From contig CAJXUQ010000012.1 in NCBI GenBank assembly GCA_913061145.1, positions 47,532 through 111,531 on the forward strand: DNA of 64,000 bases. The letters are read 5' to 3'. Of this stretch, positions 1 through 64,000 are shown piece by piece. Below the pieces are notes generated by a model. That model had not been told where the DNA came from, ran no database searches, and saw only the letters and a program-made list of their open reading frames with translations. Made by a program: the position numbers and the translations under genes. This DNA is from an uncultured Haliea sp. (GTDB lineage Bacteria; Pseudomonadota; Gammaproteobacteria; Pseudomonadales; Halieaceae). Position 1 is the first letter of the stretch; every line of letters starts with the position of its first letter.

Positions 1-1301
<1,301 letters not shown>

Positions 1302-1318
1302 TCAACTCATGTGATTGA

Positions 1319-2488
1319 TCAGGAATCGAGCGGGCGCAGCGCCCACTCACCGTCAGCTTTTACCAGTTCGCGGTCACACCGCGGATCGGGGCGCTCGCCG
1401 GCACAGCGAATGACGATCTCACCGCCCTTGCGCAGCGCTGCCACCGCCGCGAGCAGTGCGGGATCGTCGATATCCGGTGCACTTACCGCGCCGGGCTCGT
1501 CTGTCGCTGCCGGCACCAGGGCCATCAGGGCCTTGAGGTCAGTGGCAAAGCCGGTCGCCGGTCGCGCGCGGCCGAAGACCTTACCGACATCGTTGTAGCG
1601 TCCGCCATTCGCCAGCGCCTGGCCGTGCCCGGGGGCGTAGGCCGCAAACACCATGCCCGTGTGGTAGTGGTAACCGCGCAATTCTGCGAGGTCGAAATAC
1701 ACAGTAATACCGGGGTGGCTGCGGGCGATGGCGGCGGCCACGGCCTCCAGCGCCGCCACGGCAAGCAGCGCGTCCGGGGCTGCCTCCGCCAGCAGCTCGC
1801 GCGCCGCGTCGAGCACCGCCGCATCGCCGTGCAACTCCAGCAGGCCGAGAATCAGCCCGGCCGCCGGGGCAGCGACATCGACCAGAGCCAGCAGCAGATC
1901 AGGGCGGGACTTGCGCTGCAGGGCGTCGAAGACCTCCGCCTCCTGCTCCATGGTCAGTGCCGCCGCCGCGAGCACGGCTTCATACACACCCACGTGACCC
2001 AGGTCCAGCGTCACCTGGGTGACGCCGGCAGCACTCAGGGTGGCAAGCATGAGGCGGATAATCTCCACGTCGCCCGCCAGGCTGTCGTCGCCGTAGAGCT
2101 CGGCTCCCAACTGAATGGGGGAACGCGAAGCGAGCAGGGATTTGGGGCGGGTATGCAGGGTAGACCCTGCATAGCAGAGGCGCGTGACGCCGGCTTCAGC
2201 GAGGCTGTGCGCGTCGATGCGCGCCACCTGCGGCGTGATGTCGGCACGAATGCCCAGAGTGCGGCCACTCAGCTGGTCCGTCATCTTGAAGGTCAGCAAG
2301 TCGAGATCCCGCCCCAGGCCAATCAGCAGCGACTCGGTGAATTCCATCAGGGGAGGGATGACCAGCTGGTAGCCCCACTGCTGGTAGAGGTCGAGAAGTT
2401 CACGCCTCAGGCGTTCGACAATGCGCGCCTGCCGGGGCAGCACTTCTTCTACCCCATCGGGCAATTGCCAGCGATCCACCGTCGTCAT
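1319..2488 (-). CDS. hisZ: ATP phosphoribosyltransferase regulatory subunit (HisRS-like)
   Basis: HisRS-like start WQLPDGVEEVLPRQARIVERLRRELLDLYQQWGYQLVIPPLMEF; between hflC and purA as in many gammaproteobacteria. Confidence 0.92.
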   Translation of the reverse strand: MTTVDRWQLPDGVEEVLPRQARIVERLRRELLDLYQQWGYQLVIPPLMEFTESLLIGLGRDLDLLTFKMTDQLSGRTLGIRADITPQVARIDAHSLAEAGVTRLCYAGSTLHTRPKSLLASRSPIQLGAELYGDDSLAGDVEIIRLMLATLSAAGVTQVTLDLGHVGVYEAVLAAAALTMEQEAEVFDALQRKSRPDLLLALVDVAAPAAGLILGLLELHGDAAVLDAARELLAEAAPDALLAVAALEAVAAAIARSHPGITVYFDLAELRGYHYHTGMVFAAYAPGHGQALANGGRYNDVGKVFGRARPATGFATDLKALMALVPAATDEPGAVSAPDIDDPALLAAVAALRKGGEIVIRCAGERPDPRCDRELVKADGEWALRPLDS

Positions 2489-2497
2489 AAACGCCCT

Positions 2498-2689
2498 TTA
2501 GTGCACCCAATACAGCATTGCCACCCCGAGCAGCATGGTGCCCAGGCCGACATTGCGGATGACCTTGTCCTGCTGCTGCGCCACCCCGATCACCATCTGT
2601 CGCCAGATGCGGGGGCTCAGGAAGGGCAAGACACCCTCGATAATCAATACCAGCGCCAGGGCCGCTGGCAGTACCTGCCAGAATTCCAC
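2498..2689 (-). CDS. DUF2065 (YjeT-like) small membrane protein
   Basis: 63 aa, two hydrophobic segments, conserved position between hflC and hisZ. Confidence 0.8.
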   Translation of the reverse strand: MEFWQVLPAALALVLIIEGVLPFLSPRIWRQMVIGVAQQQDKVIRNVGLGTMLLGVAMLYWVH

Positions 2690-2714
2690 ATTATCCCCCT
2701 GAAGCCGTGCTCAT

Positions 2715-2765
2715 AAAAAAACCGCGGGGCCAGCGTTTGTGGGTAAAACGCCGGATCCCACGGTT
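2715..2765 (-). terminator. Rho-independent terminator after hflC
   Basis: Minus strand AACCGTGGG-AT-CCGGCGTTT-TACCCAC-AAACGCTGG-C-CCCGCGGTT-TTTTT: two stacked 9-bp stems (G.U pairs) followed by a T tract, between hflC stop (2814) and DUF2065 start (2689). Confidence 0.75.
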
Positions 2766-2813
2766 GCAGAATTCTACCACAGGCGCCACTGAAGGCACCT
2801 GCGTTTTTTGCCC

Positions 2814-3689
2814 CTATTGACTGCCCTCGGAATCTTTCAGATAGCGGAAGAAGTCACTGTCTGGCTGAATCAGCATGATGTCGCCGCTGTTCTGGAACGA
2901 CTCCCGATACGCCCGCAGGCTGCGCGTGAACGAATAGAACTCAGGGTTGCTGTTGAAGGCCTCGGCGTAGATGCTGGTCGCCAGTGCATCACCCTCACCA
3001 CGGATCAGCTGGGCATCGCGATAGGCGTTCGCTTCCAGTACCGTGACTTCACGGTCAGCGGCAGCGCGAATACCCTCAGCAAGCTCCTGGCCCAGTGCCC
3101 GATGCTCCCTGGCTTCTTTTTCCCGCTCGGCGTTCATGCGGCGATACACGGACTCGGAGACATCCGGCGGCAGGTCGATCTGCTTGACCCGCACGTCCAG
3201 GACCTCGACACCGTATTCTTCCAGTGCCACTTCGCTCAGCTCCTCAGTCAGCGCTTCCATCAACTGGTCACGCTGACCCGACACCACCTCCTGAATGGTG
3301 CGTACCGCCACCTGGTTGCGCAAACCGTCGTTGATTCGCTGCCCGAGCAGCGCGCTGGCTCGCGCTTCCTCACCGTTGGTCGCGGTGTAGAACTTCGCGG
3401 TGTCGGCCACACGGAACTTGGCATAGGAATCGACAATCAACGCCTTCTTCTCCTGCGTAAAGAAGCGTTCGGGCGTTGAATCCACCGTCAGCAGCCGTGC
3501 CTCGAACTTGCGCACGTTGTTGACGAAGGGCACCTTGACGTGCAGGCCGGGCTTGATGTCCGGATTGACCACTTCACCAAACTGCAGCATCACCGCGCGC
3601 TCGGTCTCCTTGACCACAAACACCGTGTTGCTCAGTACGAACAGCGACAGGGCAGCTACCAGCAGCCAGGTCATACCTTTTCCGCCCAT
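2814..3689 (-). CDS. hflC: HflC, FtsH protease modulator (SPFH/band 7)
   Basis: N-terminal TM, VFVVKETERAVMLQFGEVV; pairs with hflK. Confidence 0.95.
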   Translation of the reverse strand: MGGKGMTWLLVAALSLFVLSNTVFVVKETERAVMLQFGEVVNPDIKPGLHVKVPFVNNVRKFEARLLTVDSTPERFFTQEKKALIVDSYAKFRVADTAKFYTATNGEEARASALLGQRINDGLRNQVAVRTIQEVVSGQRDQLMEALTEELSEVALEEYGVEVLDVRVKQIDLPPDVSESVYRRMNAEREKEAREHRALGQELAEGIRAAADREVTVLEANAYRDAQLIRGEGDALATSIYAEAFNSNPEFYSFTRSLRAYRESFQNSGDIMLIQPDSDFFRYLKDSEGSQ

Positions 3690-3690
3690 C

Positions 3691-4857
3691 TTAGCGACCT
3701 CCTCTGCGGTTATTGGCTGCAGCGGCTTCCTGACGCAGCTGCTCAGTCACGGCGTCGGTCAGCTCGCGTACCGTGTTGGCATCCAGCCGACCGCTGCGCG
3801 GCACGCTGGCACCGGACGAGCTGGTCATTTTGTCCAGCGGCAGGTACATCACGTTGTTGCCGCCTTCCACATCCACCATCACCTTGTTGGTGTTGGTGAG
3901 CACCTCCTGCACGGCTTCGAGGTACAGCCGCTCACGGGTCACTTCCGGTGCCTTGGCGTACTCGGCCAACAGCGCCTTGAAGCGTTCCGCCTCACCTTCG
4001 GCGCTGGCGACCACCTGTTCGCGGTAAGCGCCGGCCTCCTCAAGCACCCGCTGGGCACGGCCGCGCGCTTCAGGCACGATGCCATTGGCATAGGCCTGGG
4101 CCTCGTTCTTAAGCCGCTCCTCATCCTCACGCGCCTTGATCACGTCGTCGAATGCGGCCTGCACCTGGCTCGGCGGCTTGGATTCGTCGATGTTGACCTT
4201 GATCACACGAATGCCGGTTTCATACATGTCGGTGTAGCGCTGCAGGCGCACCTGCACGTCGGTACCGATCTGGGCACGCCCCTCGGTCAACACCGAGTCC
4301 ATGCGGGTATCGCCGACGACATGCCGCAATGCGCTCTGGGCCGCATGCTGCAGGGAATCCTCAGGGTCGCGCACCTTCAGTACAAAACTGGTGGGATCGA
4401 CGATCACGTACTGCACCGACATGCGCACCTCGACGATATTCTCGTCCTGGGTGAGCATGATCTCGCGGAAGGTCGCGGCGCGCACCTTGGTGGTGTTGAC
4501 GCGAATCACTTCGTCGATCAGCGGTGGGTTCCACTGCAGGCCAGGCTGCACAGTCTCGAGGTACTTGCCGAAGCGCAACACCACGGCGCGCTCCTGCTCG
4601 TCGACCTGGTACAGCCCCATCAGGCCCCAGACCAGTACAGCGACCAGTGCAATCACCCCCAGCAGGCCGGCGGAGAGGCCGCCACCGCCACCGCCACCCG
4701 ATGAGCCGCCGCGCCTGGCGCCACGACCACCAAACAGGCCGCCGAGTTTCTCCTGCAACTTTTTCAGCGCCTCATCAAGGTCTGGGGGCCCCTGGTCACC
4801 GCCGCCCCAGGGATCCTTCGGCTTGTTACTTCCACCACCCGGCTCATTCCAAGCCAT
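3691..4857 (-). CDS. hflK: HflK, FtsH protease modulator
   Basis: Starts MAWNEPGGGSNKPKDPWGGGDQGPPDLDEALKKLQEKL; Gly-rich segment, TM, band 7 domain. Confidence 0.95.
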   Translation of the reverse strand: MAWNEPGGGSNKPKDPWGGGDQGPPDLDEALKKLQEKLGGLFGGRGARRGGSSGGGGGGGLSAGLLGVIALVAVLVWGLMGLYQVDEQERAVVLRFGKYLETVQPGLQWNPPLIDEVIRVNTTKVRAATFREIMLTQDENIVEVRMSVQYVIVDPTSFVLKVRDPEDSLQHAAQSALRHVVGDTRMDSVLTEGRAQIGTDVQVRLQRYTDMYETGIRVIKVNIDESKPPSQVQAAFDDVIKAREDEERLKNEAQAYANGIVPEARGRAQRVLEEAGAYREQVVASAEGEAERFKALLAEYAKAPEVTRERLYLEAVQEVLTNTNKVMVDVEGGNNVMYLPLDKMTSSSGASVPRSGRLDANTVRELTDAVTEQLRQEAAAANNRRGGR

Positions 4858-4922
4858 ACTGAACTCCCATTTTCACCATGTTTGCAGTTTATCAAAACTA
4901 TCTGAACCCCCGACCCGGGTTC

Positions 4923-6194
4923 CTAGGGCACCAGCTCTGGCCCCCGCTTCATCAGCCGATTCCAGTCGGCCCGCGGCAGGCGCACGCTCAGGTGTGCTGT
5001 ACCGTCATCGCCGTACTGTTCCGCCGCTACCGCACCCATCTGGTACAGCGCCGCACGCAGACGGCCCTGTTGCGGCTGCAGGTGCAGCTCTTCCTCCACC
5101 ATATCAGCCCCGACGCGCTCGCCGATGGCCTGCAGCAGCAGGTCGCAGCCCGCTCCGGTGGCCGCGCTCAGCCACACGCGCTCGGGGACGCCGTGCTCAT
5201 CGTAATCAATACGCGGCTCCTGCTCCAACAGGTCAAGTTTGTTGAACACCTGCAGCTGCGGGATGTCCTGTGCGCCAATTTCCTCCAGCACTGCCTGCAC
5301 CTGGTAGATGTTGTCCTCGCGCGCTCCCGCAGCCACATCGATCACATGCAACAGGAGATCGGCGCTGACCGTCTCTTCCAGCGTCGCCTTGAAGGCCTCG
5401 ACCAGCTTGTGCGGCAAATGGGCAATGAAGCCCACGGTATCCGCCATAATCACCGGCCCGACTTCCTCCAGCTCCAACCGGCGCAGCGTGGGATCAAGGG
5501 TGGCAAACAGCTGGTCGGCGGCATACACCTCGGCATTGGTCAGGCGGTTGAACAGCGTCGACTTGCCGGCATTGGTATACCCCACCAGCGCAATGGTGGG
5601 CACTTCCGCCCGTCGCCGGGACCGCCGACCCTGGTCGCGCTGGCGCCGCACTTTCTCCAGCCGGGCCAGAATCGACTTGATACGCACCCGGAGTAGACGC
5701 CGGTCGGTCTCCAGCTGGGTTTCGCCGGGCCCACGCAGCCCGATTCCGCCCTTCTGTCGCTCGAGGTGGGTCCAGCCACGCACCAGGCGCGTGCTCATGT
5801 GCTGCAGTTGTGCGAGCTCCACCTGCAACTTGCCCTCGTGGGTGCGGGCGCGCTGGGCGAAAATGTCGAGAATCAGCCCGGTACGATCCAGCACGCGACA
5901 TTTGAACTCCCGCTCCAGGTTGCGCTCCTGGCTGGGACTCAGCGCGTGATTGAAAATCACCAGCTCCGCTTCGTGCAGCTGCACCTCGTCAAGCACTTCC
6001 TGGACCTTGCCGGACCCTATAAAGGTGCGTGAGTCGGGCACGTCGCGGCTGCCCACAACAAACGCCACCGGGTCGCCACCGGCCGACAGGACCAGTTCCT
6101 CGAACTCGCGGGGGTCTTCACGCTCGTCTTCGCTGGCAATGGCGAGGTGCACCAATACGGCGCGCTCGCCGGACGCTGGACGCTCAAAAAACAC
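4923..6194 (-). CDS. hflX: ribosome-associated GTPase HflX
   Basis: GTPase motifs VALVGYTNAGKSTLFNRLT, DTVGFI, GGIGLRGPGETQLETDRRLLR. Confidence 0.96.
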   Translation of the reverse strand: MFFERPASGERAVLVHLAIASEDEREDPREFEELVLSAGGDPVAFVVGSRDVPDSRTFIGSGKVQEVLDEVQLHEAELVIFNHALSPSQERNLEREFKCRVLDRTGLILDIFAQRARTHEGKLQVELAQLQHMSTRLVRGWTHLERQKGGIGLRGPGETQLETDRRLLRVRIKSILARLEKVRRQRDQGRRSRRRAEVPTIALVGYTNAGKSTLFNRLTNAEVYAADQLFATLDPTLRRLELEEVGPVIMADTVGFIAHLPHKLVEAFKATLEETVSADLLLHVIDVAAGAREDNIYQVQAVLEEIGAQDIPQLQVFNKLDLLEQEPRIDYDEHGVPERVWLSAATGAGCDLLLQAIGERVGADMVEEELHLQPQQGRLRAALYQMGAVAAEQYGDDGTAHLSVRLPRADWNRLMKRGPELVP

Positions 6195-6259
6195 GCTCGC
6201 CTCGGAAATCGGCTGTGAGTGGAGTGGGGGCGCCGCAGCGCCCGCACAATCTGGGCAGA

Positions 6260-6511
6260 CTAGCTCTCGCCGTCATCATCTTCCGGCGGATTCTGCATGG
6301 GCATGCGCACCACGCGGGAAGGAACCACAGTGGAAATGGCGTGCTTGTACACCATCTGGCTGACCGTGTTTTTCAGCAACACAACAAACTGGTCAAATGA
6401 CTCGATCTGGCCCTGCAGCTTGATGCCGTTGACCAGATAGATGGATACCGGAACGCGTTCCTTACGCAGGATGTTCAGGTAAGGGTCTTGTAGCGTGTGC
6501 CCTTTTGACAT
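6260..6511 (-). CDS. hfq: RNA chaperone Hfq
   Basis: [66 protein letters not shown]. Confidence 0.98.
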
Positions 6512-6648
6512 AGCTCTCTCCTTGGCTGGCTCAACAGGAGCCTGATAATAATGGATGTATTCTCGCCTTCTCTCACCCTGCCGGGCCGCTCTGCAGGCCC
6601 GGGGGGCGCTCCCCGACCGATTGCTGACAGTATAGCTGGTATTCCCCC

Positions 6649-7635
6649 TTACATGGGGCTCTCCTGCAGATACTTCAAGGCGCAGGTAAGCGAATTTTCA
6701 TCCAATTCGCCCGCGCTGTGTTCTGACTCTCCCGCGGCACAAACGTTCCCCGCAGCATTGGTCAGCAGCCAGTGCAGCCCCTGCCACTTGCGCAGCCAGG
6801 TCAGCTGCCGCTTCGCCAGCTGCCGGGTCGCCGCGACGCCCTGTTGCACCGCTTCCTCCAGGCTGCACTCGCCGTCCAGATGTCGGGAGAGCTGGCGGTA
6901 GCCGACAGCACGCAACGCCGGGAGCTCGCTGTGCCCCGCCAACTGCTCGCGCAGCGCGGCAACCTCCTGCAAAAAACCCTGTTCCATCATCTGTGCAAAG
7001 CGCTGGGCTATGCGCTGATGCAGCACCCCGCGGTCCCGGGGGCATATGGCCAGCTGCTGCACACGATAGTCACGTACCGGACTCTCCGGCACCTGCTCAT
7101 GCCATACGCTCAACGGCACACCGCTGCTGGCAAACACCTCCAATGCTCTGCTTATACGCTGCGAGTGGTGAGGGTGGATTGCCGCCGCGGAGACAGGGTC
7201 CACCGCCGCCAGCCGCGCATGCAGCGCAGGCCAGCCCTGCGCTGCCGCCTCGGCGGCCAACGACCCTCGCAGCTGCGGATCGGCCGCAGGCATTGCCGCC
7301 AACCCGTCCAGCAGCGCGCGGAAATACAGCATGGTGCCACCCACGAGGATCGGCACCCTGCCGCGTCCGACGATATCCGCGGCAGCGCGCAGCGCGTCCT
7401 GAACGAATTCCGCCGCGGAGTAGGACTCGGTGGGGTCGCGGATGTCGACCAGATGATGGGGGTAGTCCGGTTTCGCGCTGCCAATATCCAGGCCGCGATA
7501 CACCAGCGTGCTGTCAACGCTGATCAATTCGCCCCCAAGGGCCTCGGCAAGTCCCACCGCCAGATCAGTCTTGCCGGCGGCCGTCGGCCCGGTGATACAG
7601 AGCAACAGCGGCTTCTGCGCCTCCCGTCGGGCCAT
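6649..7635 (-). CDS. miaA: tRNA dimethylallyltransferase
   Basis: [43 protein letters not shown]. Confidence 0.96.
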
Positions 7636-7641
7636 GTGCGC

Positions 7642-9444
7642 CTAGCGGCCCCGCAGGAACAGTTTATCGAGTTCCTCAAGCGACATGCGCGTCCAGGTGG
7701 GACGCCCATGGTTGCATTGGCCCGAGCGTTCCGTTTCTTCCATATCCCGCAACAGGGCATTCATTTCCGGCACGCTGAGGCGCCGGTTCGCACGCACCGA
7801 ACCATGGCAGGCCATGGTCGACAAAATGTCATCCATATGGGCCTCTATGCGGTCCGAGCTGCCGTATTCGGCCAGATCCGAGAGCACGTCGCGCACCAGG
7901 GCTGCCACATCCGAACCGCGCAGCGTCACCGGGATCTGGCGCACCAGCAGCGACTCCTCACCCGCGACCTCCACCAGCAGCCCCAACCGAGCGAACACCT
8001 CGGCGTGGTCCTGCGCGAGGGCCACCTCCCGCTCGCTGACCGCTATCGCCTCCGGCACCAGCAGGGGCTGGCCGGGAATGGCATCCAGCGCCCTGGCTGC
8101 CTTCAGCCGCTCATAGGTGATGCGCTCGTGGGCCGCGTGCATGTCGACCAGCACCAGGCCCTCGGCGTTTTCCGCGAGGATGTAGATACCCTTCAACTGC
8201 GCCAGGGCATAGCCCAGCGGCGGCACCTCCTCCGGAGTCTCCACCTCGGGCAGCGCGCGGGGATGCAGGCCGGCATAGCTGCGCAGCTGTTCCCCGGACT
8301 GCCCCGGCAGGGGTGCGGAGGTCGGCCGGTAGGCCGCCTGCGGCCCCCAGCCCAGGCCGGGCTGGCGGGCGATCTCACCGGTTGTCGTATCCACCGCCAG
8401 GCCCTCGGGAGTCGCCACCGGCGGTGGCGCCGCAGCGGGCCTGACATCCGCCAGCGCGCGGTGCAGACCGCTGAAAATGCACTGGTGTACGGCACGACTG
8501 TCCCGGAAGCGCACCTCGTGCTTGCCGGGGTGCACATTGACGTCCACCTGGGCCGGATCGAGCTCGAGAAATAACACAAAGGCAGGGTGGCGGCCGTGAT
8601 AGAGTACGTCGCGGTAGGCCTGCTTTACTGCGTGCGCCACCAGTTTGTCGCGAATCACCCGGCCGTTGACAAAGAAATACTGCAGGTCTGCCTGACTGCG
8701 GGAAAAGGTCGGCAGCCCCAGCCAGCCCCAAAGTCGCATGTCGCCGCGCTCGACTTCGATAAACAGTGCCTGCTCCATGAAGGCCGGGCCGCACACGGCG
8801 GCAACACGTCGCTGGCGCTCCGCGTCCGATGCGGCACCTGCCAGGCTGTGAATCACCTTGCCGTTGTGGCGCAAGGTGAAGCCGACATCGAAGCGCGACA
8901 GGGCCAGGCGCTTGACGACCTCTTCCAGATGATTGAACTCGGTTTTTTCCGTGCGCAGGAACTTGCGCCGCGCCGGCGTGTTGAAGAACAGGTCGCGCAC
9001 CTCTACCGTGGTGCCTCGCGGGTGGGGTGCAGGGCGCAGCTGTACGTCCATCTCACGCCCCTCGCAGAGTGCGCTGCACCCCTCGCTGGTCCCGTCGCGG
9101 TGATTGCTGGTGAGCGTGAGCCGCGACACTGAACCGATGGAGGCCAGTGCTTCGCCGCGAAAACCGAGGCTGCCCACGCGCTCCAGATCGTCCAGGGACG
9201 CGATCTTGCTGGTGGCGTGGCGGGACAGCGCCAGCGGCAGGTCTTCCGGATCAATCCCGAAACCGTTATCCCGAATGCGGATCAGCTTGCAACCCGCAGC
9301 CTCGATATCGATGTCGACTCGCGTGGCACCGGCATCAAGGCTGTTTTCAAGCACTTCCTTGACGACGGATGCGGGTCGCTCAACCACTTCGCCGGCGGCG
9401 ATCTGGTTGGCTAGCCTCGGGCTGAGGCGCTGGATTCTGGGCAT
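7642..9444 (-). CDS. mutL: DNA mismatch repair protein MutL
   Basis: [52 protein letters not shown]. Confidence 0.97.
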
Positions 9445-9464
9445 GAATGGGGCTTCAGTCGGGC

Positions 9465-10790
9465 TCAGGTCGCAGGTATTTTCAGCGTTTGACCTACCAT
9501 GATGTGCGAGGAATCACGCAGGCCGTTGTGTTCCCGCAGACGGCGAACCGGCACATTGAAACGCTGGGCGATGCCCGAGAGTGTATCACCTCGGGCGATG
9601 GTGTACTCCTGATCACCCTGCTGCTTGCGCTGGGCAATCAGCGTGCCCGGTGGTGGCTGGGCCAGAAACCAGTCACGAATACCGGCGTGGATGGCCTGTG
9701 CCACCTTTTGCTGATAGGCACGGGTGCTGAGCTTTTGTGCTTCACCGGGGTTGGAGATAAAACCGGTCTCGACCAGGATGGAGGGAATGTCAGGTGACTT
9801 CAGTACCGCAAAGCCGGCCTGCTCGACATTGCGCTTGTGCAGCCGGGCCACCGTATCCATACGCGACAGCACCTTGGCGCCGACTTTGAGGCTGTGGTCC
9901 AGTGTATTGGTCATGGAGAGATCGGTGAGCACGCTGGCCAGCACGTCATCCTTGTCACCCAGACGCACACCGCCGATCAGGTCTGCCGCGTTTTCACGCT
10001 GCGCAAGGTAACTGGCGGCGGTGCTGGTGGCGCCGCGGGTCGACAGCGCGTACACCGACGCGCCGTTGGCTTCACGGCGCGTAAACGCGTCTGCGTGGAT
10101 GGAGACAAACAGGTCAGCCTGCCGCTGACGGGCGAGGTCGCGACGCCCCTTGAGGCTGACGTAGTAATCGCCTGTGCGGATCATGGTCGGGCGAAACCCC
10201 TCATCGCGCTTGAGCAATGACTCCAGTTCCCGGGAAATGGCAAGCACGATGTCCTTCTCGCGCTGCCGGTTGGGGCCGATGGCGCCAGGGTCTTCGCCGC
10301 CATGCCCCGCATCAATTGCAATAATGATGTCGCGACTGCCGCGATCCGTAACCGCAGAGGTTTTCACCGGCTCGGCTGCAACAGCTTTCTCGCTAACGGG
10401 GTTCCGGTCGTAGAGATCCAGCACCAGCCGGTCGCCCGCCTGCGCGTTGGCCTTGAGCGCAAAACTGCGTGGGTCCACGGCGGCACGCACATCGAACACC
10501 ACGCGCAGGTCGCGACCTTCACGGACGCCCGAGCGCACCAGTGAAATCGGCGTGTTGGCCAGTTCCAGACCACTCAGGCTGGCTTTCAGCGTAGCGTTGC
10601 TGACATCGAGGACAATGCGATCGGGGCTGCTGAGGGTCAACAGGCGGTGATCTGCCGGGCCGCTCAGGTCAAACACCACACGTGTGTGATCCGGCGCACG
10701 CCACAAACGGACATCGTGCACCTCCACCGCCAGCGCCGTCGATACACTCAGGCACCACAGCACCAGACTCGCCCAGAAACCCCTGTTCAT
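9465..10790 (-). CDS. amiB: N-acetylmuramoyl-L-alanine amidase (AMIN + Amidase_3 + LysM)
   Basis: AMIN-like N-terminus, [18 protein letters not shown]-terminal Lys[30 protein letters not shown]; next to mutL. Confidence 0.93.
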
Positions 10791-10814
10791 CTCACTCCAG
10801 ACGCGTATCCGTCG

Positions 10815-11291
10815 CTATGCTCGGGCAGCGGATTGCCAGCGCGCCAGGATGCGGTGACCCACATCGCTTCCAGCCTGCACCTGCAGGCTACGCCCGCTAC
10901 CCGCTGCGGTTATGGTAATCGCTAAATCTGCCCGGGGCAAAACTCCCGCGCCACGTTCGGGCCACTCCACCAGACACAGGCTGTGAGGGGTGAAGTAGTC
11001 CCGTATACCCATGAATTCGAGCTCCGCCGGGTCGGCGAGCCGGTAAAGATCGAAATGAAAAACCTCCAGCTCACCGAACTGATAGGGCTCTACCAGCGTG
11101 TAGGTGGGGCTTTTCACCGCACCCCGATGACCGAAACTCTGCACCAGACCGCGGCTCAGGGTCGTCTTGCCCATACCCAGGCCGCCGTAGAGATACACAA
11201 TCACACCGGGCTCGCTGGCCGCGCCGAGTAAAGCACCCAGCCGTACCATGGCGGCTTCATCGAGCGCCGCAAACGTTGCCTCTGCGGTCAT
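10815..11291 (-). CDS. tsaE: tRNA threonylcarbamoyladenosine biosynthesis ATPase TsaE
   Basis: VIVYLYGGLGMGKTTLSRGLVQSFGHRGAVKSPTYTLVEPY. Confidence 0.95.
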   Translation of the reverse strand: MTAEATFAALDEAAMVRLGALLGAASEPGVIVYLYGGLGMGKTTLSRGLVQSFGHRGAVKSPTYTLVEPYQFGELEVFHFDLYRLADPAELEFMGIRDYFTPHSLCLVEWPERGAGVLPRADLAITITAAGSGRSLQVQAGSDVGHRILARWQSAARA

Positions 11292-12805
11292 CCCAGTAGT
11301 TTCCTCAGTGGCAGCATCAGATCGCTGGCCAGCAGGCCGCGCTGCCCTGCAGAGGCCGCCATGTCCGCTGCTGCACCGTGTGCACAGGCCGCCAGCGCGG
11401 TGGCCGTCAAGGGACTGAGGCCCTGCGCCAGCAGCGCACCAATCACACCGCTGAGTACATCGCCCATGCCCCCCGACGCCATGCCGGGATTACCGTAATC
11501 CGCCAGCAACTGCTGCTGCCCGTCGACAATCAGGCTGCCGTTGCCCTTCAACAGCACAACCCCGCCGAGCCGCGTCTGCAACGCGCCCGACGCCGCAAAC
11601 CGGTCACCCTGCACCGCCGCCGTGGAACTGCCCAGCAGACGCGCGGCCTCTCCTGGATGCGGGGTGTAGACCCGATTATCGCGCAACAGCGCGGCTTCCC
11701 GCGGCAATTCCGCCAGCAGGTTCAGGGCGTCGGCATCAATGACCACTGGCTGCGGTGCCGCCAGCGCCACCTGCAGCAGTTGGCCGGACCAGCTGCTGCG
11801 ACCGAGGCCCGGCCCCAGCACAATAACATCCGCGCCGGCCAACAGCGGCTGCAGTTCCTGCCCTGAGCGCACCGCGCTGACCATCGCTTCCGGTGTGCGC
11901 GCGACGATTGCGGGCAGATGCTCTGGCCGCGTCGCCACCCGCACCAGACCTGCGCCGCAGCGCAGTGCAGCTTCTGCGGCCAGTGCCACCGCGCCGGGAA
12001 AGCCGTAATCGCCGCCGACCACCAGCACCGTGCCGTAATCGCCCTTGTGGCTGGCCGCAGGGCGCTGCGGCCATGCGCTGAGCAGGCGTTGCAGATCGAG
12101 GCGGCGCCAGGCAGGCACTAGCGACTGCACTGCCTCTGCGGGCACTGCGAGATCAGCGTACTCGAGCTGGCCCCTGCAATCGGGACCGTGCAGGGTGAAC
12201 AGACCGCGCTTGCGGGCAATGAAGGTGACCGTGAGGTCGGCGCGCACCGCCGTGCCGAGCACGCGCCCGGTGTCGGCGCAGAGCCCGGAGGGTATATCCA
12301 GCGCCACCACCGGCTGGCCTGCACTGTTCAAGGCGTCGATCGCGGCGGCAAAGGGCTCGCGAACATCGCCTCCCAGACCGGTGCCAAGCAGGGCGTCGAC
12401 CAGTACACTCTCGGCCTCCAGCGCATTGCCGGTAAACGGCGCCACGGGCACGCCATTGGCCAGCGCCTGCGCGCGGGCACGCAACGCGTCGCCGCGGATT
12501 TTCGCCGGGTCTCCCACCTGCAGCACCCGCACCGGTATATTGCGACGACGGGCCTGATCGGCAAGCAGATAGCCATCGCCGCCATTGTTCCCGGTGCCGC
12601 AGAGCACCTGCAGCAAGGCAGGCTGCGGCCAACGCAGCGAGAGTTGATGCAGGGCGGCAGCGGCGGCCCGGGACATGAGCACCGCGCCTTGAATGCCAGC
12701 GCGCTCGATGGCCCACTGATCCAGCGCGCGCGTCTCGCTGGCACTGTACAAACCTTCGTGCTCCGAGCCGCTGAAACCCTGCCTGACTGACGTCGCCAAA
12801 ACCAA
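11288..12805 (-). CDS. nnr: bifunctional NAD(P)H-hydrate epimerase / ADP-dependent dehydratase
   Basis: CGTGNNGGDGYLLA epimerase motif; C-terminal carbohydrate-kinase-like domain GNPGMASGGMGDVLSGVIGALLAQG. Confidence 0.94.
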   Translation of the reverse strand: MVLATSVRQGFSGSEHEGLYSASETRALDQWAIERAGIQGAVLMSRAAAAALHQLSLRWPQPALLQVLCGTGNNGGDGYLLADQARRRNIPVRVLQVGDPAKIRGDALRARAQALANGVPVAPFTGNALEAESVLVDALLGTGLGGDVREPFAAAIDALNSAGQPVVALDIPSGLCADTGRVLGTAVRADLTVTFIARKRGLFTLHGPDCRGQLEYADLAVPAEAVQSLVPAWRRLDLQRLLSAWPQRPAASHKGDYGTVLVVGGDYGFPGAVALAAEAALRCGAGLVRVATRPEHLPAIVARTPEAMVSAVRSGQELQPLLAGADVIVLGPGLGRSSWSGQLLQVALAAPQPVVIDADALNLLAELPREAALLRDNRVYTPHPGEAARLLGSSTAAVQGDRFAASGALQTRLGGVVLLKGNGSLIVDGQQQLLADYGNPGMASGGMGDVLSGVIGALLAQGLSPLTATALAACAHGAAADMAASAGQRGLLASDLMLPLRKLLG

Positions 12806-12905
12806 CCTCGCGCTGCTACACTGACGAGCCCAGGATACGCCCGCAAACCCGCGGATTATAGGCAGCTTTCCCTGCCCGGCCCAGCCCTATGCACAGCAAA
12901 GCCCG

Positions 12906-14054
12906 ATGGCACCGACACTGACTCCCCACCAGGAGAGCGCGCTGCGCCAGCGCATCGACACCTGGACCCGGGAGCTGGGGTTCAGTCAGTGGGCGGTGAG
13001 CGACATCGACCTCACTGCCCACGAGCCCTACCTGCAGAAGTGGCTGGATGCTGGCTATCACGGCAGCATGGAGTACATGGCGCGACACGGGCTGCGCCGC
13101 GCGCGGCCCGCGGAGCTGGTACCCGGCACCTGCCGAGTCATTACCGTGCGCATGGACTATCTCGCTGCAGACACCCGGCCGCTGCAGGTGCTTGCATCCA
13201 CGGAAAAGGCCTATATCTCACGCTACGCGCTGGGGCGGGACTACCACAAACTGGTGCGCAAGCGGCTCGCGCGGCTCGCGGAGCTCATAGAGGGCGCCGC
13301 GGCAGGGGGGCACTACCGCGCTTTCGTGGACAGTGCACCCGTGTTGGAGCGCGCGCTCGCAGAGCGCGCCGGCATGGGCTGGCTGGCGAAAAATACACTG
13401 TTGATCAACGAACGTGCAGGCTCCTGGTTCTTCCTCGGCGAAATCTACACCGACCTGCCCCTGAGCCCGGATCCGCCGCAGGCGAGCAAGCACTGCGGCA
13501 GCTGTACGGCCTGCCTCGACATCTGCCCGACCCGGGCATTTATCGCCCCATACACGCTGGATGCGCGCCGCTGTATCTCCTACCTGACCATCGAGCACCG
13601 CGGCAGCATCGACCCGGAGCTTCGCCCCCTCATGGGCAACCGGGTATTCGGCTGCGATGACTGCCAGCTGGTCTGCCCCTGGAACAAGTTCGCGCGGCAC
13701 AGCGAAGAGGCAGACTTCCAGCCGCGCCACGCGCTGCAGCACAGTGAACTGGTGGCACTGTTTCTCTGGGACGAGGCGACCTTCCTGGCACGGACGGAGG
13801 GCTCCGCGCTGCGCCGCATCGGACACGAACAGTGGCTGCGCAACCTGGCCGTGGGCCTGGGCAACGGCCCGGCGACGCCGCGCGCCATGGCGGCACTGGA
13901 ATCCCGCCTTGCACACCCTTCAGCGCTGGTACGTGAACATGTGCAGTGGGCGCTTGACATGCTCAGGGCGCGCGCAGGAAATGCTCCCGGTAGTAGCGCA
14001 GCTCGGCAACCGATTCACGAATATCGTCCAGCGCCTGGTGACTCCCCGCCTTGA
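12906..14054 (+). CDS. queG: epoxyqueuosine reductase
   Basis: [16 protein letters not shown] and [15 protein letters not shown] Fe-S motifs. Confidence 0.96.
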
Positions 14055-14508
14055 CCACCCCTGCTTCCAGCTCGGGCCGCCACAGGCGCATGAGTATTTT
14101 CAGGGTACTGACATCCAGATTGCGGTAGTGGAAAAAGGCTTCCAGCTGCGGCATGTACCGGGCCAGGAAGCGGCGATCCTGGCAGATGGTATTGCCGCAC
14201 ATGGGGGAGCTGCCGGGGGCGACCCACTCAGCGAGGAAGGCTAGGGTCGCAGCCTCCGCCGCGGCGGCATCAATGCGACTGTTGCGGACACGCTCCACGA
14301 GGCCGGAACGCGTGTGGTGGGTCGTGTTCCACTCGTCCATTTGCGCCAGCACGGAATCGGGCTGATGCACGGCGATCACAGGCCCCTCGGCAAGGGTGTG
14401 CAATGCACTGTCGGTGACAATCGTCGCCATCTCGATGATCACATCACGCTCCGGGTCCAGGCCGGTCATTTCCAGATCCACCCAGATCAGGTTCCCCTGC
14501 TGCTGCAT
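13963..14508 (-). CDS. orn: oligoribonuclease
   Basis: [28 protein letters not shown]; start MQQQGN at 14508 preferred over the ORF-track start at 14670. 3' end overlaps queG. Confidence 0.94.
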
Positions 14509-14594
14509 ACCCTCACACCCTGTTGTATTCCGCGCGGCCGGGCAGTGTAACAAATTGCCTGTACAGCGCCACGTCGGGCACCAATAATGCTGCC

Positions 14595-15611
14595 ATGAGC
14601 AAACGCAAACTGAGTCGTCAGCAAAGCTTCCGCATCCGCAGGATCCAGGAGGAGCGCACGGCGCGTGCACAGCGACGGGAAGCGAGGGCGGACGAAGCGC
14701 TCGGGGCAGGCGAGCTGGGGCCGGAGCAGAGCGGACTGGTGATCGCTCACTACGGCACCCAGGTGGACATCGAGGATGACACCGGGCACAGCCAGCGCTG
14801 CCACCTGCGCGCCAATCTGGATGGCCTGGTCACCGGAGATCGGGTGACCTGGTGCCCCGGTGACAGCACCGGCGTTGTGGTGGCGCGCGAACCGCGTCAC
14901 AGTGAACTGCGCCGACCCGATCCCTACGGCAAGCTGAAAGCCATCGCTGCCAATATCGACCAGATACTGGTGGTGATCGCGCCGCTGCCGGAGCCTCATG
15001 CGAACCTGATCGACCGCTATCTGGTAGCTGCCGAAGTTGTCGGCATTGAACCGGTGCTGGTGCTCAACAAATGTGACCTGCTGGCGGAAGACGCTGATCT
15101 GCGGGCGCGCCTGGCCGAACTGCTCGCCATCTACCCCACGCTGGGGTACCGGGTGCTGGAAGTCAGCAGCCAGAGCGGCAGCCTGGCCCAGCTTCGGGAA
15201 GCCCTGCAGGAGCGTGTCAGCGTGTTTGTTGGGCAATCAGGGGTTGGCAAGTCGTCTCTGGTCAACGCACTGCTGCCCGGGGTGGCGCTGCGGGTCGGCG
15301 AACTGTCGGCGCTGCGCCAGAAAGGCACCCACACCACGACCACCGCACAGTTGTTTCACCTGCCGGGCGGAGGCAGCCTGATCGACTCACCGGGCATTCG
15401 CGAATTCGGCCTGTGGCACATGCAACGTGAGCAGGTTGAATACGGTTTCCGGGAATTTCGCCCCCTGCTCGGGCACTGCCGCTTTCGCGATTGCTGCCAC
15501 AAACATGAGCCCGGCTGCGCGATTCTGGAAGCGGCGGCCAGCGGCGCGATCAGCCCTGTCCGACTGAACAGCTACCGGCACATTGTGGAGAGCCTCGATC
15601 AGCCCGCTTGA
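14595..15611 (+). CDS. rsgA: ribosome small subunit-dependent GTPase A
   Basis: [35 protein letters not shown]-terminal [16 protein letters not shown] Zn motif. Confidence 0.96.
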
Positions 15612-16471
15612 CCGGCTTCGCCCTGCGACAGGCTGCCCAGCGCCTGGCCAAGCCGGGTGACACCGCCCGCCTGCAGCGCAGGGTCCCACTCCACGGCGCC
15701 CTCCGGGAACAGGAGGATGACTGTTGAGCCCAGTTTGAAGCGCCCCATCTCCTCGCCTTGTGCAAGCCGCACCGGCGCCGGCAGGCTGCGGTAGTCGCGA
15801 TCGCGCACAGCGCGCGGTGGCGGCGCCACCTGGCCCTCCCACACGGTATCGATACCGGCCACGATCATGGCGCCCACCAGCACCAGCGCCATCGGCCCGG
15901 CGGGCGTATCGAAATAGCAGATCAGTCGTTCATTGCGGGCGAACAGTCGGTCAACGCCCTCAGCCGTCGTGCCGTTGACCGAAAACAGCTTCCCCGGCAC
16001 GTAGCGGGTCGCCACCAGCTCACCCTCAATGGGCATGTGTACGCGGTGATAATCGCGGGGGGACAGATAGATAGTGGCAAAGTGCCCGTTGCGAAACTGT
16101 GCCGCGCGCGCCTCGTCCCCGCCCAGCAGCGCCCAGGTGGAATACCGTCGGCCCTTGGCCTGCAGCAGGCTGTGTTCCTCTATGCGCCCGATCTGGCTCA
16201 CAGCGCCATCGGCCGGGCACACCAGGCCGGCACCCGCCAGAGGCCGCACCCCAGGACGCAGCGGGCGGGTAAAAAAAGCGTTGAAATTGGCGTAGGCCTC
16301 CGGATAGCGCTCCTCAGCCTCGTTCATGTCCACGCCAAACGCGCGAACAAACGCGGCGATCATCCCGTTTTTCAACCAACGCGGGTGACGCAGTTCGGCC
16401 AGCCAGCCTACCAGGCGGGAGAGCGCGTGCTGTGGAACCAGGTACTGCAGCAGAATGAAAACAGCGTTCAT
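15599..16471 (-). CDS. psd: phosphatidylserine decarboxylase
   Basis: LSPRDYHRVHMPIEGEL and FKLGSTVILLFPEG (GST processing site). Confidence 0.96.
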   Translation of the reverse strand: MNAVFILLQYLVPQHALSRLVGWLAELRHPRWLKNGMIAAFVRAFGVDMNEAEERYPEAYANFNAFFTRPLRPGVRPLAGAGLVCPADGAVSQIGRIEEHSLLQAKGRRYSTWALLGGDEARAAQFRNGHFATIYLSPRDYHRVHMPIEGELVATRYVPGKLFSVNGTTAEGVDRLFARNERLICYFDTPAGPMALVLVGAMIVAGIDTVWEGQVAPPPRAVRDRDYRSLPAPVRLAQGEEMGRFKLGSTVILLFPEGAVEWDPALQAGGVTRLGQALGSLSQGEAGQAG

Positions 16472-16556
16472 AGGCTATGAATTCCGGGATTGGGTACGGG
16501 GCGCCGCTTGCGCGCAGCGCCCTGTACCTTAGCAGAAAAGCGCCAGCGGAGCAGCG

Positions 16557-17993
16557 CTACAGCTGCTCCTCGGCGAACGCTGCCAGCCGGGAACGCACAA
16601 TGCCGTTTACGTGCATGATGCCCGCATGGGGGTATGCCTTGGTTTTCTCCACCAGGTAGGTCAGTCCGGAGGTTAACGGCGATATGTATTTGTTGTCGAT
16701 CTGCGCCAGGTTCCCCAGCACCACGATCTTGGAGTCTGCTCCCACCCGGCTGATTACCGACTTCAACTGAAACTGGCTGAGACCCTGGGCTTCGTCAATG
16801 ATGATGTAGGCGTTGTTGAAGGAGCGGCCACGCATGAAATTCAGCGATTTGAACTGGATGTTGGCGCGCTCTTTCACATAGGCGATGCTGCCGTGGCAGG
16901 ATTCGTCCGTACCGTGCAGGATCTCCAGATTGTCATCGAAGGCCGCCAGCCAGGGCGCCATCTTTTCCTCTTCGGTACCCGGCAGGAAACCGATATCCTC
17001 GGCGATGGGTGGCGTTGAGCGCGCTACGATCAGCTTGCTGAACCGCTTTTGCTCGAGGATCGCGTGCAGACCATAGGCCAGTGCCAGCAGCGTCTTGCCC
17101 GAGCCGGCCGGGCCAGTCATCACCGTCATGTCGACGTTGTCGTTCTCCAGTAACGACATCGCCATCGCCTGCTCGAGATTGCGCGGCGCCAATCCCCAGA
17201 AGCGCCGGTGCATCAACTTGTCGCGGCTGTCGCAGTGCAGATACACGTACTCACTGTCGATACGCTTGACGAACGCGATGAACGCCTGGTCGTCGTAGAG
17301 GAACATATTCGGGTAGACATCGGGCAGGGACCGGCGCGGAATACGGTGCAGCGTGCAATCGCCTTCGCGCAGGGTATCCACCTCGGAGATATCCGACCAG
17401 AAATCACCCTGGATGTGTTCATAGCCGCGCGCCAGCAGGTCGATATCATCCAGCACCCGGTCGCGGCGATAGTCCTCCACATGTACAAGGCCGGACCCCT
17501 TGGCCTTGATGCGCATGTTGATGTCCTTGGTGACCAGGCAAACGAAAGCCGCCGGGTTTTCCGCCTGCAGCCGCAAGGCCACATTGATAATGCGGTTATC
17601 GTTGGCCTGATCCTGGGTCACATCCAGGTAAGGCACATCACTGGCATCGCTGAGCAGTTGGTCGGGGTAGATGGCCAATGTACCCGGCACACCGTCCATG
17701 TTGCTGCCGGGGATCGGCACCCCTGCCTGGATGGCCTGCGGTGACGCGGTATCGACGACCTTGTCGATCATCTGGATCGCGATACGCGCCTCGCGGCTCA
17801 CCGTTTTCTCATGGCGGTCCTTGATGTGATCAAGCTCCTCCAGCACCGTCATGGGAATGACCACGTGGTGCTCATTGAAGGCGGTTACCGCCGTGGGATC
17901 GTGCAGCAGGACGTTGGTGTCCAACACGTAGGTTTTCTTGACGACGGCCTTGAGTGGGGTTTTTTCGACGCGCAGGGGTGAGCCTGAGTCCAT
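16557..17993 (-). CDS. PhoH family protein with N-terminal PIN domain
   Basis: N-terminal PIN (KTYVLDTNVLLHDPTA), C-terminal PhoH Walker A TGPAGSGKTLLALAYG. Confidence 0.93.
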   Translation of the reverse strand: MDSGSPLRVEKTPLKAVVKKTYVLDTNVLLHDPTAVTAFNEHHVVIPMTVLEELDHIKDRHEKTVSREARIAIQMIDKVVDTASPQAIQAGVPIPGSNMDGVPGTLAIYPDQLLSDASDVPYLDVTQDQANDNRIINVALRLQAENPAAFVCLVTKDINMRIKAKGSGLVHVEDYRRDRVLDDIDLLARGYEHIQGDFWSDISEVDTLREGDCTLHRIPRRSLPDVYPNMFLYDDQAFIAFVKRIDSEYVYLHCDSRDKLMHRRFWGLAPRNLEQAMAMSLLENDNVDMTVMTGPAGSGKTLLALAYGLHAILEQKRFSKLIVARSTPPIAEDIGFLPGTEEEKMAPWLAAFDDNLEILHGTDESCHGSIAYVKERANIQFKSLNFMRGRSFNNAYIIIDEAQGLSQFQLKSVISRVGADSKIVVLGNLAQIDNKYISPLTSGLTYLVEKTKAYPHAGIMHVNGIVRSRLAAFAEEQL

Positions 17994-18258
17994 AGTGACA
18001 TCCTCATGGGTGGGCGTTCAGAACTGGGGGGCAAGTGGTGTGCGGAGCGTACTGCCGGCTTCCGGAGCCGGGGTGGGGATGAGCGAAAACAACCGGGTTG
18101 TCTCAAATGCGCTTCCTGGTAACAGCGAAACCAAAGCGTGCCTTGATTACAAACCCTGCGCCCCACAATGTCAACGCCCGGGGAATCCTGACAGCACCGC
18201 CGTTTTCGGCTAGGATAGCCAGCTTGTTCAGCCACCAGCCAAAGACTCGATTGCCGCG

Positions 18259-20250
18259 ATGCTCAACCCGGACTCTCTCGCCCAGCTCAAGGGCCTCAAA
18301 TCCCAGATGGAGGCCGAGAAAGAGCGCGCCGACGCGGTGATCAAGGGCACCCAGTCCCGCTACGGCTTTGCCGTGCTCGCTGACGGCCGGGAGATCTTTG
18401 TGCCACCGGACGAGATGCTGAAAGCGTTCCCGGACGACCGCGTTCGCGTCTGCGTGCGCCCTTCGGGCGACAACAAGCTGATTGCCGATATCGAAAAGCT
18501 GATCGACAGTCCGCTGGGCGACTTCAGCGGCCGCTGTGTGCGCAAGGGCAAGGCGCTGTTCGTGCAGCCGGACCTGCCCCAGCTGAAACGCTGGCTGTTC
18601 ATACCGCCACACGCCCGCAACGGTGTGCGTGAGGGCGACTATCTGCGCTGCGCGATACTCCGCCACCCCATCCGTGACGGCAAGCCACAGGCCAAGGTGT
18701 TGCAGGTGCTGGGTAACGACAACACACCCGGCATCGAGAACCTCTACAGTATTGCGAAGTACCGGCTTGCCGCCGGCTGGAGTCCACCGGCCCTGCGCGA
18801 CATGGAAAAGCGGCTCGCTGAAGCTCGGCCACTGGACGATGAGCGGCGCAGGGACCTCACGGACCTGGAATTCGTCTCGATTGATGCCGCCAAGACGCAG
18901 GATATCGACGACGCGTTGTACGCCGACATCAGCAGCGACGGCTGGACGCTGTATGTAGCGATCGCCGACCCCAGTGCCTGGGTGCCCGCCGACTCCAGCC
19001 TGCGTCAGGACATTGCGGCACGCGGCACCACTGTGTATTTCCACGGCGATGTACTGCCCATGCTGCCCGAGCAGATGGCCCAGGACACCTGCGCGCTGTC
19101 CGAGGGGAATGATCGCGCGGCCCTGGTCTGCAAGATTTCCGTCAGTGACAGCGGCCGCGTCGGTGCCTTCGAGTTCATTGAAGCCACTGTACGCTCACGG
19201 GCCAAACTGTCCTACTTCGCCGTGGATCGCTACCTCAACGGTCACGGCGACGACCTCATGAGCCACGCCACACCGCTGGAGGCGCTCTATCAGGTGTACC
19301 GCGCGCTGCGTGCCCAGCGCGAGGCCGAAGAGCTGGTAATGGAAGATCGCCGCGAGTATCGCTGGATCCTCAACGACCAGAAGCAGATTGAGACGATTGA
19401 GCCCCACGAGAAGCTGCTGTCGCAGAAGCTGGTTGAAGAGTGCATGATCGCCGCCAACCGCTGTGCCGCGCGCTTTCTTGCCGAACATGATGGCAGTGGC
19501 CCGTTTGTCACCCACCCGGGCTTTCGCAGCGACCGCCTCGAGGAATGCCGTAAATTCCTTGCCCTGCACGCACCGGAGGTCGCCGATATCGACCCGACCT
19601 CGCGCGAGGGATACCGCGACATCATGCGGCGCCTCGCCGCCAGCGAGAACCAGCTACCACTGCGGGCCATGATCAACCGCCTGTTGACCCGTGCGGAGCT
19701 ATCAACCCGCGCCGGGCTGCACATGGGCATGGCCCTGGAGTGTTACACCAACTGCACCTCGCCTCTGCGCAAGTACGTTGATTACCTCGTGCACCTGCAG
19801 ATCAAGGCTGTGTTGCGCGGTGAGCCGGCACAGCTGGTCAGTGCTGCGGAATTAACCGCGCTGAAGGAGCGCCTGGGTAACGTGCGCGCCGCGACGCAGG
19901 AGGCCGAACGGTGGCTGGCCAGCAGATACCTGGCACGGATCGCCGGTGAAAGGACCGACGGCTTCAGTGGACGCATTGTGCACATCAACAGCTCCGGCAT
20001 GAGCGTGCGCCTGCTGGACTGCGGCCTGGAGGGGTTTGTCGACCTGCGCAAGGATCCCGAGAAATTCAGCTACGACAAGTGGACAGCGAGCCTGACCAGC
20101 ACCACACGGCGCTTTCACCTCGAGCAGACGATTGACGTGGATTACCTGGGCTGCGACAGCGAGAATGGCTACCAGACACTGTTTGCAGTGCGGCCGGGCA
20201 GTGGCCTGAAGCCGCCGAAGGAGCCAGCGACCAGTTCCCCTGCCAACTAG
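18259..20250 (+). CDS. VacB/RNase II family 3'-5' exoribonuclease
   Basis: RNB core SIDAAKTQDIDDALYADI; TNCTSPLRKYVDYLVHLQI; C-terminal S1-like region. Confidence 0.9.
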   Translation: MLNPDSLAQLKGLKSQMEAEKERADAVIKGTQSRYGFAVLADGREIFVPPDEMLKAFPDDRVRVCVRPSGDNKLIADIEKLIDSPLGDFSGRCVRKGKALFVQPDLPQLKRWLFIPPHARNGVREGDYLRCAILRHPIRDGKPQAKVLQVLGNDNTPGIENLYSIAKYRLAAGWSPPALRDMEKRLAEARPLDDERRRDLTDLEFVSIDAAKTQDIDDALYADISSDGWTLYVAIADPSAWVPADSSLRQDIAARGTTVYFHGDVLPMLPEQMAQDTCALSEGNDRAALVCKISVSDSGRVGAFEFIEATVRSRAKLSYFAVDRYLNGHGDDLMSHATPLEALYQVYRALRAQREAEELVMEDRREYRWILNDQKQIETIEPHEKLLSQKLVEECMIAANRCAARFLAEHDGSGPFVTHPGFRSDRLEECRKFLALHAPEVADIDPTSREGYRDIMRRLAASENQLPLRAMINRLLTRAELSTRAGLHMGMALECYTNCTSPLRKYVDYLVHLQIKAVLRGEPAQLVSAAELTALKERLGNVRAATQEAERWLASRYLARIAGERTDGFSGRIVHINSSGMSVRLLDCGLEGFVDLRKDPEKFSYDKWTASLTSTTRRFHLEQTIDVDYLGCDSENGYQTLFAVRPGSGLKPPKEPATSSPAN

Positions 20251-20258
20251 TCGCGTCC

Positions 20259-20313
20259 CTGGCCAGGCACCTCTGGCCGGGCGCCCCTGGCCGGGCGCCC
20301 CTGGCCGGGCGCC
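20259..20313. repeat. 14-bp tandem repeat, about 4 copies (CTGGCCGGGCGCCC)
   Basis: Copies at 20259-20272 (degenerate), 20273-20286, 20287-20300, 20301-20313, between converging gene ends. Confidence 0.9.
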
Positions 20314-21710
20314 TAAAAACTTGCGTTGCCCGGGGTGCGCGGGAAGGGGATCGCATCGCGCACGTTATCCATCCCCGTCACATAGTTGAGCAGGCGCTCA
20401 AAGCCCAGGCCAAAACCCGCATGCGGCACACTGCCGTAACGGCGCAGGTCGCGATACCACCACAGCTCTTCCCGCACCTGGGCATCCATGCGCGCGTCGA
20501 GCACGTCGAGCCGCTCTTCGCGCTGGCTGCCACCGATGATCTCACCGATGCCGGGGGCCAGCACGTCCATGGCCGCTACCGTCTCGCCGTCATCGTTCAG
20601 GCGCATATAGAAGGCTTTGATGGCCTTCGGGTAATTCATCACTACCACTGGCCGCCCGACGTGGGTCTCTGCCAGGTAGCGCTCATGTTCTGACGCGAGA
20701 TCCGTCCCCCAGGTCACCGGAAACTCGAAGGTCTTGCCGCATTTCTGCAGGATCTTTACGGCCTCGGTGTAATCGATACGCTCGAAGGGACTGTCTATCA
20801 CCGTACGCAGCCGCTCCATGACCGTGTTGTCGATACGCTGCTGGAAGAAGGCCATATCGTCTTCGCAGTCGTTCAGCACGCGGCTGAATACATGCTTGAG
20901 CAGCGATTCCGCCAGATCCGCGTTGTCCTGCAGATCGGCAAAGGCCACTTCCGGCTCCACCATCCAGAACTCCGCCAGATGTCGGCTGGTATTGGAGTTT
21001 TCCGCGCGGAAGGTGGGGCCGAAGGTGTAGACCTTGCTCATCGCGAGACAGTACGACTCCACTTCCAGCTGCCCGGAAACCGTCAGAAACGCATCGCCGG
21101 CGAAGAAGTCCTCACGATGATCCACCGAGCCGTCCGGGTTGCGCGGCAAATTGGCGAAATCCAGCGTACTCACCCGAAACAGCTCACCTGCACCTTCACA
21201 GTCACTGCCGGTGATGATGGGCGTATTGATCCAGTAGAAACCCTGGTTGTGGAAGTAACTGTGTATCGCGTTTGCCAGCGTGTGACGTACACGGGTAATC
21301 GCACCGAAGGTGTTGGTGCGAGGACGCAGATGCGCCTGGGTGCGCAAATACTCGAATGTATGGCGTTTCTTGGCAATCGGGTAGGTTTCGGCGTCATCCA
21401 CCCAGCCGAGCACCTGCACCGCGCTGGCCTGGATCTCCACCGCCTGCCCCTGCCCCTGCGAGGGCACCAGCTCGCCACGGACCGCGACTGCACAACCGGT
21501 GGAGAGTTTGATGATCTCACGCTCGTAATTGTCCAGACTCGCGGGCACTACGGCCTGCACCGGGTGGAAGCTGGTGCCATCGTGAATGGACAGGAACGAA
21601 ATACCGGCCTTGGAATCGCGTTTGCTGCGCAGCCAGCCCTTGACGGTCACCTCACTGCCGACAGGCAGCTCACCATTGAGGACAGCAACAACCGGACTGT
21701 GGTCAGACAT
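20313..21710 (-). CDS. asnS: asparaginyl-tRNA synthetase
   Basis: [24 protein letters not shown]; class II motifs, C-terminus [34 protein letters not shown]. Confidence 0.97.
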
Positions 21711-21788
21711 GAAGGGGCTCCGTGTGAGCTAGGGTGGAAAGCCGCGCAGCATACCCAATGCCCGGCGCGGCCGCCACAGCAGCACCGT

Positions 21789-22346
21789 TCAGCGCGCGAT
21801 GCGGTTGATGGTGCTGCCGTTCAGGTCGGCACCCTCAATGATGCCCTTGTCGGAAAAACTCAGAGCCAGCACGGGGTGCTCCGCCCGCGCCAGACGCACG
21901 TTACCGCCGGCAGTCTGCACCAGGTCGACCTCGCCGTGCAGGCCCACCTGCCAGCCCACCGTATTGCGGAATGACACCAGTGCATCGGTGGTCATGAACA
22001 GAATGACCTTGGCCGCACGCGTGGCGCCCGGTGGCAACTCGGCAGGGCCGGCTGAGGAGGCGTAATAGGCGACGGGATCGCCATCGACCAGTAACGCACC
22101 CTCGCCATACTGCCCGCCCACGCCGAAGCCCATGTTGACGATGTCAGGAAAAACCAGCACACCCCTGGCCTTGCTCAGCAGCGAGTTGACCCCCGGCGAG
22201 TAGCGCCGCAGCTCATCCAGCGCCCTGTCGGATTTGGCCTCGATATCCTCGCGGCTATCCGCGCTGGCGGCCCCCGCGACGAGGCCGAAGCACAGCGTCA
22301 CCATGACCGCCGCAAAGAGCCTCTCCCATCGCTTCAACTGCATCAT
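21789..22346 (-). CDS. YSC84-like lipid-binding exported protein
   Basis: Signal-peptide-like N-terminus; LLSKARGVLVFPDIVNMGFGVGGQYGEGALLVDG; ATG overlaps upstream stop (TGATG). Confidence 0.8.
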   Translation of the reverse strand: MMQLKRWERLFAAVMVTLCFGLVAGAASADSREDIEAKSDRALDELRRYSPGVNSLLSKARGVLVFPDIVNMGFGVGGQYGEGALLVDGDPVAYYASSAGPAELPPGATRAAKVILFMTTDALVSFRNTVGWQVGLHGEVDLVQTAGGNVRLARAEHPVLALSFSDKGIIEGADLNGSTINRIAR

Positions 22347-23299
22347 CACGCAAACTCCTGCTCCACCCACTGTTGTGACAACTGCCAGAGACGCTCGGCA
22401 GCCTCCCGGTCTGTCGCCCAGGGTTGCACCCCGGCCATGCTGTCCTCACCACCCGCCTGCGCGATCTGGCAGTCTTCCAGATAGAGGCCGCCTTTTCCTT
22501 CCAGTTCCGGCGCGGTGGCCGCCCAGACCGACGTCGCCGCGCCCTGCGGCACCGACTTGAAGGCCATTTTGCCACCGGGGAAGGAGGCGGCGATCTGTGC
22601 CATGTCATCCGGATTCAGGTGCCGGCCAAGCTCCGTGCTGATCGCTCCGGGGTGTACGGCGAACGCGCGCACGTGGCTGTCTGCAAGCCGCGCGTCCAGC
22701 GCTACGGAAAACAGCACGTTGGCGGTCTTCGACTGCCCATAGGACTGCCATTTGTCGTAGGGGCGGCGCTCATAATTCGGGTCATCGAAATCCATCGCCG
22801 AAAAACGATGGCCCGCGGAACTCAAGTTGACCACCCGCGCCGCATGCTGCGCCGTCCCGGCGGCTTTGAGCGCCGGCAACAGCAGGCCCGTAAGCAGGAA
22901 ATGACCAACATGGTTAGTGCCCAGCTGCATCTCGAATCCCTGGGCGGTGTGGCCGAAGGGGCAGGCCATGACCCCGGCGTTATTGACCAGAATATCGATC
23001 TTCGGGAAGCTTTTCAGCAAGCCCTCCGCGGCCACCCGGACCTGGTCCAGATCCGCAAGGTCGAGCAGTGCCGACTCCAGCCGCCCCGGCAGATTCTCTC
23101 CGCGCAGGGTTGCCAGTGCCGCATCGAGCCTGCCCCGGTCGCGAGCCAACAGGCACACCGTGGCACCTGCTCCGGCCAGCGCGCGCGCCGTTTCCACGCC
23201 CAGCCCGGCGGAGGCGCCCGTCACCAGGGCCACCTTGCCAGTCAGGTCCTGCCCGGCTATCACGTCCTCTGTTGTGGATTCAAATCCGAATGTGCGCAT
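22346..23299 (-). CDS. short-chain dehydrogenase/reductase
   Basis: VALVTGASAGLGVETARALAGAGATV; NNAGV; YGQSKTAN (YxxxK). Confidence 0.93.
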   Translation of the reverse strand: MRTFGFESTTEDVIAGQDLTGKVALVTGASAGLGVETARALAGAGATVCLLARDRGRLDAALATLRGENLPGRLESALLDLADLDQVRVAAEGLLKSFPKIDILVNNAGVMACPFGHTAQGFEMQLGTNHVGHFLLTGLLLPALKAAGTAQHAARVVNLSSAGHRFSAMDFDDPNYERRPYDKWQSYGQSKTANVLFSVALDARLADSHVRAFAVHPGAISTELGRHLNPDDMAQIAASFPGGKMAFKSVPQGAATSVWAATAPELEGKGGLYLEDCQIAQAGGEDSMAGVQPWATDREAAERLWQLSQQWVEQEFA

Positions 23300-23397
23300 C
23301 TACTGTTTCCCTTGGCTGTTCTGTTATGGTGGCCTATTGTGCCGGGCTATCCTGCGCCCGGTAAGCCCGAACCGTCAATATTTGCGCGGAAAACCCC

Positions 23398-23799
23398 ATG
23401 AAAAAACCTCATGACAACCCCTTTGAGCACTGCGCCTACCTGAGCCTTGCCACGCGCAAGCGCAGTGGCGACTTCGTGCCGACCCCAGTGTGGTTTGCCC
23501 CGGACCGTGACGTGTACTACCTGTTTTCCGCGGGCGATGCCGGCAAGGTCAAGCGCCTGCGCAATTTCAGCGCCGCGCGCATCGCGCCCTGCACAGTAAC
23601 CGGGCGCCTCACCGGCGACTGGCACGACGCGAGCGCCTTTCTCGTTGACTCGCCAGCGGAAATCGACCGCGCGCTGGCCGCCCTGCGGCGCAAATATGGC
23701 TGGCAGATGCGCGGCCTGGACGCGCTGTCGCGCCTCGGCGGCAAGTTGCACAAGCGGGCCTATATCCGCGTTGAGCCTGTCGCTTCCACTGCAACCTGA
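23398..23799 (+). CDS. pyridoxamine 5'-phosphate oxidase-like / F420-type split-barrel protein
   Basis: YLSLATRKRSGDFVPTPVWFAPDRDVYYLFSAGDAGKVKRLRNFSAARIAPC. Confidence 0.82.
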   Translation: MKKPHDNPFEHCAYLSLATRKRSGDFVPTPVWFAPDRDVYYLFSAGDAGKVKRLRNFSAARIAPCTVTGRLTGDWHDASAFLVDSPAEIDRALAALRRKYGWQMRGLDALSRLGGKLHKRAYIRVEPVASTAT

Positions 23800-25046
23800 G
23801 GCGGACCGGCCTGACGCGGCCCGACTGAACGCAGCCCGGCCTGACGCGGCCCGACTGAGCGCAGCCCGGCCTGGCGAACCCGCTCCAGTTGCACAGCATA
23901 CTCGCTGCGCTCACTGAGCAGGCTGGCGCCATCAATGGCCTGCTGCAACAGGCGCTCCGCTGCAGCGTACTGCTGCAGCTTGAAATGGATGATGCCGGTT
24001 GCCGCGAGCAGCGCACTGTCCTGCGGCTGCAGCCGCAGGGCCTCGCGGTAGTGCGCCAGCGCTTCCTCCCAGTCACCGCGCTCTCCCGCCAGGTCCCCCC
24101 GCCAGGCGTGAAAATACGGGTTGCGCTCCCGGTGGCGCTGGATACGACTCAACAACTCATCGCGTTCGGCGATGCGCCCGGCCTGGTCGTACAGCAAAGC
24201 CAGGTTGTTCATCGCCGAGCGCTCGCTGCTGTCCCGCTGAAGCGCCTGCAGCAGCGACCACTCCACCGCATCCAGTTGTCCGGTCTGGCGGTAGATTGCC
24301 CCCAGGTTGACCCAGAGCAGCGGCAGGTCGGCACTCAACTGCAGGGCTTTGACCGCATGCCCAAAGGCCGCAACAAGATCGCCCTGCGCCAGTGCCGCCA
24401 TGGCCAGGTTATTGTCGTGCAGCGCCGCCGCCTCGTGGTCCGCCAGCAGGCGCGACCCCGCCACATCACGTGGCTGCAGTGGATCAATATCCACCATGAA
24501 CTGCTCGCCCCGGGGCATACGCACCATGACATTGACGTGCACACGCATGGTCAGCCTTTCACCGACACGCGTCCATTGCGGCCGAACATCCAGCCACTGG
24601 TAGTGGGCTTCCAGCCCAGCGTCACGGGCCAGGGCGACGAACAGGTGGGCGAAGGACAGGCAATTGGCGTCGCCCTGGGTAAATGCCCACGCTGCGCTGC
24701 CATCGGCGGCCGGGTCATAGCGGATCGATAGCCCACCGGCTCCGCGCACCGCTTCATGCAGGCTGAGTAGCCGATGCCGGGGACTGCTGCCATCGGGGGC
24801 ATAGCGGGCGACAAAGTCACGCATTGCGGGTGTCGTAGCCAGCAGGTCGCGAGCATCCAGCCTCGCCCCGGCATCGACAGCGCGCAGGGGCCCGGCTTGC
24901 GCCACCTGCAGGGCGGGCAGTGTATTCAGGTCGAGCGGCGGCGCGCCCTGCGAGGCGCAGCCGAGTGCGCCTGCTGTGAGGCACGCGATAATGCCGGCCC
25001 GCAACACCCGCCCTGCGTACATGCTCTCCTCCGCTGCCCACGACAC
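23760..25046 (-). CDS. lipoprotein with transglutaminase-like and TPR regions
   Basis: Lipobox-like TAGALGCAS; GDANCLSFAHLFVALARDAGLEAHYQWLDV; TPR repeats; C-terminal (RQAGLRSVGP)n repeat. Confidence 0.78.
   Translation of the reverse strand: MSWAAEESMYAGRVLRAGIIACLTAGALGCASQGAPPLDLNTLPALQVAQAGPLRAVDAGARLDARDLLATTPAMRDFVARYAPDGSSPRHRLLSLHEAVRGAGGLSIRYDPAADGSAAWAFTQGDANCLSFAHLFVALARDAGLEAHYQWLDVRPQWTRVGERLTMRVHVNVMVRMPRGEQFMVDIDPLQPRDVAGSRLLADHEAAALHDNNLAMAALAQGDLVAAFGHAVKALQLSADLPLLWVNLGAIYRQTGQLDAVEWSLLQALQRDSSERSAMNNLALLYDQAGRIAERDELLSRIQRHRERNPYFHAWRGDLAGERGDWEEALAHYREALRLQPQDSALLAATGIIHFKLQQYAAAERLLQQAIDGASLLSERSEYAVQLERVRQAGLRSVGPRQAGLRSVGPRQAGPPQVAVEATGSTRI
23806..23875. repeat. 30-bp direct tandem repeat, about 2.3 copies
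   Basis: CCGGCCTGACGCGGCCCGACTGA(A/G)CGCAGC at 23806-23835 and 23836-23865 plus a partial copy; one mismatch. Confidence 0.9.
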
Positions 25047-25132
25047 ACGGTGACCCTCACCTCAAGTATAGCGGAGCCCACGCGCGCGCCCCGCCCGGGC
25101 AGCGTACGCTGGGCATAGCGGGAAAAGGCGTA

Positions 25133-25777
25133 TCAGGCGGCGGTGTGCAGGCCGCACTCGCGGCCATCGTGCACCTTCGTGGGATCGAAGTAGTGGCGGC
25201 ACGTAGGCAGCTGGTGGCGCTGCATGTAGTCCTCGACCTCGGCTTCCGACCAGTAGAAGATGGGTGCCACCTTGAGAATACCGCGATCGTCCATGGATAC
25301 GATGTCCAGGGTTTTGCGGTGTTCCGTTTCTTCGCGGCGGATACCGGTGAGCCAGATTTCCGGGCGCAGGTCTTCCAGCGCCCGGGCAAAGGGCTCCAGC
25401 TTGACCTGACGGGTGAATTCGCGATGCCGCTCTTCTTCATCCACAGTGGGAATGCCCCCCATGATGGCATTGCGCCGCTCAGAGGTCATCAGCGGACTGT
25501 AGACGTGGATGTTGAGATCGAGTTCGCGGATCAGGCGTTCGGCGACCACGTAGGTATCGCGCAGGTTGTAGCCCGTGTCGATCCAGACCGTGGGCACGGA
25601 CCGGTCGACCCGGCTTACCAGGTGCAGCATGAGAGCGGCATTACGCCCCATGCTGGTGGTGGCGATGGTCGGGCGCCCCTGTGCCAGCGCCCACTCCACC
25701 ACTGCGGGCGCACTGGCGCCTCTCAGCCTGTCGTTAACGCTTTTCAGATCTATGTTCACAGCCACCTGGCGAGCCAC
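25133..25777 (-). CDS. cysH: phosphoadenosine phosphosulfate reductase family
   Basis: MLHLVSRVDRSVPTVWIDTGYNLRDTY; C-terminal GRECGLHTA; STSMGRNAALM P-loop-like motif. Confidence 0.92.
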   Translation of the reverse strand: MARQVAVNIDLKSVNDRLRGASAPAVVEWALAQGRPTIATTSMGRNAALMLHLVSRVDRSVPTVWIDTGYNLRDTYVVAERLIRELDLNIHVYSPLMTSERRNAIMGGIPTVDEEERHREFTRQVKLEPFARALEDLRPEIWLTGIRREETEHRKTLDIVSMDDRGILKVAPIFYWSEAEVEDYMQRHQLPTCRHYFDPTKVHDGRECGLHTAA

Positions 25778-25824
25778 GGGTATTGAAGAACGCGAACTCT
25801 AAAGAATCAAAACAGGGCTGACAA

Positions 25825-25847
25825 ATAACCAGTTTTTATAAGGTTAT
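25825..25847. promoter_or_regulatory. dyad ATAACC-N11-GGTTAT, candidate LysR-type (possibly CysB) operator
   Basis: Perfect 6-bp arms with 11-bp spacer between divergent cysH and nitronate monooxygenase. Confidence 0.4.
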
Positions 25848-25867
25848 AGTCAGGTCTGGTCCGGCGC

Positions 25868-25947
25868 ATCCGCTGGAGAGACCCGACAAGACCATTGCCT
25901 CCGCAGGCGGCGCGGATAATACTCTCCCTCCAGTAGACCGATGGAGG
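25868..25947 (+). promoter_or_regulatory. candidate structured 5' leader with competing Shine-Dalgarno hairpin
   Basis: CCTCCA (25927-25932) pairs TGGAGG (25942-25947, contains the SD); CTCCAG (25928-25933) can instead pair CTGGAG (25873-25878). Confidence 0.4.
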
Positions 25948-25954
25948 ACACCCA

Positions 25955-27082
25955 ATGACCAACTCACTGTGCGAACGCCTGGGTATCGATTACCCCATTT
26001 TTGCTTTTACTCACTGCCGCGATGTCGTGGTCGCTGTAAGCAAGGCCGGCGGCATCGGCGTGCTTGGCGTTGTCGGGTTCACGCCGGAGCAGATGAAAGA
26101 AGAGCTGGACTGGATTGATGCCAACATCGGCGACCGCCCCTACGGCGTGGACATCGTGATCCCCCAGAAGTATGAAGGGATGGACGCCCTGTCCGCCGAA
26201 GACATGGAAAAACAACTCTGGGCGATGGTGCCGAAGGAGCACATTGAGTTTGCCGAGCAGCTGCTGGCCAATGCGGGCGTACCCGAGTGGCCCGACGGCA
26301 GCAAGACCATGGGGCTCATGGGCTGGACCGATGCCACCGCCACACCCCTGCTGGAGGAAGCCCTGACCCGCCCGAAATGCCGCCTGATCGCCAATGCGCT
26401 GGGCACGCCTCCCGCCGATAAAATCAAGCAGGTGAAAGACTCCGGACGGCTGATTGGCGCACTTTGCGGCAAGGTGAAGCAGGCCGTGCAACACAAGGAA
26501 GCGGGGCTGGACTTCGTGGTTGCCCAGGGCGGCGAAGGTGGCGGCCACACGGGTGAAGTGGGCTCTATCGTGCTCTGGCCGCAAATCGTCGACGCCATCG
26601 GCGACCTGCCCATGCTGGCAGCCGGCGGAATCGGCAACGGGCGCCAGATCGCCGCGGCCATGGCCATGGGCGCGGCGGGCGTCTGGACCGGCTCCCTGTG
26701 GCTGACCGTCGAAGAGGCGCACACACAACCGGCACAGAAACAGACCCTGCTCAACGCCAGCAGTGAGGACACCGTGCGCTCACGCTCCTGGACCGGCAAA
26801 CCCTGCCGCATGCTGAAAAACGAGTGGACTGCAGCCTGGGATCGCCCTGACACCCCAGACCCGCTGGGCATGCCCTTACAGGGGCTGGTCACCTCCGATG
26901 GCATCCGCCGCACCGCGGTCTATGCGGATGCGGGAGACTGCCAGAAGATCGCATTCAACCCCTGCGGGCAGGTGATCGGTCAGCTCAATACCGTAGAGTC
27001 CTGCCGACAGGTGATCTTCCGCCTGCTGGACGAGTACGTGGACGCGGTGGAAAAAGCCGGCAGCCTGTTACCCAAGGTCTAG
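25955..27082 (+). CDS. nitronate monooxygenase / 2-nitropropane dioxygenase family
   Basis: VVAQGGEGGGHTGEVGSIVLWPQIVDAI; LPMLAAGGIGNGRQIAAAMAMGAAGVWTGSLWL. Confidence 0.93.
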   Translation: MTNSLCERLGIDYPIFAFTHCRDVVVAVSKAGGIGVLGVVGFTPEQMKEELDWIDANIGDRPYGVDIVIPQKYEGMDALSAEDMEKQLWAMVPKEHIEFAEQLLANAGVPEWPDGSKTMGLMGWTDATATPLLEEALTRPKCRLIANALGTPPADKIKQVKDSGRLIGALCGKVKQAVQHKEAGLDFVVAQGGEGGGHTGEVGSIVLWPQIVDAIGDLPMLAAGGIGNGRQIAAAMAMGAAGVWTGSLWLTVEEAHTQPAQKQTLLNASSEDTVRSRSWTGKPCRMLKNEWTAAWDRPDTPDPLGMPLQGLVTSDGIRRTAVYADAGDCQKIAFNPCGQVIGQLNTVESCRQVIFRLLDEYVDAVEKAGSLLPKV

Positions 27083-27097
27083 CCCGCACCAAAGCCC

Positions 27098-27886
27098 TCA
27101 GGCGCGAGCGCTCTCCAACTCGTCGTAGAGGGCCAGGAACTGCTGTGTCAACTTGTGGCTGGGTGCCAGGTCCACCAGCGGGCGATGTTCGTGGTGCGAC
27201 TCGCGCATCTTGACTGACGCGCTGAGGAACGTTTTGCACACGGGGTAGCCCTCCTCCTCCAGCTCAGCCACCAGCTCACCCGGCAGTCGCGCCTGGCTGT
27301 TGAACTGGTTGATGACGATACCTTCGACCTCGAGGTCGGGGTTGTGGTCCTCCTGCAGTTCGGCAATGTTGTCCATGAGGGAGTACAGGCTCTGGCGGGC
27401 AAAGCTGTCACAGTCGAAGGGCACGAGCACAGTATCCGCCGCGATCAGCGCGGATTTTGAGTAAAAATTGAAGTTGGGCGGTGTATCGATATACACCCGA
27501 TCGTATTCTGCATCCAGCTTCTGCAGCGCATCGCGCAACTTGTAGATCTTGTAGCGGGATTCCAGTTCGCGTTCCAATTGCGTGAGCACCGGGCTGGAAG
27601 GTAGCAGAAACAGATTCTCCCAGGGGGTTTCCCAGACAAAGGAGTCCGGGTTCTGGCGCATTTTCCGGGAACCCACGGTTTGCTTGAACAGCCCTGCCGC
27701 TCCCTGCGCCTCTGCCGGAAACGCATCGGCGTCAATTTCTCCCACCAGATAATGGGTGGTATTGCCCTGCACGTCGAGGTCCACAACCAGTGTGCGCAGA
27801 CCCCGAGCGGCGCTGATTGCCGCCAGGTTGCAGGTGATACTGGTCTTGCCCACACCGCCCTTCTGGTTGAATACGACGCGTTTCAT
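27098..27886 (-). CDS. ParA/MinD-type ATPase (orphan ParA)
   Basis: VVFNQKGGVGKTSITCNLAAISAARGLRTLVVDLDVQGN deviant Walker A; no ParB-like ORF adjacent. Confidence 0.92.
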   Translation of the reverse strand: MKRVVFNQKGGVGKTSITCNLAAISAARGLRTLVVDLDVQGNTTHYLVGEIDADAFPAEAQGAAGLFKQTVGSRKMRQNPDSFVWETPWENLFLLPSSPVLTQLERELESRYKIYKLRDALQKLDAEYDRVYIDTPPNFNFYSKSALIAADTVLVPFDCDSFARQSLYSLMDNIAELQEDHNPDLEVEGIVINQFNSQARLPGELVAELEEEGYPVCKTFLSASVKMRESHHEHRPLVDLAPSHKLTQQFLALYDELESARA

Positions 27887-27965
27887 CTGCTGATGCCTCC
27901 GGGCTGCCTGTTGCTGGGGTCGGGGAGTGTAGCCAATGCGCCCGATATTGGGTAGGGCCCCGGCG

Positions 27966-29129
27966 TCAACCCGCCCAGATACGGCGATAGAGGGTCACGA
28001 TGTCCGCTGCGTCGGCGATCCGCGGATTGTTGGCGGGCGAACCGGAGGCCAGCGCCTGCTCGGCCATGGTGTCCAGACTGGCGCACCAGTCCTCTTCGGC
28101 AATGCCCCAGTCAGCCGGGCTGGGGACGTCCAGATCGACGGTGAGCTGGCGCAGGCCGGTCACCAGCTGCTCACAGGCGGCGGCGTCGCTGTCGCCTGCC
28201 TGCGCCAGGCCCATCACGCGGGCGCACTGCGCATAGCGCTGAGGCGCATGGGATACGGACCAGGCGGTGACCTCGGGCAGCAGCATGGCATTGCTGAGTC
28301 CGTGGGGTACATGGAACAGTGCGCCGAGAGGACGGCTCATGCCGTGGATCAAGGTCACTGAGGCATTGGCGAACGCGATACCACCCTGGGTGGCAGCGAG
28401 CATCATCGCCTCCTTGGCGACCCGGTTTCCCGGGTCGTCGCAGGCCGTGCGCAGGTGCTGACTGATGCCGGCCAGCGCTGTCAGCGCGATGCTGTCAGTG
28501 AACGGATGTGCCTTGCGGCTGACAAAGGCTTCCAGTGCGTGGCACAAGGTGTCCAGCCCGGTATCGGCAGTCAATCGGCGCGGCATGCTCATGGTCAACT
28601 CAAAATCCACCAGCGCCGCCACCGGCACCAGGCCGAACCCCATGCAGAGCATTTTTTCCTGGGTTACTGTGTCGGTGATAACCGCGGCCCGCGTGACCTC
28701 GGCCCCGGTACCCGCGGTGGTTGGTATGGCAATCACCGGCAGGCCGCTGGCCACCGTTGCCGGCACCGCGTAGTCGCGCATGACGCCGCCGTGCCGCGCC
28801 AGCACGGCAGCCGCCTTGGCGGTATCCAGCGAACTCCCGCCACCGAGCGCCACCAGGCAATCGAAATCGCCTTCTTGCAGCATGGCGAGGCACGCCGCAA
28901 CGCTGTCAGTGGTTGGGTCTGGCACACAGTCGGCAAATACCGGACAGCGAATACCGGCCTGCACCAACGGGGCCAGCAGCCGCTGGGCAAATCCCTGCTG
29001 CGCCAGATAGGGGTCCGTCACCAGCAGTGGGCGTGCCAGATCCAGCTCCCGCAAGGTATCCACCAGCGTTTCACTGGCACCGGCGCCGATGCGCAGGATG
29101 CGCGGCAGGTGCACACTGGCCGGCACCAC
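27966..29129 (-). CDS. iron-containing alcohol dehydrogenase
   Basis: VALGGGSSLDTAKAAAVLARHGG; AIPTTAGTGAEVTRAAVITD; LTADTGLDTLCHALEAFVS. Confidence 0.95.
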   Translation of the reverse strand: MVPASVHLPRILRIGAGASETLVDTLRELDLARPLLVTDPYLAQQGFAQRLLAPLVQAGIRCPVFADCVPDPTTDSVAACLAMLQEGDFDCLVALGGGSSLDTAKAAAVLARHGGVMRDYAVPATVASGLPVIAIPTTAGTGAEVTRAAVITDTVTQEKMLCMGFGLVPVAALVDFELTMSMPRRLTADTGLDTLCHALEAFVSRKAHPFTDSIALTALAGISQHLRTACDDPGNRVAKEAMMLAATQGGIAFANASVTLIHGMSRPLGALFHVPHGLSNAMLLPEVTAWSVSHAPQRYAQCARVMGLAQAGDSDAAACEQLVTGLRQLTVDLDVPSPADWGIAEEDWCASLDTMAEQALASGSPANNPRIADAADIVTLYRRIWAG

Positions 29130-29134
29130 GCCGG

Positions 29135-29767
29135 TTATTCCTCGATGCCGAGCAGGTGAATCTCGAAGACCAGCGCCGTATTCGGCGGGATGGCATCCCC
29201 TGCACCCTGTTGTCCGTAGGCCAGTTCAGGGGGGCAGGCAATGCGCCACTTGTCGCCAATGCGCATCAACTGCAGGGCCTCGGTCCAGCCCGGGATCACC
29301 TCGTGCACGCCAAAACGCGCAGGCTCACCGCGTTCTACCGAGCTGTCAAACACGCTGCCGTCAATGAAGGTGCCATGGTAATGCGTGACCACGTTGCTGC
29401 GCGGTCCCGGGCTGGCACCCTCTCCCGCCTCCAGCACCTCGTACTGCAGGCCGCTGGCTGTGGTGCTGACCTCCGGGCGGGCCGCGTTGGCCTGCATGAA
29501 CTGGGCGGCCAGTGCCTCACGCTTGGCCGCCTGATCGGCTGCAATCGCCTGCTGCTTTGCCTTGATGGCGTCGTAACTCGGGTTCAACTCTCCGTCGGCA
29601 AGCAGCGACTGGCGCTCGTTGTACCAGTGCTGCAGACCCGCCATCACGGCGGCCAGATCCAGCCCCGGGAAGTTGTTGCGCAGCAGCTGGTCACCAAACT
29701 GCAGGCCGAAGCCATAGCTGACCTTCTGTTCATCGGTGGCCAGTTCGACCTCGGGATGTAGTGACAT
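29135..29767 (-). CDS. FKBP-type peptidyl-prolyl cis-trans isomerase
   Basis: NVVTHYHGTFIDGSVFDSSVERGEPARFGVHEVIPGWTEALQLMRIGDKWRIACPPELAYG. Confidence 0.94.
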   Translation of the reverse strand: MSLHPEVELATDEQKVSYGFGLQFGDQLLRNNFPGLDLAAVMAGLQHWYNERQSLLADGELNPSYDAIKAKQQAIAADQAAKREALAAQFMQANAARPEVSTTASGLQYEVLEAGEGASPGPRSNVVTHYHGTFIDGSVFDSSVERGEPARFGVHEVIPGWTEALQLMRIGDKWRIACPPELAYGQQGAGDAIPPNTALVFEIHLLGIEE

Positions 29768-29911
29768 GCGGGGCTCCATTATCGCCTGTGTAAAGGCGCT
29801 GACCGTAGCATATCCGGGCCTGGGACTGAATTGCCCGACACGGATTGCGGCCGCCTTGCACCGCCGCAGACCGCCCCGCAAAGACGCCCCCAGGCTGACC
29901 GCTGGATCAGC

Positions 29912-30487
29912 CTAGGGCAATTCACTCACCCGCTGCCGCGCATAGCGCTGGGCCGTCATTTCTGTGTGCCAGACATCAAAACGCCCGGAGTCCAGATCGT
30001 CGTAGGCCTGGATAATGGAGTCGTTCACCTCCGGGTAGGCCACCTGCCCCCAGGGGCATTCATCCCGTGAAAAAAAACCTGCCGCGAGCGACTCCGGGCC
30101 CGGATTCAGCGATTCATCGGTGACGCGCGCCCGGAACGCCACGTAGACCTGATTGATAAAAGTGATCGTGCCCATCATGTAAAACGTCAGCGCGGAGGCC
30201 GGCAACACAACACCCGACTCCTCGCGCAGCTCACGGGCGGCACCCTCGGCCAGCGTCTCGTCCTGTTCGAGAAAGCCCCCGGGGATGGCCCACGCCCCGA
30301 CTTTCGGTGGCAGTGCCCGCTGCACCCAGAGCAGACGCTTGCCACAGGCAACGAAGGTCGTGACCACGATCATGGGGTGATCGTAGTGTAACCGCGCGCA
30401 GGCGGTGCAGCGCCAGTGGTTGCGCAACTCGCCACCAACCATGTGCTGCTCCAGCGTTGCGCCACAATGAGGGCAATAACGGGTCAT
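29912..30487 (-). CDS. NUDIX hydrolase with N-terminal zinc ribbon
   Basis: CPHCGATL...CTACARLHY; GGFLEQDETLAEGAARELREESGV Nudix box. Confidence 0.94.
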   Translation of the reverse strand: MTRYCPHCGATLEQHMVGGELRNHWRCTACARLHYDHPMIVVTTFVACGKRLLWVQRALPPKVGAWAIPGGFLEQDETLAEGAARELREESGVVLPASALTFYMMGTITFINQVYVAFRARVTDESLNPGPESLAAGFFSRDECPWGQVAYPEVNDSIIQAYDDLDSGRFDVWHTEMTAQRYARQRVSELP

Positions 30488-30604
30488 CGGCGCAGTGCCC
30501 TGTACGGGCGGAAGTCTCCTGCCGGGTCAAGGAAAACGCAAAAATAGCACTTTGCCTCGACAAAAGCATCGGCACTACACTGTGCGCCTTTCCCTGTGAG
30601 GAGT

Positions 30605-31894
30605 ATGGCCGTGCATCGCGACCCCCAGGTGCAGCTTTTGCTCACCGGCAACGAAATCATGAGTGGCGATACCGTCGACTCCAACTCGGCAATGATCGCC
30701 CAACGTCTGGCAGAAATCGGGCTTGGCATCTATCGCAAGGTCACGGTCGGTGACGACCGGGCGCTGCTCTGCCGCGAGCTCAGGGCGATGGCCGACAGCG
30801 CGGATGTCCTGATCGTCAATGGCGGCCTCGGACCGACGGTGGATGACCTGACAGCCCTGGTCCTCGCCGAGGCGGCCGGGGTGCCGCTGCAGGAGCATCC
30901 GCAGGCAGTCGCGCACCTGGAGGCCTGGTGTGCCCAGCGCAACATCCCGCTGGATGCCGCCAACCGCAAGCAGGCACAGCTGCCCGCCGGATCCCGCATC
31001 CTCGACAACGCCGTGGGTAGCGCGGTGGGCTTCGAACTGATGCTGGGCGACTGTCGGGTGATGTGCACCCCCGGGGTGCCCGGCGAACTGCGACGCATGC
31101 TCGAGCAGATCGTTGCGGACCTCGCGGCGTCACTGGATCGCCCCGCGCAGCGCCATATCCTGCGCCTGCAAACCTTCGGACTGGGCGAATCCAATGCGCA
31201 GCAGCTGATCAACGACGCCATCCCGGACTGGCCGTCGGCAGTAGAGCTGGGCTTTCGCGCCGGTGCGCCGCAAATGGAAATCAAGCTGTCTGTTGCCGAT
31301 GCCGCCGACCTGCCCTTGCGGGCGGAGTGCGAGCAGCGGCTGCGCGCACTGGTCGGCGACCACATCATCGGCGAGGGCGATACGCGGCTCGCCGCCCGCG
31401 TACTGGAGCTGCTCTCCGCCCGGGGGGCGACGGTCACCACGGCGGAGTCCTGCACCGGCGGGCTGATCGCCAGCGAGTTGACGCGCATACCCGGCTCATC
31501 CCAGGCCTTCCACGCCGGCTTTGTGACCTACGCCAACGACATCAAGGCAAGTGTGCTGGGCGTTCACAAGGAGACCCTGGAAGCCCACGGCGCGGTGAGC
31601 GAGCCCGTCGTGCGGGAAATGGCCCTGGGGGCCATGGAGCGCGCCAGCGCCGACTACGCCATTGCCGTCTCGGGGATCGCCGGCCCGGAGGGCGGCACCG
31701 CAGACAAGCCGGTGGGCACGGTGTGGCTGGCCTGGGGCAGCGCGCAGGACTTGCGCACCCGGTGCCTCGTCTGGCCGGTGGAACGCACCCTGTTCCAGAC
31801 CATGATCGCCGCGGCCGGTCTCGATATGCTGCGCCGGCAACTCCTCGGCCTCGAAAGCGAGCCGCGTTACTTTGCACAGCGCCGCGCGCGCTGA
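30605..31894 (+). CDS. CinA-like nicotinamide-nucleotide amidase/pyrophosphatase
   Basis: VQLLLTGNEIMSGDTVDSNSAMIAQRLAEIGL; CinA C-terminal TTAESCTGGLIASELTRIPGSSQAF. Confidence 0.93.
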   Translation: MAVHRDPQVQLLLTGNEIMSGDTVDSNSAMIAQRLAEIGLGIYRKVTVGDDRALLCRELRAMADSADVLIVNGGLGPTVDDLTALVLAEAAGVPLQEHPQAVAHLEAWCAQRNIPLDAANRKQAQLPAGSRILDNAVGSAVGFELMLGDCRVMCTPGVPGELRRMLEQIVADLAASLDRPAQRHILRLQTFGLGESNAQQLINDAIPDWPSAVELGFRAGAPQMEIKLSVADAADLPLRAECEQRLRALVGDHIIGEGDTRLAARVLELLSARGATVTTAESCTGGLIASELTRIPGSSQAFHAGFVTYANDIKASVLGVHKETLEAHGAVSEPVVREMALGAMERASADYAIAVSGIAGPEGGTADKPVGTVWLAWGSAQDLRTRCLVWPVERTLFQTMIAAAGLDMLRRQLLGLESEPRYFAQRRAR

Positions 31895-32350
31895 TTACTC
31901 CGTGGCGGGTTGGGTCACCGGTGCCCGGTGCCAGACGAGAGTGTGGTAACGCACGGTGCCCGCCGCTTCATCCTTGCCAGTCAGCACCAGGGTCTGGCCA
32001 TCCAGCTCTGCGTGGCGCAGTTGCTCGGTCCCCGGGAAATTCGGGTTGAGGCTCTGCGTGACATAGTGCACCACGCTGCCCCTGATCACCCGATAGCGCC
32101 CCGCGTAGTGGAAATAGCTGCTGTACGCGGCGGCGCGCTCGGCATCAGGCACCTTGCGCGGGCTGGCGTCCTCTGGCAGCCGCGCGCGGTCGCGGCGGCT
32201 GATGGAGGCGCTCATCCAGCCGTCTTCGGTGTACACCAGAAGCCCGAGCGGGTCCTCGCCAAAGGGGCTGCTGAAATCGTCCCGCCCCTCGTAACCGATG
32301 GACCACGACTCCAGCTGCCACGCTCCAACCAGTTGCTGCTGTTCAACCAT
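31895..32350 (-). CDS. lipocalin-like domain protein
   Basis: LVGAWQLESWSIGYEGR...GLLVYTEDGWMSASISRRDR; typical Lipocalin_5 pattern. Confidence 0.8.
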   Translation of the reverse strand: MVEQQQLVGAWQLESWSIGYEGRDDFSSPFGEDPLGLLVYTEDGWMSASISRRDRARLPEDASPRKVPDAERAAAYSSYFHYAGRYRVIRGSVVHYVTQSLNPNFPGTEQLRHAELDGQTLVLTGKDEAAGTVRYHTLVWHRAPVTQPATE

Positions 32351-32386
32351 CGCTCTGCTCTACTCCTCGCTCAGTTTGCTGTCTGT

Positions 32387-33022
32387 TCAGGGCTGCAGGC
32401 GCTCGATGCGCCAGCCATCACCATCACGATAATACCGGAAACGGTCGTGCAGGCGGTGCGCGCCGCCCTGCCAGAATTCGATGCGCTGCGGCACCACGCG
32501 GTATCCACCCCAGAAATCCGGCACCGGAATATCGCCCTCCGCAAATTTACGCCGCAGCGCGTTCATTTGCGACTCCAGGACAGCGCGAGCGGATATGGGG
32601 CGGCTCTGGCGCGAGGCCAGTGCTGCGAGCTGGCTTTCACGCGGCCGGCTGAGAAAATAGCGCGCCGACTCCAGTGCCGAGAGGCGCTCCGCCCGCCCGG
32701 CTACGATGACCTGACGCTCGAGCATATTCCAGGGGAACAGCAGTGACACCTGCGGCTCACGACTGATGTCGGCCGCTTTTGCGCTGCTGTAGTTGGTGTA
32801 GAACACGAAGCCGCGGGTGGAGACACCCTTGAGCAGGACTATCCGCTGCCAGGGTCCACCGTGCTCGTCGACGGTGGCCAGCACCATGGCGGTAGGGTCA
32901 GCGATGTTGCCCGCCACCGCCTGCTGCAGCCAGGTTTCAAACTGGGCAATCGGGCAGGACGCTAGCATCTCGCGCCTGAGACCACCGGCCAGATACTCGC
33001 GCCGGAATTCTTCGTAGTTCAC
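32387..33022 (-). CDS. pdxH: pyridoxamine 5'-phosphate oxidase
   Basis: [42 protein letters not shown]-terminus [10 protein letters not shown]. Confidence 0.95.
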
Positions 33023-33049
33023 ACTGTGCTTCCCGTAGCCAAGGCTTGA

Positions 33050-33355
33050 TTATAGAGCATCGGAGGTACTCGGCACGACCGGCGCGCGCTGCTGCATGGC
33101 GGGTATCTGCGGAAACGGAAACAGCCGCTGCCAGTGCGCACCAAAATCCTCTGCAGGCGAACGACAGAACACGGCAAAGTAGCGGTCGGTCAACACAGCC
33201 TCCAGTTCCGCCTGGCTCGCGATCTCCAACAGGGCCGCGGCTTCCAGCAAGCCCTCAAGTCGCAGGCGCTGCGCCGGCGGCGCGTCGAAACCCTCAGCCA
33301 GCTGCGCGAAAAGCGCATCGAGACGCAATTCGATTTCCCTGAGCAGCGTATTCAC
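33050..33355 (-). CDS. hypothetical protein, 101 aa
   Basis: Codirectional with pdxH, consistent coding frame, no recognised family. Confidence 0.6.
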   Translation of the reverse strand: MNTLLREIELRLDALFAQLAEGFDAPPAQRLRLEGLLEAAALLEIASQAELEAVLTDRYFAVFCRSPAEDFGAHWQRLFPFPQIPAMQQRAPVVPSTSDAL

Positions 33356-33449
33356 TACGATCCCTCGTTAGCAGTGCAACAGGCTGTGAGTATGCGTTGC
33401 CAGCCAAAACAGTTAAAGTGCGGCCCTTCAGCGTCGGAGACCCACACTC

Positions 33450-35189
33450 ATGAAACTGACCCGCTACCTGATCATCCTGCTCGGTATCTGCCTGTTGCCG
33501 GCCTCCTTCGCCCGGGCGCAGGGAACCGCTGCGGAGACACCGATCATCGACTTCGGCAGCCGTTTTCTGCCCACGGTGGCGCGTCAGGGCATGGTCGTCG
33601 GCCCGGAACGGCTCGCCGCCGAGATCGGTCTGGACATGCTGCGCCGCGGGGGCAATGCCGTAGACGCGGCGGTCGCCACGGGTTTTGCCCTGGCCGTGAG
33701 CTATCCCCGCGCGGGCAATCTGGGGGGCGGCGGTTTCATGCTGGTTCACCTTGTCGAAGACAACCGGCAAACCCTGATCGACTACCGCGAAACAGCACCG
33801 GCCGCCGCCACGCGTGACCTGTTCCTGAACGACGAGGGCGAGGTCGACCAGCAACGTGCCTATTTCAGCCAAAAATCTGCCGGTGTTCCCGGCACTGTCG
33901 CCGGCCTGGTGCTGGCGCAGGAGCGTTACGGCACGCTGTCTCTGCCCGAAGTCATGGCACCGGCGATCGCCCTGGCCCGCGACGGCTTCGAGATATCTTT
34001 CGCCCTCAACCAGGAGATTGCCGCGCGCGCCGAGCGCCTGGCGCTCAACGCCGAAGCACGCAGACTGTACCTGGACGCCGAGGGGCGTGCGCCCGAGGTC
34101 GGCACCACCTGGCAACAACCCGATCTGGCACAGACCCTGCAACGCATCGCGGAGCGGGGGCGCGACGGGTTTTACACGGGCGAGGTGGCAGAGCGCATCG
34201 TGGCGGAAATGCAGGCGGGGGATGGCCTGATCACCGCCGCCGATCTCGCCGGCTACCGGGCGGTCGAGCGCGAGCCCGTGCGCGGCCGGTTCCGCGACTT
34301 TGAGGTGATTTCCACACCGCCGCCCTCCTCCGGGGGTATCCATATCCTCCAGATCCTCAATATTCTGGAGGGCTATGACCTGCACGCCATGGGCCACAAC
34401 AGCGCCGCCTACATCCATCACCTCGCGGAGGCCATGAAACTGGCCTATGCCGACCGCAGCCGCTATCTGGCGGACCCCGATTTCGAGCCCGTGCCGGTAG
34501 CGGATCTGATCGACAAGGCCTATGCCGAGCGGCAACGTGCCCTGATCAAGCCGGGCCGGGCCACACCGTCCTCGGAGGTCGCTCCGGGCGAGGTACTGGT
34601 GGACGCCAGCCATGACACCACCCACTACACGGTCGCCGACCGCTTCGGCAATGTCGTGAGCAACACCTACACACTGAACTTCAGCTTCGGCTCCCACATC
34701 GCCGTGCCGGGTACCGGCATGCTGCTGAATAACGAAATGGCCGACTTCGCCGCCAACCCGGGACAGCCCAACCCCTTCGGACTGGTGGAGGGCGACGCCA
34801 ACAGCATCGAAGGCGGCAAGCGCCCGCTGTCGTCAATGAGCCCGACCATGGTGTTCCGCGACGGCAAGCCGTGGCTGGCAACCGGCAGCCCCGGGGGCAG
34901 CCTGATCATTACATCGGTACTGCAAACCATACTCAATGCCATGGCCTTTGACATGAATATCGCCACCGCGGCGGCCGAGCCCCGGGTTCATCACCAGTGG
35001 CTGCCGGACAAACTCGTCGTCGAACAGGGTATCAGCCCGGATACCCTGGACCTGCTGCGCGCCCTGGGCCACAACGTGGATGTCGCCGGGCGCACCCTCG
35101 GCCGCACGCAGTCGATCATGCTGGAGCGGGGCTACCTGCTGGGTGCGACCGACACGCGCAGGCCGGGCGGACACGTCGCCGGCTACTGA
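33450..35189 (+). CDS. ggt: gamma-glutamyltransferase
   Basis: DTTHYTVADRFGNVVSNTYTLNFSFGSHIAVPGTGMLLNNEM (catalytic Thr region); Sec signal; PLSSMSPTMVFRDGKPWLATGSPGGS. Confidence 0.96.
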   Translation: MKLTRYLIILLGICLLPASFARAQGTAAETPIIDFGSRFLPTVARQGMVVGPERLAAEIGLDMLRRGGNAVDAAVATGFALAVSYPRAGNLGGGGFMLVHLVEDNRQTLIDYRETAPAAATRDLFLNDEGEVDQQRAYFSQKSAGVPGTVAGLVLAQERYGTLSLPEVMAPAIALARDGFEISFALNQEIAARAERLALNAEARRLYLDAEGRAPEVGTTWQQPDLAQTLQRIAERGRDGFYTGEVAERIVAEMQAGDGLITAADLAGYRAVEREPVRGRFRDFEVISTPPPSSGGIHILQILNILEGYDLHAMGHNSAAYIHHLAEAMKLAYADRSRYLADPDFEPVPVADLIDKAYAERQRALIKPGRATPSSEVAPGEVLVDASHDTTHYTVADRFGNVVSNTYTLNFSFGSHIAVPGTGMLLNNEMADFAANPGQPNPFGLVEGDANSIEGGKRPLSSMSPTMVFRDGKPWLATGSPGGSLIITSVLQTILNAMAFDMNIATAAAEPRVHHQWLPDKLVVEQGISPDTLDLLRALGHNVDVAGRTLGRTQSIMLERGYLLGATDTRRPGGHVAGY

Positions 35190-35995
35190 GGGCGAGGCAC
35201 CCGGACTTTGGCCGTCTGGCGACTGATGGCAACCAGCTTGCCGGTGCTGTCCCAGTACTCACCATCCTCTTCGACCACACCGTCTGTCAGGTGCCTGGAA
35301 AACAGGCGCGCCTGCAGCGGACCGGGCGCCGGTAGCCCGCGGAGCTGCACGGTGAGCTCCACGGTCGGCACCCAGCCCACCAGACCGATGACGTCGAACA
35401 CCGGTGGCGGGAAAGCGTCTGCGAACATCAGCAGGGAGATGGCGTCCGGCGCCGCACCATCCGCATGTTGCACCCAGCCGCGGAACTCGCCCGCCCCGCT
35501 CGGCGCGCCGCCGCGAAACACATCCGCCGCGTCCACCAGACGAATATCCACACGCTGCCTGAATTCAAGACTGCTGTCGCCGCCCGCCACGCTATCCTCC
35601 CAGGCCGGGAATCCGGGTCGCGGCTGGGCCGACCAACTGGGCCCCTGCAGGCGCTCGAAGGTGGTATAGGCCGCTGTCACCACCACTTTCAGCTCACCGT
35701 CCTGGTAGAGGCGAGCGCTGGCATGACTGGTATTGCCCCCGGTTCGCAACACCTCCACCTGTATCTCGACAGGGCCCAGCGCGGTGGGCGCCAGATAGAA
35801 CGCATTGACGGCCAGCGGATCTTTATGGGGCAGCGCCTCGCTCAGCGCCCGACCCGCGATGGCCAGCACATAGCCACCGTTGGGCACCGCACCAATACGC
35901 CAACCGGCGTACAACTCGGCACTCCAGAGGTTCTCGCCACGCCGCTCGACAGCGGTCTCACGGGCAAACTGACTGGGTTGAGGTGTGGTGGGCAT
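35183..35995 (-). CDS. thioesterase-like (acyl-CoA thioesterase) family protein
   Basis: WRIGAVPNGGYVLAIAGRALSEALPHKDPLAVNAFYLAPTALGPVEIQVEVLRTGGNTSHASARLYQDG hot-dog features. Confidence 0.85.
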   Translation of the reverse strand: MPTTPQPSQFARETAVERRGENLWSAELYAGWRIGAVPNGGYVLAIAGRALSEALPHKDPLAVNAFYLAPTALGPVEIQVEVLRTGGNTSHASARLYQDGELKVVVTAAYTTFERLQGPSWSAQPRPGFPAWEDSVAGGDSSLEFRQRVDIRLVDAADVFRGGAPSGAGEFRGWVQHADGAAPDAISLLMFADAFPPPVFDVIGLVGWVPTVELTVQLRGLPAPGPLQARLFSRHLTDGVVEEDGEYWDSTGKLVAISRQTAKVRVPRPQ

Positions 35996-36145
35996 GACAA
36001 CTCCGGCATCCGCTTCACTGGGGAATGCACCAAAACAGGCGCGGCCGCGTATTTTGAGTGGAGCAACGGGAAATGTATATACTTGGATGGCGCTTGCCGA
36101 CCCTGCAGGGACTTCGCAAGCGACTTCGCGATGGTGATCTGTGCC

Positions 36146-37366
36146 ATGAAAGGACTGTATCTTACGGCGCTCCTGATGGCAGGTGCGCTGGCAGCGAGCT
36201 CGGCTCTCGCAGACGCTCTACCGGCGACCGGCAATGCCGATGCCGCCGCTACCCGTGCGCTGGAGCAGCGCCGCGCACTGCAGGCGGCCATCACCGATCT
36301 GGAAAGCGAGTACGGCGCCTACAGCCCAGTGCTGCCCGAGCGCCTGCTGAGCCTCGGGCTCGCCCTGCAAGCCGAGGGGCGGCATGCGGAAGCAGCTGCC
36401 GTGTTCAAACGCGGCACCCACCTGGCCCGGGTCAGCACCGGCCTGTACAGCACGGACCAGCTGCCTCTGCTGGAGTCGGAAATCATCAGCCTGCAGGCGC
36501 TGGGAGACTACCGCGCTGTCGATGAGCGGCAGCGCTATCTCGACCGCGTGCAAAGCAAGGCTGAGCTGACGCCGGAACAGCGCGTGCGCGGCCTCCTGCA
36601 ACAGGGCGACTGGCAGCGGCAGGCCTTTCTGCTCAGTCTCGACGAAGAGCCCGGCCTGCGCCTGCTGCAGATGTGGGAGTACTATCGGCTCGCCCTGAGC
36701 GAGGTGCTCGAGCACCAGGGCGAAGCATCCCGCGACCTGCTGCGACCGCTGTACGGCATGCTGCAGGCACAGTACCTTATCGCCGGCTACCGCTGGGCAG
36801 AGGCCGCTGACGACTTTGGCAACGGGTTCAGCGGTAGCAGCACACGCCCGCTTGCCAACAGTTATCTGCGCGACAATTTCAGCAAGGGTCAGGCGGTACT
36901 CAAGGCCATTTACGACCTGGAGCGGCTGCACAGCGATACCGATCCCTCAGCGCCTGCCCGCGCACGCACCCTGATGGGCGACTGGCTGCTGTTCCATGGC
37001 GATCGGGAGGGCGCGATGGCTGAGTATGCTGAGGTTTTCGCGGAACTTGCCGACGATACCGCTGCCCAAGCCTTGCGCGCTGAGCTGTTTGGCGAACCCG
37101 TACCCTTGCCGGCACTGGAAGGAATCGATGTGCATGGGCCTCTCGCTGTTGAAGGCGATGGGGATATACTGCTAGGGCTTGCCGTGGCGGCTGACGGCAA
37201 GGTATCCAACCTTGAGCGGCTGGATGATTCCGGCGAAGCGAACGGACTGGCCAATCGGCTCATGCGGGCGCTGCGCAAAACGCCGTTCCGTCCACGATTT
37301 GATCTCGCTTCCGGCACCCCGGTAGCAACCGACAACCTGGTTATGGCCTATGACAGTAAACGCTGA
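36146..37366 (+). CDS. exported TPR-like protein with TonB C-terminal-like domain (first gene of cluster)
   Basis: Start MKGLYLTALLMAGALAASSALA signal peptide; TPR-like repeats; C-terminus ADGKVSNLERLDDSGEANGLANRLMRALRKTPFRPRF resembles TonB_C. Confidence 0.8.
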   Translation: MKGLYLTALLMAGALAASSALADALPATGNADAAATRALEQRRALQAAITDLESEYGAYSPVLPERLLSLGLALQAEGRHAEAAAVFKRGTHLARVSTGLYSTDQLPLLESEIISLQALGDYRAVDERQRYLDRVQSKAELTPEQRVRGLLQQGDWQRQAFLLSLDEEPGLRLLQMWEYYRLALSEVLEHQGEASRDLLRPLYGMLQAQYLIAGYRWAEAADDFGNGFSGSSTRPLANSYLRDNFSKGQAVLKAIYDLERLHSDTDPSAPARARTLMGDWLLFHGDREGAMAEYAEVFAELADDTAAQALRAELFGEPVPLPALEGIDVHGPLAVEGDGDILLGLAVAADGKVSNLERLDDSGEANGLANRLMRALRKTPFRPRFDLASGTPVATDNLVMAYDSKR

Positions 37367-38387
37367 GACATCGATTGCACTGACCCTGTTGCGCAGCGCA
37401 GGCTGCGCAGCGCTGTGCCTGGTGCTGGCGGGCTGCCCCAGCGCCAGCAATCCCACACAGCCTTCCTCGACACCCAGCACACCGCCATCCTCCTCCAGTA
37501 GCGGCAGCCAAAGCGCTCCCGCGACTGGTAGCAGCTCGTCGATGCCCTCTACCTCCAACGACGAAGCCGCCAGCACTGACGGCGCCGGCGCGCCGGAAGC
37601 GGGTACCCAGGGCACTACGCTGGAAGATGGCACAGGGCGCGCATCATCCCCCCCGGGTTCTGAGGCGGATGGCAGCGAAACAGGGGGCGCCCCAGAGGCG
37701 GGTAACGGGCAGGTCGCAGGAGAGCCAGGTTTCGAGACAGGTACCGGCGGTGATGTGTTGCCTGACATGCGCGATACGCCGACCCTTGATCCCGGCACTC
37801 TGGCCGCGCTTGAGGCGGCCATGGAAGCGGCCGCCGCGAGCGGCAACGGGGCGGGCAACGAGCGTGGCGAGGACAGCGGCTCGACGCCGGGTAGTACTTC
37901 CGGACAGTGGCCCGCTGACACTGCGGGCGCGGGCGACACCAGCACGACCGCCGGACCGCTCACGCCGGCCGAGCAGGTGGCCATCCTGGATGCCCGGCTG
38001 GAGGCGGGCACCGGGGAGTTCGACACCATGATTCTCGAGGAGCAGGCCCGCCAGCGCAGTGCGCGTCGTGCCAGCAGCAACGACGCGAGCACGGACGCCG
38101 CCAGCGAGGACGCCGCCAGCGGCGCAGCGCCCGGGGGCCTTGAAGGCCCTTACGGCGAGGAGATCACAGTTGCCGGCGCGGGCGGCGGCCAGGGCAGCGT
38201 AAACACCCCGGGACGCTCAGGGCCGGTGAATCCGGCACGCTATCCGCCGCCCGACGACATACCCAACGGCAATGACGACGACGTGGTTGCTCGGCAGCTG
38301 CGCGAGGCCGCCATGCGCGAGCCCGACCCCGCCGTCCGCGAGAAGCTCTGGGAAGAATACCGAAAATACAAGGGAATCACTCCATGA
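37350..38387 (+). CDS. low-complexity Ser/Gly/Thr-rich lipoprotein
   Basis: Lipobox LVLAGCPS; roughly 200 residues of SSGS/TSGA-type low complexity; overlaps neighbours by 17 and 4 nt. Confidence 0.75.
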   Translation: MTVNAETSIALTLLRSAGCAALCLVLAGCPSASNPTQPSSTPSTPPSSSSSGSQSAPATGSSSSMPSTSNDEAASTDGAGAPEAGTQGTTLEDGTGRASSPPGSEADGSETGGAPEAGNGQVAGEPGFETGTGGDVLPDMRDTPTLDPGTLAALEAAMEAAAASGNGAGNERGEDSGSTPGSTSGQWPADTAGAGDTSTTAGPLTPAEQVAILDARLEAGTGEFDTMILEEQARQRSARRASSNDASTDAASEDAASGAAPGGLEGPYGEEITVAGAGGGQGSVNTPGRSGPVNPARYPPPDDIPNGNDDDVVARQLREAAMREPDPAVREKLWEEYRKYKGITP

Positions 38388-39577
38388 CTACCGCCCGGCT
38401 GGCGCTTGTCTTGCTGCTTTTGGTCAGCCTGACCGCCTGCGTCAACCAGACCGTTAAAACCGCCTCCGTGCCCTCCCTGGAGCGGCCGGCACAGGCGGCG
38501 CCTGAAAGCGCGCTGCTGGACGTGGGTGTACTGGTCTTCGACCCGGGCCTCGACGACTACGATGAAGACCAGCAGGTCTACCCCGAAGTGCGCAAGGCCG
38601 AAGCCCGATTCATGCCGCGTCTGCTGGCGGAGGCCATGCAGAACAGCGGGGCCTGGGGCGCTGTGCGCGTCGTCCCCTCCGACCGACAGGCCGTTGATCT
38701 GCTGGTGCGCGGGCGCATCGTGGCATCGGATGGGGAAACCCTGGAACTGCATATCACCGCAAACGATGCCCGCGGCGCAGAGTGGCTGGACAAGCGCTAC
38801 AAGGCAAACGCAAGCAAGTATGCCTATGCGCCCTCCACCCGCAACAGCTACGACCCCTTCCAGGCGATCTATCACATGATCGCCAACGACCTGATGCGGT
38901 ATCAGGAGTCACTGACCCTGGCCCAGCGCGAGGACATCCGCCTGGTCACTGAACTGCAGTTTGCCCGCAGCTTCTCGCCCGAGGCGTTCGATGGCTACCT
39001 CAAGGAAAACCGCAAGGGTGTGATGGAGGTGAGACGCCTGCCGGCCGAGGGCGACCCGATGCTGGAGCGCATTCGCAGCATTCGCGAGCGCGACCAGCTG
39101 TTTGTCGACACACTGCAGGAACACTACGGTCACTTCAGTGGCGAAATGCAGGTGCCCTACCAGGAATGGCGCAAGATGAGTTATGAAGAGGCCATCGCGC
39201 TGCAGGAGCTGCAGGCCGAGAGCCGTCGCAACCTGATTGCCGGTGGCGCGGCGATCCTGGCCGGCATCTACGCCGCGGGCAGCAGCGATCGCTCCAGCCG
39301 TGCGGCAGGCAATGTGGCCATCATCGGTGGCGGTTACCTGCTCAAAAGCGGCCTCGAGAAACGCGCCGAAGCGCAGATTCACGTGGCCGCACTGGAAGAA
39401 CTCGGCATGTCACTGGAGGCGGAAATCACCCCGCAGGTCATCGAACTGGAGGACCGCACGGTGATGCTCAGCGGCAATGTTGAGGAACAATACGCCCAGT
39501 GGCGCGAGCTGCTGGCCGATATCTACCAGGCTGAGGTCGGCCTGCTGGAAGCCACGCCATCGACCAGCAACCCCTGA
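38384..39577 (+). CDS. cluster lipoprotein, unknown function
   Basis: Signal + lipobox SLTACVNQ; DVGVLVFDPGLDDYDEDQQVYPEVRKAEARFMPRLL; ATGA overlap with upstream gene. Confidence 0.8.
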   Translation: MTTARLALVLLLLVSLTACVNQTVKTASVPSLERPAQAAPESALLDVGVLVFDPGLDDYDEDQQVYPEVRKAEARFMPRLLAEAMQNSGAWGAVRVVPSDRQAVDLLVRGRIVASDGETLELHITANDARGAEWLDKRYKANASKYAYAPSTRNSYDPFQAIYHMIANDLMRYQESLTLAQREDIRLVTELQFARSFSPEAFDGYLKENRKGVMEVRRLPAEGDPMLERIRSIRERDQLFVDTLQEHYGHFSGEMQVPYQEWRKMSYEEAIALQELQAESRRNLIAGGAAILAGIYAAGSSDRSSRAAGNVAIIGGGYLLKSGLEKRAEAQIHVAALEELGMSLEAEITPQVIELEDRTVMLSGNVEEQYAQWRELLADIYQAEVGLLEATPSTSNP

Positions 39578-39610
39578 TTCGGGGACAGCCGACACAAGGC
39601 CAGACTCTGC

Positions 39611-41140
39611 ATGACCAGACCCAGCGATCCCGTCAAACCGATACCCTTCAGCGTCGCCGAGCCCACGCCCGGTATGGCTGCTGCCCCTGCGAGTACCAGC
39701 GGCCAGTCACGCTGGCTGGTCCCCGCGCTGCTGTTGCTGGTGATACTGGCGCTGGCCGTGGTGTTCTGGCTGCCGGGCCAGCTGGGCGATGACAAGTCAG
39801 CGGCCCGGCTGGCTGTCGATGGCAAGCCGCCAGCTGCCTCCGGCGCACCGCCCGCGGCAGCCGCGCCGCCCGCGCCGGAGCCGGCGGCCAGCCCCTGGTC
39901 TGATGCCCGGCAGGCCCGCCTGAGGCAGGAAGCGCAGGAAGTACTGGCACAGCTGGTGGAACTGCAGTTCACACTGGAGGAGCGGGGAGCGGCGTCCTGG
40001 GCGGGCCCCGCGCTGGACAACGCCAAAGCGGCCGCCACACGCGGCGATACGCACTATCAGGCCCGCGAGTTTTCAGACGCGACCGAGCAGTACCGGGACA
40101 GTCTGGCACAGCTTCAGGCGCTGGAAACACGTATTCCGGATATTCTGCAAGGCGCACTGACGGCGGCGGAGGATGCGCTGGAGCGGGGCGATGCAGATGC
40201 GCTGCAACCCGCACTGGAGACGGCGGAGCTGCTTGCACCGGCCGATTCTGCGCTGGAGGCGCTGCGCCAGAGGGCTGCCGTGATGACCGCACTGCAGGAC
40301 AAGCTCGACACAGCGCTGGCGCTGGAGCGCGACGGCGACCTGGCGGGCGCGGAGGCCACACTGCGCGCTGCCACACAACTCGATCCGGCAAGCCGCCGCG
40401 CGGCGAACGCACTCGAGCGCGTGCAGGCCGCGCACGCGGAGCAGCGCTACCAGAGCGCGATGAGTGAGGGCTATGCTGCGCTTGATGACGGTCGTTTTGA
40501 CGCCGCGGCGAGCGCCTTCGCCAAGGCCCGTTCGCTGCAACCTGACAGCCCGGAAACCGAAGCCGCATTGACGGAGCTGCGCGCCACACAGACTGCCGAC
40601 CGTCTCGGCAAGCTGCAACGCAAGGCGCAGGACCTCGAAGCCCAAGAGGCCTGGGGCGACGCCGTCGCCGGTTATGAGGAAGCCCTCGCGGTGGATCCGA
40701 CACTGGTCTTCGCCCAGGAGGGCCTGGCACGTGCGCAACCCCGGGCGCGGCTGGACAGCCAGCTGCGTGAGGCATTGGACGCACCGGAGCGACTGTCCGA
40801 TCCGGCGGTTGCCAGAAGCCTGGAACAGGTGCTGGCACAGGCCCGTACGGTGACACCTCAAGGGACGCTGCTCGGCACCCAGATTGAACAACTGACGCAG
40901 CTTTTGGAGCGGGCCAACACCCCGGTTACCGTCACATTGCGCTCGGATCAGCTCACCGCGGTGCTGGTACAGCGGGTGGCGCGGCTGGGGCAGTTCGAGG
41001 AACACAGCCTGGCGCTGCGCCCGGGCACCTACACGGCGGTCGGCACGCGCGATGGCTACCGTGATGTCCGCAAGACGTTCACGGTGTCTCCCGACAGTCC
41101 ACCGGAACCCATTGTTATCGCCTGCACGGACCCTGTTTGA
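39611..41140 (+). CDS. single-TM protein with TPR repeats and PEGA-like C-terminus
   Basis: TM RWLVPALLLLVILALAVVFWLPG; TPR-like repeats; C-terminal RPGTYTAVGTRDGYRDVRKTFTV. Confidence 0.8.
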   Translation: MTRPSDPVKPIPFSVAEPTPGMAAAPASTSGQSRWLVPALLLLVILALAVVFWLPGQLGDDKSAARLAVDGKPPAASGAPPAAAAPPAPEPAASPWSDARQARLRQEAQEVLAQLVELQFTLEERGAASWAGPALDNAKAAATRGDTHYQAREFSDATEQYRDSLAQLQALETRIPDILQGALTAAEDALERGDADALQPALETAELLAPADSALEALRQRAAVMTALQDKLDTALALERDGDLAGAEATLRAATQLDPASRRAANALERVQAAHAEQRYQSAMSEGYAALDDGRFDAAASAFAKARSLQPDSPETEAALTELRATQTADRLGKLQRKAQDLEAQEAWGDAVAGYEEALAVDPTLVFAQEGLARAQPRARLDSQLREALDAPERLSDPAVARSLEQVLAQARTVTPQGTLLGTQIEQLTQLLERANTPVTVTLRSDQLTAVLVQRVARLGQFEEHSLALRPGTYTAVGTRDGYRDVRKTFTVSPDSPPEPIVIACTDPV

Positions 41141-43210
41141 ATGAGCACTGACCGCGACACGACGCAGGCCATCACACCGAGCAGCTTCGAGCCTCTGAAT
41201 CAGGCGCAGCAGCCCGAAACGAAGGGTGGATGGGGCTGGCGGCGCTGGCTGCTACCGGCAGTCATCCTGCTGTTCGCGCTGGTCATGGCGTTCCTGTTTA
41301 CCGCACGTTCAGTGGAAATCAGCGTAGAGTCCAGCGCCCCCGCCGACATCGACCTGGGCGGCTTCCACCTGCCGCTGGGGGGCCGCTACCTGATGCTGCC
41401 CGGTGTCTATGCACTGCAAGTCAGCGCACCCGGTTACGTTCCGCTCGAGACCCGTATCACCGTCGGCGATGCCGCCAGCCAACGCTGGCCCTTTTCCCTG
41501 CAGCCGCGCCCGGGGCGGGTCACTCTGCTGGCAGAGCCGGAGGGGGCAACCGTAACCATTGACGGCGAACAGGCCGGCAGTACACCCCTGGCTGCACTGG
41601 AGCTGGCTGCCGGCACACACACGCTGCAACTGCGCCACCCACGCTACCTGCCACTGGACGAGACGCTGCAGGTCGCCGGCCGCGACCGCGAGGAGACCTT
41701 CGAGTACCGCCTGTCACCGGCCTGGGCAGTGGCGTCGATCAACAGCGAGCCGGCCGGCGCCGACGTGCTCCTCGACGGCGAGCCGGTGGCGACGACCCCC
41801 GCCTCGGTCGAAGTCATGCAGGGCGAGCGGCAACTGCAGCTGCGGCTGCCCGGCTATGCCCCCTGGGAACAAACGCTGGTGGCAAAGGCGGGCGCCGACC
41901 TCGAGCTGGGCACCGTCACCCTGCAACCCGCTGCCGGACTGCTGGAACTTACCAGCACGCCCAGCGGTGCCAATGTCACCCTGGATGGCGATTTCCAGGG
42001 CCAGACGCCGCTCACCTTGAACCTTGTTCCGGACAAACCGCAACGGCTGATGCTGACCCGGCCGGGATACCGACGCCACAGTGAAACCGTCCAGCTGGCC
42101 GCCGGCGCCACGGGGCGCAAGGCCATCACGCTGGCCGCCCAGCTGGGCGAAATCGATCTGCGGGTGCGTCCGCCCGAGGCGGAAGTACGCGTCAACGGTC
42201 GCCTGGTCGGGCGTGGCAACCAGTCCCTGTCACTGCCCACTGTTGAACACCGCGTGGAAATCAGTCTGCCGGGGCATCGCAGCGAGTCCCGGCGTATTAC
42301 CCCGCGGCAGGGGCTGGAGCAGCGCTTTGAAGTTGCCCTGCAGACCGAGCAGGAAGCCCGGGTAGCACAGCTGCAGCCAGAGGTCACTTCAGCGCTGGGG
42401 CAAACGCTGCGCCTGTTTATCCCCGGCGAACATGGCCCGGACAGCTTTACCCTGGGTGCCTCGCGCCGCGAGCCCGGGCGCCGCGCCAACGAGGTTCTGC
42501 GCCCGGTCACGCTGCGCCGTATGTTCTACCTGCAGACCACAGAGGTGACCAACGCCCAGTTCAGGCAGTTCCTGGCGAGCCACAACTCGGGCCAGGTCGA
42601 AGGCAACAGCCTGAACCGCGAACACCAGCCCGTCGCTCAGGTGAGCTGGCAGCAGGCCGCTCAGTTCTGCAACTGGCTGAGCCAACGCGAAGGCCTGCCG
42701 CCGTTCTACACGCAGAACCAGGGCATTGTCACCGGCTTCAATCCAGCGGCAACGGGTTACCGCCTGCCCACGGAGGCCGAGTGGGCCTGGGTCGCGCGCG
42801 TCAAAGGGGAAACACGGCTCACCTTCCCCTGGGGCGACACGTTCCCACCCACTGCAGTCCTCGAAAACTATGCCGACAGCAGCTCGGCCTATGTGACCGG
42901 CAGGACCGTGAACGGGTACAACGACGGTCAGGTGGTGAGCGCCACTGTTGCCAGCTTTCCCGCGAATCACCACGGCCTGCACGACCTGGGCGGCAACGTC
43001 GCCGAGTGGGTGCACGATGTCTACCAGATTCCCGCCGCAAACGCGCCGGCGGAAACGGATCCTCTGGGCCCGCAGAGTGGTGACAACTACGTCATACGCG
43101 GCGCCAGCTGGGCCATGAGCAGGATGTCGGAACTGCGGCTCCCGTTTCGCGATTATGGGCAAGCGGGGCGCGATGACGTAGGATTCCGGATCGCGCGCTA
43201 TGCGGAGTAG
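41141..43210 (+). CDS. PEGA-repeat protein with C-terminal FGE-sulfatase (SUMF1-like) domain
   Basis: N-terminal TM; about five PEGA repeats (EPEGATVTIDGEQAGSTPL, EPAGADVLLDGEPVATTP, TPSGANVTLDGDFQGQTPL...); EVTNAQFRQFL...YRLPTEAEWAWVAR...GLHDLGGNVAEWVHD...GFRIAR. Confidence 0.93.
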   Translation: MSTDRDTTQAITPSSFEPLNQAQQPETKGGWGWRRWLLPAVILLFALVMAFLFTARSVEISVESSAPADIDLGGFHLPLGGRYLMLPGVYALQVSAPGYVPLETRITVGDAASQRWPFSLQPRPGRVTLLAEPEGATVTIDGEQAGSTPLAALELAAGTHTLQLRHPRYLPLDETLQVAGRDREETFEYRLSPAWAVASINSEPAGADVLLDGEPVATTPASVEVMQGERQLQLRLPGYAPWEQTLVAKAGADLELGTVTLQPAAGLLELTSTPSGANVTLDGDFQGQTPLTLNLVPDKPQRLMLTRPGYRRHSETVQLAAGATGRKAITLAAQLGEIDLRVRPPEAEVRVNGRLVGRGNQSLSLPTVEHRVEISLPGHRSESRRITPRQGLEQRFEVALQTEQEARVAQLQPEVTSALGQTLRLFIPGEHGPDSFTLGASRREPGRRANEVLRPVTLRRMFYLQTTEVTNAQFRQFLASHNSGQVEGNSLNREHQPVAQVSWQQAAQFCNWLSQREGLPPFYTQNQGIVTGFNPAATGYRLPTEAEWAWVARVKGETRLTFPWGDTFPPTAVLENYADSSSAYVTGRTVNGYNDGQVVSATVASFPANHHGLHDLGGNVAEWVHDVYQIPAANAPAETDPLGPQSGDNYVIRGASWAMSRMSELRLPFRDYGQAGRDDVGFRIARYAE

Positions 43211-43217
43211 GCCGACC

Positions 43218-43472
43218 ATGCTGAGCGGAACACGCACTACACTGCTGACCTGTCTGCTGCTGGTTGGCTGGGCCACCGCGCACCCGGCCGCGGGCCAGGA
43301 CACAGCGGACGACGCCGGTGCGCAAGCCAGCGAAGCGACGACACCGCAGCCCCCTGAACCCGCAGCGACAGGCAGCGCAGGCACAACACCCCCCCCGGGA
43401 TCGCCGCTGGAGTACGAAGCCTCCGAGCAGATCTCGGAAGACCTTTCCGTCTCATTCCCCGTGGATATCTAG
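43218..43472 (+). CDS. small exported protein of the cluster
   Basis: Signal-like MLSGTRTTLLTCLLLVGWATAHPAAGQ, low-complexity middle, C-terminus YEASEQISEDLSVSFPVDI; ORF track begins at 43200. Confidence 0.6.
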   Translation: MLSGTRTTLLTCLLLVGWATAHPAAGQDTADDAGAQASEATTPQPPEPAATGSAGTTPPPGSPLEYEASEQISEDLSVSFPVDI

Positions 43473-43481
43473 GACACCACC

Positions 43482-44279
43482 ATGAAAATCAAGTTATCCC
43501 CGGAATTCACCTTCCAGCTCTTCGCACTGCTGATTGCCATCATCGTTGTGCACGGCCTGTATGTCGGCGTGATCCGACCCAGCGCGGACGCACAGCTGCA
43601 GGAGCAGATGGCGCTGCAGGCCGCCGGTGAGGACATCGTGCCAGAGCGCAGCCTGGCGGTTGTCATACGGGACTTCGAGCAGGAAGCCTGCTTCATTCTG
43701 CTGTTGTGGGCCCTGGCCATCATGGCCTACAAGGGCCGCAGTACCCTGCGCGAACAGGCGCTGCTGGAACGTGCACTGCTCGATATCCCCGATGGCACCA
43801 CCCTGCTGCCGGAGGATGCGCGCGAGTACAGCCGTTCACTGGAGGCGCTTCCCGCCGCGGAGCAGGACTATCTGCTGCCGCGCACGCTGTTAAGCGCACT
43901 GCAGCGTTTCGCCACCACGGGCAGCATCCAGGCGGTGTCCAACACCATCAAGGAGGAGTGCGAAGTGGAGTCCGATCGGCTCGACTCGGAACTGTCGATG
44001 GTGCGCTACATTGCCTGGGCAATTCCCTCCATCGGCTTCATCGGGACGGTGCGCGGCATCGGCGATGCACTCGCGCAGGCCTACAAGGCCGTCGAGGGCG
44101 ATATTTCCGGTGTCACGGTGAGCCTCGGCGTCGCCTTCAACAGCACGTTCGTCGCGCTGGTGCTGAGCATCATCATCATGTTCTGCCTGCACCAGCTGCA
44201 ACAGTCGCAGGAGAAACTGGTGCTGGACTGCCAGCGCTACGCCGACAAGCGACTGCTGCGCCATCTGGTGGCTCACTGA
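43482..44279 (+). CDS. MotA/TolQ/ExbB-family proton channel-like protein
   Basis: YIAWAIPSIGFIGTVRGIGDALAQA and GVTVSLGVAFNSTFVALVLSIIIMF match the two conserved TolQ/ExbB TM motifs. Confidence 0.9.
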   Translation: MKIKLSPEFTFQLFALLIAIIVVHGLYVGVIRPSADAQLQEQMALQAAGEDIVPERSLAVVIRDFEQEACFILLLWALAIMAYKGRSTLREQALLERALLDIPDGTTLLPEDAREYSRSLEALPAAEQDYLLPRTLLSALQRFATTGSIQAVSNTIKEECEVESDRLDSELSMVRYIAWAIPSIGFIGTVRGIGDALAQAYKAVEGDISGVTVSLGVAFNSTFVALVLSIIIMFCLHQLQQSQEKLVLDCQRYADKRLLRHLVAH

Positions 44280-44280
44280 T

Positions 44281-45537
44281 ATGCCGGTCGCCTGGCTCGA
44301 CATTCACGACAGTAACCTGCAGATCTGGCACGGTGACCTGCACCTGAGCAGCCCCGGCTATGCCCTGCTGGACGCCGGGCAGTACCGGTTCGGGCAGGAT
44401 GCGCGCGCGGCAGCACGGCTGCGGCCGCGTGACATTTCCACGCGCTACTGGTGGCAACTCAATACCGACGCACTGCAGCCCGCGCTGGGACCGGCCAGAC
44501 ACACCGCCGACCTGGTCCACGCCCATCTGCAGGCGCTGCACCGGGAGGCCGGTGCACCGGATGAGCTGTTGCTGGCCGCGCCAGGCAGCATGCGCAAGGA
44601 ACAGGTCGCGCTGCTTTTGGGGATTATCCAGCAGTGCCCGTTTGCGGCGGTGGGCCTGGTCAACCGCAGTGTCGCCCTGGCCAGTCTTCACCCTCCGGAG
44701 ACCACCCTATTCCACCTGGAGATCCAGCTGCATCAGGCGCTGCTCAGCGAAGTACGTCGCGACGGGACGGAGGTCCTCCTGCACAAGGTAACGCCACTGC
44801 CCGGCTGCGGGCTGCTGGCGCTGCAGGAGCGGGTGGTCGAGGCAGCGGCCAGCGCGTTCATTCGCCAGACCCGATTCGATCCCCGCCGCCGTGCGGAAAC
44901 CGAGCAGCAGCTTTACAATGCCCTGCCCGGCACCCTGCGCACCCTGCGCGACGCCGCCGAGACCAGCCTGAGCGTGAACGGCTACCACGCGCGACTGACG
45001 CGCCATGACCTGCAGGCCGCCAGCCGCACCCTGCTCGACGCGGTCACCGGCAACCTGCCCCGCGAACACCCACCGACACTGATGCTGGATCCTGTGGCTG
45101 CCCTCCTGCCAGAGCTGCGGTCACGCCTGGCGGCGATCGTGTTGCAGGACGGCGATATGCAGCGTGCACTGGCCCTGCACGAGCCGCGCCTGCTGCAGCG
45201 CGCCGAAGCCCTGGTCTTTGTCGAGCGCCTGCCCGCCGCGGCAGGCGCAGCGGCCAACACTGCGCCAGAGCCGGCGGCGCCGAAGCCGCTGCCCCGCGCA
45301 ACGCACCTGCTGCGTCATGCCGAGGCCCGCGCACTGCGGGTTGATGGCACCTCACTGGGCGCAGGCTGGTCCCTGGTGGCGGATGCCGCTGGTGGCTGGC
45401 GGCTGCATGCAGGGCCGGATGCGGGGGAATTGACGGTCAACAACGGGCCGTGTCACGACGGGGACTGCGTTGCGAGCGGGGATCGCCTACAACTGGCGGA
45501 CGGCACCGAGGCCCTGCTGATCCGGGTCAGCGAGTAG
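44281..45537 (+). CDS. putative degenerate Hsp70/actin-like (ASKHA) protein with FHA-like C-terminus
   Basis: DnaK-like layout (LLLAAPGSMRKEQVALLLGIIQQCPFAAVGLVNRSVALAS vs VPASF..EQR..AGLKVLRIINEPTAAAL) but no DLGGGT loop; C-terminal LRVDGTSLGAGWSLV...SGDRLQLADG. Confidence 0.6.
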   Translation: MPVAWLDIHDSNLQIWHGDLHLSSPGYALLDAGQYRFGQDARAAARLRPRDISTRYWWQLNTDALQPALGPARHTADLVHAHLQALHREAGAPDELLLAAPGSMRKEQVALLLGIIQQCPFAAVGLVNRSVALASLHPPETTLFHLEIQLHQALLSEVRRDGTEVLLHKVTPLPGCGLLALQERVVEAAASAFIRQTRFDPRRRAETEQQLYNALPGTLRTLRDAAETSLSVNGYHARLTRHDLQAASRTLLDAVTGNLPREHPPTLMLDPVAALLPELRSRLAAIVLQDGDMQRALALHEPRLLQRAEALVFVERLPAAAGAAANTAPEPAAPKPLPRATHLLRHAEARALRVDGTSLGAGWSLVADAAGGWRLHAGPDAGELTVNNGPCHDGDCVASGDRLQLADGTEALLIRVSE

Positions 45538-45549
45538 GCGAGGCTCAGC

Positions 45550-46638
45550 ATGGCAAGGCGCAAGCGCGGCTTTACCACCTTCAACCTGAGCTTTCTGGAC
45601 ATCATGTCCTGCGGCTTCGGCGCAGTCGTGCTGGTTTTTCTGATCATTGACCACTCCATAGAAGTGCAATCGCGCGAGCTGAACCGCGACCTGCTCTCGG
45701 AAGTCAACCTGCTGGAGGAGGATATCGCCGACGGCGAAGCCGGGCTGGTGAAACTGCGCAACGCCCTGAGTGACATCGACCAGCAGATGGTGGAGGCCCA
45801 GGGCAGGGCCACACGGGTGACAGAGGAGATCGACGAGTATGAAGCGCTGATCGCGGGCCTGCGCGATGCCACCAGCAGCAGCCCCGACCTGGAGCGGCTC
45901 AAATCCCAGATTCAGGCACTGGAGGCCGAAGTGCAGCGCCTGCGGGAATCCACCGAGGACACCAGCGGCAACAGCGCCCGCACGTTCACCGGCGACGGCA
46001 ACCGCCAGTACCTGACCGGGCTCAATCTGGGCGGGCGGCATATCGTGATCCTGCTGGATGTTTCATCCAGCATGCTGGCTGATCGCCTGGTCAATATTAT
46101 CCGCCTGCGCAATATGGGTGCCGAAATACAACGTGGAGCGGAGAAGTGGAGCCGCGCACTGAGCACCGTTGACTGGCTGACGGCCCAGCTGCCGGTCGGC
46201 AGCAGCTACCAGATCATTACCTTCAATACGGAGGCCGGCTTTGCGCTGCCGGAAACCGCCGGCAAGTGGCTGGAGGTTGCCAATCAGCCGCAGCTGGAAT
46301 CCGCCACACGCGCCCTGCGCAGCATCCTGCCCAGCGGCGGCACCAGCCTGGAAAATGCCTTCATCGCCCTGGGGCGGTTGAGCCCGGCAGCCGATAACAT
46401 ATTCCTGATTACGGACGGCCTGCCGACTCAGGGCACCACGGCGCCGCGTGGCAGCACCGTCAGCGGCAAACAGCGCCTGGACCTCTATCAGCAGGCGCTG
46501 CGGCGGCTGCCACGAAACGTGCCCGTGAATATCATTCTTGCGCCGATGGAGGGGGACCCGATGGCGGCTTCGGCGTTCTGGCAACTCGCCCAGGCGACCC
46601 GTGGCAGCTTCATGACGCCCTCGCGGGACTGGCCCTAG
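45550..46638 (+). CDS. TM-coiled-coil-vWA protein 1
   Basis: LSFLDIMSCGFGAVVLVFLII TM; coiled coil; MIDAS VILLDVSSSM, GGTSLENA, LITDGLP. Confidence 0.88.
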   Translation: MARRKRGFTTFNLSFLDIMSCGFGAVVLVFLIIDHSIEVQSRELNRDLLSEVNLLEEDIADGEAGLVKLRNALSDIDQQMVEAQGRATRVTEEIDEYEALIAGLRDATSSSPDLERLKSQIQALEAEVQRLRESTEDTSGNSARTFTGDGNRQYLTGLNLGGRHIVILLDVSSSMLADRLVNIIRLRNMGAEIQRGAEKWSRALSTVDWLTAQLPVGSSYQIITFNTEAGFALPETAGKWLEVANQPQLESATRALRSILPSGGTSLENAFIALGRLSPAADNIFLITDGLPTQGTTAPRGSTVSGKQRLDLYQQALRRLPRNVPVNIILAPMEGDPMAASAFWQLAQATRGSFMTPSRDWP

Positions 46639-46646
46639 GAGTCGAC

Positions 46647-47642
46647 ATGCGCAAGCGACGCACCACCGAAGAATTCTCGCTGTCGTTTCTCGACGTCATC
46701 TGCTGTGGCTTTGGCGCCGTGATCCTGCTGTTGATGATTACCAAAACGGTGCAGCCGCAAATCATCGAGGCGTCCACCGTCAACCTGCAGGGCAAGGTTG
46801 CCGAGCTGCAGGAGCAAGTGTTCGAGATACGGGGCGAAACGCGCATCCTCAACCGCGACCTGAACGCGCGCCAGGAACAGCTGTCGGCCTACCGCGAGCG
46901 CATCGCCATTCTCCAGGCACAACTGGCCAGCACGCGCTCCCGCCACGACAGCCTGCAGGTCAACGCCAGCGCCAGTGATGTGATCGCCGAGCAGCTGGCC
47001 ATTGCACGCCAGTCGCTCACCGAGGAACAGAAGCGCCTGCAGGCCCAGCAGTCGCAGGCAAAAAACAATTATATTGGCGGCATACCGGTCGACAGCGAGT
47101 ACATCATCTTTGTTATCGACACGTCCGGCTCCATGTTCTATTACGCCTGGGAGCGAGTGCTGAGAGAGGTCGAGTCCGTGCTGAGTATCTACCCGGAGGT
47201 GAAGGGTATCCAGGTGATGAACGATATGGGTGACTACATGTTCAGCCGCTATCGCGGCCAGTGGATACCGGATACCGCCGCGCGGCGCACGGCGATCATC
47301 CAGAATCTGCGCAACTGGAACGTGTTCAGCAACTCGAGCCCGGTGGAGGGCATCACCCAGGCCATTCGCAGCTTTTACGATGGGAAGAAACGCATTAGCA
47401 TCTACGTGTTCGGCGACGACTTTACCGGCAACTCGATCAGCCAGGTGCTTACCACCGTTGACCGGCTCAACCGCGACAGCGGTGACCAGCGCCTGATACG
47501 CATCCATGCCGTGGGTTTTCCCGTACTCTATTCACAGGCGCCCGCCCAGCAGAACACCGCACACCGCTTCGCGGCGCTGATGAGAGAGATGACGTATCGC
47601 AATGGAGGCACCTTTGTCGGGCTCAATGACTACCGCCCCTGA
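46647..47642 (+). CDS. TM-coiled-coil-vWA protein 2
   Basis: LSFLDVICCGFGAVILLLMI TM paralogous to previous gene; coiled coil; MIDAS FVIDTSGSM; YVFGDDFTG. Confidence 0.88.
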   Translation: MRKRRTTEEFSLSFLDVICCGFGAVILLLMITKTVQPQIIEASTVNLQGKVAELQEQVFEIRGETRILNRDLNARQEQLSAYRERIAILQAQLASTRSRHDSLQVNASASDVIAEQLAIARQSLTEEQKRLQAQQSQAKNNYIGGIPVDSEYIIFVIDTSGSMFYYAWERVLREVESVLSIYPEVKGIQVMNDMGDYMFSRYRGQWIPDTAARRTAIIQNLRNWNVFSNSSPVEGITQAIRSFYDGKKRISIYVFGDDFTGNSISQVLTTVDRLNRDSGDQRLIRIHAVGFPVLYSQAPAQQNTAHRFAALMREMTYRNGGTFVGLNDYRP

Positions 47643-48282
47643 GCGCGGCCTCTGGCTCGCGGCGCTGGTGCTCGCCTGCCTGCTCGCGGGCTGCGGCACC
47701 AAACAGGTGGTTGTCGAGAGCGAGTTCCCCGACCCGGTGATGAACCCGCTGCCGTTGACGCTGGGCATCTGGTACGACGACGACTTCGCCAATCACGAGT
47801 TCTTCGACGAGGCCAGCGGACGGGCAGAATCCAGCTGGCTGGTGAATACCGGCCAGGCACAGGTGGAACTGTGGCACACCCTGCTCAGGGGCATGTTCCG
47901 CCAGGTGGTGTTCATGAACGGCAAACCGGGGCCGGGGCAGATGAATCCGCTGGTGGATGCCGTCCTGCTGCCCTCGGTCGATGAATTACAGTACGCCATC
48001 CCGGCGCACACCAACGTCAAGGTCTACGAGATCTGGATGCGCTACCGTTTCCAACTGGTCACTATGGGCGGAGACCCCATTGCGGAATGGACCATGCCGG
48101 CGTATGGCAAAACCCCCACAGCGTTCATGCAGAGCGATGAAGGTGCCGTGCGGCTGGCCGCCATCGTCGCCCTGCGCGATGCAGGTGCGCATTTCGCCAC
48201 CACCTTTACCCGTGTGCCGCAGGTTGAGGCCTGGCTCAACAGCCTGCCCCGTGCTGGCGGCCAGGCCCAGGTGCTACCGTGA
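47629..48282 (+). CDS. cluster lipoprotein
   Basis: LACLLAGCGTKQ lipobox; starts inside the upstream vWA gene (14-nt overlap from 47629; ORF track gives 47602). Confidence 0.78.
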   Translation, partial: TTAPERGLWLAALVLACLLAGCGTKQVVVESEFPDPVMNPLPLTLGIWYDDDFANHEFFDEASGRAESSWLVNTGQAQVELWHTLLRGMFRQVVFMNGKPGPGQMNPLVDAVLLPSVDELQYAIPAHTNVKVYEIWMRYRFQLVTMGGDPIAEWTMPAYGKTPTAFMQSDEGAVRLAAIVALRDAGAHFATTFTRVPQVEAWLNSLPRAGGQAQVLP

Positions 48283-48941
48283 GCCTGCGTCTCCTGCTGA
48301 TGGGTGCCGTGCTCCTGCCCTGGTTGACCGGCTGCGTGAACGCCACCGTGGACCAGATGGTATTCAATTCACCGACGGCCGGTATCGGTGACGCTTCGGT
48401 GGTGATTCTCGGTCGCCGCCACGCCAGCGACTACGAGACTGAACCGGGCTTTATCAGCTGTGTCGGCGGGCATATCGAAGCACGCGACCCCTCGATTCGC
48501 GTCATCGATGAACTGGAGTTTCTCAATGCCCTCTATCCATGGTTCGAACCGCGCACCGCGCCCCTGCGCCCCTCGGATCTGGAAAAACTCTTCGAGCACC
48601 GCGATGTGGCCGAAAAGTTTGCGGCCCTGCAGACGCGGTACATGATCTGGATTGACGGCAGCACGGTACGGGGCGACTCAGCGGGTTCCATGACCTGCGG
48701 TATCGGTCCGGGCGGCGCTGGCTGCTTCGGCTTCGGCACCTGGTCTGACGACGCCAGCTACGAAGCCACCATCTGGGATATTAGCCAGCGCGCCGAGGTC
48801 GGCCGCATCAGCGCCACGGCCAGCGGCCAGTCCTATATGCCCGCCGTGGTACTGCCGATTCCCATTATCGCTCCGGTTCAGGGCACTGCCTGCGACAGCG
48901 TGGGCGACCAGCTGCTGGAGTTCCTCTCGCACACACCCTAG
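48279..48941 (+). CDS. cluster lipoprotein
   Basis: LLPWLTGCVNATVDQM lipobox; 4-nt overlap with previous gene. Confidence 0.78.
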   Translation: MSLRLLLMGAVLLPWLTGCVNATVDQMVFNSPTAGIGDASVVILGRRHASDYETEPGFISCVGGHIEARDPSIRVIDELEFLNALYPWFEPRTAPLRPSDLEKLFEHRDVAEKFAALQTRYMIWIDGSTVRGDSAGSMTCGIGPGGAGCFGFGTWSDDASYEATIWDISQRAEVGRISATASGQSYMPAVVLPIPIIAPVQGTACDSVGDQLLEFLSHTP

Positions 48942-48950
48942 GAGCCGCCC

Positions 48951-50381
48951 ATGATGACAGCACTCATACGTCACGCCGCGCTGGGCCTTGCACTGCTCGC
49001 CGCGCTCACCGGCTGCGCCGGCAACCCCGCAACCGGTGGTGCCAGCGTGGTGGTCATGAGTGAATCCAAGGAAGCGAAGATCGGGCAGGAGATGTACGCC
49101 GAGATCCAGAAAGAGGGTGCAATCTACGATGACCGGGAGCTGCAGGACTACGTGAACCGTGTCGGTCAGCGCCTGGTCGCCAACAGCGACCGGCCAGACC
49201 TGCCCTTCACCTTCACCGTCATCGACAGCCCGGACCTGAATGCCTTCGCAACACCGGGCGGCTATGTCTATATCCACCGCGGACTGCTCGCCTACCTCGA
49301 CTCCGAAGCCGAACTGGCCGGCGTGCTCGGCCATGAAATCGCCCACGTTACGGCGCGGCACGCCGCCCGCCAGCGCGCCGGATCACTCACCACACAGGTG
49401 CTGGCAGTCACCGCCGGTGTGCTCACCGGCAGCCGGGACATCATGGACTCCGCGGGCATGTACGGCACCGAGCTGGTTCGTGGCTACGGCCGGGAGCACG
49501 AACTGGAGGCGGACGGTCTGGGGGCGCGTTATATGTACCTGAGCGGCTATGAGCCCGACGCACTGTTGAACGTGATTGGCGTGCTCAAGGACCAGGAGCA
49601 GTATCAGCGCGTGCGCGCCAAGGCGGGCGGCAAGCCCGCCGGCACCTACCACGGGCTTTACGCCACACACCCGCGCAACGACCAGCGCCTGCAAACCGTG
49701 ATCCGCGCCGCCAGCGAGTTGGACACCGGGAAGGTGCTAGAGGATCCCAGCATACCCGGCGAGTTTCAGCGGCGCACGGATGGGCTACCCTGGGGCCCGC
49801 GCATAAAACGTGAAGACAACCGCTATTACCACAACAAGCTGGCGTTCAGTTTTGCCTACCCGCCGGGCTGGCAAGTCAGCAGTGGCAGCCGCGCGATCGT
49901 CGCCAGCGCCGCAGATGGCAGCGCCAGCCTCACCATTACCCTGCAGAAACCGGACCCGCAACAAACCCCGCAACAGGCCCTGGAGGCGGCGGCCAGCGGC
50001 GGCATCAGCCATGGCCTGGACCTTGAACAGGCGGGTCTGCAGGGGTACAGCGCCCTCGCCAGTGGCGGCGGAGAGACACGGCGCCTGGCGGTGATCAATC
50101 ACAACTGGCAATTTCTGTTTGAGGGCAAGGCGGAAAAATTCAAAGCCGCAGATGACGACCTGCTGGCAATGATCCAGAGCTTCCGCCCACTGCACCCGCA
50201 GGAACGCAATGCCGGTGAACAGCGCTATGTGCGTTATATCCAGGTGCCACGGGGCGCCACCATGGCCAGCCTCGCCGCCAGCATCCGGCTACCGGATGCG
50301 GAAGCACAGCTGCGGCTGCTGAATGGGCTGTATCCCAGTGGTGAGCCGCGCACCGGGGACTGGATCAAGATTATCCAGTAG
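48951..50381 (+). CDS. M48-family metalloprotease lipoprotein
   Basis: LLAALTGCAGN lipobox; LGHEIAHVTARHAARQ (HExxH) and EHELEADGLGARYMY; LysM-like C-terminal tail. Confidence 0.92.
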   Translation: MMTALIRHAALGLALLAALTGCAGNPATGGASVVVMSESKEAKIGQEMYAEIQKEGAIYDDRELQDYVNRVGQRLVANSDRPDLPFTFTVIDSPDLNAFATPGGYVYIHRGLLAYLDSEAELAGVLGHEIAHVTARHAARQRAGSLTTQVLAVTAGVLTGSRDIMDSAGMYGTELVRGYGREHELEADGLGARYMYLSGYEPDALLNVIGVLKDQEQYQRVRAKAGGKPAGTYHGLYATHPRNDQRLQTVIRAASELDTGKVLEDPSIPGEFQRRTDGLPWGPRIKREDNRYYHNKLAFSFAYPPGWQVSSGSRAIVASAADGSASLTITLQKPDPQQTPQQALEAAASGGISHGLDLEQAGLQGYSALASGGGETRRLAVINHNWQFLFEGKAEKFKAADDDLLAMIQSFRPLHPQERNAGEQRYVRYIQVPRGATMASLAASIRLPDAEAQLRLLNGLYPSGEPRTGDWIKIIQ

Positions 50382-50396
50382 TCGGCGGAGCCACCG

Positions 50397-51047
50397 TCAG
50401 CCGTAACGCGTGTCAGCCACGAACGGGTTGCTGCGACGCTCCTGGCCGAACGTTGAGGTGGGGCCGTGGCCGGGGACAAAGGTGATATCGTCGCCCAGGG
50501 GAAACAACGTTTCGCGAATGCTGGCAATCAGCTGGTCGTGATCGCCGCGGGGGAAATCGGTGCGCCCGATGGAGCCCTGGAACAGCACATCGCCCACCCA
50601 GGCCACCCGCTGTCCCGCGTGCAGAAACACCACATGGCCCGGGGTATGGCCCGGACAGTGAAAGACCTGCAGAGTCTGCGCGCCTACCGTCACCGTGTCG
50701 CCCTGCTCCAGCCAGCGGTCGGGCACAAAGGCATCGGCGTGCGGAAAGCCGGACATCCTGCACCACTCGGGCAGACGGTCAATCCAGAACGCGTCCTCTT
50801 TTTCCGGCCCCTCAATCGGCACACCCAGCTGCTGGCGCAACACATCCGCTGCAGCGCAGTGATCCATATGGCCATGGGTCAGCAATATTTTCTCTAGTGT
50901 TGCCCCCATTTTTTCCGCGGCCTGCAACAGGCGTTCGACATCACCACCGGGGTCCACCAGGGCCCCACACCCGGTGTCCAGGCATTTGATGATGGAGCAG
51001 TTCTGCTGGTAGGCCGTGACCGGCACGATCGTCACCTGAATAGACAT
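50397..51047 (-). CDS. MBL-fold hydrolase (glyoxalase II-like, YcbL type)
   Basis: LLTHGHMDHCAAADVLRQQL; HCPGHTPGHVVFL. Confidence 0.93.
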   Translation of the reverse strand: MSIQVTIVPVTAYQQNCSIIKCLDTGCGALVDPGGDVERLLQAAEKMGATLEKILLTHGHMDHCAAADVLRQQLGVPIEGPEKEDAFWIDRLPEWCRMSGFPHADAFVPDRWLEQGDTVTVGAQTLQVFHCPGHTPGHVVFLHAGQRVAWVGDVLFQGSIGRTDFPRGDHDQLIASIRETLFPLGDDITFVPGHGPTSTFGQERRSNPFVADTRYG

Positions 51048-51050
51048 GGT

Positions 51051-52337
51051 TTACTTCCGGTTCGATTCCAGGTCGGCACGGGGGTCACCAAAGACCGCCA
51101 TGTCGAGCTGGTTTTCACTTTTACCCACAATCACGGCTAGGGTGGCGTCGCCAGTGACGTTGACTGCGGTGCGCACCATGTCCAGCAGGCGATCGACACC
51201 GATGATGAGAGCGATCCCCTCAACCGGCAGACCGGCCTGTTCCAGCACCAGCGCCAGCGTAACCAGACCGACACCGGGCACTGCCGCAGTGCCGATGGAG
51301 GCGAGAGTGGCGGTAAGAATCACCGTCAGATACGCCGCCATGCCCAGTTCCACGCCATACACCTGGGCGATAAACACCGTGGCAACGCCCTGCATGATCG
51401 CCGTTCCATCCATGTTGATCGTGGCCCCGAGTGGCACGGTAAACCCGGCAACGGAACTGTGTACACCCAGCCGGCGCTCCACGGTACGCAGGGTAATCGG
51501 CAAGGTGGCACCCGAGGAGGCGGTGCTGAAGGCAAAGGCCCACACCGAGCGCATCTTGTGCATCATCATTCGCGGAGACACCCGGGCGATGGTCGCCAGC
51601 ATGGCGCTGTAGGTCACCAGACCGTGGAACAGCAGCACCGCGAGGACCGTGAAGAAATAGGCGGCGAGATCCATGATGGCACTGATGCCCATCTCGGCAA
51701 ACAGTTTGGCGAGCAGGGCAAACACTCCCCAGGGGGCCAGCTCCATGAGCAGGCCCACCATCTTCATGATCACCGCTTCCATGTCGGTAAAAAAGCTGGC
51801 GATGCGACGCCCCGGCTCACCGGCGTGGGAAATGGCGTAACCGAAGAGCAGCGCAAACACGATCACCTGTAACATGTTGCCTTCGGCCATGGCGGCGATC
51901 GGGTTGGAGGGCACGATGCCCACCAGCACATCAGTGAGCGGCGGTGGCTTGGCCACCTCAAATTGCGCATCCCCCGCCATTTCCACGCCGGCACCCGGGC
52001 CGATGGCCACCGCCGCGAGCAGGGCGATGCTGATGGCGATGGCCGTGGTCGCCAGGTAGAACAGGATGGTTTTCACCGCGATGGGGCCCATGCGGGCACT
52101 GTCGCCCAGAGAGCTCGAGCCACAGATAAGCGATACCAGCACCAGGGGCACTACCAGCAGTTTCAGTGAGGCCACAAACATGCGGCCAACGACGTCGAAA
52201 ACGCCAAGCACCAGCCACTCATTGACCACCCGACGCCAGACATCGGCCAGCTCACTGCTCTGCAACAACAGGTTGCACAGGGAACCGAGGACAATACCGG
52301 CTACCATCGCAAGGAGAATGCGCTTGGTCAGGCTCAT
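51051..52337 (-). CDS. dicarboxylate/amino acid:cation symporter (DAACS)
   Basis: AFSTASSGATLPITLRTVERRLGV; VPLGATINMDGTAIMQGVATVFIAQ. Confidence 0.95.
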   Translation of the reverse strand: MSLTKRILLAMVAGIVLGSLCNLLLQSSELADVWRRVVNEWLVLGVFDVVGRMFVASLKLLVVPLVLVSLICGSSSLGDSARMGPIAVKTILFYLATTAIAISIALLAAVAIGPGAGVEMAGDAQFEVAKPPPLTDVLVGIVPSNPIAAMAEGNMLQVIVFALLFGYAISHAGEPGRRIASFFTDMEAVIMKMVGLLMELAPWGVFALLAKLFAEMGISAIMDLAAYFFTVLAVLLFHGLVTYSAMLATIARVSPRMMMHKMRSVWAFAFSTASSGATLPITLRTVERRLGVHSSVAGFTVPLGATINMDGTAIMQGVATVFIAQVYGVELGMAAYLTVILTATLASIGTAAVPGVGLVTLALVLEQAGLPVEGIALIIGVDRLLDMVRTAVNVTGDATLAVIVGKSENQLDMAVFGDPRADLESNRK

Positions 52338-52379
52338 TGCAGGGCGGGCCTCCAGCCGCGTGGCGCCCGGATCACGACA

Positions 52380-52694
52380 TCAGGCATCGCTGTCGCACAC
52401 TCCCGGTGTATGGCTGACCACACCCGCATCGGCACAGGCATTGCAGGGCGAGGACAGCGTCTCGCGCTGTCCGCCGTCGCGCAGCGCACACACGGGGTTG
52501 TATTCCATCGTGCACACCTGCGGTCGAGGCTCCGTGCAGACCTGTTCACTACTCGCGCTCTGCAACGGCGCGTCCACCACCTCAGGCGATGCCACCCCGG
52601 CGGGTTGCTCCTGCGGTGGCTCTGGCGCTGGAGGCTGGTTTACACCACACCCCGTGAGCAGCAAAATCAGGCACAGCGCCGGATATCGCAGCAT
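52380..52694 (-). CDS. Kazal-like domain lipoprotein
   Basis: LLLTGCGVNQ lipobox; CTEPRPQVCTMEYNPVCALRDGGQRETLSSPCNACADAGVVSHTPGVC. Confidence 0.72.
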   Translation of the reverse strand: MLRYPALCLILLLTGCGVNQPPAPEPPQEQPAGVASPEVVDAPLQSASSEQVCTEPRPQVCTMEYNPVCALRDGGQRETLSSPCNACADAGVVSHTPGVCDSDA

Positions 52695-52793
52695 GACTCA
52701 TCCTTTCCCATGGCAAAGCGCTAGGGTACCACCGCCACCACATAAACGCAGCCGTCCTGCCGGTTACCGCGGCAGACAATGGTCCGCCAGCGA

Positions 52794-53639
52794 TCAGCCG
52801 AACTCGCCCGACTGGTAGTCGCGAATCGCCTGCTCAAGTTCGGCCTGCGTGTTCATCACGAAGGGGCCGTACTGGGCAACAGATTCGGCAACCGGCTCCC
52901 CACGCAGCAGTAGCAGGGAGGCCCCTGCGCTACCGGCGCGCAGTGACCAGCGATCCCCGTGCGTCGTAATGGCCAGCTCCCCCGCCGTAATGGGCTGGGC
53001 CGACTGGTCAAGCGACCCTGCATACACATAGGCCAGCAGGGCATCACCGGGCGGCACGAGCAGCGCAAGGGTCGCCCGGGGATGCAGCGTGAGGTCAACC
53101 AACGCGGCCCGCGGGGCGAGTTCCCGCAAGGGTCCATGGCCGAGCCACTCACCCAGCTGCCACTCACCGGCGATCACGGCAGTGACGTAGCCGTCGCCCT
53201 CGACATGCGTCAGCGCTGACGCCGGAATATCCCGGTAGCGGGGCTCACTCAGCTTTTCCGCCGCGGGCAGGTTGATCCAGAGCTGAAAGCCGTGCAGGCC
53301 CTCGGTGTCCGCGGTGGGCATCTCAGAGTGGATAATGCCGCGCCCAGCCGACATCCACTGCACGCCGCCATCGCGAATCTCACCGCGATTGCCCCGGCTG
53401 TCCTCGTGGATAATGCCGCCGTGCTTCATGTACGTCAGCGTTTGCATACCCCGATGGGGGTGCGGCGGGAAACCGCCCCCCAAATCTTCCCGGCGCTGCG
53501 CGCGGAGTTCATCGAGCATGAGAAACGGGTCCATCGCCGCATGCCGCATGCCGGTCACCCGCTGAATCGCCACGCCGTCTCCGTCCTGGGCAGGCCTGGC
53601 CCGGCGTATCTCCTGTACCGAACGTTCGTTCATACACAT
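52794..53639 (-). CDS. pirin family protein (YhaK/pirin-like)
   Basis: DPFLMLDELRAQRREDLGGGFPPHPHRGMQTLTYMKHGGIIHEDSRGNRGEIRDGGVQWMSAGRGIIHSEMP; start MCMNERS/MNERS preferred over 53753. Confidence 0.94.
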   Translation of the reverse strand: MCMNERSVQEIRRARPAQDGDGVAIQRVTGMRHAAMDPFLMLDELRAQRREDLGGGFPPHPHRGMQTLTYMKHGGIIHEDSRGNRGEIRDGGVQWMSAGRGIIHSEMPTADTEGLHGFQLWINLPAAEKLSEPRYRDIPASALTHVEGDGYVTAVIAGEWQLGEWLGHGPLRELAPRAALVDLTLHPRATLALLVPPGDALLAYVYAGSLDQSAQPITAGELAITTHGDRWSLRAGSAGASLLLLRGEPVAESVAQYGPFVMNTQAELEQAIRDYQSGEFG

Positions 53640-53673
53640 TGCTCCCGGTGGCTGTTGGCGCAGATTAAGCTCG

Positions 53674-53723
53674 TTATTTGCGAAAATAAATTGCATTATT
53701 TCGCCTGTTACTTTCGATAATAA
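53674..53723. promoter_or_regulatory. candidate LysR-type operators between pirin and LysR genes
   Basis: TTATTT-GCGA-AAATAA at 53674-53689; imperfect dyad TTATTTCG-N11-CGATAATAA at 53696-53723. Confidence 0.45.
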
Positions 53724-53737
53724 AGAAAGGTCAGGAT

Positions 53738-54625
53738 GTGAACCGCACAACACTTGAACAGTGGCGCATGCTGCAGGCCGTGATCGAACACGGCGGATTC
53801 GCCCAGGCCGCCGCGGCCATCCACAAGAGCCAGTCGACCATCAATCATGCGGTGCACAAACTGCAGGACCAGCTGGGCGTCAGACTGCTGGAAGTCGTGG
53901 GCCGCAAGGCGCAGCTTACCGAGGCAGGCACATTAATGTTGCGCCGTGCCTCCCAGCTGCTGGCACAGGCAGCCCAGCTGGAGGACGTCGCCAGCAGCCT
54001 CGCGCAGGGTACGGAGGCGGAGATTCATCTGGCGGTGGATGAGTTATACCCCACGGCACAACTGGCCCAGGTGATGGCGGCGTTCTCCCATCGCTATCCC
54101 AATACCCGGATAGCGCTTTACGAGACTGTCCTTTCCGGTGGCGAGGAGCGCCTGCTGCGGGGCGAAGTCGGGTTACTGATTGCGAGCTCGGTTCCCGCGG
54201 GCTTCCTCGGCGAGCCCGTCATGCAGGCCGAATTCGTTGCCGTCGCGGCGCGCGGGCACGCTCTGCACGCGCTGGGCCGCACCCTGACGCTACAGGATCT
54301 TGCGCGGGAGCGACAAATCGTCATTCGCGACTCCGCCCAGGACCGGCGCACCGACGCCGGCTGGCTCGGCGCGGAGCAGCGCTGGACCGTAAGCCACGTG
54401 GCCACATCCATTGAGCTGGTCAGCCGTGGCCTCGGCTTCGCCTGGCTGCCGCGCACGCGCATCTCAACCGCCCTGGACGCAGGCGAGCTGGAAGCACTGC
54501 CGCTGGAGCAGGGAGCCCGCCGCCACGCGACGTTGTACCTGACGGTTGCCGACCCCGACTGTGCCGGCCCCGCCGCGCGTTACCTCGCTGAGTTATTCAG
54601 CCGGCAAGGCCCCGCAGCAGCATAA
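53738..54625 (+). CDS. LysR-family transcriptional regulator (YhaJ-like)
   Basis: GTG start; MLQAVIEHGGFAQAAAAIHKSQSTINHAVHKLQDQLGVRLLEVVGRKAQLTEAGTLMLRRA wHTH; divergent from pirin. Confidence 0.93.
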   Translation: MNRTTLEQWRMLQAVIEHGGFAQAAAAIHKSQSTINHAVHKLQDQLGVRLLEVVGRKAQLTEAGTLMLRRASQLLAQAAQLEDVASSLAQGTEAEIHLAVDELYPTAQLAQVMAAFSHRYPNTRIALYETVLSGGEERLLRGEVGLLIASSVPAGFLGEPVMQAEFVAVAARGHALHALGRTLTLQDLARERQIVIRDSAQDRRTDAGWLGAEQRWTVSHVATSIELVSRGLGFAWLPRTRISTALDAGELEALPLEQGARRHATLYLTVADPDCAGPAARYLAELFSRQGPAAA

Positions 54626-54734
54626 AGGGCACATTGGTTCTATTTTTTCGAAAGATTTTGCCAATATTATGCGATTTTAAAAGCAGCCCTTCGAATTCAC
54701 ACTGCCTCTGAGCAAACACGACAGGAGCAGTGCG

Positions 54735-55706
54735 ATGGGTATGCTGGTTAACGGGCAGTGGCAGGACGTCTGGTACGACACTGACAGCAACGAGGGACGC
54801 TTTGTCCGCGAGAGCGCCCGGTTCAGGCACTGGGTCACCGCCGACGGCGCGGCGGGCGCGACGGGAGACAGCGGGTTTGCCGCCGCGTCCGGGCGCTATC
54901 ACCTGTACGTATCCCTCGCCTGCCCCTGGGCCCATCGAACGCTGATCGTGCGGGCGTTGAAGGGCCTGGAAGCGCTCATTGATGTGTCGGTGGTCAGCCC
55001 CCTGATGCTGGAGAACGGCTGGACCTTCGATCGTGACGCAGGCAGCACCGGCGACAGGGTGGGCGGCGCCGACTTCCACCATCAGGTCTACACCCGGGCG
55101 GACCCCACCTACACCGGGCGGGTAACGGTGCCGGTGCTCTGGGACCGCGAACACAATACCATTGTCAGCAACGAATCCGCTGACATCATTCGCATGTTCA
55201 ACAGTGCCTTCAATGACATCACCGGGAACACGCTCGACCTGTATGGCCCGTCCGAGCGCGCCGCCATTGACGACTGGAATGCGCGCATTTACCCCGCCAT
55301 CAACAACGGCGTATACCGCGCGGGCTTTGCCACCACACAGCAGGCCTACGAAGAGGCCTACCATGCCCTGTTCGCGGAGCTTGACCACATCGATGCACAC
55401 CTTGCGCATCAGCGGTACCTGACCGGCACCACCCTGACCGAGGCAGACATTCGCCTGTTCACCACACTGATCCGCTTCGACGCCGTGTACCACGGGCATT
55501 TCAAGTGCAACCGGCAGCGGCTGGAGGACTACCGGCACCTGCCGGGGTACATCCGCGATATCTACCAGCGTCCGGGCGTGGCGGACACGGTGGATTTCGA
55601 CCACATCAAAACCCACTACTACGCGTCGCATCGCAACATCAATCCAACCGGCGTGGTGCCCGTCGGCCCCGACATCGACTACGCATCAGCCCACGGGCGC
55701 CGCTAA
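54735..55706 (+). CDS. glutathionyl-hydroquinone reductase (YqjG-like, xi-class GST)
   Basis: FAAASGRYHLYVSLACPWAHRTLIVRALKGLE; LTEADIRLFTTLIRFDAVYHGHFKCN. Confidence 0.94.
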   Translation: MGMLVNGQWQDVWYDTDSNEGRFVRESARFRHWVTADGAAGATGDSGFAAASGRYHLYVSLACPWAHRTLIVRALKGLEALIDVSVVSPLMLENGWTFDRDAGSTGDRVGGADFHHQVYTRADPTYTGRVTVPVLWDREHNTIVSNESADIIRMFNSAFNDITGNTLDLYGPSERAAIDDWNARIYPAINNGVYRAGFATTQQAYEEAYHALFAELDHIDAHLAHQRYLTGTTLTEADIRLFTTLIRFDAVYHGHFKCNRQRLEDYRHLPGYIRDIYQRPGVADTVDFDHIKTHYYASHRNINPTGVVPVGPDIDYASAHGRR

Positions 55707-56209
55707 CCGCCCGGCGGCAGGTCCCTGGGGAACAGCTGCTGCTGCAGGGTCCCGGCGACGTCGCCCACGGACGCCCAGTGCTGCACAGGCAGCTGCATGC
55801 GCAGATAGCCCGCCGTCGGCAGGTTGGCCAGCCGCAGCGCCGGCAGCAGCTGGTTGGCCAGGTCGGTCAGACCCGGATTGTGCCCGATCAGAAACAGCTG
55901 CGCCTCGTCGTCGGGGCGGGCGCGTAACCAGGCCAGCAGGTCCGTTGCGCTGAAGGTGTACAGATCCGGTTCACTGCAATGTGATGCTGCGGCCAGTCCG
56001 GGCCAGCCCGCGCATAGGCCATGCAGGGTCATCTGCGCGCGCCGCGCCGTGCTGGCATGGATACCCATGGGCGCCAGCTGCCGCTGCAACGCCGCACCCA
56101 TGCGCGGTGCGTCACGCAGCCCTCGGGCGTTCAGTGGCCGCTCGTGGTCGGCGAGACCCGGCTCCCCCCAATCGGACTTGGCGTGACGCAGGATGTGCAG
56201 GATTTTCAT
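55703..56209 (-). CDS. phosphohistidine phosphatase SixA-like
   Basis: [30 protein letters not shown]; start at 56209 preferred. Confidence 0.9.
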
Positions 56210-56332
56210 CGGGTTTTCCTCTCTCCCCACCCGGCCAGTCACGCACAAAACGACGAAAAAAACCAGATCGTTTTCGGCGCCGGGGTCACGCATAATGGCG
56301 CGCCGCGACACTACAGGACCGCACCGGACACC

Positions 56333-58669
56333 ATGAGCAAGAGCATTTCCCAGCGTATCGCCGAAGAACTCGCCGTCAGCGAAAGCCAGATCAGCGCCGC
56401 CATCGGCCTGCTGGACGACGGCGCCACCGTGCCCTTCATCTCACGCTATCGGAAAGAGGTCACGGGCGGGCTGGATGACACGCAGATGCGCCACCTTGAT
56501 GAACGCCTGCGCTACCTGCGGGAACTGGACGAGCGCCGCGCAGCCATTCTCAAGTCGATTGCTGAACAGGACAAGCTCAGCCCGGCGCTGGAACAGGCAC
56601 TGCTGGAGGCCGACACCAAAAACCGGCTCGAAGACCTCTACCTGCCCTACAAACCCAAGCGCCGCACCAAGGCGCAGATTGCCCGGGAGGCGGGCCTGGA
56701 ACCGCTGGCAGAGGCACTGCTCGCGGATCCGCAGCAGAGCCCCGAGGCACTCGCCGAATCCTACCTGAACCCGGATCAGGGTATTGCCGATATCAAGGCG
56801 GCTCTCGACGGTGCGCGACAGATCCTGATGGAACGCTTTGCAGAGGATGCCGACCTGCTGGCGCGCCTGCGCAGCTTCCTGCTGGAGAACGCCCTGCTCG
56901 CTTCCCGCCTGGTGCCCGGCAAGGAAGCCGAGGGCGCCAAGTTCCGCGACTACTTCGAACACACAGAGCCGCTGGCAACGACGCCTTCGCACCGGGCACT
57001 GGCCATGTTCCGCGGACGCAATGAAGGTTTCCTGCAGCTCGACCTGCTGCTCGACCCGGAAGAAAAGCCGGGAGATGCACACCCCTGCGAAGCCATGATC
57101 GCGGATCACTGGTCGATTCGCGACGCCGGACGCGCCGCTGATCGCTGGCTGGCAGATACGGTGCGCTGGACCTGGCGGGTCAAACTGCTCAGCCACCTGC
57201 AGACCGATCTGCTCACGCAGCTGCGGGAGCGTGCCGAGCAGGAAGCGATTGGCGTCTTCGCCCGCAACCTGAAGGACCTGCTGCTGGCAGCACCCGCGGG
57301 AGCCCATGTCACGATCGGGCTCGATCCGGGTCTGCGCACCGGCGTGAAACTGGCCGTTGTTGATGCCACAGGCAAAGTGGTGGACCACGGCGCACTGTTT
57401 CCCCACCCGCCGCAAAAGCGCACGCGCGAGGCCAGCGCGGAACTGCTGCGGCTGATACAGAAGCATGGGGTCGAACTCATCGCCATCGGCAATGGTACCG
57501 CCAGCCGGGAAACTGACAAGTTCGTCGGCGACCTGCTGCAGGAACACCCCGAGCTGAACTGCCGCAAGGTCATGGTGAACGAATCCGGCGCCTCCATCTA
57601 CTCCGCTTCGGAGTTCGCTGCGCGGGAGTTCCCCGACCTCGACGTGACCATACGCGGCGCTGTGTCCATTGCCCGGCGCTTGCAGGACCCACTGGCCGAG
57701 CTGGTGAAAATCGACCCGAAATCCATCGGTGTCGGCCAGTACCAACATGACGTCAGCCAGGTCCAGCTGGCACGCCAGCTGGACGCCGTCGTCGAGGACT
57801 GTGTGAACGCCGTGGGGGTGGACGTGAATACAGCGTCGGTACCGCTGCTGGCGCGGGTATCGGGCCTGAACCAGAATCTGGCCAACAACATTGTGGCACT
57901 GCGCGACCAGGCCGGCAGCTTCGCCAGCCGCAGAGACCTCCTGCAGGTGCCGCGCTTCGGCGAGAAAACCTTTGAGCAGGCGGCGGGCTTCCTGCGCATC
58001 AACAACGGCTGCAACCCGCTTGATGCCTCCGCCGTACACCCCGAATCCTACCCGCTGGTCGAGCGCATTGCAGAGCGCCAGCAGCGATCCCTGTCCAGCC
58101 TGATTGGCGACTCCGCATTCCTGCGCAGCGTGCGGCCCGGCGACTACGTCACCGAACAGGTGGGCCTGCCCACGGTACTCGATATCCTCCGTGAACTGGA
58201 CAAACCGGGGCGCGATCCCCGTCCGGAGTTCCGCATGGCGAGCTTCCAGGACGGCGTCGAGAAGATCGCCGACCTGAGGCCAGACATGGTGCTGGAGGGC
58301 ACGGTGACCAACGTGACCAATTTCGGGGCCTTTGTGGATGTCGGCGTCCACCAGGACGGCCTCGTGCACATATCGGTTCTCGCTGACCGCTTCATCAAGG
58401 ATCCGCATGAGGTGGTAAAGGCCGGTGACGTGGTGAAAGTGAAAGTCATGGAAGTGGACCTGGAGCGCAAGCGCATTGCCCTGAGCATGCGCCTCAACGA
58501 CAAGGCGCAGGACGCTGCACGCCAACCGGGCGGGCGGCGGCAGGAACCGCGAGGCGCCGGGCCAAAATCAGCCGCGCGGGGCAACGCCACGCACAAGGCT
58601 GCCAGCAAGGGTGCAGAACCCTCGACGGCTCTCGCCGCGGCGTTTGCCAGGGCGCGCGGCGACCGCTAG
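56333..58669 (+). CDS. tex: Tex RNA-binding transcriptional accessory protein
   Basis: [49 protein letters not shown]; YqgF-like and C-terminal S1 [29 protein letters not shown]. Confidence 0.96.
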
Positions 58670-58671
58670 GG

Positions 58672-59679
58672 TCAGCGCGAAGCGGGCGTTGTCCAGCCCA
58701 GCTTGACCGCGTCGAGGGTGATGTCTGCCGGGGGCCCACTGCCCACTTCGGCGGCGAGCCAGGGCAACAACACGTACAGTAGGCCGGGGGTACCGTGCAG
58801 TAGCGGCAGCGCAATGAGCAGGGTATCACCGGCACTGTTGAGCAGTAGCGCATGATCGGTGCGCTGCGGCAGCGACGTGCTCACCATCGCGGACCACTCC
58901 AGCGTCACGCCCTGGCGCATCTGCCAGCGCAATTCCAGCGCCAGGTTGTTCAGCTCGGTGAACAGCTGCTGGCACAGCGCACGCTCATCCACCAACCGAC
59001 TGCCCGCGCGCTCCGCGGGCGGCGGGAATTCCACGCGCAATCCGCGCTGTGCACAGACATTGCCATCGCGCGTGAAACTCCACGTGGGCTCCGGCGTCTC
59101 TGCCGTGATGGGTATCGGTTCCTGTTTGGCGGCCTGCGGCGCCGTTGTTGGGGCCAACACGCGGGCACAGTCATTGCTTGCGCAGAACGCCGAGGCAATG
59201 CGCGCTTCCAGTACCCCCTGCTGGTCTCGGCGGGGGTGACTGAGCATAACGCTGGCAGCGCCCACCTGTATCGCCGGGTCCGCCAGCGGCGGCAACAGCA
59301 GCTGGACCGGCTTGTTTGCCTGCACCGCGCGCTGCAGGCGCAGCACCTCGCCCGCGTACTGTTCGACCGCGACCGCCCAGCCGAGAGGGCTGCGAGCGCC
59401 GGCTTCCCCATCTGCGGCCTGGCGCCGCGCCAGTGCCGCCTCCGCGAGCAGCACCTCGGCCAGTTCCATCAGCGCGATATCCGCAAACTGCTGCCGACCG
59501 GCGTCGTCAGCCGCCAGTTGCTCTACCAGACGCTGAAAACGGGAGGCTTCCATGACCGGCGTGGCGCCGGGCTCGGCCGCCATCCCCGCCATCCCCGCCA
59601 TCAGTAGCGAGGCGACCAACACTCGATACAATGACGGTACCAGGTAACGGTCGCGGCGGTTGGTTGAAGCTGCCCACAT
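58672..59679 (-). CDS. hypothetical exported protein
   Basis: Signal-like VLVASLLMAGMAGMAAEPGA; no family recognised; start uncertain. Confidence 0.65.
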   Translation of the reverse strand: MWAASTNRRDRYLVPSLYRVLVASLLMAGMAGMAAEPGATPVMEASRFQRLVEQLAADDAGRQQFADIALMELAEVLLAEAALARRQAADGEAGARSPLGWAVAVEQYAGEVLRLQRAVQANKPVQLLLPPLADPAIQVGAASVMLSHPRRDQQGVLEARIASAFCASNDCARVLAPTTAPQAAKQEPIPITAETPEPTWSFTRDGNVCAQRGLRVEFPPPAERAGSRLVDERALCQQLFTELNNLALELRWQMRQGVTLEWSAMVSTSLPQRTDHALLLNSAGDTLLIALPLLHGTPGLLYVLLPWLAAEVGSGPPADITLDAVKLGWTTPASR

Positions 59680-59702
59680 ACGCGGTCGACGCAGGAAAGG
59701 TA

Positions 59703-60152
59703 TTATTCGTCTCCCCGCCTGACGGGACGGCGCTGGGCTTTGAGGGTGCCGCGCTGCTGCTTCTTATCCAGCCGCTTGCGTCTAGAGGCGAGGGTGGGCC
59801 TCGTCGGCCTGCGCGCTTTGCGCGGACGGCAGCACTCGGCGATCAACTCGGCAAGGCGCACCAGGGCGTCCTCCCGATTTTTCGCCTGACTGCGGAAACG
59901 CTGCGCCTTGATGGTAACGACCCCTTCTTCCGAAATACGGCTGTCCCGACGGGCAAGCAACGCGGCAATACAGTTTTCGGGGAGGGAAGACGCCACAGCA
60001 TTGAAACGCAGGTGTATGGCGGTGGAGACCTTGTTCACGTTCTGCCCCCCGGCACCCTGTGCCCGAATCGCATGCAGTTCAACCTCATCCAGCGGCACGG
60101 CCAGCGTTGCGCTGATCTGCAGTGTGTCCTGTTCTGCCATGCAGTGTCGCAC
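59703..60152 (-). CDS. arfB: alternative ribosome-rescue factor ArfB (YaeJ)
   Basis: GAGGQNVNKVSTAIHLRF; basic C-terminal tail RRPTRPTLASRRKRLDKKQQRGTLKAQRR. Confidence 0.93.
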   Translation of the reverse strand: MRHCMAEQDTLQISATLAVPLDEVELHAIRAQGAGGQNVNKVSTAIHLRFNAVASSLPENCIAALLARRDSRISEEGVVTIKAQRFRSQAKNREDALVRLAELIAECCRPRKARRPTRPTLASRRKRLDKKQQRGTLKAQRRPVRRGDE

Positions 60153-60212
60153 CTCGAATGTAGCGGTTCACGCGGCGAGCTGCCGGGGCGTGCTGCGCTG
60201 TGGGTGGCGCGC

Positions 60213-60431
60213 CTAGCGGTCCTGGAACCAGGCGACAAACTCATCAAACTCGACCACGCCGCTGCCGTCGCTGTCGATGGCCTGGAACCCGACCTGTGGG
60301 TCCTCCCCGGGCTCGAGAGCATCCAGGCCTTCCAGCAATGCCGCAAACTCCTTCAACTCAATTTTACCGTCGCCATTGCGGTCAAAATGATCAAAGTTTT
60401 CCCGCAGTTCCTGCTCTGACACGTCGGACAT
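60213..60431 (-). CDS. small EF-hand protein
   Basis: Two EF-hand loops DRNGDGKIELKE and DSDGSGVVEFDE in 72 aa. Confidence 0.88.
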   Translation of the reverse strand: MSDVSEQELRENFDHFDRNGDGKIELKEFAALLEGLDALEPGEDPQVGFQAIDSDGSGVVEFDEFVAWFQDR

Positions 60432-60586
60432 TTTTTAACTCCTCACAAGTGCACCAGGGTGACAGTAAACACGTGGCTACGCTCCCGGCCAACCGCCAGT
60501 CTCTGGCACCGGTTCGCCAACACGTGGAGTATAATGGAGTAGCCCGCACATGATACCCGGCCCGTCGCCGAGGAAAACCCTTCCAA

Positions 60587-60925
60587 ATGGGAATCGTTCG
60601 CGTTATGGTGCGCGCACAGATCGCGACAACCACTCCCCACACTCGGGTGACACCGCCAATGAAGAAAACGCAGCCCTCGGGGGCGCCGAAAACGCTGTGG
60701 TCACTGCGCCGCGGGGAACACTGTGCCATCGCCGGCTATGACGATCTGCTGGCAGAGGCCTACAAGGTACGCCTTATGGAGTTTGGCTTCTACCCCGGCG
60801 AAACGGTGTCCTGCCTGCAGTCCCCGGGGTTCGGTGCCCCCAAGGTCTACCGCGTCAACAACACCATTTATTCGCTGGATGACGAGATTGCGGATCACAT
60901 TCTTGTAGAGAGTACCGGGCTGTGA
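60587..60925 (+). CDS. feoA: FeoA-like ferrous iron transport protein
   Basis: GYDDLLAEAYKVRLMEFGFYPGETVSCLQSPGFGAPKVYRVNNTIYSLDDEIADHILVE; 4-nt overlap with feoB; start may be MKKTQPS further in. Confidence 0.88.
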   Translation: MGIVRVMVRAQIATTTPHTRVTPPMKKTQPSGAPKTLWSLRRGEHCAIAGYDDLLAEAYKVRLMEFGFYPGETVSCLQSPGFGAPKVYRVNNTIYSLDDEIADHILVESTGL

Positions 60926-62754
60926 CCAAGGTCCTGCTGATCGGCAGCCCCAACTCGGGCAAGAGCATGCTGTTCAACCGCCTCACCGGGTTGTCGCAGA
61001 AGGTTGCAAACTTCCCTGGCATAACCGTCGATGTCGCCAGTGGCAAGTTGCAGGGTATGGACGATGTGCACCTGGTCGACTTTCCCGGTACCTACTCCCT
61101 GAAAGCGATTTCAGCAGAGGAAAAGGTGGCGGTGGCCCAGTTCGAAAAGGCCCTCGCTGATGCCGACGTCGAGCATGTACTGTGCCTGATCGATGCCACG
61201 CGGCTGGAAAAAAGCCTCTTTTTCACGCTGCAGGTTATCCGTGAGTGCGAATTGCACGACAAGCCGGTCACCGTGCTGGCCAACATGATCGATGTGCTGG
61301 AAGCGAACAATCTGAGCATTGACCTGCCGGCGCTGGAGACTGCAATCCACACCCGGGTGCTGCCGATTTCGGCACGTTCCGGCAAGGGGCTGGCGGAGAT
61401 CTCCGAGCACATCAGGGCCACCCGCACGGCAGACAGGCCGCGGCAGCGACCACACCTCACGGGCACACCGGACGAGCTTCTCAGGGGCACCGCGCACCAG
61501 CTGGCGCAACGCCTTGGGCCGCGCGGTGATGTGCTGGTACGCACACAGAATCGACTGGATGCTTTCTTCCTCCACTCCCTGACCGGAGGTGTTGCGTTCT
61601 TCGGGATCATGTACCTGCTGTTCCAGTCGATCTTCACCTGGTCGACACCGGCCATGGATGCCATCGAGGGTTCGCTGGCGTGGATTGCCGACAGGATCGT
61701 ACCGCTCATCGGCAGTCAGGTGCTGCAGGATTTTACCGCCGACGCGCTGTTCAGCGGCATCGGGGCATTTCTTGTCTTCGTACCGCAGATTTTTGTGCTG
61801 ACGTTTGTGATTGGCCTGCTGGAGGATTCCGGCTACATGGCGCGGGCCACGCTGATCTGTCACAAGCCGCTGCGCTACTTCGGGCTGACCGGCAAGAGCT
61901 TTGTGCCCATGCTGTCCGGCGTCGCCTGCGCCATTCCGGGCATCTATGCGGCCCGGGCGGTGGACTCGCCGCGGAAGCGCCTGCTCACCTACATGGCCAT
62001 ACCGCTGATGCCGTGTTCGGCCCGCCTCCCCGTCTATGCCCTGCTGATCGCCGCCTTTATACCGGGTGACACGTTCCTCGGTGGCCTGGTGGGATGGCAG
62101 GGGCTGGCCATGTTCGGTATCTATTTCTTCGGCATGCTGATGGCGCTGATTATCACCGGCGTGGTATCCCGTGCACGAAAAGACCAGTTCGACGACCTGC
62201 CCTTCGTCCTCGAGCTGCCCCCTTACCGCTTACCGGGGGTCAAGCCGCTGCTGCGCAACGCCTTCAATCGCGCGAAGCACTTTGTGGTCAAGGCTGGCAA
62301 AATCATCTTTACGGTGACACTCGTGGTCTGGGTGCTGGGTTACTTCCCCAATTTTGGCGCCGACCTCGGTCAATCCTGGCTGGGCCACCTGGGCCGGTTG
62401 ATCGAGCCGCTGTTTGCGCCCCTGGGCCTCGACTGGCGCTACGGCGTGGCCATCCTGACCTCCTTCCTGGCACGCGAGGTGTTTGTTGGCACACTGGGCA
62501 CCATTTTCGGTATTGAGGGTGCCGAGGAAAACATGGTGCCCCTGGTCGAGCAGATCCAGAACAGTGATCTCACCGTCGCTTCGGGCCTGGCCCTGTTGGT
62601 GTTTTTCGCCATTGCCCTGCAATGCGTGTCGACAATGGCTATCCTGTCGAAAGAGGCGCGCTCCGGCACCCTGGCATTGAAAATGTTTGGCGCGTACTTC
62701 GTGCTGGCCTACGTGGCGGCCTTCCTGGTCTATCAGGTCGCCACGCTGTTCTAG
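60922..62754 (+). CDS. feoB: ferrous iron transport protein B
   Basis: LLIGSPNSGKSMLFNRLTGLSQKVANFPGITVDVASG; VDFPGTYSL; SVEE-type gate domains GLLEDSGYMARA, VPMLSGVACAIPGI. Confidence 0.95.
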   Translation: MTKVLLIGSPNSGKSMLFNRLTGLSQKVANFPGITVDVASGKLQGMDDVHLVDFPGTYSLKAISAEEKVAVAQFEKALADADVEHVLCLIDATRLEKSLFFTLQVIRECELHDKPVTVLANMIDVLEANNLSIDLPALETAIHTRVLPISARSGKGLAEISEHIRATRTADRPRQRPHLTGTPDELLRGTAHQLAQRLGPRGDVLVRTQNRLDAFFLHSLTGGVAFFGIMYLLFQSIFTWSTPAMDAIEGSLAWIADRIVPLIGSQVLQDFTADALFSGIGAFLVFVPQIFVLTFVIGLLEDSGYMARATLICHKPLRYFGLTGKSFVPMLSGVACAIPGIYAARAVDSPRKRLLTYMAIPLMPCSARLPVYALLIAAFIPGDTFLGGLVGWQGLAMFGIYFFGMLMALIITGVVSRARKDQFDDLPFVLELPPYRLPGVKPLLRNAFNRAKHFVVKAGKIIFTVTLVVWVLGYFPNFGADLGQSWLGHLGRLIEPLFAPLGLDWRYGVAILTSFLAREVFVGTLGTIFGIEGAEENMVPLVEQIQNSDLTVASGLALLVFFAIALQCVSTMAILSKEARSGTLALKMFGAYFVLAYVAAFLVYQVATLF

Positions 62755-62758
62755 GGAA

Positions 62759-63862
62759 TCAGAAGGTGTAGGTGACAGCGGCGAAGCCCTTGATCACCTG
62801 ATCGGTATCGACAATCGGGCTGTCTGTGATGTCGCTACCGAGCTGTTCCAGCGCTACATTGAACACCGCGCGCCAGTTTTCTGTGAATTCATAGAACACG
62901 CCCAGCCCCACTTCAGCGGTGAAGGTGTCGCTGAGGTGATAGGCCGGCCGACTTGCCGTGGCCGCAGCAGCCGGCACACCGAAATCGTGATTGGCCAAGG
63001 CACCGCTGATCCAGTTTACCCCTATACCCGGTGTGAGACGCAAATTCCCGAACTGGAAGCCGCGCGACAGGCGCGCGACAACGGTCCCGCCTCCGATCTG
63101 GTCAAGCAGGTCGTGCTCGTAACCCAGATCCAGGGTGAAGCCGCTGGCGCTCTCGTATACCAGCGCGAGGCCTCCCATCAGGGTACTCTCGCGATCGCCC
63201 AGACCGTCGAGTGCAGGACTGTCACTTTCCTCATAGGCGCCCACACGGTAGGACCCTGTCAATGCCAGCCGCAGGTCATCACTGCCCCACACGCCGTAGC
63301 GCAGGCTCGGCCCAACCCACTGCAGGCGCTCGCCGAAATAGGTCACTGCGGGGACCGGCTGAATAACGTTGGTATCGGAGCCGACATAGGGACTGCTGCG
63401 GCCAATAGCGCCCAGACCTACGCCCCACTGGCCGGTTTCGCCCAGTACCGCAAAGAGGGCGATGTCCAGGTCAATCCGGCTGCCCGGCTGCGCGGTGAAC
63501 GCAGCTCGCTGAAAACTCGGCGGTCCTTTGGGTTGGTAGTTGTTCGACAGGCCAAGCGGCTCGCGGGGAATACCAATAAAGTTCCGATCCAGCGCCCGGT
63601 TGTTGTTTTCATCAAGGTAAACCAGTACCGCAATGTCGCCCGACGGCGCATCGGGAATGTGGTATTGCTGCCCGGCGCGGATCTCATACTGCAGCTCCCG
63701 CGCGGGCCGGCGGAACACACCGAAAGCATTGGGATCATCGTACACCTGCAGGACCAGGGTCCCCGTCTCAGGCAGATTACGGACCTGCACGACGATTTCA
63801 CTGGCCCCCGCCGTCGAGGCACCCAACAGGAACAGCAGTAGCAGGTGTCGAGGGTATCGCAT
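62759..63862 (-). CDS. DUF2141-like N-terminus fused to MipA/OmpV-like outer-membrane beta-barrel
   Basis: MRYPRHLLLLFLLGASTAGASEIVVQVRNLPETGTLVLQVYDDPNAF...; MipA-like ALTGSYRVGAYEESDSPALDGLGDRESTLMGGLALVYES; terminal aromatic FAAVTYTF. Start corrected from 63970. Confidence 0.8.
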   Translation of the reverse strand: MRYPRHLLLLFLLGASTAGASEIVVQVRNLPETGTLVLQVYDDPNAFGVFRRPARELQYEIRAGQQYHIPDAPSGDIAVLVYLDENNNRALDRNFIGIPREPLGLSNNYQPKGPPSFQRAAFTAQPGSRIDLDIALFAVLGETGQWGVGLGAIGRSSPYVGSDTNVIQPVPAVTYFGERLQWVGPSLRYGVWGSDDLRLALTGSYRVGAYEESDSPALDGLGDRESTLMGGLALVYESASGFTLDLGYEHDLLDQIGGGTVVARLSRGFQFGNLRLTPGIGVNWISGALANHDFGVPAAAATASRPAYHLSDTFTAEVGLGVFYEFTENWRAVFNVALEQLGSDITDSPIVDTDQVIKGFAAVTYTF

Positions 63863-63890
63863 TGTGGCGTCTGGCTCCGCAACGAAGAAA

Positions 63891-63907
63891 GCGATAATCA
63901 TTATCGC
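63891..63907. promoter_or_regulatory. Fur box
   Basis: GCGATAATCATTATCGC, perfect palindrome around one central base; core GATAATCATTATC matches the Fur consensus; 29 bp upstream of ATG at 63862. Confidence 0.78.
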
Positions 63908-63953
63908 CGGGGCCGCGCCCTGGATAACAGCGATTTTCCGCGCATTCCTGCGC

Positions 63954-64000
63954 CTGTCTCTTATACACATCTGACGCTGCCGACGACTCCTTACGTGTAG
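63954..64000. other. sequencing adapter contamination (Nextera transposase end + i5 index)
   Basis: CTGTCTCTTATACACATCT + GACGCTGCCGACGA + CTCCTTAC + GTGTAG, exactly the Nextera read-through order. Confidence 0.98.

What the first reader, a model, noticed from the sequence alone, without database searches (positions are those of the whole stretch)
45550..47642. Twin vWA proteins may be the ExbD/MotB-type stator partners of the MotA/ExbB-like protein
Seen: both begin with basic residues then F-x-LSFLD(I/V)xxCGFGAV(V/I)L, placing one Asp (codons 45598-45600 and 46692-46694) at the start of a single TM, followed by a coiled coil and a MIDAS-bearing vWA domain. No ExbD/MotB/TolR ORF is nearby. 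Known: ExbD (TPFIDVMLVLLIIF) and MotB carry an essential Asp in an equivalent position. Inference: the vWA domain replaces the peptidoglycan-binding domain, giving a channel with heteromeric vWA partners.
Basis: partly seen in the sequence, partly recalled or inferred. Interest (0 to 1): 0.8.

Follow-up and report, generated by a model that had tools for sequence, protein, structure and literature searches.

The report
Ion-driven motor with paired vWA axles
Two neighbouring adhesion-domain (vWA) proteins almost certainly partner an orphan MotA/ExbB-type membrane ring to form an ion-driven motor in the cell envelope, an idea already published in 2025 as a prediction; this locus supports it strongly and adds an undescribed secreted companion peptide found in nearly every copy.

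Summary
Both vWA proteins start with basic residues and a transmembrane helix carrying one Asp, at the stated codons. The Asp is invariant in 118/118 vWA1 and 117/117 vWA2 homologues, and it is the only invariant column when both N-termini are aligned together. It is also the only conserved acidic residue in a single-span helix of the cluster. The MotA/ExbB-like orthologue and the vWA pair occur in exactly the same 31 of 369 genomes of the class, including one genome where the ring gene is unlinked. The ring's two pore threonines are invariant (108/108). Five of the genome's six MotA/ExbB genes have canonical partners beside them; only this one does not.

The same idea, with AlphaFold 3 models, was published in 2025 (PMC12204202: 'TPH-vWA' genes in heterologous pairs next to tolQ without tolR). 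This locus is therefore a new member of a known, untested kind.

New here: a small secreted protein ending in an invariant ...FPxDI tail precedes the ring gene in nearly every locus, inside a conserved eight-gene envelope cluster. Stoichiometry, ion flow and function are untested.

The parts
43482..44279 (+). MotA/TolQ/ExbB-like ring subunit (265 aa)
   Evidence: PF01618 E 3.6e-15; AlphaFold model pLDDT 84, top Foldseek hits all TolQ/ExbB/MotA, TM about 0.6; Thr189 and Thr222 invariant 108/108 and aligned with TolQ threonines
45550..46638 (+). vWA1: N-in TM helix with Asp17, coiled coil, vWA domain with MIDAS
45598..45600 (+). codon of Asp17 of vWA1, invariant 118/118
46647..47642 (+). vWA2: N-in TM helix with Asp16, coiled coil, vWA domain with MIDAS
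46692..46694 (+). codon of Asp16 of vWA2, invariant 117/117
43200..43472 (+). small secreted protein, signal peptide plus variable linker, invariant C-terminal tail ...SFPVDI-COOH
   Evidence: homologue with tail P-x-D-I/M in 102 loci of the set, 60 distinct tails; P and D 102/102, last residue I 101/102
41141..43210 (+). inner-membrane-anchored PEGA repeats plus FGE-sulfatase/SUMF1-like domain
   Evidence: Pfam PEGA 1e-54, FGE-sulfatase 5e-42; conserved in cluster
39611..41140 (+). inner-membrane-anchored TPR protein
   Evidence: TPR hits, TM 36-54, conserved in cluster
38384..39577 (+). lipoprotein (lipB), conserved in cluster
   Evidence: lipobox seen in translation
37350..38387 (+). lipoprotein-like protein (lipA), conserved in cluster
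   Evidence: lipobox seen in translation
44281..45537 (+). accessory cytoplasmic protein, optional (missing in several lineages); ASKHA/FHA-like by eye only
   Evidence: no Pfam family, PDB search not significant; absent from several clusters
47602..48282 (+). lipoprotein lp1, optional
48279..48941 (+). lipoprotein lp2, optional
48951..50381 (+). M48-type peptidase (name by inspection, HExxH), optional

Best explanation
The 43482-44279 product forms a TolQ/ExbB-type pentameric ring in the inner membrane, and the N-terminal helices of vWA1 and vWA2 together form the two-helix axle inside it. Each helix contributes one Asp that binds an ion against the ring's threonine belt (Thr189, Thr222), so ion flow rotates ring and axle relative to each other. 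The coiled coils then carry motion to periplasmic vWA domains, which grip ligands in the envelope through their MIDAS metal sites instead of anchoring to peptidoglycan. The lipoproteins, TPR and PEGA-SUMF1 proteins would be envelope parts that the motor acts on. Shown here: conservation of the Asp, threonines and MIDAS, co-occurrence, synteny and lack of another partner. Inferred: complex formation, 5:1:1 stoichiometry, ion flow, rotation, force transfer and function.
For: Asp invariant 118/118 and 117/117, and the only conserved acidic residue in any single-span helix of the cluster; sole invariant column in the 40-sequence alignment of both N-termini while Cys/Gly nearby vary. Ring and vWA pair occur in the same 31 of 369 class genomes, including G213 where the ring gene lies on another contig. 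The N-terminal helix profile finds only these pairs in 399 phylum genomes; of four weak extra hits, two were read and found unrelated, two were not read. Of six MotA/ExbB genes in the genome, five sit beside TolR, ExbD or MotB, this one beside the vWA pair. Ring threonines 108/108 align with TolQ; the ExbB threonines 148 and 181 face the channel (PMC5903867). The ring model matches TolQ/ExbB structures. Independent published AlphaFold 3 modelling of this gene arrangement (PMC12204202).
Against: No detectable sequence homology of the vWA helices to ExbD/TolR helices: hhalign score within the range of shuffles and controls, Asps not aligned, and no Pfam ExbD/MotB match. No complex could be modelled here. 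No experiment was found in the papers read. The conserved Asp could serve assembly rather than ion transfer.
Confidence: 0.78

Rival explanations
1. Two alternative homodimeric motors: the ring pairs separately with a vWA1 dimer or a vWA2 dimer, giving two motors with different periplasmic heads rather than one heteromeric axle.
For: The well-characterised axles are homodimers (own knowledge; review PMC9389320, notes the same question is open for AglR with AglQ/AglS). Both vWA proteins carry the full Asp motif.
Against: vWA1 and vWA2 are a tandem pair wherever both fit on the contig, with one ring gene per positive genome, across about 17 families.
Confidence: 0.2
2. The vWA proteins bind the outside of the ring, as TolA/TonB do, and transduce force from there.
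For: [quoted passage not shown]
Against: No SHLS motif in these helices; no other protein in the cluster or nearby could be the axle, whereas the side-binding family has tolR-like genes beside it.
Confidence: 0.07
3. The Asp is an assembly or anchoring residue and the complex is a static scaffold, not a motor.
For: No direct evidence of ion flow; the small/Cys/Gly face of the helix suggests tight helix packing.
Against: Asp is never replaced, not even by Glu, and the ring keeps both pore threonines in every sequence, as expected for ion transfer.
Confidence: 0.1

Closest known systems
TPH-vWA / TolQ-like gene pairs (Mol Biol Evol 2025, PMC12204202)
   Same: TolQ-like gene, no tolR/exbD, heterologous vWA pair, conserved Asp in the pore helix, threonine ring; predicted rotation inside the pentamer.
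   Different: Its section on these genes does not mention a small FPxDI protein or a PEGA-SUMF1 gene; its seed (Idiomarina) could not be compared directly here.
ExbBD / TolQR
   Same: Ring subunit of the same family and nearest fold; single-span partner with Asp near the start of the helix.
   Different: Partner has a vWA head on a coiled coil instead of the ExbD/TolR periplasmic domain; two different partners; no detectable helix homology.
AglR-AglQ/AglS (Myxococcus gliding motor)
   Same: One ring gene with two different Asp-bearing partners.
   Different: AglQ and AglS are described as MotB homologues, these are not detectably so; heteromer status is unknown there too (PMC9389320).
GldLM with GldJ/GldK (type IX secretion and gliding)
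   Same: Envelope motor accompanied by SUMF1-fold proteins; the PEGA protein here hits GldK/GldJ models at its SUMF1 domain only.
   Different: GldL/GldM and other T9SS parts were not looked for; the hits are far below the family cut-offs.
Zorya ZorAB
   Same: MotA-like ring; weak ZorA hit.
   Different: No ZorB, ZorC, ZorD or ZorE among the cluster proteins scanned; hit limited to the generic channel region.

Membership tests
5:2-type ion-driven motors (functional class) | ring subunit of the MotA/TolQ/ExbB family | tested here: met
   PF01618 3.6e-15; fold match
5:2-type ion-driven motors (functional class) | pore-lining threonines conserved in ring | tested here: met
   Thr189, Thr222 108/108, aligned with TolQ; ExbB Thr148/Thr181 face the channel (PMC5903867)
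5:2-type ion-driven motors (functional class) | single-span partner with essential acidic residue in the helix | tested here: met
   conserved Asp, 118/118 and 117/117; essentiality itself not testable
5:2-type ion-driven motors (functional class) | pentamer around a dimer, ion flow, rotation | not testable with these tools
   only monomers could be folded
ExbD/TolR family (PF02472) | sequence match to family profile | tested here: not met
   none
ExbD/TolR family (PF02472) | helix homology by profile-profile comparison | tested here: not met
   hhalign score 12.1, 11 of 100 block shuffles as high, Asps not aligned
ExbD/TolR or MotB family | ExbD-fold or OmpA-like periplasmic domain | tested here: not met
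   vWA fold instead
TPH-vWA pairs of PMC12204202 | tolQ-like neighbour without tolR/exbD/motB | tested here: met
   tolQ-like neighbour; no ExbD or MotB on the window's contig:
TPH-vWA pairs of PMC12204202 | heterologous vWA pair with conserved Asp in TM helix, no SHLS motif | tested here: met
TPH-vWA pairs of PMC12204202 | sequence relation to the Idiomarina seed proteins | not tested
   no named Idiomarina genome reachable; genome-contig scan already spent
TolA/TonB-like vWA transducers | SHLS/His motif in TM helix | tested here: not met
   alignment A4
Zorya | ZorB plus ZorC-E beside ZorA | tested here: not met
   no such hits among the five cluster proteins scanned

The most novel reading that the evidence does not exclude
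The small secreted protein encoded just before the ring gene is a dedicated ligand: its invariant C-terminal FPxDI tail is gripped by a vWA MIDAS site, so that an ion-driven axle pulls on or releases an integrin-like contact. One hint: the only aligned locus whose vWA1 MIDAS is damaged (L164: Asp170 to Ala, Thr265 to Ala) is also the only one whose tail does not end in Ile (IPSDM), and its ring gene has moved away. One lineage only.
Probability: 0.25. Interest if true: 0.7.

Novelty: new member of a known kind. Interest (0 to 1): 0.5.

Why it matters
If right, bacteria have an ion-driven envelope motor whose axle is made of two different proteins with adhesive, metal-binding heads instead of peptidoglycan anchors. 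The kind was predicted in 2025 but, in the papers read here, has no phenotype or structure. This cluster, with its full parts list and the conserved tail peptide, gives concrete proteins and residues to test in culturable Haliea relatives.

Tried and rejected
Profile comparison of the vWA N-termini with ExbD/TolR N-termini: no signal above controls. Pfam scan of the 40 N-termini: nothing. Search for other proteins with the same helix motif in 399 genomes: only the known pairs; G605 and G676 read as an MFS transporter and a Tad-type protein, unrelated; two weaker hits not read. Plasmid and viral collections: nothing relevant. Accessory 44281 protein: no family. Defence-system models: only weak ZorA and coiled-coil matches. 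Residue coevolution between ring and helices was not attempted because the helix is nearly invariant.

Full report
WHAT IS THERE. The window lies in a Haliea-like Halieaceae genome (vWA2 is 100% identical in Halieaceae bacterium UBA5044 and 96% in Haliea salexigens). Two adjacent ORFs, 45550-46638 and 46647-47642, begin with MARRKRGFTTFNLSFLDIMSCGFGAVVL and MRKRRTTEEFSLSFLDVICCGFGAVIL. vWA1 passes the Pfam VWA_2 cut-off; vWA2 does not by sequence, but its model (pLDDT 78) shows a TM helix 14-33, a long helix 44-122 and a domain that Foldseek matches to vWA domains. MIDAS residues are conserved: vWA2 Asp158, Ser160, Ser162 and Asp257 in 38/38; vWA1 Asp170 in 38/39, Ser172, Ser174 and Asp289 in 39/39.

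TEST OF THE ASP. Homologues were taken from 80 Halieaceae loci and from genomes across the class and the wider phylum. The Asp is present in 118/118 vWA1 and 117/117 vWA2 sequences, at overall identities down to 27-33%. In a joint alignment of 40 N-termini of both paralogues it is the only invariant column, while the neighbouring Cys and Gly change to Ser or Ala in some lineages. Among the single-span proteins of the cluster (TPR, PEGA, vWA1, vWA2) only the two vWA helices contain a conserved acidic residue.

TEST OF THE PARTNERSHIP. The gene order lipA-lipB-TPR-PEGA/SUMF1-small protein-ring-(44281 protein)-vWA1-vWA2 is kept across Halieaceae and distant families; in distant clusters the 44281 protein and the downstream lp1, lp2 and M48 genes are often missing. 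Searching 369 genomes of the class, vWA hits and the ring orthologue occur in exactly the same 31 genomes, from about 17 families; in three of these (G087, G098, G290) only vWA1 was seen, because the contig ends there. Two further vWA-profile hits (G090, G125; E 1.7e-5 and 2.6e-4) cover mainly the coiled-coil region and were set aside. In G213 the ring gene lies on another contig, among unrelated genes, yet it is retained; in G091 and G314 it lies downstream of vWA2. A profile of the N-terminal helix alone finds nothing convincing but these pairs in 399 phylum genomes. In the window's genome six MotA/ExbB proteins exist: one beside an ExbD/TolR on C21, two beside two ExbD on C28, two beside two MotB on C14, and this one. 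So the ring lacks any conventional partner.

THE RING. It matches PF01618. Its AlphaFold model (pLDDT 84) is nearest to TolQ and ExbB structures, TM about 0.6, Foldseek probability 1.0 but marginal E-values. Thr189 and Thr222, 108/108 conserved, align with TolQ threonines in the HMM alignment, itself a weak match. ExbB Thr148 and Thr181 face the channel (PMC5903867); that these correspond to the TolQ threonines is from general knowledge.

WHAT DOES NOT FIT MEMBERSHIP. The vWA helices do not match PF02472 or other Pfam models. In hhalign the best local match to ExbD/TolR N-termini did not align the Asps, and 11 of 100 block shuffles scored as high. So these are functional counterparts, not recognisable members, of ExbD/TolR/MotB. 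Convergence and very distant homology cannot be told apart.

WHAT IS KNOWN. A 2025 study (PMC12204202) describes a second family of TM-anchored vWA proteins that co-occur very tightly with tolQ homologues without tolR/exbD, mostly in heterologous pairs, in Proteobacteria and Verrucomicrobia. It reports a conserved Asp in a helix predicted by AlphaFold 3 to sit in the pentamer, surrounded by the threonine ring. Every described feature that could be tested here is met, but the published seed proteins could not be compared directly. The heteromer question is also open for AglR-AglQ/AglS (PMC9389320).

WHAT IS ADDED. (1) Quantified invariance and co-occurrence, including retention when unlinked. 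(2) A full conserved cluster. (3) A small secreted protein (43200-43472 in the window) with a variable body and a near-invariant C-terminus: in 102 loci, 60 distinct 16-residue tails, Pro-4 and Asp-2 102/102, Phe-5 98/102, last residue Ile 101/102. The scan that gave these counts required a P-x-D-I/M ending, so Pro-4, Asp-2 and the last residue are conserved partly by construction; the independent check is that nearly every locus holding the PEGA-ring interval has such an ORF there, with almost none elsewhere. In the distant group of the phylum (L175-L185) and a few class members the mature part is only about 15-25 residues. The main text of PMC12204202 does not mention PEGA, and no such small protein is mentioned in its vWA section. 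Its role is unknown; a ligand for the MIDAS of a vWA head is a possible reading, with one suggestive lineage (L164).

MECHANISM. Shown: conservation, synteny, co-occurrence, folds of single proteins. Inferred: 5:1:1 assembly, ion binding at Asp/Thr, rotation, force on periplasmic or outer-membrane ligands. Function in the cell is not known from any evidence here.

Noticed in passing
43200-43472 (+), and loci: Small secreted protein with invariant C-terminal tail FPxDI directly upstream of the ring gene in nearly all loci; body variable, in some lineages reduced to a signal/TM segment plus about 15-25 residues.
   Followed up: partly
L164, L253 (genome G213): Lineage with ring gene moved to another contig, vWA1 MIDAS damaged (Asp170 to Ala, Thr265 to Ala) and small-protein tail changed to IPSDM: three changes together.
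   Followed up: partly
44281-45537: Conserved but optional protein with no Pfam family; by eye an actin/Hsp70-like N-terminal part and an FHA-like C-terminus; PDB profile hit to Hsp70-like Ssz1 is not significant (E 1).
   Followed up: partly
41141-43210: PEGA repeats fused to a SUMF1-like domain whose best NCBIfam hit is GldK/PorK of type IX secretion, far below that family's cut-off.
   Followed up: no
L179-L185: In one lineage the Cys of the helix motif is lost in vWA1 and vWA2 together (CG to SG and SA), consistent with the two helices packing together, but a single event.
   Followed up: no
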